A stretch of 31,737 bases of DNA, taken from a virus. The first letter of the stretch is position 1. Each line of letters starts with the position of its first letter. Position numbers and translations under genes: made by a program. The notes beneath the pieces were generated by a model. The model saw nothing but the letters and a program-made list of their open reading frames with translations, searched no databases and was not told where the DNA came from. The DNA lies in IMG/VR virus record IMGVR_UViG_3300037245_002296, positions 1 through 31,737 of that record; one strand, 5' to 3'. Of the stretch, positions 1 through 31,737 are shown piece by piece.

Positions 1-360
1 CGCTCCAAAAAGGTCAACCCTGAGACGCCCCCTGAGACGCCCCCTGAGACGCCCCCAGTGGCTCCTAGAGAGCCTCCGGAGATTACCCCTCTGGGAACAC
101 TCGTGTACTCTATGAACGGCTGGGAGGTACCGCCTTGTCCGCCAGGCTACGTTCGTAGGTCATCTGACCTAGCAAGCGACGATGCCTACGTTCTGGACCC
201 GATTCGGACGCCGTGTAAACACCTCCGTCTGACGCCAGGCGAGGTGGGGTCTTGTGGATACCATCGCATCAAGAGGTGGTGTCGATCCATCAAATCGTAC
301 GTCGGCCCGAAGACCTGCGAGACCTGCACGCAGAGAAAGGACTTGGATGGGACAAGGTAG
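1..360 (+). CDS. Cys-rich paralogue 1, partial at 5' end
   Basis: The frame is open to the window edge, so the gene begins upstream. The GTG at 58 is probably internal, because codons 1-57 read as a plausible Lys/Pro-rich segment with three PETP units. The C-terminal half holds the motif shared with the next two genes: GWE-x-PP, then PPGY, then D-A-Y, then PCKH, single cysteines about 12 and 8 residues apart, and a final CETC. Five cysteines and a histidine in this spacing suggest a small metal-binding or disulfide-stabilised domain, but I recognise no named family. The TAG at 358 overlaps the start region of the next gene (ATG at 347), so the genes are probably translationally coupled. Function unknown. 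Confidence 0.7.
   Translation, partial: RSKKVNPETPPETPPETPPVAPREPPEITPLGTLVYSMNGWEVPPCPPGYVRRSSDLASDDAYVLDPIRTPCKHLRLTPGEVGSCGYHRIKRWCRSIKSYVGPKTCETCTQRKDLDGTR
19..54 (+). repeat. 12-bp tandem repeat, three copies
   Basis: The unit CCTGAGACGCCC occurs three times head to tail without mismatch. In the frame of the partial Cys-rich gene each unit encodes Pro-Glu-Thr-Pro, forming a proline-rich linker ahead of the cysteine domain. Copy number may vary by slippage. Confidence 0.9.
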
Positions 361-634
361 ACCTAACAAAGCGGCTGACGGTAGCTTGACATTTCCTCAG
401 AGGGGATTCGAGCCGCCACCAGTGCCTCCCGGATACCTCCGGAAGACAACCAACCTGAAGAGCCCCGACGCTTGGTGTTTCATTCCGATATTGAAACCCT
501 GCGAGCATCGGACGATAGTGACAGAGGAGGGTCCCGGAAGTTGCCAGGCAGTTTCAATAAAATACTACTGCAAAGGAGTTCGACGTCATGATATGTCAGC
601 TTGCGAACAATGTGCGAAAGGGAATAAGACATGA
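347..634 (+). CDS. Cys-rich paralogue 2 (95 aa)
   Basis: Small protein of unknown function. I chose ATG 347 (MGQGRPN) because AAAGG lies a few bases upstream. A longer open frame from 254 would add an Arg-rich stretch that is only the shadow of the preceding gene. The protein repeats the motif of its neighbours: GFEPPP, PPGY, D-A-W, PCEH, spaced single cysteines, and CEQC near the end. The start overlaps the preceding stop by 14 bases, and the stop overlaps the next ATG in an ATGA junction (631-634), so all three genes are probably coupled. The conserved Cys/His pattern suggests zinc binding, but this is inference. Confidence 0.8.
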   Translation: MGQGRPNKAADGSLTFPQRGFEPPPVPPGYLRKTTNLKSPDAWCFIPILKPCEHRTIVTEEGPGSCQAVSIKYYCKGVRRHDMSACEQCAKGNKT

Positions 635-1197
635 GTGATTGTACAGGCTGCGGTGAACCTTATCCGTCAGCAAAGGAAGTCGAGATTGGCACCATGCCAG
701 ATGTCAGCGACAGCTTCAAAGGGCTTCCAACGGGGACGTCCAAAGAACTACCCAAGCTACCGGGAATCGTGTACAGCGAAGTGTGGGCCGTCCCCATGAG
801 CCAATACACAGAGGATCACCTGTCTTACATTGGCATGACGGTACCTGAGGGGTTTGAATTTGTACGCACCAATGGTGACGGCTGCATATTCTACGAAAAA
901 GAGCCTGGCGGCTTTGAACCGCCAGGCCCGATTGATGGGTTTGAATGCGACCCGGAAAACCAATGGTTCTTCAGACCACTATGGGAATCTTGCTCATGGC
1001 GACACTACACGACGATAGCCAAGACGAAGTGTCAGTGCATCGACGTGTTAGCTAAGTGTTCAGTGAATAGCCATTGGGTTAAGTACGCGGATTGTTTGAA
1101 GTGCAAGTCACGGCTCCCACTGAAGAACCGTCTGTATCCTGTGAAGAAGACAAGAGCTAATCTTCGTCTACCGGACCTCGACCATAATTCCAAGTGA
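631..1197 (+). CDS. Cys-rich paralogue 3 (188 aa)
   Basis: The longest of the three tandem paralogues. The N-terminus has its own C-x2-C (CTGC). The middle contains VPEGFEFVR, resembling the PPGY-R segment of the sister proteins. The C-terminal half has the shared core: GGFEPP, DGFE, a Phe-Phe-x-Pro segment, SCSWRH, spaced cysteines and CLKC, then a basic tail. Function unknown; the pattern suggests a metal-binding domain. Start at the ATGA overlap with gene 2, with AAGGG upstream. The last 41 bases overlap the 3' end of the opposite-strand SprT-like gene, so the two transcripts are antisense there. Confidence 0.8.
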   Translation: MSDCTGCGEPYPSAKEVEIGTMPDVSDSFKGLPTGTSKELPKLPGIVYSEVWAVPMSQYTEDHLSYIGMTVPEGFEFVRTNGDGCIFYEKEPGGFEPPGPIDGFECDPENQWFFRPLWESCSWRHYTTIAKTKCQCIDVLAKCSVNSHWVKYADCLKCKSRLPLKNRLYPVKKTRANLRLPDLDHNSK

Positions 1198-1483
1198 GCC
1201 AGGTGCGGTAGAGCTTGGCGTACATCAATCCCCACTCAGGACCATGGTTGTCAGCATCGTTGCCAAACCATGTCATTGCGTGTGACCATTCGTGCAAGAG
1301 GGTATCCATCCTCAAACTGAAGCACTGCTTCCGGATGTCTATCTCAAAACAATGGTTGACGTAATCACACAGACCTTGGTATTCCATATCCTTCTGCCTG
1401 ACACGGACACGCTTACCGAGGGGATGCTCACGACGGAGCCAGCTTAGAGTCTTTTTCCACTTCGTCTCTACTGTTAGTTTCAT
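1157..1483 (-). CDS. SprT-like zinc metallopeptidase (108 aa)
   Basis: Residues 64-68 read HEWSH, a canonical HExxH zinc-binding and catalytic motif. HGPEW at 80-84 supplies the likely third zinc ligand, and Gly-Pro-x-Trp after that His is typical of SprT/Spartan-like domains. Cellular relatives act on proteins bound to DNA; the phage substrate is unknown. The protein is short, essentially the catalytic core only. I chose ATG 1483 because GGAGG lies six bases upstream; a TTG at 1495 is in frame but sits inside the ribosome binding site. It is the last gene of the minus-strand late operon and converges with the Cys-rich genes, with a 41-base 3' overlap. Confidence 0.88.
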   Translation of the reverse strand: MKLTVETKWKKTLSWLRREHPLGKRVRVRQKDMEYQGLCDYVNHCFEIDIRKQCFSLRMDTLLHEWSHAMTWFGNDADNHGPEWGLMYAKLYRTWLTWNYGRGPVDED

Positions 1484-1500
1484 GAATCCCTCCAAACTAT

Positions 1501-1535
1501 GCCCACCCCGCTCTCATGCGGGGTGGGCTCTTTTT
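1501..1535 (+). terminator. Rho-independent terminator, plus strand
   Basis: A perfect 11-bp stem (1501-1511 with 1518-1528), GC-rich, with a 6-base loop, is followed by TCTTTTT. The T-tract is on the plus strand, so it should stop the Cys-rich transcript after it has run antisense through the metallopeptidase gene. Read on the minus strand it lies between the tail hub gene and the SprT-like gene and has only a weak T-tract (ATAGTTT). Confidence 0.85.
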
Positions 1536-1537
1536 GG

Positions 1538-4435
1538 TTAGTCACTGTCCTCAGCCAAGAACGCAGTACCGGCACCAAACCTCTCGCCGTCATCGTCGTA
1601 CTTGAAGTGGAATTCCTCACCATCTTCATGCTCCGAGTCGCCCCACTTGGACTCATCGCAATCTACGACGAGCTTGGCGTCCCCAGCATCTTCCTTGATA
1701 GATTTGAAGAAAGTGTCTAGTGTTGCTATTGGACCACTGTCCCCATTATCAGAATCATAGATGGGTGTCTTGCGGATATCAATCCCAGGCTCTTCATGCT
1801 GAATCTCTGCTAATGGCTCGATCTCCATATCTGTCTTGTACCGTTGAGTCAGGTCTGGGTCAGGGTTAGCCGACACATCTAACTCAGCGTACTGAGTAGG
1901 AAATATCACAGGTTGTGCCTCGAAGTCGACATCCGTCGGAATGTGTTCACCGTGGTCAGCAGGTCCGCTGAAGACCACGTTAGGACCACCAACCCACACG
2001 ACACCGGTTCCCCAGTCGTCTGGGTCCGTGAAGCCGATGGGTAGGTCACCCGTCGCGCCCGCTCCGATGCCATCTCCGCCCGCGTATCCGGCGGCTATGT
2101 CCTCGGCTGTCGGGTAGGTTCTATCCACTGACAACGCTGATGGCCAAAAGAACTCATACTCAATCATCTCGCCAGATCGCACAGGTGTGTGACAGACGAA
2201 GTCGATGGTTTGATCAGCCGAGTTGTAGTTGGCTTCCTCAACGATGGCCTTCACATCCCCAGTCGATACGTACGCGGAGTTGAAATCCAACAGAACAGTG
2301 TCGAACGTCTCCAGGTTAAGTTTCTGGAGGTACGTCTTGAACTTCATCTTCTTCCATGTGTTGGCTTTACGTATCAACCAGAAGGTCGCTGCCTTCAACA
2401 CGATGTCAGGCTGGTTGAAACAGTAGAAGAAATAGTCCTCTGACTGGGTCCCGTACTTCTTGACGTTGTGCCTGAGGATGACCTTGTTGGGGTCGTCCTC
2501 GTTCCACGAGATACGCCACTCGACGACCATCTTTGTGACCAAGTCTTCGGTCGGGGTCAGCGATATCTCGATACCGCTCTCAGCGTCTATGTCACTCTCA
2601 GTGATTGTGTCGTCGCTGGATGGTTCCACTGGCAGGTACTTGATGTAAAACGTGCCGTTGGAAATCCAGAGAGCACACCGAGCTTGGAAAGCGATCTCTT
2701 GCAAAACAGTAATGGCATTCTTCTTCTCCAAGATGGGGAAGTTCATCGGGAACGGATCGAGACTCGTGCGGATGTTCGTGAAGCTGGTTGCATCGAAGTC
2801 CAGGTCTGTGAAGTTGGTGATGATGTACTCAAGGATGTCACAAGTGTGTGGTCCGATATCGGATTCAAAAGTGACATAGATGTCGTCGTTCCACCCCTGA
2901 CCCGTGATGGTACTCAGAGGCTTGTCGAACACAATCTCAACGGCTTGGATAGGGCCATAGTCCGTGACTTGAATGACATACAAGTCTGACGGGATATTGA
3001 TGAGCTTACGTTCGTTCTCGAAGACTTTGTACGCCTTCACGTCCAAGACTGTGCCAGGCACGATACTCGCGACGTATGTGACAGGTTCACTCGAAGCAAT
3101 ATCGACAGTCGTTCCAGCCTCAGCCCAATAGTGCTGAGAAATTTGGCTAGGACGCCCACCGGACAAGTCTGTCCCTGCCGGGACGAAAATTGCCTTCCTC
3201 GTCGTTATCTCTGTATTCCCCACCATTGTCTTGTATTCCCAGTACCCACCACGCATGGTAGGTGTCTCTGTTGGATTACACCATTCCGCGATATCAACGT
3301 CGGTGCCTCCTTCCAGGAAAGGGTTGGAACCGGGGATACCACTGATACCCAACTTAGCTTTTCGATAACCCCGCGTGAAACTACCTTGGTTCACATATCC
3401 ATCGTAGATGCCTTCGGCCTTTTCCTCATGTTCTTCGTGAAGTCTATCAGAGATGTAGAACTTGTCCCCCTCGAAGTAGCCTGTGAAGAGACCTTGACCT
3501 ATACGGATTGTCATCCCGATGTTCTGCGGAAAATCTTCGCCACCTAGAATCGTGACAGGGTTGCAACCTAAGTCATTTGGATTTGAGACGCTCTTAGCCT
3601 TACTAAATTCGGCACAGACCCCATTCTTCCAATGTTGGAATGACATTTGGTTACGTTGGTCTCGTAAGTCTGCTTGCTGTCCCCTAGCGGCATCTGATTT
3701 CTCAGCAGCATCTTTGATTTCGTGTCTTTTCCGATCATATGCAGCATACACACTACCGAGGTGGTCTATCTGTGCGCCTATGGCTGCCATCTGAATAGAG
3801 TAGCTGACATCGTTACCACCTAACGGAAATGCCTCATTGAAACTGTTCCCACTGATGATACCAACGCCACAGAGTGTCGAGCCTTTGACGGCTTGGTTGA
3901 ACTGCATGGCAGGGACGTCTTGTACCTTACCGAATATCATTGGCCATGCTTTGTCGATGATGTCCTTCGGAATCCACGGGAACTCGCCCTCTTCAGCAGA
4001 GAAGCCTACTTCCTTGTCTTCGAGTTGCGAGATGATGGAGAATGCGACTGTCCGGTTTCTTTCGTTCCAGGTGATGGGCGAACTGATTTTCCCTGCGAAG
4101 AGCAGGAATCTGTCGGCGAGTGCCATCCCGTCGAACCACTGGTATACACGAGCACTACGTTTGTGGATGTCGTGGGTGTCGAGGATCGCTTTGATAGTGC
4201 CATCTGTGTCGTCCAGGGTTAGGGCTAGTTCTTGTGAACTGTCATTATCACTCACGCTGATGATGTTGTCGAGATCGCCGACCTCCAGTATCTTACCTTC
4301 GATGGAGCCGACCGTGCGGTCAGCATAAAGCTTGGAGCCTTCATCAGCAATCCAATCGATCTCCACGATTGTGATAGGCTCGTTGCCATGCGTGGCAGCG
4401 ATTTGTGCTAAGGCGTTGGCGGAAAGATTTCTCAT
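1538..4435 (-). CDS. Tail hub / tip protein (965 aa)
   Basis: Large protein in the tail-tip cluster, of a type I recall from many environmental phage genomes as 'phage tail protein'. The first ~170 residues carry the most family-like text: YADRTVG, EVGDLDN, the hydrophobic LADRFLLFAGKISSP, then QLEDKEVGFS and PMIFGKV. A charged, probably helical segment lies near 225-260. The middle is beta-rich with scattered cysteines. The C-terminal ~200 residues are Gly/Asp-rich and end very acidic. By position and size it probably forms the tail-tip hub joining tube and adhesion apparatus, but no catalytic motif is visible. Start ATG with AGGGAG upstream; a 24-base gap separates it from the 87-residue gene. 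Confidence 0.75.
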   Translation of the reverse strand: MRNLSANALAQIAATHGNEPITIVEIDWIADEGSKLYADRTVGSIEGKILEVGDLDNIISVSDNDSSQELALTLDDTDGTIKAILDTHDIHKRSARVYQWFDGMALADRFLLFAGKISSPITWNERNRTVAFSIISQLEDKEVGFSAEEGEFPWIPKDIIDKAWPMIFGKVQDVPAMQFNQAVKGSTLCGVGIISGNSFNEAFPLGGNDVSYSIQMAAIGAQIDHLGSVYAAYDRKRHEIKDAAEKSDAARGQQADLRDQRNQMSFQHWKNGVCAEFSKAKSVSNPNDLGCNPVTILGGEDFPQNIGMTIRIGQGLFTGYFEGDKFYISDRLHEEHEEKAEGIYDGYVNQGSFTRGYRKAKLGISGIPGSNPFLEGGTDVDIAEWCNPTETPTMRGGYWEYKTMVGNTEITTRKAIFVPAGTDLSGGRPSQISQHYWAEAGTTVDIASSEPVTYVASIVPGTVLDVKAYKVFENERKLINIPSDLYVIQVTDYGPIQAVEIVFDKPLSTITGQGWNDDIYVTFESDIGPHTCDILEYIITNFTDLDFDATSFTNIRTSLDPFPMNFPILEKKNAITVLQEIAFQARCALWISNGTFYIKYLPVEPSSDDTITESDIDAESGIEISLTPTEDLVTKMVVEWRISWNEDDPNKVILRHNVKKYGTQSEDYFFYCFNQPDIVLKAATFWLIRKANTWKKMKFKTYLQKLNLETFDTVLLDFNSAYVSTGDVKAIVEEANYNSADQTIDFVCHTPVRSGEMIEYEFFWPSALSVDRTYPTAEDIAAGYAGGDGIGAGATGDLPIGFTDPDDWGTGVVWVGGPNVVFSGPADHGEHIPTDVDFEAQPVIFPTQYAELDVSANPDPDLTQRYKTDMEIEPLAEIQHEEPGIDIRKTPIYDSDNGDSGPIATLDTFFKSIKEDAGDAKLVVDCDESKWGDSEHEDGEEFHFKYDDDGERFGAGTAFLAEDSD

Positions 4436-4459
4436 TGCTCTTCTCCCTCGTGTTACTTA

Positions 4460-4723
4460 TTAACCACCAATATCAACACTAGTTTCAAGTGAATCTTCAG
4501 CGTTTTTGAAAGCTATCTTACGATCTGCTTTACGGACATTCTCTCGAAGATGTTTCATCACGCATCGTTTCCACCAATCCAAGTCAGTCCAGGGTAAGTC
4601 CGTGCGAGGATTCACTACCGGGATATTCGTGTCTTCTTGGAAAGGGATTGGATCAAGAGTTTGTTCTGCTCGCGAAGTTCTGACAGACTGTTCAACTGTA
4701 AATGTGAAAGTTATCTGTGGCAT
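4460..4723 (-). CDS. Unrecognised 87-aa protein in tail-tip cluster
   Basis: Small gene with a perfect AAGGAG six bases before its ATG. The protein has a short beta-prone N-terminus (ITFTFTV), a Pro/Asp-rich middle and a Trp-rich helical part (DLDWWKR followed by basic residues). I do not recognise a family. Its place between the 133-residue distal-tail-like gene and the hub gene suggests a small tail-tip component or assembly factor. Confidence 0.65.
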   Translation of the reverse strand: MPQITFTFTVEQSVRTSRAEQTLDPIPFQEDTNIPVVNPRTDLPWTDLDWWKRCVMKHLRENVRKADRKIAFKNAEDSLETSVDIGG

Positions 4724-4740
4724 GTAAATCTCCTTATGAG

Positions 4741-5142
4741 TTAATTCTGTTCGATACCCTCGAACTCGATAGTAATGGTCTGGGTCTCGCCCCTCGGCAT
4801 CGGAGATATCGCGGGTCCCGCCCTTGACACTGTGTCAAACTCGAATGGGTTGTTGACGAAGTTGCCAACCCACACCCTATCGTTGTGATCGACTACTGTG
4901 ATTTTGGATGCGAAGTACGATTGGAAGAAGGCTCTCATTTCGAGTGCCTTGTTCCTTGTGAGCTTGAACGTCCATTGCATCTTACGTCCGCCCTTACGTT
5001 TGATGTATGTGTATCGCGTGCCATCCAGGGCACGCTTCATCACCACCACATTCCTAAGACCTTCAGAGTCCCCCAACCTTGGGTTGGGAAAGATGGACGT
5101 CGTCTGGATAGTAGGGAACGGTGCTTGCATTTGAAACGACAT
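4741..5142 (-). CDS. Distal-tail-like domain protein (133 aa)
   Basis: Single-domain protein with a PNPRLGDSE motif near residue 20, a W-T-F-KLTR strand and helix (RNKALEMRAFFQSY), a VVDHNDRVWVGN hairpin, an NNP turn and a final TITIEFEG strand. The same order of elements occurs inside the 734-residue protein at 12356-14560 (residues ~445-575: TPNLGN, a helix ending in FIDDHLG, MIDWEHRYWRG, TNP, NITFEGE), so the two are probably paralogous. I infer a structural ring or adaptor at the distal tail. GAGGGAG precedes the ATG at good spacing. Confidence 0.7.
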   Translation of the reverse strand: MSFQMQAPFPTIQTTSIFPNPRLGDSEGLRNVVVMKRALDGTRYTYIKRKGGRKMQWTFKLTRNKALEMRAFFQSYFASKITVVDHNDRVWVGNFVNNPFEFDTVSRAGPAISPMPRGETQTITIEFEGIEQN

Positions 5143-5154
5143 ATTTTCTCCCTC

Positions 5155-5187
5155 AAGAAAAGTGGCGGGGCGGTTGCCTACCCCGCC
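5155..5187 (-). terminator. Hairpin between 113-aa and 133-aa genes
   Basis: A 7-bp all-GC stem (5164-5170 with 5181-5187) follows the 113-residue gene on the minus strand, with CACTTTTCTT downstream. The T-tract is short and broken, so this may attenuate rather than fully terminate, or stabilise the mRNA 3' end. Confidence 0.55.
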
Positions 5188-5198
5188 TTAGGTTTCAC

Positions 5199-5540
5199 TT
5201 AATCCATTGACCCAGTTGGTTTAGGATACTTGGCTTTGATACGTGTAATCTCATCGACCCAGGTCGTGGTGCCATCCATGGCATCCCGGTACATCATGTC
5301 AAGCTGGGCTCTCAGTGTGGGATACTCCCGCCGCCTACGATTCTTGTACCGTATTTTAGCGTCCTGAATCTTCTGGTCGACACCCCTCGGATCGAGCATT
5401 GGCTCGCCGAGTTCTGGGTTGTGTGGAGGTGTAGGACCATTCCACTCGAATACCTCATGACGTGTTCGGTCAAGCTTGAGCAATGTTCCAACATCGTGAC
5501 TTCGCTCAACAACAATTCCATCCCTGACTGCAAGGAACAT
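5199..5540 (-). CDS. Small tail-fibre-associated protein (113 aa)
   Basis: Lies directly downstream of the giant fibre gene (12-base gap, strong AAAGGAGG). The N-terminus is short and beta-prone; the middle has a Pro-rich segment (NGPTPPHNPELG). The C-terminal half is helical and basic, with YPTLRAQLDMMYRD and WVDEITRIKAKYPKP. The Y-P-x-L-x-x-QLD ... I-K-x-x-YPK pattern is familiar from small phage proteins encoded next to tail fibres, some annotated as fibre assembly or attachment proteins. I infer a role in fibre folding or attachment; the exact function is unproven. Confidence 0.68.
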   Translation of the reverse strand: MFLAVRDGIVVERSHDVGTLLKLDRTRHEVFEWNGPTPPHNPELGEPMLDPRGVDQKIQDAKIRYKNRRRREYPTLRAQLDMMYRDAMDGTTTWVDEITRIKAKYPKPTGSMD

Positions 5541-5552
5541 ATCTTCCTCCTT

Positions 5553-8500
5553 TTAAGAGATAATCACGTAACTACCATCATTGTTACCTGGAGTGGCGGG
5601 ACTCCAGCCACCGGTGTATGACCCAGAATTTACATCAATACCCGACCACCTATCCGCGACGAATGCGTTGCCTAGTCCATTTTCATAAATGACGCAATTT
5701 CTCGCGTCAATGAATGAACCCTGGTATGAGTATACAGGAGAATCCCCACACCCAGACACTGTTACATACTGTGCTGAACATGTTGAACCATTGAAACAGA
5801 AAATCGCCTCGTTGCTGCCGCCCGACAGGTGGGCGTACCTCAAACTGAGAATTCCGCCGTTCTGTGCGTTGACACACCGTGACCCACACTTGCTCATAAA
5901 AGAGTAGTCCGCGAAAAGCATCGCATTGTTCTGAGAGTAGGCATCTGTTTGGAATCCAACAATGGCGGCAGCATCCCCACTCGCATCCGAACCAGCGAAG
6001 TTTATCACGGCACCATTGAGTAACCATATACCATACTTCGCATCCGTGTTTGAGGTATCATAGTTACCTTCGAGAACGAGACCTCTCCAGGCACCAGCGG
6101 TGTATGTCCCGTTTATTTTCAATCCGTTCTTGTCATCAAAGGCGATGACCGTTTTGATCAACTCGACAGTACATGTTACTGTCCCGGATGCCTTATTGGC
6201 ACCATTACGATAGACAATATCAACCGTTGCTGTCCGTGAGCCACCGTCCCACCCTGAGACATAATGGCAACCTAATAGAGCGTTGGGATTTACTCCACCA
6301 GATGTAGCCCGCACAGCAATATAATCACCTACCGAGACTGATTTCCCAACTGGTAGGACGAATGTCACCTCGTAGCTGATCAGACTACCGAAACCAAGAG
6401 CCGTTTCACTAACGCCAATTGAGGCGGTGTCCTGACTGGTGATCTGCTCGGAGACACCTTGCCAAGTCACTTGAGAACCAAACGGGTGCTGGAACGACAG
6501 TGTTCCAGCTTCGGGGAAGATACCTTCGCCAATGTCTACGAGAACGGTGTAGTCACCAATGTAGAGTTGACCAAGATATTCAATAGTCCTCTCTAACGTA
6601 AGGAAGGGGGTGCCAGACGAGCCATCACCAGTAGTATCATTACCCGTCGTGCGAATGTACACGGTCTTGTTTGCTGTTAGGGATAACGTCCATGGAGCCG
6701 ATTCCATCTGAAACTTTCCAGCACTGTCTGCTGTGAGAACGTACGTCATTTCAGCACCGGTGAATGCAGGGACTGTCTCTGCAAGTACGTCAGCAAGGCA
6801 TGTTGTATGCCATCCCGAAACGCCAGCGGCAGACGATGTCAACGCTTGATCATCACCAGTTGGTTCAGACAAGCCAGTGAAGGCGGACTTGTCTTCCCAT
6901 GCAACATTACCAGAGCCATCACTTGCAAGAACCTGATCGTTACCTGCTGTCGACCATGCTGACACTTTAGCATCAGTTGATATCAAAACCTGATTGTCTA
7001 TTGAAGGGGCTGGAGGGACCAAATCCCACGCAACTATCTGAGGGTCAGATTCGACTCCGGCGTGGTCATGGAAGCCACTCTCATCTGTGTAGAGAGCACT
7101 ATCCCATCCAGTCCAGTCAGTTGTGTATCGTTGTACATGGTCGTCAACTTCAACCATGAGGTAATTCCACTCGGAGGAAGTCGTGCCCAACATAACACAA
7201 ACTTTGTCAGTGTTACCATTGTACCCCACTCGGATGGAATCGAAAGGTGTTGTGCCATTAACACTCGCCGACATGTTCGCCCAATAGCCCGATGTACTAT
7301 TGTAACCGCCTATTTGTATTTCCCAGGCAGAAGATGCAGAGTGTTCGTACCCACGGATTTTGAAAGTCTGGAAGTTATTGGTGAACCCAAAGGGTAGATC
7401 GATTACGAGTGTTCCAAGATTAGTCCACCCTGTGATGTACCGACTGTGCATACACTTCCATACGTAGGCAGAATTTCCATGGTTGTACCTTGACCCTTCC
7501 TCAAGGTCCATGAACGTACCATCGGGAATGGTAATTAACCCAGTCGAACTGGAAATGGCGTTGCCGTCGATTGTGATGTTATCAAAATCTACAACACCTT
7601 CGCTACCAATTGTCATCCATGTGGTGACTGTTCCAGCGATGTTACGATTCTGGAATAGTAGGGTGGCACCTCGGGTGTTGGTATCAGACTCACGGACTGA
7701 AATGATTTTAGACTGAGGTGTGTTAAAACCATACGAATGTGGTGTCAGAAAATGTATAGTAGCCGTGCCATTCTCAACATCAGAAGTACCACCAGTAATT
7801 TGAATCACTGCATCTGGTGAATTCGCCACGACTATCGAACTACAACTGACTTCTCCAGTTGTTGTCAAATCGTCATCCTCGAAACTGATATCACCTGTAC
7901 TACTCCAAATCTTTGCGGCGTCGATAGAGATGGAATCGACTGTCAACGAATTCGCATTCATGGCTAAAACTGTAAAGCCACCTCCGGGAGCGATGCGTGC
8001 CTTCGACGTGTAGCTACCTCCATTGTTGGTGTAGAAATGCAGGGTCCCAGCATCATCGGCACCCGTTCTGACGGCTGTTATCCCAGCAAGAAGCGCTTTA
8101 CTGACACCACTATCTGTCATACTGAAAGTCATCCCAGGTCCGAAACCATTTATGGCATTCGAGCTAGTCTCAGCAATGAAGTCAGCAGTGTATTGGATAG
8201 CATTGGTACTTGTTGAAGTCCGTGTAACATCAAAAGGCGCATAGTCCGAGGATGATACTTCAAGGGTATTCAGGACGAGGTCAGTTGTCCAAGCAGCCGT
8301 CCCAGCACCGGTGCCTACATAGACTTCATTCACCGCACTGTTGGCAGGGATGTTAGAGCCAAAGGACTTGGCTTCCCAGGCAACGTTCCCGGAGCCATCG
8401 CTCGCGAGAACCTGGTTGTTACCAGCCGTCGACCATGCAGCTACGCCAGACGCTGTGGATATCAGTACTTGGTCATCCACCGTCGGCGCAGGTATATTCG

Positions 8501-11500
8501 ACCCAACAACCGTTCCGGTTGTGGTCAAGTTCTCATTGTCGAAGCCAATGGCTCCAGTGTCGCTGGAGATAACAGCACCATTGATTGTGATGTTGTCAAA
8601 ATCTACAACACCCTCGCTACCGATTGTCATCCAGGTTGTTACCACCCCAGCGATGGTACGATTCTGGAACAGTAGGTTAGCACCCTTGGTATCAGTGTCT
8701 GACTCACGGATTGATACGATTTTAGACTGAGGGGTATTAGTACCATACGAATGCGCTTCCAGGAAATGGATGGTGCCCACACCATCTGTAACATTGGCTT
8801 CACCTGATCTAATTTCTATCAGTCCGTCGGCTAGGTTTACCACTGTCAACTGGCTAGGATACATTACCCCAGTTGTGTACACGTCATCATCGGCAAACGT
8901 GAGGTACCCTGTCGAACTGGTGATATTGAAATCTTTGATAGTGATGTTGCCAGCATTCAAACGGTAGAGTCCGATGATGTCATCTGTCCAAGCAGCCGTC
9001 CCAACCCCGGTGCCAGCATACAATTGGTACTGCGCCGAGTTAGCGGGAATGTCATTGCCAAAGGACTTGGCTTCCCACGCAACGTTACCCGAGCCATCGC
9101 TCGCGAGGACCTGGTTGTTACCCGCTGTCGACCATGCAGCAATACCGGCTGCCGTGGATATCAGAACCTGGTCATCCACCGTCGGCGTAGGTATGTTCGA
9201 CCCGACAACCGTTCCGGTTGTGGTCAAGGTCTGTGCTCCTAAGTCGACGGGACCTGTTGCCCCAGAGTAGAGTACGTATTGGGTGTGATCGTCATCGCCG
9301 AGTCCCGCAAGGGCACCGTGGTCTGTCAGAGGGTCCTGCCAGGTTGCCGTGTCCGCACCAGTCGAGGTGAGGACCTTGTCGGTCACTGTCGGCGCAGGGA
9401 CATTCGACCCAACAACCGTTCCGGTTGTGGTGAGCGTTTGTGCCCCAAGGTCAACAGCCCCGGATGCTCCAGAGTAAGTCACGTATTGAGTGTGGTCGTC
9501 ATCACCAAGCCCTGAGAGGGCACCGTGATCTGTCACGCCTGTTACGGCGTCTTGCCAGGTTGCTGTGTTCGCACCGGTCGATGTGAGCACTTTGTCTGTC
9601 ACTGTCGGCGCAGGGATATTCGACCCAACAACCGTTCCGGTTGTGGTCAAGGTCTGTGCCCCTAAATCGACAGTTCCGGATGCTCCGGAGTAGGTCACGT
9701 ATTGAGTGTGATCGTCATCGCCGAGTCCCGTGAGGGCACCGTGGTCCGTCACACCGGTTACGGGGTCTTGCCAGGTTGCTGTGTTCGCACCAGTCGATGT
9801 GAGCACTTTGTCAGTGATGGACGGCGACGGGATATTCGACCCAATGACCGTTCCGGTGGTGGTGAAAGCTTGTGCTCCCAGGTTGACTGTTCCGGAGGCT
9901 CCGGAGTACGTCACGTACTGGGTGTGGTCGTCATCAGTGAGTCCTGTGAGGGCACCGTGGTCCGTCACACCGGATACGGAGTCTTGCCAGGACGCTGTCC
10001 CGATACCTGTAGAGGTGAGAACTTTGGCAGCCACTGTCGGCGCAGGTATGTTCGATCCAACAACCGTTCCGGTTGTGGTTATGGTGTAGGACCCCATGTC
10101 GAGATTTGCTATTGCCCCTGAGTACATAAGGTACTGAGGATGGTCGTCGTCACCGAGCCCTGTGAGGTTACCGTGGTCGCCCACGATGGACCCACCACCA
10201 GAAGGTTCGTCGACTGCTTGACGATAGTCGTCAACTTGGATGAGGTTGTAATACGGAGAACTAACCTGTCGACGTAGGATAACACGGGCAATGACTTTCG
10301 CCTCTACCACAGGGAGTGTGCCAAAGTCCATATCAGACAATTGGTTCCCATCTTGGGCTCCTGTCAGGGTAGACGAATCTTCTTGACCAGGGATCAAGAC
10401 GACCGGGGTATCTTGATCGTTGGATGCTATCACCCAATACGCAAAATACCCATTGACATTTACCGCAGTCCACTCCCAAGTCCCACCATTGGTGTTCACT
10501 TGGGGGATGTTGGTATCGAGGTAGACAGGGGTTGTCGAAGGCGCAATTAGTCGCCAGTCATCTGTTCCACTTCGATAGAATATCGGCAATTCCGCTGGTG
10601 ACAAATCCTGTGACCATAACCCGGCTCCACCGACGACATCCTTAATCCAAATTTCGATGTCTTCATCATGAATCTTGCCCGAAGATATATCGAGGTTATC
10701 ACCATTGATTGTGACTCCAAGACCTTCAGACCAACGTGTTGAAAAGGTATGGTGGAGGTAATGATGAGTTGTCCCATCCATCTCGTAGCCGTGCTGCTCA
10801 GGACCATTCAACGAGAATATGCTGTTGGTGGTATCCCAATAGACGATGCAGACTCCAGCCCAGTCATCGGCTTGGATATCCCAGGGTGTTTGGGAGGTTT
10901 CAAGCACACCACTGTCGTTGAAGTAGACAAACCAGATACCTTCGGTATCATCTATCACTACGGACTGTGTTGTTGTCTTCGTGTACTTGATACCCTGGAC
11001 CCAAAACTCGAAAGAGGCTCCGGTCGGATCAATACTGACGGTTCTGGATGGACCATCGACCGTTGTCGCGGTCAACAGTGTTGCAGAGTAGTTGGCAGCC
11101 CAGCCAGTCTTCTTTGTGTACTGGGGGTGGTCGTCGTGTTCGATTCCAGAGATAGAACCGTGGTCGATTGAGGAGTCGCCCTGCCGGTCCCACCAACCAT
11201 TGGCGGTGTCCCAGCGGAAGAAGTCGCCATCTGTGTTCGATCCTAACTTGATACCAGTAGACAATTCGTATGGGTCAAGTCGGAGAATTCTGACAGCGAT
11301 AATACCCTCGGTAGCACTCTTCCTAACGACATCACCAACCGCAATCCGAGTGTACGGAGCGTCGAGCATCGTGGTTGTCAACCCACCAGGGGTTATATCC
11401 AACCAAAGAAAGTCACCTTCGTTGAAGGCATCGGTATCGACGCCACGAACAAGACCCCGAGTGGTCACATAGCCATTGGAGTTATTGTCAATTGACTCAG

Positions 11501-12293
11501 TCGTCAAGCCAAGTACCCCTGACTCTTCTTTGACTGAAGCGTCGGCCGGACCAATGGTAGGTCTGTTGGCTTGAGACCCCGTCACGTAGACGGGAGTCCC
11601 ATCCGTGATAGAGCTTCCAGAGACATTGCGAACTCGAATGATGTGCTCTTGACCAATCTGCAAGTTGACATTGCCGCCGGGCATACCGACTTCAAGAGTT
11701 CCATCCTCAGCATTCCACTGAAGACGCCCTTCAGCAGTGCCATCGGAGTAGGTCAGATCAAATTGGATGTAGTCAACGGTCTCGATGGACCCAGTGATGT
11801 GGATGTCGGTAGCTGTGACATCACCAGTTGTTGTCAAGTTGTCATCACCAAAGTCAATGGTGCCTGTCGTGCTGAGAATCGTGTTTCCATCAATCGCGAT
11901 ATTGTCCACCGTGAGAGACGTGAGACCTGTGACATCGGTTGACCATACAGCCACGTTCGCGGCAGATGCTTGGAGCATCTGGCTCGACGCTGTCGGCGCA
12001 GGGATATTCGACCCAACGACTGTTCCAGTCGTGGTGAGGGTCTGTGAACCCAGATCGACATTCGATGTCTCTCCGTTGTTCAGAACGTATTGAGGGTGGT
12101 CATCATCGCCAAGTCCGGCGAGATCACCATGGTCTGGTTGAGCCCACACTGCGTTGCCAGATGCGTCCGCAATGAGTGCATAGTCCTCGGTTCCGCCAGC
12201 CGTTGGCAGAGTCCACCCACCGGCGTCAAGAGCTTGACCCGAAGGCAATTGCTTGAAGACACCAACATCGATAATCATAGGTTTGAAAGACAT
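5553..12293 (-). CDS. Giant tail fibre / spike with beta-helix C-terminus (2246 aa)
   Basis: Probable receptor-binding fibre. After a ~50-residue N-terminus comes the first DHG-LAGLGDDDHPQYV unit. Residues ~217-341 form a domain with GTPVYVTG and TRGLVRGVDT, a type common in phage fibres. Five tandem 72-residue DHGALTGL units occupy ~706-1056. Residues ~1057-1720 alternate copies of TGTVVGSNIPAP, NQVLASDGSGNVAWE and FDNITI units, including a duplicated ~60-residue block. From ~1875 to the end is a tailspike-like right-handed beta-helix, opening with KTVYIRTTGNDTTGDGSSGT and rich in Asn, Gly and short hydrophobic strands. AAGGGAGA precedes the ATG. No hydrolase residues can be assigned by eye, so enzymatic activity is open. 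Confidence 0.88.
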   Translation of the reverse strand: MSFKPMIIDVGVFKQLPSGQALDAGGWTLPTAGGTEDYALIADASGNAVWAQPDHGDLAGLGDDDHPQYVLNNGETSNVDLGSQTLTTTGTVVGSNIPAPTASSQMLQASAANVAVWSTDVTGLTSLTVDNIAIDGNTILSTTGTIDFGDDNLTTTGDVTATDIHITGSIETVDYIQFDLTYSDGTAEGRLQWNAEDGTLEVGMPGGNVNLQIGQEHIIRVRNVSGSSITDGTPVYVTGSQANRPTIGPADASVKEESGVLGLTTESIDNNSNGYVTTRGLVRGVDTDAFNEGDFLWLDITPGGLTTTMLDAPYTRIAVGDVVRKSATEGIIAVRILRLDPYELSTGIKLGSNTDGDFFRWDTANGWWDRQGDSSIDHGSISGIEHDDHPQYTKKTGWAANYSATLLTATTVDGPSRTVSIDPTGASFEFWVQGIKYTKTTTQSVVIDDTEGIWFVYFNDSGVLETSQTPWDIQADDWAGVCIVYWDTTNSIFSLNGPEQHGYEMDGTTHHYLHHTFSTRWSEGLGVTINGDNLDISSGKIHDEDIEIWIKDVVGGAGLWSQDLSPAELPIFYRSGTDDWRLIAPSTTPVYLDTNIPQVNTNGGTWEWTAVNVNGYFAYWVIASNDQDTPVVLIPGQEDSSTLTGAQDGNQLSDMDFGTLPVVEAKVIARVILRRQVSSPYYNLIQVDDYRQAVDEPSGGGSIVGDHGNLTGLGDDDHPQYLMYSGAIANLDMGSYTITTTGTVVGSNIPAPTVAAKVLTSTGIGTASWQDSVSGVTDHGALTGLTDDDHTQYVTYSGASGTVNLGAQAFTTTGTVIGSNIPSPSITDKVLTSTGANTATWQDPVTGVTDHGALTGLGDDDHTQYVTYSGASGTVDLGAQTLTTTGTVVGSNIPAPTVTDKVLTSTGANTATWQDAVTGVTDHGALSGLGDDDHTQYVTYSGASGAVDLGAQTLTTTGTVVGSNVPAPTVTDKVLTSTGADTATWQDPLTDHGALAGLGDDDHTQYVLYSGATGPVDLGAQTLTTTGTVVGSNIPTPTVDDQVLISTAAGIAAWSTAGNNQVLASDGSGNVAWEAKSFGNDIPANSAQYQLYAGTGVGTAAWTDDIIGLYRLNAGNITIKDFNITSSTGYLTFADDDVYTTGVMYPSQLTVVNLADGLIEIRSGEANVTDGVGTIHFLEAHSYGTNTPQSKIVSIRESDTDTKGANLLFQNRTIAGVVTTWMTIGSEGVVDFDNITINGAVISSDTGAIGFDNENLTTTGTVVGSNIPAPTVDDQVLISTASGVAAWSTAGNNQVLASDGSGNVAWEAKSFGSNIPANSAVNEVYVGTGAGTAAWTTDLVLNTLEVSSSDYAPFDVTRTSTSTNAIQYTADFIAETSSNAINGFGPGMTFSMTDSGVSKALLAGITAVRTGADDAGTLHFYTNNGGSYTSKARIAPGGGFTVLAMNANSLTVDSISIDAAKIWSSTGDISFEDDDLTTTGEVSCSSIVVANSPDAVIQITGGTSDVENGTATIHFLTPHSYGFNTPQSKIISVRESDTNTRGATLLFQNRNIAGTVTTWMTIGSEGVVDFDNITIDGNAISSSTGLITIPDGTFMDLEEGSRYNHGNSAYVWKCMHSRYITGWTNLGTLVIDLPFGFTNNFQTFKIRGYEHSASSAWEIQIGGYNSTSGYWANMSASVNGTTPFDSIRVGYNGNTDKVCVMLGTTSSEWNYLMVEVDDHVQRYTTDWTGWDSALYTDESGFHDHAGVESDPQIVAWDLVPPAPSIDNQVLISTDAKVSAWSTAGNDQVLASDGSGNVAWEDKSAFTGLSEPTGDDQALTSSAAGVSGWHTTCLADVLAETVPAFTGAEMTYVLTADSAGKFQMESAPWTLSLTANKTVYIRTTGNDTTGDGSSGTPFLTLERTIEYLGQLYIGDYTVLVDIGEGIFPEAGTLSFQHPFGSQVTWQGVSEQITSQDTASIGVSETALGFGSLISYEVTFVLPVGKSVSVGDYIAVRATSGGVNPNALLGCHYVSGWDGGSRTATVDIVYRNGANKASGTVTCTVELIKTVIAFDDKNGLKINGTYTAGAWRGLVLEGNYDTSNTDAKYGIWLLNGAVINFAGSDASGDAAAIVGFQTDAYSQNNAMLFADYSFMSKCGSRCVNAQNGGILSLRYAHLSGGSNEAIFCFNGSTCSAQYVTVSGCGDSPVYSYQGSFIDARNCVIYENGLGNAFVADRWSGIDVNSGSYTGGWSPATPGNNDGSYVIIS
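7560..8835 (-). repeat. Long internal duplication in the fibre gene
   Basis: Two blocks about 1.0 kb apart, roughly 7560-7820 and 8575-8835, encode nearly the same sequence. Each reads (in protein order) TIHFL, HSYG, NTPQSKI, SIRESDT or SVRESDT, LLFQNR, TTWMTIGSEGVVDFDNITI. DNA similarity is high over at least 180 bases. The DNA between them encodes different fibre sequence, so this is a dispersed rather than tandem duplication. Confidence 0.85.
9125..10178 (-). repeat. Five tandem 216-bp fibre repeats
   Basis: Units begin at 10178, 9962, 9746, 9530 and 9323 on the minus strand. The spacing is exactly 216 bases three times, then 207. Each encodes about 72 residues: DHGALTGLGDDDHTQYV, YSGASG, VDLGAQTLTT, GSNIPAPTVTDKVLTSTG and TATWQD. 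The shorter fourth unit lacks three residues at its end. Related degenerate units start near residues 54 and 375. Confidence 0.92.
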
Positions 12294-12322
12294 GTCTCTC
12301 CCTTATGCTCAAACCCACGCGA

Positions 12323-12344
12323 GACCCGCCCTCCGGGGCGGGTC
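12323..12344 (-). other. GC-rich intergenic hairpin
   Basis: A 9-bp stem (12323-12331 with 12336-12344) with a 4-base loop lies between the 734-residue gene and the giant fibre gene. The minus-strand sequence after it (TCGCGTGGGTTT) lacks a proper T-tract, so an mRNA-processing or stabilising role is as likely as termination. Confidence 0.5.
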
Positions 12345-12355
12345 CAGCGGGTATG

Positions 12356-14560
12356 TTACAGTAAGATTGGCAATTCGATTTCGATATCTAACGTCGTAGT
12401 ATCAATTGCACGTCCGACACGAACAACGTATTGACCAGGTGTTGAGGGTGCTGTCGAAGTGAGCCTACCAGCCGTTGACGGGTCAAGGAAGTAGAACACT
12501 CCAGCCGACAGATTTGTTGCACCTGTGATACCTGACCAATCGGACCGTTCGATGCGTCCCTCTGTGAGGAATCGACATGTCGCGCCCGAAGCCGTATCGG
12601 TCATAGAAAGTCCAGCCACTTGGGCTGTTGTTGACGAGTTTGCTTGTGCTGGAAGAACGTGTCCAGTTCCAGAAACGATATACAGAGGGTTCCCGATGAT
12701 AAGAGCCGAGTCAGTCACGGCTTCATAGTAATCGAGTGTCCCAGGTGTTGCTGGAAGTTGAGGTTCAATAGGCACGTAGATTCCGTCCTGTACGTCAGAG
12801 CGTATTGCGGAGTAACGTAACGAGGGTGGGACAACCTGGGGATTCCAAGTCGGGTCCAATTCACCTTCAAAGGTGATATTCACCGTGTAGCTGTCGAACC
12901 TATCCTCAATGGCAGGTTCGTCCGGATTGGTGATGACACCTCTCCAGTAGCGATGCTCCCAGTCAATCATGCCGATCTCTTGACCGAGGTGGTCGTCGAT
13001 GAACGTCAGCAACTCTTGGGATTCAACTCGGAACAGTCCCGAGAACGTCATCACGATTGTTTGAATCTTGGGCCATATTGGGTCGGCATACACGATGAGT
13101 GTACCACCGCGAGTCTCTTGCAAGATACGGTGGAACGACAGTCTGTCTTTATTACCAAGGTTAGGTGTCTTTAATGACACAGAGTCTGAGACGACGCCAA
13201 CCGAAGGATAGACAAACTGGAACGGAACCTGGATACCAGCCATCGGACCATCAATGGCAGCCGGTGGAGGTGAAGGTGCGTCCGGGTCAGAACTATCACC
13301 AACGAACGGCGAGTACTGACAGGTTGTCGTACCTATGATGAGCGTGAACGTAGTAGACTGGAGGAAGTTTATAGGTGAAGAAGCTGAGATGCCTCTCTCA
13401 ATCGTGAAGGCTGCTACCTGTGTGAGTTCGAGCGGAGTTGAACCAGGTTTACCAGCAAGTCCTACAGCCGACTGTGTCAGAGCCAGAGAGCTTGTAGCAC
13501 TCTCTTCGATGGCATCCGGTACGGCGTGTTGGCTGAAGCTAATCGTGCTGGACGCAGATACATCAGTTCCAGACACAGAGGCTACGTGAGCCGATGCAAA
13601 GGATACCAGACCAATTACCGAAGATGCGTCACCGGACAGTATACCTTCGGTCGTAGCTTCTTGCCTCAGACCTGTCTCGACGAGATCGAACTCATCTGTG
13701 ATTACATTCCACACCAATGAGTTGACAGTCAGGGGACTTGTTGCCGACACGTAAATCGGCTTCAGAACGACGTTACTGTCAGTCAGTTCGAGAGTACTCG
13801 AAGCATACACATACTTGAGGCTACTTCGTGCCGATTGCGAGAACTCGATTTGAGTTGTAGCCGCTACCCTGTCAGGTTGGGCTCTCGCAACTTGAGTGAA
13901 CTCAAGTTGACTACTCGCAGAGAGTTCCTTAGCCGACCTTGCGGTACCTGTAAGCTCTAACGTACTGAACCCACGGTGAATCAAGTCGACCGTAGCCGTG
14001 TCAGTCAAGGTTAGAGCTTGGTTGATATCCCTGGCTTTGGTTTCATCGTCTGCGAATTGAACCAGTGTTAATACACTAGATGCATCAACGGTGATGAGAC
14101 CTAAACTGGTAGCAGTACCAGTTAGAGCCAGCGTTGACGACGCAGATACAATATGTGTTCCAGGGAACGATGTTGCATGCGTTAATAGCAATGCAGAGAC
14201 AGCATGGACGAACTTCGGACTGTAGTCGACAGATTGTCTCAGTATGAGTTCACTTGAAGCCGAGACACGTCCCACCAGTTCCCTAGTTGTACCCTGACTA
14301 AGAGCGAGAGCCGAACTGGCTGACAGGTTGAAGGTCATGACATCGCGTACGGCGAGGTCCGTAAGGGTCAATGTTGAAGAGGCAACCTCCTCAAAGATTT
14401 GGGTGGAAGGGAACAGCACCTCGACATACTGTCGAGACACCTTGAGTTCATCCCCTGGCTCTATAACCAGAGCTTCAACGATTTGTCGGGATACCTTGAG
14501 GTCTTCACCTGGCTCCACGACCAAGGCTTCTAACTTCTGTCTGGAGACGCGAATAGGCAT
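12356..14560 (-). CDS. Multi-repeat tail protein with VSRQ and SASS repeats (734 aa)
   Basis: Four regions are visible. (1) Residues 3-49: three copies of a VSRQ-x-VEAL repeat, 18-residue period. (2) Residues ~57-400: about 17 copies of a short beta repeat, consensus S-A-S-S-x-L-x-L-T-x-x-A, roughly every 22 residues. (3) Residues ~445-575: a domain like the 133-residue protein at 4741-5142. (4) Residues ~600-734: a C-terminal domain ending in Y-V-V-R-V-G-R-A-I and ELPILL, as in many phage fibre proteins. By position it is a structural tail-tip or fibre-base protein; the repeats may form an extended stalk. The same VSRQ repeat occurs in the head-tail adaptor at 27394-28296. GGAG lies 8 bases before the ATG. 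Confidence 0.75.
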   Translation of the reverse strand: MPIRVSRQKLEALVVEPGEDLKVSRQIVEALVIEPGDELKVSRQYVEVLFPSTQIFEEVASSTLTLTDLAVRDVMTFNLSASSALALSQGTTRELVGRVSASSELILRQSVDYSPKFVHAVSALLLTHATSFPGTHIVSASSTLALTGTATSLGLITVDASSVLTLVQFADDETKARDINQALTLTDTATVDLIHRGFSTLELTGTARSAKELSASSQLEFTQVARAQPDRVAATTQIEFSQSARSSLKYVYASSTLELTDSNVVLKPIYVSATSPLTVNSLVWNVITDEFDLVETGLRQEATTEGILSGDASSVIGLVSFASAHVASVSGTDVSASSTISFSQHAVPDAIEESATSSLALTQSAVGLAGKPGSTPLELTQVAAFTIERGISASSPINFLQSTTFTLIIGTTTCQYSPFVGDSSDPDAPSPPPAAIDGPMAGIQVPFQFVYPSVGVVSDSVSLKTPNLGNKDRLSFHRILQETRGGTLIVYADPIWPKIQTIVMTFSGLFRVESQELLTFIDDHLGQEIGMIDWEHRYWRGVITNPDEPAIEDRFDSYTVNITFEGELDPTWNPQVVPPSLRYSAIRSDVQDGIYVPIEPQLPATPGTLDYYEAVTDSALIIGNPLYIVSGTGHVLPAQANSSTTAQVAGLSMTDTASGATCRFLTEGRIERSDWSGITGATNLSAGVFYFLDPSTAGRLTSTAPSTPGQYVVRVGRAIDTTTLDIEIELPILL
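13340..14392 (-). repeat. About 17 degenerate SASSxLxLT protein repeats
   Basis: Protein-level tandem repeat of about 22 residues with core [SV]-A-S-S-[TAEQ]-[LI]-x-[LF]-[TS]-x-x-A. Examples are SASSTLALTGTA, SASSQLEFTQVA, YASSTLELTDSN and SATSSLALTQSA. It is conserved at protein rather than DNA level, so it is old or rapidly diverged. Confidence 0.8.
14414..14551 (-). repeat. Three VSRQ repeats in tail protein
   Basis: Repeats start at residues 5, 23 and 41: VSRQKLEALVVEPGED, VSRQIVEALVIEPGDE and VSRQYVEVLFPS. The core V-S-R-Q-x-[VL]-E-[AV]-L is the same as in the seven-copy array at 27928-28287. Confidence 0.9.
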
Positions 14561-14575
14561 ATCAGAGTCTCCAGG

Positions 14576-15604
14576 TTAAGTGTTAGCACGAACCCCAAAT
14601 TGAGCACCATCAACACCTGATGGTGTCCAGGCGGAAGCTGTGTCTGGGTCTTCTTCTACGACCCTAACAGTGGTGACGTAGCTTGTTGATGCAACGGTTA
14701 CAGGTGAACCTGCGTCAACTGTTGCACCCGTCTTGATCACAGCACTCAAATCCATTGTCCCTGCTGTGATACGGGCTTCGTTGGTGATTTGAATACCATC
14801 AATTGATGCCACGTTGGCAGGGAGGTCTTCATACGTGAACAGGTCCTGATGGGCATCAGTACTTGTCTCATTGTATGTGGTATCCTCGTCTAAGAGTGCC
14901 CCATCATCGACATTCTGGTAGTTGCTGCCAGCACTGGGTGCCCAGTCAGAGTCGTCACCGGCACCGTCAGGATCGATTGCCACTACTTTCCGATTGCCCA
15001 AGATATCGTTGTTGACAGACCCGGTTCCATCAAGAAAGTAGAGATCATCGAATTTGCACAACTCACCATGGGCTTTTAGTCGAAAAGCTGTGTGGTAGGC
15101 ATTCGCCCCTGCCTGTGTGTCTATCCCAGACAGAGATAGCCAATTTGAACCATTTACCACTAGATCAGCAGTTCCGGCGGCATTATCCGTAAGAACTTTG
15201 AATTCGATGTAGTACCAAGTGTTGGTAAACAAGCTGAGGGCGGAAGTTCCAAGAACTGTAGAACCCCGTTTGATCTGAATGGTTCCATCAAAATTAAGAA
15301 AGAGGGTCATCCCCACAGTAATGCCATCATAAAGAACCAGAATCTCATCGGCGTCCGGCGCAGCAAATTGGAACGCAAACCCTGCAACACATGTAGCATC
15401 GATTGTCAGGTGGGGTGATTGTATGTATAATGAAGAGGCTTCCCATTCCAAGCAAAAGCCATTACCGCCCCTACCTACCTCCACATCCATGCTTGCTTCA
15501 CCTAGGGTAACAGGGTACTTACGTGCCACGATACCAGTCGGCTGCGGAGCAATACCAGTGGTGTCGCCGAAGCCTTCAAAACCTTCAATCCAGAGTAATG
15601 CCAT
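14576..15604 (-). CDS. LamG/concanavalin-like tail appendage protein (342 aa)
   Basis: Starts MALLWIEGFEGFG at ATG 15604, with AAGGAG at ideal spacing; a longer frame from 15664 runs through the intergenic hairpin and is rejected. The first ~210 residues look like a concanavalin/LamG-type beta sandwich: an early IEGFE strand, NGFCLEW, the central WYYIEFKV strand characteristic of phage lectin-like domains, and KFDDLYFLD near 200. The remainder is Asp/Gly-rich and includes a Val/Thr-rich segment (VTVASTSYVTTVRVVEED). Such proteins are typical virion surface or tail components. Ligand unknown. Confidence 0.75.
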   Translation of the reverse strand: MALLWIEGFEGFGDTTGIAPQPTGIVARKYPVTLGEASMDVEVGRGGNGFCLEWEASSLYIQSPHLTIDATCVAGFAFQFAAPDADEILVLYDGITVGMTLFLNFDGTIQIKRGSTVLGTSALSLFTNTWYYIEFKVLTDNAAGTADLVVNGSNWLSLSGIDTQAGANAYHTAFRLKAHGELCKFDDLYFLDGTGSVNNDILGNRKVVAIDPDGAGDDSDWAPSAGSNYQNVDDGALLDEDTTYNETSTDAHQDLFTYEDLPANVASIDGIQITNEARITAGTMDLSAVIKTGATVDAGSPVTVASTSYVTTVRVVEEDPDTASAWTPSGVDGAQFGVRANT

Positions 15605-15639
15605 TGGTGGCTCCTTATATACAAAAGGTGACCGAGACG

Positions 15640-15659
15640 GGCCGAGACCCATCTCGGCC
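15640..15659 (-). terminator. Intergenic hairpin
   Basis: A perfect 8-bp stem (15640-15647 with 15652-15659) and 4-base loop lie just after the ~200-residue gene on the minus strand. A TTTT run occurs only about 17 bases later (15622-15626 region), so termination would be weak at best. Confidence 0.45.
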
Positions 15660-15678
15660 ACCACGAGGGAGAGATTCG

Positions 15679-16281
15679 TTAGGCGCTGACTGTGTAGGTG
15701 GCCTTCAGTTGGTCACCATTGAGTACAGCCACATCGCCGGAAAAGAGAGCGGTTGCCCAGAGTGTGCTGCCCGGAGCGTGGTCGCCCTTGATATTCGGGT
15801 TTGAACCCCCACCGACTAGAAGGAGACCCTTGACAGTCCCGGCACCTGTGATATCAAACACGGTGACGGACGAATTGGTAATAGATTGGGCGGAAGCCGC
15901 AGCTTCATCCCAAGCGGGTCGTGTGGTGGCACTGTCGCCGTTGCCAGCATCGGTGTAGAGAGCGAACTCATCCCACCCATTACCAGCTTGGTCGATGTCA
16001 TCGTATGTGTCACCGGCAGCGAGAGCCGAGTAATTGAGGTTGTCAATCAGACCCATGTACCAGGCAGAGATGGCGGCGACGGCATGAAACTGTGCATCAA
16101 GCAACTGGTTTTTGCCCTCGTTTACGATCCCGTTCGGGAAGTGGTACTCGTTGATTTTCTCACCATTTCGCCAATGCTCGACAATGTACTTGCCAGACAC
16201 CGGGAGGTCCGCCGAAGCGGATGCGGGCGAACGAGAAAGCTCAGCTTTGGCTTCATGCAAAATTTTCAGATCAGATATCAT
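15679..16281 (-). CDS. Tail-tip-region protein (200 aa)
   Basis: Starts MISDLKILHEAKAEL at ATG 16281 with GGAGA five bases upstream; a GTG at 16293 overlaps that site and is less likely. The Ala/Ser-rich N-terminus is followed by W-R-N-GEKINEYHFPNGIVNEG, then LLDAQFH and AWYMGLI. I recall this F-x-NGIVNEG...LLD...WYxGLI pattern from many phage structural genes of unknown function. The rest is Gly/Ala/Thr-rich and beta-prone, with VKGLLLVGGGSN near the end. It lies between the tape measure and lectin-like genes, which fits a minor tail or tip component. No enzymatic motif seen. Confidence 0.72.
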   Translation of the reverse strand: MISDLKILHEAKAELSRSPASASADLPVSGKYIVEHWRNGEKINEYHFPNGIVNEGKNQLLDAQFHAVAAISAWYMGLIDNLNYSALAAGDTYDDIDQAGNGWDEFALYTDAGNGDSATTRPAWDEAAASAQSITNSSVTVFDITGAGTVKGLLLVGGGSNPNIKGDHAPGSTLWATALFSGDVAVLNGDQLKATYTVSA

Positions 16282-16311
16282 TTGATTCTCCACAGGGGGA
16301 AAGGAAGTTAA

Positions 16312-16340
16312 AGGTAGACGCCCTCAGTGGGCGTCTACCT
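16312..16340 (-). terminator. Terminator after tape measure gene
   Basis: A perfect 12-bp stem (16312-16323 with 16329-16340) with a 5-base loop lies 9 bases beyond the tape measure stop on the minus strand. It is followed by TTTAACTTCCTTT, a broken T-tract, so a moderate terminator is likely. Confidence 0.7.
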
Positions 16341-16348
16341 CCGATTGA

Positions 16349-19300
16349 TTAACGTGCCGATCCTCGACGTTGCTCGCGGCGAATCTTCGCCATAACTACA
16401 CGAGCCGTTTGCTCGGGGCTGGCTGCCCCACTAACGTTGATGTCACCCACATTCGTGTTGTAGGTGTCTCCACCATCGTTTCTGTAGATCGGTTTCTGAC
16501 CAGCATTCATCGCTTGAAGCTGCGAGAAGAAACGTCGAGACGATCTAGCATTAGTAACAGTCTCTCCCTTGGAGAGCATCGCGGGTATGGTGTCCGTCCC
16601 ACGACCGCCGTTTGCGAGGTATCCTACCCGACCACCCATAGCCTGATTGACAAACGGGTTCTGGATAATAGGACCTTGCGTCGAAGCCGCAGCTTGAGAA
16701 ATACTTGCTGTCGCAGCAGCTACCGCATTAGCCGATTGCTCAGCTTGTTGGTACTTTGATATCATTGTATCAATGCCCATGACGGTTGACCCAACCTCCG
16801 TTGTAATGCCAACCTGTGCTGCTTGAACTTGCGCAGCTTCCTGGGGGAGTTCTTGGGAGGGCTCTTCAAGCACCTTTGCCTCTTTTAGCCTCTGGTTATG
16901 AAACTCCTGTAACCTGAGATTAGCTGCTTGGACATTTTGTTTCCTTCTCAATGCCTCAATCTCAGCACCGGTGGTGTCGCGTTCAGGGCTCAGTTGACTC
17001 TGCGAATTCTCTACTAAAGCCTTGGCTTCAGCAGCCGCAGCAGCCAACTCCTTGAAAGCTTGGTGGAGCGTATTTCTCCAAGTGTCAATGTTACCTATTC
17101 GGAGAAGACCTTGGTCCAAACTATTAAGTTCCTTTTGGAGGTCGGCTAGTTCACTCGTAGACTTTGGACCTTCCGTGGCTATCCTTTTCAAACTCCCCAA
17201 GATTTTGTTGTAGGCAGTATTCTCAGCATTGAGTTTCTTGAGGAACCCTCCCAGACGAAGTTCGCCCTTGCTGTCCTTTACAACACGTCTCGCCCTGTTC
17301 TTACCAACCTCTTCGAGAGTATTGAGAGTAGCGATAGCATCCTTCTGAGACTTGGTATACGACTTCTGACCTATGTCAGCTTTGGCAAGAGCTATAGCGT
17401 TAGCCTCCAAAGTATCCGAATAAGCCGTTGAGGCTTGACTCAGTTGGGTGGGAGTTTTTACATCTTTGCCCTGTTTCTCAGCTAAGAATTTTACCCGGAT
17501 GTTGATAGGGTCAGCAGCGAACAGGTCATCAAAAGCGGCTTGAATACTGGCGTGTATCTCCCGCATATTAGTCGGGACATTCATGATAGTCTCAAGCTCG
17601 ACTGATGTGTCAAGGGCTTGAATCTCTTTGAACAACCCCCTAACCAACTCATCTGGACTGCCTGCAAATTTCTCCACACCTTCCTTGTACTTCTTGGAGA
17701 ATTCCGCAATTGCTGTCTCAGCTTCTTTAGCTGTCTCTTCGCGTATCTCGGGGGTTAAACTAGTATCAGCAGCAGTTTTCGCAAGATCGAGCCACTTCTT
17801 ACCCAGAGCGTCCATTTCAGTTTGGTAAGCGACCATCTCTCGACTACTCTCGGCCACGGATTTCGTTGTGCCTTCAATAGCCTCGCTACCTGCATCCTGA
17901 GATTTCTTCCACCTATCATTTTGAATAGCTAAGGTACTACTAAGCAAACCTGTTTGGGCTGCGTGCAGTTCCAACTCGCGATCCGTGAGATCACGAGTTG
18001 CTTCACCATCCTCGTACTTCTTCGTGATAGATGCAGAGATGGCAAATGCCTGGTCGTTATAGGCACGCGAACTAGCTTGAAGCTGCTTAGCAGCATCCAA
18101 CTCAGCTTTAGTCCTAGCACTGGCTGCCATCTCCTGGGCACGAACTGATTCCTCAGCCGATTTCTTCCTCAGCAAGTCTACTTTGAGGTTGGGGTCTTTC
18201 GCTGTGCTAACTGCGCGTGCGAAGAGAGTTTTCTGAACTGTAGCAAGAGAACTCTTTGACTCATCAGCAAAGGCTTTCATCAGTTTGCGGCCATCCTCGG
18301 ACGCCTTCTTGATAGTTTCTGTAGCAGCATTGATGGGACCCATCATACTGTTCAGAGCCCATTCGCTGCTTGACACGATAATGTTGTTGGCTTCCTGTGC
18401 GGCATCCGAAGCCGAGAAGAATAGCTTACGAGCTTCCGCAGCCCGCTGGCCCATCGCCTGACGCTCGTCTTCGATACGGCTCAAGGTCACCTGTAACAAC
18501 TGTTTGGACAGCTTAATCTCTTCGTTCAGTATTTCCTGTCGAGCATCTTTGGCAGCCTGCAGAGCAGACTTCGGAGATTCGACATCCAGACGGAGAAGTA
18601 TTACAAGCCCACTGAGCAAACGTTGACCGATTTCTGTGATGAAGAAGTTCTTTATCTCATTGAAGAACTTGGTAACCTTCTCTGCATCTGTAGAGACGAC
18701 GAGTTTGTAAGCTCTATCGTATGCACCCTCAAGAGCAGTCTTCTGCTCTTCCATGGTCTTAGCGAAGTGTCCTTGCTCATCATTAGCCAGAGCAATAACA
18801 CCTGTCAGGCCACGAATCCGTGGGAACAACTTAGCAATCGATGCCGCACTACCATCTGTGGTCTTTGTGACTGCGATGATAGCATCCTGGAGATTGTAGG
18901 CTTCCAAAACCTGTTCGCCAGTCTCGAAGCCTAACGATTTCATGGCTTCCTTCATACCTTCGGTCGGCTTCAAGAAGCCTTGCATCGCACCACGTATCTG
19001 TGTGATAGCTTTGTCAGTCTTGATACCATTGATAGTCAGGGTGGCTACACTGGCATTCAACTCTTCCATCGTAATGCCAAGTTGGGATGCAATAGGCGAG
19101 ATAGTACCCAGCCCTTGTGCCAACTCTTCAGCCCGTGTACGACCGAGTTCGATAGTCTTGAAGAACTTCGCGGCAACATCTTCGACTTCAAACACATCCT
19201 TGCCGAAAGCGTTCAGAGTACCAGACAAGAGGTTGACCGAGGTGGTCATGTCTGTCTTGGTAATCTTGGCGAACTTAGCAGCCGAGCCTAAGAAGGATTC

Positions 19301-19927
19301 CAAGTCTTGGGTGGTTTTAGCAACCTGGTTCGAGATTGTTTGGTACGCCGCTTCAGCCGTGTCAGAAATGTCCACGTTGAACGCATCAGAGACTCTTTTC
19401 ACGACACCTTCGAGTTCGGTCATGCCTCCAATGGCAGGTCCACTGATAGTTGCGATCTCGGCGATGGCTTTCTGGAACTCGATAGCACCGTTGAGAGCAG
19501 CTTTGAATGCCTGTCGAATAGTATTCAAGACTCTCACGATAGCCTGTGTTGCGACTACGCGGCCCATGGTCTTCCAAGACACTAGCCAACTCTTAGCGGT
19601 GTCAGTGGCGCTCTTCTTGACCTTACCCATTGCAGCGACTAAGGCTTCGATTTGAGCCGTATTCATACCGCGTGTATCAATCTTCGGGGGTGTAGGCAGT
19701 TTTATCTTGTTCAGTTTTGATAACTGGGTAGCTGCATTTCTACTGTCTGTATTCAAGTGCTTCAAAGCAGATACTGTCTTGCCAGCTTGCTTGTTGAAGC
19801 GTTGCATGGCCACAACAGAGTTGTTCAACGCTGCATTATACTGGTTGAGACCAGTCTCAAGGTTCGTTAGAGCGAGGTATGCTTTTGAGGCGTCTAAGCT
19901 AATTTCTTGTCGGATTTGATCAGCCAT
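16349..19927 (-). CDS. Tail tape measure protein (1192 aa)
   Basis: Determines tail length and is a scaffold for tube polymerisation. Residues ~130-410 match the tape-measure core as I know it: hydrophobic helices (TQAIVRVLNTIRQAFKAAL), FQKAIAEIATISGP, NLLSGTLNAFGKD, KFFKTIELGR, LGITMEELNASVATLT and a segment around GFLKPTEGMKEAMKSLGFE. Long Ala/Lys/Glu-rich helical regions follow to ~1080. The C-terminus has GGRVGYLANGGRGTDTIPAM, SKGETV and FFSQLQAMNAG, a common tape-measure ending. Using the usual ~0.15 nm per residue, the tail would be about 180 nm. GAGGA precedes the ATG, and the preceding stop is two bases away. Confidence 0.95.
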   Translation of the reverse strand: MADQIRQEISLDASKAYLALTNLETGLNQYNAALNNSVVAMQRFNKQAGKTVSALKHLNTDSRNAATQLSKLNKIKLPTPPKIDTRGMNTAQIEALVAAMGKVKKSATDTAKSWLVSWKTMGRVVATQAIVRVLNTIRQAFKAALNGAIEFQKAIAEIATISGPAIGGMTELEGVVKRVSDAFNVDISDTAEAAYQTISNQVAKTTQDLESFLGSAAKFAKITKTDMTTSVNLLSGTLNAFGKDVFEVEDVAAKFFKTIELGRTRAEELAQGLGTISPIASQLGITMEELNASVATLTINGIKTDKAITQIRGAMQGFLKPTEGMKEAMKSLGFETGEQVLEAYNLQDAIIAVTKTTDGSAASIAKLFPRIRGLTGVIALANDEQGHFAKTMEEQKTALEGAYDRAYKLVVSTDAEKVTKFFNEIKNFFITEIGQRLLSGLVILLRLDVESPKSALQAAKDARQEILNEEIKLSKQLLQVTLSRIEDERQAMGQRAAEARKLFFSASDAAQEANNIIVSSSEWALNSMMGPINAATETIKKASEDGRKLMKAFADESKSSLATVQKTLFARAVSTAKDPNLKVDLLRKKSAEESVRAQEMAASARTKAELDAAKQLQASSRAYNDQAFAISASITKKYEDGEATRDLTDRELELHAAQTGLLSSTLAIQNDRWKKSQDAGSEAIEGTTKSVAESSREMVAYQTEMDALGKKWLDLAKTAADTSLTPEIREETAKEAETAIAEFSKKYKEGVEKFAGSPDELVRGLFKEIQALDTSVELETIMNVPTNMREIHASIQAAFDDLFAADPINIRVKFLAEKQGKDVKTPTQLSQASTAYSDTLEANAIALAKADIGQKSYTKSQKDAIATLNTLEEVGKNRARRVVKDSKGELRLGGFLKKLNAENTAYNKILGSLKRIATEGPKSTSELADLQKELNSLDQGLLRIGNIDTWRNTLHQAFKELAAAAAEAKALVENSQSQLSPERDTTGAEIEALRRKQNVQAANLRLQEFHNQRLKEAKVLEEPSQELPQEAAQVQAAQVGITTEVGSTVMGIDTMISKYQQAEQSANAVAAATASISQAAASTQGPIIQNPFVNQAMGGRVGYLANGGRGTDTIPAMLSKGETVTNARSSRRFFSQLQAMNAGQKPIYRNDGGDTYNTNVGDINVSGAASPEQTARVVMAKIRREQRRGSAR

Positions 19928-19929
19928 GG

Positions 19930-20424
19930 TTATATCCTCAGATTAGTCTTCTTGAGAAACTTAGACGAAAGCGGCAGCCTGATAGTGACGGCTTCTCTTA
20001 AGAAAGCCGCCAGACCCTTCTGTTGGAAGTTGTAGGGTCCAGGTTTCCTGAGTCTGTGGAAAACATTGGGATCACTTCCAGGAGAGTTGGACTCATTGTG
20101 TACTAGCCACCGGAGATTAGTTGTGTACTTAAAGGTGTAAATACCCTTCTTAGCATTCATCGTTACCTTCCCGGTGCCATGGCGTTGCCCAAACGAAATT
20201 CGACTAACAACCTCAGGGGAGATAACGAGTGAGTATCCAATTTCACGGGCTAATCTAAGAAAGGTCGCCCGAGAGGCTCCTGACCAAGTCGGTATTTCAG
20301 CCAGGACAGCCTCTAGCCAGACGAAAGCCAGACGACCAAGCTCATTCGAGAGTTCCTCATGTACGGCTTTACGGAACTTCTTTTCGTCTATACTTAGTTT
20401 TACTAGGTTGCCATAGAATTTCAT
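19930..20424 (-). CDS. Small tail gene between chaperone and tape measure (164 aa)
   Basis: Start set at ATG 20424 (MKFYGNLVKLS) with AGGAGG upstream. A longer frame from TTG 20520 would overlap the frameshift extension of the chaperone gene and is rejected. The protein is basic and mixed alpha/beta: a helical first half (FRKAVHEELSNELGRL), then IPTWSGASRATF, then strands such as KGIYTFKYTTN. The W-S-G-A-S-R-A-T-F segment faintly resembles the 'TG-x-L-R-x-S' region of HK97 gp10-like tail proteins, but I am not confident of that. It fits tightly between the end of the chaperone frame (20438) and the tape measure. Confidence 0.7.
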   Translation of the reverse strand: MKFYGNLVKLSIDEKKFRKAVHEELSNELGRLAFVWLEAVLAEIPTWSGASRATFLRLAREIGYSLVISPEVVSRISFGQRHGTGKVTMNAKKGIYTFKYTTNLRWLVHNESNSPGSDPNVFHRLRKPGPYNFQQKGLAAFLREAVTIRLPLSSKFLKKTNLRI

Positions 20425-20437
20425 GGTCAACAGCCTC

Positions 20438-21117
20438 CTAACGATGTTTCTTAGAAGGGGAAGCCATGGGACATCCCATGGCTTCCGCCTCATCGTATTC
20501 ACAGGTTTGGTTATACGCAAGAATCATCGCTTGCATCTGCACCCCGTTCTTGTCCCATTCGGACTTGACACCAGGTGGTAAGATACCTACTCGGAGACAG
20601 GCTCGCCAGATGGCGAAGTCTTCGGTGCGATACTTTGGCCAGAGTACTCGCTTGGAACTGGCTCCTGACCAAGTAGAAAAGCCGCAAGGGCTTTTTCGAG
20701 CTTGCCCTCATCAAGACAGTTTGCCTCGAATGCAAGATGCTGAATGCGATTGCATTCGACCATTGTGAATCCATTCTTGATGAACTCTTGATCCCATTCA
20801 AGCCACGTTGATGGGTCATCGAGAGAGACCTTATCCCACTCGATATCGCTTGGCTCCAAAGACTTGATGACCAGCCAGGACATCTTCTTTTCGGCGTACG
20901 TCTTCATCATGTCCTTGTAGCCGGGTTCCTCCTTGTTGGGTACCCAGCCTTGACCGGCTCGGTTTATCATAGGGGCTGTCGGCTCGGGGCAAAGTGCATC
21001 AAACTCATCATAGTTCGGGACACCTCTGGCGCGAAAGACAACCTGTTTTTCGCCCCTTGGAAGTACAAGAAATTCTTCATCCGGAAGTGTCGTTGGGTCA
21101 ATTCCACCAATCTTCAT
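20438..21117 (-). CDS. Tail assembly chaperone, -1 frameshift product (G-T type)
   Basis: Predicted fusion: the first ~141 residues of the zero-frame protein joined to ~84 residues read in the -1 frame. The -1 frame is open from just after TGA 20710-20708 down to TAG 20440-20438 and encodes WPKYRTEDFAIWRACLRVG, then LPPGVKSEWDKNG, then MQAMILAYNQTCEYDEAEAM. A Trp-rich helix followed by a short acidic tail is what the T domain of lambda-like G-T chaperones looks like. The extension ends 13 bases before the next start, next to that gene's AGGAGG, as expected for real coding sequence. The exact slip site is not certain. Confidence 0.72.
20459..20486 (-). other. Long inverted repeat in the chaperone extension
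   Basis: Arms 20459-20471 and 20474-20486 are perfect 13-base complements with almost no loop (about 4 bases if the inner pair opens). They lie inside the -1 frame extension, encoding EAMGCPMAS, shortly before the 164-residue gene. Minus-strand sequence after it is CCTTCTAAG, a poor T-tract. It could attenuate or protect mRNA just upstream of the tape measure genes. Confidence 0.6.
20587..21117 (-). CDS. Tail assembly chaperone, zero-frame product (176 aa)
   Basis: Begins MKIGGIDPTTLPDEEFLVLPRG at ATG 21117 with GAGGGAGA upstream. It sits between the tail tube genes and the tape measure gene, the fixed position of G-type chaperones in siphophages. The C-terminal part has a helical stretch (FIKNGFTMVECNRIQHLAFE) followed by LDEGKLEKALAAFLLG and a Pro/Ser-rich end. 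Chaperones of this type bind the tape measure and recruit tube subunits. The reading frame overlaps the T-like extension in -1. Confidence 0.78.
   Translation of the reverse strand: MKIGGIDPTTLPDEEFLVLPRGEKQVVFRARGVPNYDEFDALCPEPTAPMINRAGQGWVPNKEEPGYKDMMKTYAEKKMSWLVIKSLEPSDIEWDKVSLDDPSTWLEWDQEFIKNGFTMVECNRIQHLAFEANCLDEGKLEKALAAFLLGQEPVPSEYSGQSIAPKTSPSGEPVSE
20677..20707 (-). promoter_or_regulatory. Probable -1 ribosomal frameshift region
   Basis: The shift must occur after TGA 20710-20708 in the -1 frame. Two homopolymer runs are candidates: five A residues at 20696-20692 (frame GAA AAA GCC) and UUUU at 20680-20677 (GCU UUU CUA). Neither is a textbook X-XXY-YYZ heptamer, so a single-tRNA slip on A-AAA or U-UUU is more likely. 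A downstream stimulatory structure is not obvious by eye. Confidence 0.45.
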
Positions 21118-21142
21118 TTTGATTCTCCCTCAAAATTAGAAC

Positions 21143-21177
21143 AAAAAAACCCGGGTGGGTTGGTGTACCCACCCGGG
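21143..21177 (-). terminator. Strong terminator after second tail tube gene
   Basis: A perfect 11-bp GC-rich stem (21150-21160 with 21167-21177) with a 6-base loop begins 8 bases past the stop of the second tube gene. On the minus strand it is followed at once by TTTTTTTG. This is the clearest Rho-independent terminator in the late operon and should raise tube mRNA relative to downstream tail genes. Confidence 0.92.
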
Positions 21178-21184
21178 ACATAAA

Positions 21185-22213
21185 TTACTGAGCAGTTCGC
21201 GTCACTGTCGGTTGGATAGCGTTGCAACGTCCCGTAACAGAAATGGCTGCCTCACCCAGGTCGGGTTCACGACTCTCGGACCTGAAGTCCGGGAAGACGG
21301 TAGTCTCGACAGCTTGGGTAGTACAGATAGGCGTGTGAACCACTTCGACGTCAATCGCGTAGGGCTCACACGGGTCAGAAGAACTTGAGACCCATTCAGA
21401 TGCTCCGCCGATATTCTTCAGAGCGTCCATGGGCGAGATGGCCTCGCCGGTCCCCGTGGTGATGTACTCGTACACAAAGTCAAGGCTCAAGTCGAGCGGG
21501 ACTTGGTCACCCGAACGGACGGTGTCGAGGACACCACGGTCGAGATCGTACTCGTACTCACTGGACTCGGTGTAGGTAAGGTTACCGTCACCGATCTTGA
21601 TTTCCAACTCTTGCGGAAGGAACGTAATCACGTCGTCGTTCGCAGGCATGTCGCCAACGTCCAACGCTGGTGAGAACGTCAGTTCCCAGGATGTCGCTCC
21701 GGGATGGAGGACTGTGATAGCCTCACTACCAGCGTCGACAAGATCGACATCCTGGATAGTCATCAATGCCACGTCGGTGACGAGGTATTGACCTCGATAC
21801 TCCACGACGAAGACCGGAGCGGTTCCGGTCACAAGGATATCACCGGAATCGATGTTGGCAAGACCTTCAAGTGTAGACTGAACAGTCGCTGCCGAGGCAT
21901 TCCAAAGGATAGACCCGGTAGGACCTTCACCATCGAACGTCAATGTGAAGTTGCCAGCCGACGGCGTGTCCAGGTCAATCTCTTGCTGTTCGTTGGAGTT
22001 GACAGCGGAGATGACGAAAATCGTGTCAGCCACAGTGTCAATCGTGAAGCGAACTCCAACGGGGACTATCGTGGTTGCGGCAGGGGTTCCGGAGAGGGTG
22101 TCGATCTCAATTGTCGTGTTTCCACCCGCAAGTGCGAGGTCGTCTACCAGACCGGCTCCAGCCCAACCATCCTTCAGCTTAATGATACAATTTTTGAGTT
22201 CTATGCGTGCGAT
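21185..22213 (-). CDS. Major tail tube paralogue 2, probable ATC start (342 aa)
   Basis: The C-terminal ~145 residues are nearly identical to the upstream tube protein, e.g. SLDFVYEYITT, GEAISPMDALKNIGGASEW and VFPDFRSESREPDLGEAAIS. Homology at the N-terminus also reaches back to codon 1: ATC-GCA-CGC-ATA-GAA-CTC here against ATG-GCC-AGA-ATC-GAA-CTC there. No ATG, GTG or TTG occurs until codon 61 (GTG 22033), which would remove conserved sequence. A perfect 13-nt Shine-Dalgarno precedes the ATC. Residues ~75-172 are an insertion absent from paralogue 1, containing NFTLTFDGEGPTGSILWNAS and TVQSTLEGL, a beta-sandwich-type module I recall from other phage structural proteins. Probably an alternative or decorated tube subunit. 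Confidence 0.85.
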   Translation of the reverse strand: MARIELKNCIIKLKDGWAGAGLVDDLALAGGNTTIEIDTLSGTPAATTIVPVGVRFTIDTVADTIFVISAVNSNEQQEIDLDTPSAGNFTLTFDGEGPTGSILWNASAATVQSTLEGLANIDSGDILVTGTAPVFVVEYRGQYLVTDVALMTIQDVDLVDAGSEAITVLHPGATSWELTFSPALDVGDMPANDDVITFLPQELEIKIGDGNLTYTESSEYEYDLDRGVLDTVRSGDQVPLDLSLDFVYEYITTGTGEAISPMDALKNIGGASEWVSSSSDPCEPYAIDVEVVHTPICTTQAVETTVFPDFRSESREPDLGEAAISVTGRCNAIQPTVTRTAQ

Positions 22214-22214
22214 G

Positions 22215-22227
22215 GATCACCTCCTTA
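22215..22227 (-). promoter_or_regulatory. Perfect 13-nt Shine-Dalgarno before ATC start
   Basis: TAAGGAGGTGATC is the full complement of the common bacterial 16S rRNA 3' end. GGAGG lies 6 bases before the ATC at 22213. Its first three bases are also the stop codon of the upstream tube gene, so termination and re-initiation are coupled. Confidence 0.85.
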
Positions 22228-22977
22228 CTGGGCGGTTCGAGTGACTGTCGGTTGCGTAGCATTGCACCGACCTGTTACAGAAATGGCAGCTTCGCCCAAG
22301 TCGGGTTCGCGGCTCTCAGAACGGAAGTCCGGGAAGACGGTCGACTCGATGGCTTGCGTGGTGCAAATCGGAGTGTGGATCACTTCGACGTCAACCGCGT
22401 AGGGCTCACACGGGTCAGAAGACGAGCTTCGCCATTCAGACGCTCCGCCGATATTCTTCAGAGCATCCATCGGGGAGATAGCCTCTCCGGTGTAGGTTGT
22501 GATGTACTCGTACACAAAGTCGAGGCTCACGTCCATGGGCACCTGGTCGCCGGAACGAACGCTGTCAAGGACGCCTCTGTCAAGGTCGTACTCATACTCG
22601 CTCGCCTCAGTGTAAGTCACGTTGCCATCGCCGATCTTGATTTCAAGTTCGATGGGTTGGAAGGTAATCACATCCCCTTGGGAATACGACCCAGCACCAA
22701 GAGCGGGCGTGAAGGTGATGGCGGTCGTGGCCGCAAGACCATCGGCGGGCGTTCGGGTGACAACGGTGTGTACCGCAGCACTGTCAGTTTCACCTTCATG
22801 TGTGAATTTCGCACCCACCGGAATCACATCAGTTCCGAGTCCACCGGCGTTGAGGACGGTGGTCAAGACGTCACACCCGGCGTCGGTCGCGACCGGAGTT
22901 GCGTCGTTATTCGTCGACACCCCGCTGAGACCGTCCTTCAGCTTAATAATACAATTTTTGAGTTCGATTCTGGCCAT
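22225..22977 (-). CDS. Major tail tube paralogue 1 (250 aa)
   Basis: Begins MARIELKNCIIKLKDG with AGGAGG upstream. It is followed by a beta-rich protein with TAITFTPAL, DVITFQPIELEIKIGDGNV, YEYDLDRGVLD and the conserved C-terminal half described for its paralogue. Location after the neck genes and before the chaperone and tape measure genes is diagnostic of the tail tube protein in siphophages, so I infer that this forms the tube rings. A -1 frameshift at its end cannot fuse it to the second copy, because a TGA (22219-22217) lies in that frame before the ATC. Confidence 0.85.
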   Translation of the reverse strand: MARIELKNCIIKLKDGLSGVSTNNDATPVATDAGCDVLTTVLNAGGLGTDVIPVGAKFTHEGETDSAAVHTVVTRTPADGLAATTAITFTPALGAGSYSQGDVITFQPIELEIKIGDGNVTYTEASEYEYDLDRGVLDSVRSGDQVPMDVSLDFVYEYITTYTGEAISPMDALKNIGGASEWRSSSSDPCEPYAVDVEVIHTPICTTQAIESTVFPDFRSESREPDLGEAAISVTGRCNATQPTVTRTAQ

Positions 22978-22990
22978 AGGGTAAACCCTC

Positions 22991-23569
22991 CTAATAGGCT
23001 GTAACTGGGGTCAATACCCCTTTTGGTTGGAACGTAAACGTAGTTGACTTTGTCGACCGCTGCTTCGTACAGAAAGTTGAATAGGGTATTCCAATGTCAT
23101 CGGCAGCGTCTCGAAGACATTCATATTGGATATCATCTACAACAATTCTTGTTGCCCTCGGATGTTTCCCTCTTTTGTACTTCAATCTGGCTTCTCGCAT
23201 CTTTTGCTTTGCATCATCAGAAAATTTATAACCAGTTGTTCCTGTATGACTATCACACATCCTCCTTCGTGTTTCATCAGATGCTTTCCATCCAGTGGAG
23301 CCTTCACCACCTTCGGTGAGATTGTAACCAGAATGTGCCATTGTATTCAACATACGTATGGCTCTGACTTCCATTTCTTTCACGTACTCTTCTGTCCCTT
23401 TGCATATTACTTGGAAGTCCAAATTCTCGATACCATACTTCTTAATAGCATGGTACACAAGTTTTGAACCATGTCCTGACCGATGTTCTCGCCAACGTCG
23501 TATGTAGTCCTTAGCAATACCTACGTAGCGTTTCCCATTAACAAGGTTTGTCACGACATACAAAAACAT
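22991..23569 (-). CDS. GIY-YIG homing endonuclease with NUMOD-type tail (192 aa)
   Basis: The N-terminal ~90 residues form a GIY-YIG nuclease: MFLYVVTNLVNGKRYVGIAK gives the LYVV...YVG pair, RRWREH holds the catalytic-type Arg, and GYNLTEGGEGS closes the domain. Next come GWKASDETRRRMCDSH and GYKFSDDAKQKMREARLK, NUMOD3-like DNA-binding repeats, and a final IENR/NUMOD1-like segment (YECLRDAADDIGIPYSTF). This is the classical layout of phage free-standing or intron-type homing endonucleases. It lies between the tail terminator-like and first tube genes with 2- and 13-base gaps, so it probably invaded the late operon. It is in the same orientation and has GGAG before its ATG. Confidence 0.93.
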   Translation of the reverse strand: MFLYVVTNLVNGKRYVGIAKDYIRRWREHRSGHGSKLVYHAIKKYGIENLDFQVICKGTEEYVKEMEVRAIRMLNTMAHSGYNLTEGGEGSTGWKASDETRRRMCDSHTGTTGYKFSDDAKQKMREARLKYKRGKHPRATRIVVDDIQYECLRDAADDIGIPYSTFCTKQRSTKSTTFTFQPKGVLTPVTAY

Positions 23570-23571
23570 AC

Positions 23572-24063
23572 TTACTCCGCTGAAAGGAACATTTCGTAAC
23601 GAGCGTCGACCACAGATTGCTTGACCTTATCAGTTGGGTCAACTTTTCCGAAGTGCATCACTCGTATCACATCATTCTTCCCCGAACGGGGAACCAAACA
23701 ACCCAGGTACGAACTATCATCTCCAACGGCTGTGCCGAATTTGTAGATGAGAATTGCCCGGTCCATTGCCTCATGAAAGAGACCCGCGTTTGTCAGGATC
23801 GCGTGCCTGTTCTTCTGCTGACCTCCAAAACGGCTGGTCAGTAATACGTTGACATCCATCCAGATTTGGTATTCACCAGATAGCTTCCTAGTGTAGGGGC
23901 CAGTGATACGAATCTCAACGCGGTCTGTCTCCCCTGTGAAATCATCCGTCTCATCGTCAACTCCCTCAACAATCGCTGGGATGTTGTTGGCGTCTGCGAC
24001 GTCATTCAGATTCTTAGCAATGGAGGCGAATATCCATCGAGCCCAATTAGGATTAGCTGACAT
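23572..24063 (-). CDS. Tail terminator / completion protein (163 aa)
   Basis: ATG 24063 (MSANPNWARWIFASIAKNLN) is chosen because AGGGAG lies six bases upstream; the frame extends upstream to 24150 but would overlap the preceding gene deeply. The order of features (N-W-A-R-W at the start, an acidic VEGVDDETDDF loop, EIRITGPYTRK, YQIWMDVNVLLTSR) resembles tail terminator proteins of environmental siphophages. Position right before the tube genes agrees. Such proteins cap the tube and join it to the neck. It overlaps the end of the upstream gene by 11 bases. Confidence 0.72.
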   Translation of the reverse strand: MSANPNWARWIFASIAKNLNDVADANNIPAIVEGVDDETDDFTGETDRVEIRITGPYTRKLSGEYQIWMDVNVLLTSRFGGQQKNRHAILTNAGLFHEAMDRAILIYKFGTAVGDDSSYLGCLVPRSGKNDVIRVMHFGKVDPTDKVKQSVVDARYEMFLSAE

Positions 24064-24550
24064 TGGCATCTCCCTGTAGTTCAAGAAGGCTATCAGCCCT
24101 GAGAAGATAGATTTGTTCAGGGACTTCTCCAATGAGTTCCCTCCCAACAATTATCCAGCCAGACTCGAACTCGTACTCTTGGAACGATTCGATCTCGTAC
24201 TTTCGATTACGATAGACAAGGTAGCTGTTGCTGGTAATATCAAGTTCAGGAGTGTCATCACGGTCGACGATGAAAATGCGACGACCGGCATCATAGGTCC
24301 CACCGACTACGAACATCTTGTTTGCAGAAATCTGAGAGATACTCTTGCGTATCTCCTTCTGAATTCGAGCGGGTAGTACGACCGCACGATCAACATGTAC
24401 GACATCCTTGACAATAACTGTGACACCAGTTGCTTGGTTAGTCGTTGAACTGGCTATGGTGTAGATGTCGATAGTGCCGCCGTACTGTCGCTTCAACATA
24501 TAGAGCGTTTGACGAATCATACGTTTGAGAGCTAGTTCGGCAGGATACAT
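24053..24550 (-). CDS. Neck / head-closure protein (165 aa)
   Basis: Begins MYPAELALKRMIRQTLYMLK, then a beta-rich body (GTIDIYTIAS, TVIVKDVVHVDRAVVLP), a basic helix (RIQKEIRKSISQI), and strands around GGTYDAGRRIFIVDRDDTP and YRNRKYEIESF. The pattern of a basic N-terminal helix followed by a small beta barrel with K-Y-E-I-E fits head-closure or stopper proteins. Position between capsid and tail terminator supports this. The ribosome binding site is weak (GAG), so expression may depend on the upstream gene, whose stop is 11 bases away. Confidence 0.65.
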   Translation of the reverse strand: MYPAELALKRMIRQTLYMLKRQYGGTIDIYTIASSTTNQATGVTVIVKDVVHVDRAVVLPARIQKEIRKSISQISANKMFVVGGTYDAGRRIFIVDRDDTPELDITSNSYLVYRNRKYEIESFQEYEFESGWIIVGRELIGEVPEQIYLLRADSLLELQGDANVS

Positions 24551-24561
24551 GGCTGTCTCGC

Positions 24562-24846
24562 TTAATTGAGGCTACGGTCAATGACATCATTCAGACGGTC
24601 CATCACCCTTACATTTTGTTCCATCACTTGTGTGTTCTTGGTGATCACTTCCGTACAGTTTGTAACCAGAGGTAGAATAACTTCCCGTTGTTCATCCTCA
24701 AGTTCTTTGATTCGTGTCGAGAGTCTGTCTTCGCGACAATAGTCGCGCCAGATGAAGAATACCACTGCGGCGACGAATGGACCATAGTTCTGTAAGAGCC
24801 AGCCCATGTCGGACAGTCCATTAAAGGCGAAAAGAAAATCCATCAT
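24562..24846 (-). CDS. Small single-TM coiled-coil protein, BhlA/holin-like (94 aa)
   Basis: One hydrophobic segment (~16-34: WLLQNYGPFVAAVVFFIWR) is followed by a highly charged, probably coiled-coil tail (CREDRLSTRIKELEDEQREV, then repeated polar heptads). One N-terminal membrane helix plus a charged cytoplasmic helix is the layout of BhlA/UviB-type holin-like proteins, so I infer a lysis role. The location inside the head module, next to capsid and neck genes and with no endolysin beside it, is unusual, so a virion or membrane-anchoring role is possible. AGGAGA precedes two adjacent ATG codons. Confidence 0.65.
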   Translation of the reverse strand: MMDFLFAFNGLSDMGWLLQNYGPFVAAVVFFIWRDYCREDRLSTRIKELEDEQREVILPLVTNCTEVITKNTQVMEQNVRVMDRLNDVIDRSLN

Positions 24847-24864
24847 TCTGTCTCCTCTGGCAGT

Positions 24865-24904
24865 GTAAAAGAAAGACCGCCCACCGGGAGACTCCCGGTG
24901 GGCG
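24865..24904 (-). terminator. Terminator after major capsid gene
   Basis: A perfect 12-bp stem (24878-24889 with 24893-24904), GC-rich with a 3-base loop, lies just downstream of the capsid stop. On the minus strand it is followed by GTCTTTCTTTT. It should limit read-through into neck genes and keep capsid mRNA in excess. Confidence 0.88.
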
Positions 24905-24930
24905 AGTCTTGAACGTCAGAGAAGTCCGGC

Positions 24931-26325
24931 TTAGCCGAGCATGACACACGCGAGGTTGGTGTCAAGGACAGCCAAACCAGCGAGCATATCGCAGTTGACC
25001 CGAGTACCACCAGCGGACTGGCTGTACTGCATCGTGATCCGCATCGAGATGCCGTTGTACGAAGCGACGGCAGCTTGGACGCCAGTTCCGGCTCGCGGCA
25101 AGGCGAGGGGACGTGTGATCAAGGCGAGAGCTTCGCGATGGAACGCGAGGTTCATGCTACCTTGGGGACCGGGGAACGCGGCAGCACCATCAGCGACGGC
25201 AACTTCCAGGGGACGGTCGAGGATGACATCGTTGCCATTGATCTCGATGACCACGTAGGTCCGACGAGTGGCACCGGTGCCGAAAGCACACAGTTGACCG
25301 ATATTCCAGCGGGCGATATTGTCCATGCCGATGGCCTTGGACCAACCGATGGCGTACGAACCAGCGGAGGGGTGATTGACGGTGTCCGACGTGTACGCCG
25401 TGCAGACAGCACCAGCACCGGTCGCGTACTTCAGGGGCTCGTTGAGCGTGAAGTCCGTGGTCGCGGCTGTGATGGCGGTGCAGTACGTGGGCTGGTCGTT
25501 ACCGGCCACATTGATGAACTCACCAACGACGGTGGCACCAAGGGTACAGGACAGGGCACCAGCTTCACCAGCGACTTCAGCACCAGTCACGGTACCGGCA
25601 ATCGTGGTTCCGGAGACGAGACTCGGCACGTTCTGACCCATCCAGGTATTGAAACCGTAGATGTGGCCCAGACGGGCGTTCTCAAGAGCAACTCCACCAT
25701 CGCCGCGCTCGTTCGCCTTCACGAAGATGTCATTCTTCAAGAGGGCAGTCTCGCTGGACGAGGTCAGGAGCAGATGTCGCTGGGCATCCATCGGAGCCAA
25801 GTTGTCGTTCAACTGCTGGCGGGCTTCCAACACGATATCGTTGGAGGTCGCAGCCGGGAGGTTCTCAAGACGACCGACTCTGGCGGCACCACTTGCGCCG
25901 AAGAACCGTTGAACCTGACCTGTCACCGAGCGGTCAACACCATTGGCGATGCTGAGCATGGCGGGAGTCAAGTAGATTTGCACCAGGTCTTGGAAGCTCA
26001 TGCTGTCTTCGCCATCGTAGATGATGAAGGGCTGCGTGAACCACTGGTCCAAGGTCACGGGCACGTTGGTGGACTGTGCGTCCTGGTAGGACAGCGTGTC
26101 GCCATCGACCTTACGGGCGATCTTGAACTTGCTGGGTCGACGGGTGTTGACCACATCGCCGAACCGCTGGACTTCGTCCTCGAAATCACGGTGGACCAAG
26201 TGAGCCATCACCATGTTCTCTTCGAGGATCGCCAGACCTTCGTTCGCCCACTTCTCGGGGACGTAAGCGTCGTTGTCGTTGGCGTAGCAGGAAACTTCGG
26301 GGTTGCAAAGGTAGAAAGAATTCAT
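24931..26325 (-). CDS. Major capsid protein, P22 coat-like (464 aa)
   Basis: After a short MNSFYLCNPEVSC start comes YVPEKWANEGLAILEENMVM and AHLVHRDFEDEVQRFGD, the N-terminal signature of P22-type coat proteins. The C-terminal part has MNLAFHREALALITRPLALP and GISMRITMQY, also family-typical. Residues ~240-330 are Ala/Gly/Thr-rich and may be an inserted surface domain. I prefer the second ATG (26325): GGAG lies nine bases before it, whereas the first ATG (26340) has no ribosome binding site and itself overlaps GGAG. The scaffold gene is directly upstream and a strong terminator directly downstream. Confidence 0.92.
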   Translation of the reverse strand: MNSFYLCNPEVSCYANDNDAYVPEKWANEGLAILEENMVMAHLVHRDFEDEVQRFGDVVNTRRPSKFKIARKVDGDTLSYQDAQSTNVPVTLDQWFTQPFIIYDGEDSMSFQDLVQIYLTPAMLSIANGVDRSVTGQVQRFFGASGAARVGRLENLPAATSNDIVLEARQQLNDNLAPMDAQRHLLLTSSSETALLKNDIFVKANERGDGGVALENARLGHIYGFNTWMGQNVPSLVSGTTIAGTVTGAEVAGEAGALSCTLGATVVGEFINVAGNDQPTYCTAITAATTDFTLNEPLKYATGAGAVCTAYTSDTVNHPSAGSYAIGWSKAIGMDNIARWNIGQLCAFGTGATRRTYVVIEINGNDVILDRPLEVAVADGAAAFPGPQGSMNLAFHREALALITRPLALPRAGTGVQAAVASYNGISMRITMQYSQSAGGTRVNCDMLAGLAVLDTNLACVMLG

Positions 26326-26392
26326 CTTGTTGTTCTCCATAAGAACGGTTTACAAAAGCAGGGTTTTTTCAGATACCCCGACGACGTGATGA

Positions 26393-27286
26393 TCATTTCG
26401 ATTTCGGTTTAAGACCGAGGAGTTCGGGTTGCTCCGCGCGTATCTTACGGTACTGGGCTGGGGTCAGCTTCGTAACGTCGACTTGACCATTGGACCCGGT
26501 GTTGACACCACCGGTAGCGTTATTGGCACCGAGACCAGAGACCACGTTTGCTTTGAAGAGGTTGGCATACGGGCCAAGGTCTCTCATCCGCTTAACGATC
26601 TCGTTCGGAGTACCGGAAAAAGTGACTTCATCGCCCTTCTCATCATGATCGGGGAAGTCGACAACTGTCCGAAAATCACCCGTCTCTTTCCCGTTGTCAT
26701 CGACGACAGGTTTCAGACTGGTCATAGGTTGAAGCAAACGCATCACCTGATCGGAGTTGTAGGCATCATTTGATACCGCTGCATCCTGCAAGGCACGGGA
26801 GATACTTGAATCGTGGAAACGATTCTCCCACATTTCACGGTCGGACCGTTCCTTGGTCAACTGCTGCTCGTACCCATTTTGCAGTTCATCCTTCTCGTGC
26901 TTAGCCCGTTCCTCTTTCGTTCGCAACTGATTGCGAACATCCTCCAACTGGGTTTCAGCTTTGCCTCGTTCCTCATCGGAAAGGCTCTTGTGCTGCAAGA
27001 GTTCGTTGTAGGTTCCTTCCAACTTGGTGTACGCTTCCTTATGCGCAACTTCGCGACTCTTGCGATCTCGTGCGAGACGCTCTTCGACGATCTTGTTGAC
27101 AGCTTCAGTGGTGTGCATCTTCGGGTCACCAGCATCGCCAGCACCGCCAGCATCGCCAGCACCACCGCCAGCATCGCCAGCATCACCAGCATTGGCATCG
27201 CCACCGCCAGCATCACCGGCATTGGCATCGCCATCGAAACAAGAAACTTCAGAAACGGACAGGTACAATTTCAACACATCAAACAT
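26393..27286 (-). CDS. Capsid scaffolding protein (297 aa)
   Basis: Acidic, helical protein directly upstream of the capsid gene. Residues 1-17 are MFDVLKLYLSVSEVSCF. Residues 18-56 are a low-complexity Gly/Asp/Ala run. Then comes a long coiled-coil region (~60-165, rich in Glu, Lys, Arg and Gln) with VNKIVEERLARDRKSREVAH and KLEGTYNELLQ. The C-terminus ends in basic TPAQYRKIRAEQPELLG and KPKSK, a helix-plus-lysine tail typical of scaffolds that bind coat protein. The size and position fit internal scaffolding of a P22-like head. GGAG lies eight bases before the ATG. Confidence 0.85.
   Translation of the reverse strand: MFDVLKLYLSVSEVSCFDGDANAGDAGGGDANAGDAGDAGGGAGDAGGAGDAGDPKMHTTEAVNKIVEERLARDRKSREVAHKEAYTKLEGTYNELLQHKSLSDEERGKAETQLEDVRNQLRTKEERAKHEKDELQNGYEQQLTKERSDREMWENRFHDSSISRALQDAAVSNDAYNSDQVMRLLQPMTSLKPVVDDNGKETGDFRTVVDFPDHDEKGDEVTFSGTPNEIVKRMRDLGPYANLFKANVVSGLGANNATGGVNTGSNGQVDVTKLTPAQYRKIRAEQPELLGLKPKSK
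27120..27235 (-). repeat. Low-complexity Gly-Asp-Ala tract in scaffold
   Basis: Short GC-rich units (GATGCTGGT, GATGCTGGC and similar) encode runs such as GDAGDAGGGAGDAGG. The near-identical 9- to 12-base units make this a likely slippage site and a flexible linker. Confidence 0.9.
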
Positions 27287-27393
27287 GGAAAATCTCCAAA
27301 ACGATACCCGCTGGATGTTAAGTCATGCCAGTAGCGGTCCATAGCATAACCATGTAAACCTGACTTACGCAGTCAGTGGACGTGAGTCTCGGA
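27287..27393 (-). other. Longest non-coding gap, upstream of scaffold gene
   Basis: 107 bases between the second adaptor and scaffold genes. It contains the scaffold ribosome binding site (GGAG) and a small hairpin (CTGACT/AGTCAG, 27361-27377), and overlaps the edge of an 8-bp hairpin (27388-27407) spanning the adaptor stop. TTTACA on the minus strand could be a -35-like element, but I see no convincing -10 at the right distance. A head-gene promoter here is possible, not shown. Confidence 0.4.
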
Positions 27394-28296
27394 TTAGGAA
27401 ATCCGAGTAAGTAAGATGGCACCATCTTCTCGAAGATACGGTTGCAACAAACGCCAGGCTTGTTCGCTAGGTACTCCGTTGATGATGTGTTTGAGGGGGA
27501 CTTGATTCCTAGAATAGGAAGACCTTGCCGACCCTATTCCGTGGTGGATGACGGCGAGATTTTCTAGCTCGTCGTCAGGGTTTTTCCCATCAAGTAGTGA
27601 GTAAGCAATCTCGTAGGACGCCACTCGAATCTCTTCTGGAACTTCCGTGTCATCATCCCGAGGAAACTCTAAAAACTGTGACTCGGAATGTTTGTCTCCT
27701 TTGTAGTTCAAAGCATCAATGATAAGGGCTGCTGCCCAGAGAGCTTTCTTTCTATCGAGAGGGTTCGAGTTTGTCCAGGCACGGCCATGAAGGCGATTTG
27801 AGAAGTACTCGCGCGCCTCATAGATTGTCCCGTAGTACCCATATGTGAGGTGGGAAATTTCCCAAATCGCGTCTTGTGTGAGGGTGATTATCGATGCACC
27901 GTCACCATAGAAGACACGAACCGGATACAGAACTTCAACAAGCTGCCTGGAAACTGTCAGGCCGGGAGGCGTACCATCTATAATTAACGCCTCAACTTGT
28001 TGCCTTGAAACTCTAAGTTCTATGGGCGTGTTGTCTACGAATAACACCTCAGTCCGTTGCCTTGAAACTTTCAGTTCAGGGTATACTCGGTGCAATACTT
28101 CTACATATTGCCTTGAAATTTTCAGTTCAGGGTCAGGTGGCTCAAACAGGACGTCAACATGCTGTCTTGAAACTTTCAATCCAACAGGCGTATCGTCTAC
28201 AAACAACGCTTCAACACGTTGCCTTGAAACTCCTAAGTCAGTGGGGGTGATACCAACCAATGCCTCAACGTACTGCCTTGATACTCGCATTACCAT
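27394..28296 (-). CDS. Head-tail adaptor paralogue 2 with seven VSRQ repeats (300 aa)
   Basis: Residues 3-123 are seven tandem VSRQ repeats. Residues ~128-138 (GASIITLTQDA) resemble one unit of the SASS repeat in the 734-residue tail protein. Residues ~145-300 are a paralogue of the preceding 173-residue adaptor: RAWTNSNPLDRKKALWAA, LIIDALNYKG, SYSRNQVPLKHIINGVPS and a final LLTRIS. The fold and position suggest a connector ring subunit; the repeats would project from it. GAGGAG lies six bases before the ATG. An unrelated adaptor with this repeat array added is the simplest reading, but the repeats' function is unknown. Confidence 0.8.
   Translation of the reverse strand: MVMRVSRQYVEALVGITPTDLGVSRQRVEALFVDDTPVGLKVSRQHVDVLFEPPDPELKISRQYVEVLHRVYPELKVSRQRTEVLFVDNTPIELRVSRQQVEALIIDGTPPGLTVSRQLVEVLYPVRVFYGDGASIITLTQDAIWEISHLTYGYYGTIYEAREYFSNRLHGRAWTNSNPLDRKKALWAAALIIDALNYKGDKHSESQFLEFPRDDDTEVPEEIRVASYEIAYSLLDGKNPDDELENLAVIHHGIGSARSSYSRNQVPLKHIINGVPSEQAWRLLQPYLREDGAILLTRIS
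27928..28287 (-). repeat. Seven tandem VSRQ repeats
   Basis: Cores start at residues 5, 23, 42, 60, 77, 96 and 115, a period of 17-19 residues. Consensus L-x-[VI]-S-R-Q-x-V-[ED]-[VA]-L, then a variable Asp/Pro/Thr turn. On the plus strand the DNA shows recurring TGCCTTGAAAC. Conserved beta-prone cores with variable turns suggest a repeated beta-hairpin or solenoid. Confidence 0.92.
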
Positions 28297-28307
28297 GAGG
28301 TGCTCCT

Positions 28308-28829
28308 CTAGGAAATTCTCGCGAGCACAAGGGCGTCATCGTCGCGGAGGAAGGGTTTGATCCAACGCCAAACCTGCGAACTCGGGATACCATTGATGAT
28401 GTGTTCGATGGGAACCTGATTTCTGGAGTAGGATGTTCTCACCGCTGCGTAACCCTGACTGATGACACCAAGGTTCTCCAATTCGATCTCGGGGTCTTTC
28501 CCATCAAGCAACTCGTAAGCAATCTCGTAGTTTGCTCGACGAATCTCTTCCGGCACCACAGTGTCGTCTCCACGGGGGAACTCCAACGGTTGGGCTTCCT
28601 CTGCTTCACGAATCTCCCCATCCGTCGCACTAGGGTTCGCTGCAAGGAGCGTGTAAACGGTGCTCTTGTAGCCTTTGTAGTTCAACGCATCAATGATGAG
28701 GGTTGCCGCCCACAGGGCTTTGGGACGGTCCTCTACGGCAGCAGAAGTCCATGCACGTTCACGCAGTCGCATGGCGAAGTACTCGTCGGCTTCCACGAGA
28801 TTGCCATAGTATGATTGAGAAAGCGACAT
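28308..28829 (-). CDS. Head-tail adaptor-like protein 1 (173 aa)
   Basis: Mostly helical protein directly downstream of the portal cluster: MSLSQSYYGNLVEADEYFAM, RAWTSAAVEDRPKALWAATL, LIIDALNYKG, ANYEIAYELLDGKDPEIELE, a long SYSRNQVPIEHIINGIPSSQ region and the end LVLARIS. The helical character and location between portal and scaffold fit a head-tail connector (gp6-like) subunit. Proteins of this type are sometimes annotated as DnaT-like, which I consider less informative. AAGGAGG precedes the ATG at five bases. Its last 12 bases resemble those of its neighbour and paralogue (both end R-I-S-stop). Confidence 0.75.
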   Translation of the reverse strand: MSLSQSYYGNLVEADEYFAMRLRERAWTSAAVEDRPKALWAATLIIDALNYKGYKSTVYTLLAANPSATDGEIREAEEAQPLEFPRGDDTVVPEEIRRANYEIAYELLDGKDPEIELENLGVISQGYAAVRTSYSRNQVPIEHIINGIPSSQVWRWIKPFLRDDDALVLARIS

Positions 28830-28839
28830 GTTAGCCTCC

Positions 28840-29139
28840 TTAGACTACAAGCCATGAATAGCCTTGTGCGGCGGCGTCAGCAACTACCCAAACCTTGTCC
28901 AGGTTATTGATAGGAATCCTGACCATCTCACCGGCATCCAGGAAGTATCCAGTTGTTGTGGTGACGTTGAGGCCCCCTACGAACACGTTGTTGGTGTTGG
29001 TCAAATCAGCCTTGATCTCAACGTACTTTAGGACAGGTGTGATGACGATTGTGATAGCTGCTTTGGTAGCCCCAATAGTCCCATGCCCGGTCAAAAAACC
29101 TTCCACCGATTCTCTTGCAATACTTACGTAACCACCCAT
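28840..29139 (-). CDS. Small beta-rich virion-type protein (99 aa)
   Basis: Between portal and adaptor genes, with AAGGAG at ideal spacing before its ATG. The sequence is beta-rich: AITIVITPVLKYVEIKADL, then TNTNNVFVGGLNVTTTTGY, then LDAGEMVRIPINNLDKVWVV. The N-x-[NV]-x-V-x-V-G-G...T-T-T-T-G-Y-x-L-x-x-G-E pattern is one I recall in small phage structural proteins of unknown role, perhaps capsid decoration or fibre-base proteins. No function is assigned. Confidence 0.68.
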   Translation of the reverse strand: MGGYVSIARESVEGFLTGHGTIGATKAAITIVITPVLKYVEIKADLTNTNNVFVGGLNVTTTTGYFLDAGEMVRIPINNLDKVWVVADAAAQGYSWLVV

Positions 29140-29142
29140 GGT

Positions 29143-30930
29143 CTACTCCTTATTGTTTTGACCAGCACCACGGGTGCGATCTTTTGTTGAGTCTTGTAAA
29201 GTCGTATCCCGGCTCTCGGCTTTTTCTTCCGAGCCAGAGTTTGCAGGATTGTCATCGAGATCGACGACACCTCTTGAGGCGGCACCGAGAGGAGCCTTAT
29301 CTATGACACCCTGGTGTGCGGCGATGGCTTCCATCCTCGCAACATGGTCTGCACGGGCTACAAGGTACTCGTTGTCTGGGAAGCCCAGAGCTTGAGATGC
29401 CAACTGCTCGCCAACCAGCCCAGCATCCTTAGCATCGATTATCACTTTGGGGTCGGCAGTCGTGAATTTTGACGTGTCGATCTCATCCATAATCTTAGCG
29501 ACTACATCGGGGCTGACCTTCCCACCAAGGAGGGTCATGATGTTGGTCTTCCAAAGCTCTTTCCGAGCAGTCTTACTGGGCGTGCCAATAATAACGTCGC
29601 TGAGCTTCTTGGCTTCATCAATACGGTCCCCATCACTCTTGAGGCTGTATCGATCTGGATACTTGATAGTAGCAATCTCTCGCTGGTCTCGAACGGATTG
29701 CTCGTATGCCGACCAATACTCGGTAATCATCCGTTCAGCAGCTTCGAGTTTCAGTCCGATGTATGACAACCCAGCTTCTAGCCCTCGGTTGTCCATCGAC
29801 TTGGACTCGGCTGACGACCGTGCCGCGAGAGTCTGCACGGCCAAGTTGACCAGTCTCTTGATGTCGCCTTCCATCTTCTCTTGCAAAGCCATGGAGGCTT
29901 TCAGAGGTTCGCTGGAGGGGTGGATGAAACCAGGTCGGTCTGTGTCCTTGTCGTACCGTCGTCCCTGTGTCACGCCTACTTTGATTTCCTCGTCGTGAGC
30001 ACCTTGGCCACCAGCCGTTGCCGTGCCATCCGGGTTCGCTGCAGTCTTCAGGTGGCTTCCCACCTTCCGCATATCAGCTTGCTCAGTATAAAATGGGAAG
30101 TTAGCCTGAAGCGTGTAGTTCACGTCGGACGATACCAGGTTCAACAGAGCGATTTGGTACTCGCATACGTCAATCAGAAGACTCTGTCCGATGTCGATTA
30201 GCATGAAGGGGATGCGGCGTAGGTTCAATTGGATTGGACCTGAGGGATTTCCATCCCTGTCGATGGGGTCATCGTCTCCGTTGTAGAACTGAATGCTCAC
30301 AAACCCATCGTCGTCAATCCAAAGGTGACGGTACCTCTCGACCTCTTGAGTGGGTAACCCTGAAGCAGCGTCGTACTCAATGACGGCGTCTCTCAAGAGA
30401 AGCGAACTGAATTCCGAAGGACGCTCAGGTTGGTTGCAGGCATAGCTGAGGATATCCTCAACCTTGTAAGGGTACAGGAAGGGGCGAAAATCTCCGATAT
30501 CTGCAAGAGTTGATGCAGAATCGATCTCCGGGGCATCCACGAAGATACCAACCTGACCCATTACCAGTAACTCCTCCAAAACCTGTTGACCCATGAAAGC
30601 GTTCATGCTTGCGCCACGACGGTCGACTCCCATCTCTTGACCAGCTACCGCATTCAGGTATGCCTCGCTGCCGTCTCGACGTACGATGTCGATCATCGGC
30701 TGATATATCGCATTCCGAATGTCGTTGACTGCAGCCTTTGCAAAGGTCGGGATCGGGGTCATCTCTCGCCGGGTAACGAACTGTGCGGTTGTTTCCCTCG
30801 TGGAAAACTGTTCCAAGTAATTCGTACGAAACTCTTCGCCACCCTTGTAGGTTGACCGGTATTTATCCCAGAGGAGGGTTGTAGTTAAGTACCCCGGGAT
30901 TCGGAAATTGACTATTTTCTTAGTAGCCAT
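29143..30930 (-). CDS. Portal protein (595 aa)
   Basis: Forms the dodecameric vertex through which DNA enters and leaves. Position and size fit: it follows the terminase and precedes the adaptor and scaffold genes. Features include LLWDKYRSTYKGGEEFR and TAQFVTRREMTPIPTFAKAA in the first 80 residues, a central MGQVGIFVDAPE and YKVEDILSY region (~115-170), a helical tail ring (ALQEKMEGDIKRLVNLA; SYIGLKLEAAERMITEYWSA) and a very polar C-terminus. These match large portals of the DUF4055-like type as I remember them. A 13-bp tandem duplication supplies the AGAGG ribosome binding site. Confidence 0.88.
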   Translation of the reverse strand: MATKKIVNFRIPGYLTTTLLWDKYRSTYKGGEEFRTNYLEQFSTRETTAQFVTRREMTPIPTFAKAAVNDIRNAIYQPMIDIVRRDGSEAYLNAVAGQEMGVDRRGASMNAFMGQQVLEELLVMGQVGIFVDAPEIDSASTLADIGDFRPFLYPYKVEDILSYACNQPERPSEFSSLLLRDAVIEYDAASGLPTQEVERYRHLWIDDDGFVSIQFYNGDDDPIDRDGNPSGPIQLNLRRIPFMLIDIGQSLLIDVCEYQIALLNLVSSDVNYTLQANFPFYTEQADMRKVGSHLKTAANPDGTATAGGQGAHDEEIKVGVTQGRRYDKDTDRPGFIHPSSEPLKASMALQEKMEGDIKRLVNLAVQTLAARSSAESKSMDNRGLEAGLSYIGLKLEAAERMITEYWSAYEQSVRDQREIATIKYPDRYSLKSDGDRIDEAKKLSDVIIGTPSKTARKELWKTNIMTLLGGKVSPDVVAKIMDEIDTSKFTTADPKVIIDAKDAGLVGEQLASQALGFPDNEYLVARADHVARMEAIAAHQGVIDKAPLGAASRGVVDLDDNPANSGSEEKAESRDTTLQDSTKDRTRGAGQNNKE

Positions 30931-30956
30931 GTTTACCTCTGATGTTTACCTCTGAT
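30931..30956 (-). repeat. 13-bp tandem duplication before the portal start
   Basis: GTTTACCTCTGAT occurs twice with no gap (30931-30943 and 30944-30956). On the minus strand each copy contains AGAGGTAA. The upstream copy carries the HNH gene's stop and the downstream copy the portal Shine-Dalgarno, so the junction probably formed when the HNH gene was inserted. Confidence 0.85.
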
Positions 30957-31353
30957 GTTTTCGTAAGTAGGCAGCGGCGGCTTCTAACATCTCCGGGCTG
31001 TCTTTGAACATTCCAAGACCTGTGTTACAAGGCTTGCATAAGAGACCACGAACATCATTTGTTGCGTGGTCATGGTCAACAGCAAAGTTTTTGCAATCAA
31101 CACGTCCAGTATCTTTAGAGCCACAAATAGCACACTTACCATCTTGCTCTTTTAGAAGATTATCATAATCTTCAACTGAGATACCGTACTTTTGTTTGAG
31201 ACGAAGGGCACGGGTTCTATCCCAGTCATAGCGACTTTTTGCACCTGCCAAGTTACATACCTTACACTGTGAAGAAAGACCTGACTTCATATTCGCCGAT
31301 GGGTAAAATTCTGAAGCGGATTTTTCTTTGCCACACTTTGAGCATTTTTTCAT
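30946..31353 (-). CDS. Recombination endonuclease VII-like HNH protein (135 aa)
   Basis: Zinc-ribbon-like pairs C4-x2-C7 and C30-x2-C33 lead into the endonuclease VII core: YGISVEDYDNLLKEQDGKC with AICG, then FAVDHDHATNDVRGLLCKPC, NTGLGMFKDSPE and a terminal helix. This is the textbook layout of the T4 gp49-related family (Holliday-junction resolvase fold; phage members also act as HNH nucleases and homing elements). The gene sits between terminase and portal, where HNH genes are common. It may assist packaging or be a selfish insertion. It starts 12 bases after the terminase stop with only a weak AGG site. Confidence 0.93.
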   Translation of the reverse strand: MKKCSKCGKEKSASEFYPSANMKSGLSSQCKVCNLAGAKSRYDWDRTRALRLKQKYGISVEDYDNLLKEQDGKCAICGSKDTGRVDCKNFAVDHDHATNDVRGLLCKPCNTGLGMFKDSPEMLEAAAAYLRKHQR

Positions 31354-31365
31354 GGATGACCTAGA

Positions 31366-31737
31366 CTAGAGAAATTTGGCGATATCCTCCCCGCTCGTGA
31401 GGCTCGCCGCAAAGGGAAGGGCTATTTCACTATACACACGAGCAAGAGCAAAATGGTCAGGGCCAGTAGAGATGTACTTGGCGATCATGTTGTCACTCTG
31501 ACTCTTAGTTTTTTCGTCGGCTGCACCCTCTTTCACATACGTCCGTACCGGAGCTTGCATATGCTCCTGATACTCCATCGATACGTCACGAGGTAACATG
31601 ATACGGCGTGGCTTTCTGTATCTTCCAAGAGCAGCACTGAACCAGTAAGCTCTATCCACAGTAGCGACGGGTGCAAAAGTATCATTGTCACTCACCGAAA
31701 TCTCATTTGCAGTGACACCCCGTCTGAATCGGCTTAG
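31366..31737 (-). CDS. Terminase large subunit, C-terminal fragment
   Basis: The frame is open through the window edge: codons above GTG 31695 read LSRFRRGVTANEIS with no stop, so the gene continues outside and the GTG is probably internal. The end GPDHFALARVYSEIALPFA resembles the DH-x-x-H/A-x-x-Y-x-x-I-A-L C-terminus of large terminases, where the nuclease domain ends. The gene directly upstream of HNH plus portal is where the terminase belongs. Only about 123 residues are visible, so ATPase motifs cannot be checked. Confidence 0.78.
   Translation of the reverse strand, partial: LSRFRRGVTANEISVSDNDTFAPVATVDRAYWFSAALGRYRKPRRIMLPRDVSMEYQEHMQAPVRTYVKEGAADEKTKSQSDNMIAKYISTGPDHFALARVYSEIALPFAASLTSGEDIAKFL

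Follow-up and report, generated by a model that had tools for sequence, protein, structure and literature searches.

The locus examined here raises the question of what a short repeated peptide does at the N-termini of two structural proteins of the same phage. The sequence analysed (the window) is a single virus record (G000) of 31,737 nucleotides, in which the structural genes, encoding the portal, the head-tail adaptor Ad1, an array-bearing Ad1 paralogue (Ad1'), the scaffold, the major head protein, the tape measure and the tail proteins, lie on the minus strand (Table 1). An initial annotation had recognized seven copies of the repeat at the N-terminus of the adaptor paralogue and three at that of a 734-residue tail protein; open reading frames, shuffled sequences and unit scores bear out both arrays. 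The same annotation suggested a shared recognition module with a common partner. This proposal is well supported by our analysis, and the likely partner is a lectin-fold protein of the family phrog_2448, whose gene lies directly upstream of the tail array. We propose, with a probability of roughly two in three, that the array is a docking rail that would bind this protein directly and mount lectins on the tail and the neck.

Table 1. Positions of the arrays, their carriers and the proposed partner in the window.
Feature	Position	Strand	Basis
Ad1', array-bearing Ad1 paralogue, 300 aa	27394..28296	-	phrog_477 profile, E 1.1e-12
Seven-unit VSRQxVE[VA]L array, Ad1' N-terminus	27928..28287	-	motif pattern and unit score
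Ad1' array cores	28258-28284, 28204-28230, 28147-28173, 28093-28119, 28042-28068, 27985-28011, 27928-27954	-	
Plain Ad1 head-tail adaptor, without array	28308..28829	-	phrog_477, E 6.7e-13
734-aa tail protein: three-unit array, then ASSxLxLT repeats, C-terminal region kept in relatives	12356..14560	-	
Three-unit array, tail protein N-terminus	14413..14554	-	motif pattern and unit score
Tail-protein array cores	14522-14548, 14468-14494, 14414-14440	-	
ASSxLxLT repeats behind tail array (approximate extent)	13300..14395	-	read from translation
phrog_2448 lectin-fold protein, proposed array partner	14576..15604	-	profile E 2.7e-35

The repeat unit and its two carriers

The N-terminal sequences of the two proteins (MVMRVSRQYVEAL... 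in Ad1' and MPIRVSRQKLEAL... in the tail protein) carry units at residues 5, 23, 42, 60, 77, 96 and 115 (spacing 18, 19, 18, 17, 19 and 19) and at residues 5, 23 and 41 (spacing 18 and 18), respectively. A degenerate codon pattern for the motif gave six matches in the window and none in 100 shuffles. On a position-specific score built from 120 units, the window's own among them, the window units reach 22.7-32.3 bits, and control viral ORFs attain 9 bits at only 4 of 334,173 positions. The departures among the window units are one ISRQ, one HVDVL and one RTEVL. Across 35 arrays with 120 units, the consensus is [LA]-R-V-[ST]-[RQ]-[Qx]-x-V-E-[VA]-L, behind which come 6-8 variable residues, and the spacing between units is 17 (50 cases), 18 (26), 19 (6) or 20 (3). 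The array starts 2-7 residues after a methionine in about two thirds of the proteins.

In both window proteins the repeats had been described as followed by a unit of the form S-x-x-x-L-x-L-T. This unit is better written ASSxLxLx; it is readily recognized both in the tail protein (ASSTLTLTD) and in the adaptors of relatives (SASSVLNLQ, SASSLLVLQ), but only approximate in the window adaptor (GASIITLTQ). No named family covers the repeat in Pfam, PHROGs or PDB sequence searches, as the initial annotation had supposed for named domains, and the PDB search returned no solved structure. A weak match of the tail array to phrog_23775 (E 0.2) was dropped, as it also arises in 5 of 14 control genomes. 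The 734-aa tail protein as a whole likewise matched no family in a Pfam search.

Residues 154-292 of Ad1' form a C-terminal domain that is a clear member of the head-tail adaptor family Ad1 (phrog_477), and this C-terminus shares 66% identity across 97 residues with the plain Ad1, whose gene lies immediately upstream. In Pfam the domain matches DnaT_2 (PF20557), annotated as 'putative DnaT-like' ssDNA binding. Because of the PHROG match and the gene position, we regard the domain as a head-tail adaptor, and the Pfam name is probably misleading here. Ad1' differs from the plain adaptor of the same phage in its N-terminal array, and is thus a second, array-bearing paralogue.

Distribution of the array among phages

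A tblastn search with the full window adaptor found no phage relative, and a related-locus search with whole arrays gave no match, the patterns used falling outside the motif core. A DNA pattern specifying two motif copies 17 codons apart recovered 16 viral stretches, and the same pattern at 18 codons a further 13 (29 in all). Bacterial and archaeal genomes totalling 257 Gb gave only three matches to the 17-codon pattern, and one of these (L060) is a genuine array with a lectin gene next to it. We argue that the matches are true relatives, because the arginine before the motif and the R or Q after [ST] lay outside the search pattern. The L060 locus, on a 444-kb contig of a Planctomycetota MAG (QQVP01000119.1), contains a 995-aa ORF with eight array units, immediately behind a gene for a lectin of the phrog_2448 type, and would represent a prophage or a mis-binned phage.

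Isolated phages with the array include Caulobacter phage phiCbK and its relatives, Brevundimonas phages, Enc34, Redjac and the 595-kb phage LR756511. In phiCbK it makes up most of gp316, a protein of 69 aa, with three units. In the Brevundimonas phages the array forms the C-terminus of a glycine-rich lectin-like protein, and in the Casjensviridae Enc34 and Redjac the N-terminus of a 664-668-aa protein whose YSD1 homologue is YSD1_35. Enc34 ORF37 (L009, 4986-6992; homologous to proteins of chi and to YSD1_35) continues behind its N-terminal array with an extended run of VSQVLEHVAxxxxYPD repeats, each about 24 residues long and possibly a diverged form of the array unit. Apparently diverged forms of the array lie behind a lectin gene in Mesorhizobium phage Cp1R7A-A1 and in Sphingomonas phage Kimi.

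Among close relatives of the tail protein, G001, G003 and G004 each keep an array of three units. Relatives of Ad1' carry seven units (G002), five (G003 and G018), four (G011) or a diverged array (G012). In G003 a frameshift, either a sequencing error or real damage, interrupts the Ad1 part of the array-bearing Ad1' (L127, which is G003:24000-29500, at 1464-2344); the five units of this protein are intact. Copy number overall ranges from 2 to 8, and the units of some arrays, such as L051 and L064, are nearly identical, which together suggest that copy number changes by tandem duplication. The carriers include several virion parts, namely Ad1, a tail protein, a DUF2460 protein (L147) and a minor tail protein (L148), and there are also stand-alone array proteins of 62-92 aa (L057, L059 and L069). 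One mixed alignment (A2) was set aside as too diverse. Two outcomes that would have spoken against a shared module, that the repeat belong to a known Pfam family or lack conservation, did not occur: no Pfam family was found, and unrelated phages keep the array.

Array genes adjoin genes for a lectin-fold protein

The window gene that immediately precedes the tail array encodes a protein (342 aa from the ATG at 15604, a start that is likely by comparison with relatives) that aligns with positions 2-333 of the 335-position phrog_2448 profile, and reaches an E-value of 1.4e-37 in the genome search. A Pfam search with this protein returned no family. We call the phrog_2448 product a lectin for its predicted fold only, and do not mean sugar binding by the term.

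A phrog_2448 gene (E below 1e-17) is present in all 30 of the array-bearing viral records tested; of 30 random viral records, selected by means of an arbitrary 15-mer, only one has it (Fisher p 2.6e-16). Gene position is a stricter test than co-occurrence in a record, because random records may be without a tail module. By this measure the adjacency is near-obligate: for 28 of 35 arrays a lectin gene is on the same strand and no more than 130 bp away (median 27 bp), the neighbour being phrog_2448 or its relative phrog_6368, and the genes are adjacent in unrelated phages. In the usual layout the phrog_2448 gene shares the strand of the array and stops 5-130 bp ahead of it. The reverse test began from 78 lectin loci fetched regardless of arrays, 70 of which had enough downstream sequence to be counted; an array is present within 2 kb downstream in 40 of the 70, upstream in one and antisense in none, some of these loci being records from the array search, so that the two tests partly overlap.

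The isolates agree. In phiCbK, gp316 adjoins gp315 (phrog_2448, E 4.6e-87), and the Brevundimonas phages, Enc34 and LR756511 also have both genes. The order is reversed in phiCbK, with the array first, and the two genes are divergent in LR756511; what is kept is therefore the neighbourhood, not one arrangement of the DNA. The window lectin matches only 46 of 50,697 phage records, and these include all 23 array records from Caulobacter phages, Brevundimonas phages and LR756511.

The lectin family also expands inside single phages, with two to five paralogues in tandem near the array gene at four loci (L132, L137, L153 and L155). The expectation that more lectin genes should go with more repeats was not borne out, there being no significant correlation between the two numbers (rho 0.25, p 0.18). 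Since lectin gene number does not predict repeat number, different repeats need not take different lectins.

The arrangement extends to the neck. In four relatives (G002, G003, G018 and G011) the gene order is plain Ad1, lectin, array-bearing Ad1', and in G012 a lectin gene directly precedes the array-bearing Ad1'. Two lectin genes are present in G003, and each of its arrays, at the tail and at the neck, has one of them alongside. In the window, 11 bp separate plain Ad1 from Ad1' (28296-28308) at the site that holds the lectin gene in the four relatives, and the single lectin gene is at the tail locus, with none beside the neck array. A neck copy has probably been lost from the window, and on the simplest reading the intact seven-unit neck array would be served by the lectin encoded at the tail locus.

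Predicted structures and a natural fusion

The AlphaFold2 model that contains the window lectin has a confident two-part structure (mean pLDDT 88.6, pTM 0.85). On comparison with the PDB, residues 1-205 of the model have a concanavalin A-like lectin/glucanase fold, matching the glucuronan lyase 2zzj with Z 17.8 and 2.6 A over 176 residues; further matches are CBM66, sialidase lectin domains and the ERGIC-53 lectin domain. Residues from about 205 to 342 are modelled as a second, mostly beta domain that is conserved up to its last strand (WT..xN..xFGV).

The TAA stop codon of the window lectin gene (14576-14578) is in frame with the array gene, which starts 15 bp beyond it. A first prediction was run on lectin and array as one chain, read through this stop, with repeats 2 and 3 as an internal control. 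Repeat 1 was predicted with confidence as an ordered strand (residues 351-363, pLDDT 94) and the similar repeats 2 and 3 at pLDDT 46-60, in a job where linked chains favour contact with the nearest repeat and only three alignment rows held the array. One repeat per lectin would look like this in such a model. A second prediction, on another fusion (L066) in which the array follows about 205 residues after the lectin, had two alignment rows and left the inserted domain and the array unmodelled (pLDDT 30-47), with no docking; it speaks neither for nor against contact. Array-only rows were misplaced when aligned with lectins (A3) and were left out.

A natural fusion is found in Sphingomonas phage Kharn, where product 21 is a single ORF with a lectin, then the repeat-like sequence LVSMSLVGYEVL, then an F5/8 type C-like domain that falls below the Pfam cut-off. 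Among viral proteins, the structure predicted for this product matches the fused lectin-array model best. No second fused lectin-repeat ORF was present among 192 mapped lectin ORFs.

A docking rail as the likely function of the array

In the mechanism that we favour, each unit of 17-19 residues would consist of a strand of about 10 residues, RVSRQxVEVL, and a variable turn. One copy of the lectin would bind the unit as an ordered beta-strand, such that an array of n units could carry a maximum of n lectins. The protein that follows the array would act as the anchor that fixes it to the particle: a distal or minor tail protein would place lectins on the tail, and an Ad1 paralogue on the head-tail connector, or neck. 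Once displayed, the lectins may bind cell-surface glycans. We infer the direct contact from several lines of evidence: the presence of phrog_2448 in every array-bearing record tested and almost no random one, the short distance from array to lectin gene, the arrays found downstream when the search begins from lectins, the lectin genes that accompany connector arrays in G002, G003, G011, G018 and G012, the concordant isolates, the predicted order of repeat 1 as against repeats 2 and 3, the Kharn fusion and the several carriers that are virion parts.

Some observations count against the docking rail. Lectin gene number and repeat number are not significantly correlated, and no lectin gene lies beside the neck array of the window. 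Moreover, band-excision mass spectrometry of phiCbK virions identified eight proteins, with neither the array protein nor the lectin among them (PMC3556154). A 69-aa protein is easily missed by gel-band proteomics, but the absence still counts against this reading.

A different, possible though much less probable, explanation is that array and lectin cooperate without binding each other. The array would then be a stalk or oligomerization element of its carrier, for example a trimeric beta-spiral or beta-meander, and the lectin a separate tail component of the same gene cluster. The strand-turn pattern of the unit does resemble fibrous shaft repeats, the array is often followed by ASSxLxLT-like repeats, and the phrog_2448 product is not known from virions. 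However, a shaft is hard to reconcile with arrays of only two or three units, with stand-alone array proteins of 62-92 aa or with fusion of the array to Ad1, a ring protein; the repeats away from the lectin are predicted with low confidence, and a stalk has no need of a lectin gene alongside at every move.

It is unlikely that the array is instead an assembly aid, a steric chaperone that would bind or shield the folding lectin, with no need for display on the particle. Coupled synthesis of this kind would predict an array gene directly after the lectin gene, as is usually seen, but virion proteins (Ad1, the tail protein and the DUF2460 protein) contain the array within their own chain, and its copy number varies from 2 to 8.

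The initial annotation had raised a link between neck and tail fibres, in which the two arrays would bind each other or a third component. The same repeat does occur in two proteins of one particle, but this idea found no support and seems very improbable: the neck array of relatives has its own adjacent lectin copy, and in G003 each array has a separate one; G001 has the tail array and no array-bearing Ad1; and most array-bearing records have a single array. Finally, conservation of the repeat as DNA (a recombination hot spot or regulatory repeat) or its origin as a chance low-complexity expansion is scarcely credible despite the near-identical units that show tandem duplication in L051 and L064, since the same protein motif recurs in unrelated phages and, of nine codons, tail and Ad1' repeats differ synonymously at 5.1 and non-synonymously at 2.1, so that the protein motif is what is kept; a role at the DNA level was rejected on this codon evidence.

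A broader formulation of the docking rail, which seems to us finely balanced, is that lectin-fold protein and peptide array constitute a portable, hitherto unnamed phage mounting system, in which each repeat would give a beta-strand to one lectin. The virion protein to which the array is fused would then decide whether rows of lectins stand on the tail, the distal tail or the head-tail connector, and the number displayed would be tuned as repeats are unequally duplicated. If so, phages would possess a modular route to multivalent adhesion on any surface protein, including those of the neck, and the number of repeats could change rapidly in evolution.

Relation to known systems

A close counterpart is phrog_13560, the family of phiCbK gp316, which consists mostly of three [VL]TQxxVEV[IL] units with a period of 17 and is encoded beside a phrog_2448 gene. 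LR756511 and four relatives (L129, L148, L153 and L155) match this family, the relatives with E-values of 1.8e-7 to 2.5e-4; the window array proteins were not listed at E up to 1, and their arrays differ in being N-terminal extensions of larger virion proteins. PHROGs lists phrog_13560 without function or partner and gives no function for phrog_2448 and phrog_6368, whereas we assign to phrog_2448, which includes the window lectin, a concanavalin A-like fold by prediction and the array as its putative partner.

That adhesins can be mounted on a scaffold of the virion is known in principle. In the branched receptor-binding proteins of Ackermannviridae such as CBA120 and of Klebsiella phages, one virion protein, a T4gp10-like anchor, carries other receptor-binding proteins (for example PMC6872550 and PMC11721090). 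Such anchors are folded domains related to T4 gp10, whereas the window has a string of short repeats, and Pfam searches at E up to 1 found no T4 gp9/gp10-type anchor domain in the window array proteins or lectin. In cohesin-dockerin scaffoldins of the cellulosome, several copies of one protein are mounted along a scaffold via repeated sites. The likeness in repeated mounting sites is looser and the roles are reversed, a short peptide being repeated on the scaffold here; no dockerin or cohesin domain was matched in the window proteins by Pfam at E up to 1. We found no earlier description of the repeat, its lectin partner or a lectin-array system in the open-access literature.

Two families listed as 'unknown function' in PHROGs thereby gain a partner and a testable job, and they occur in phiCbK, in chi-like Casjensviridae and in many environmental phages. 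The adjacency rule should allow lectins and arrays to be annotated in phage genomes where neither is named. As phiCbK carries both genes side by side and grows in laboratory Caulobacter, the idea is directly testable there.

Two other features of the window were observed. A 2246-aa ORF (5553-12293) with no Pfam match and only one weak PHROG match adjoins the tail protein gene, and a homing endonuclease (phrog_314, E 3.5e-36) is inserted in the structural gene module at 22991-23569.
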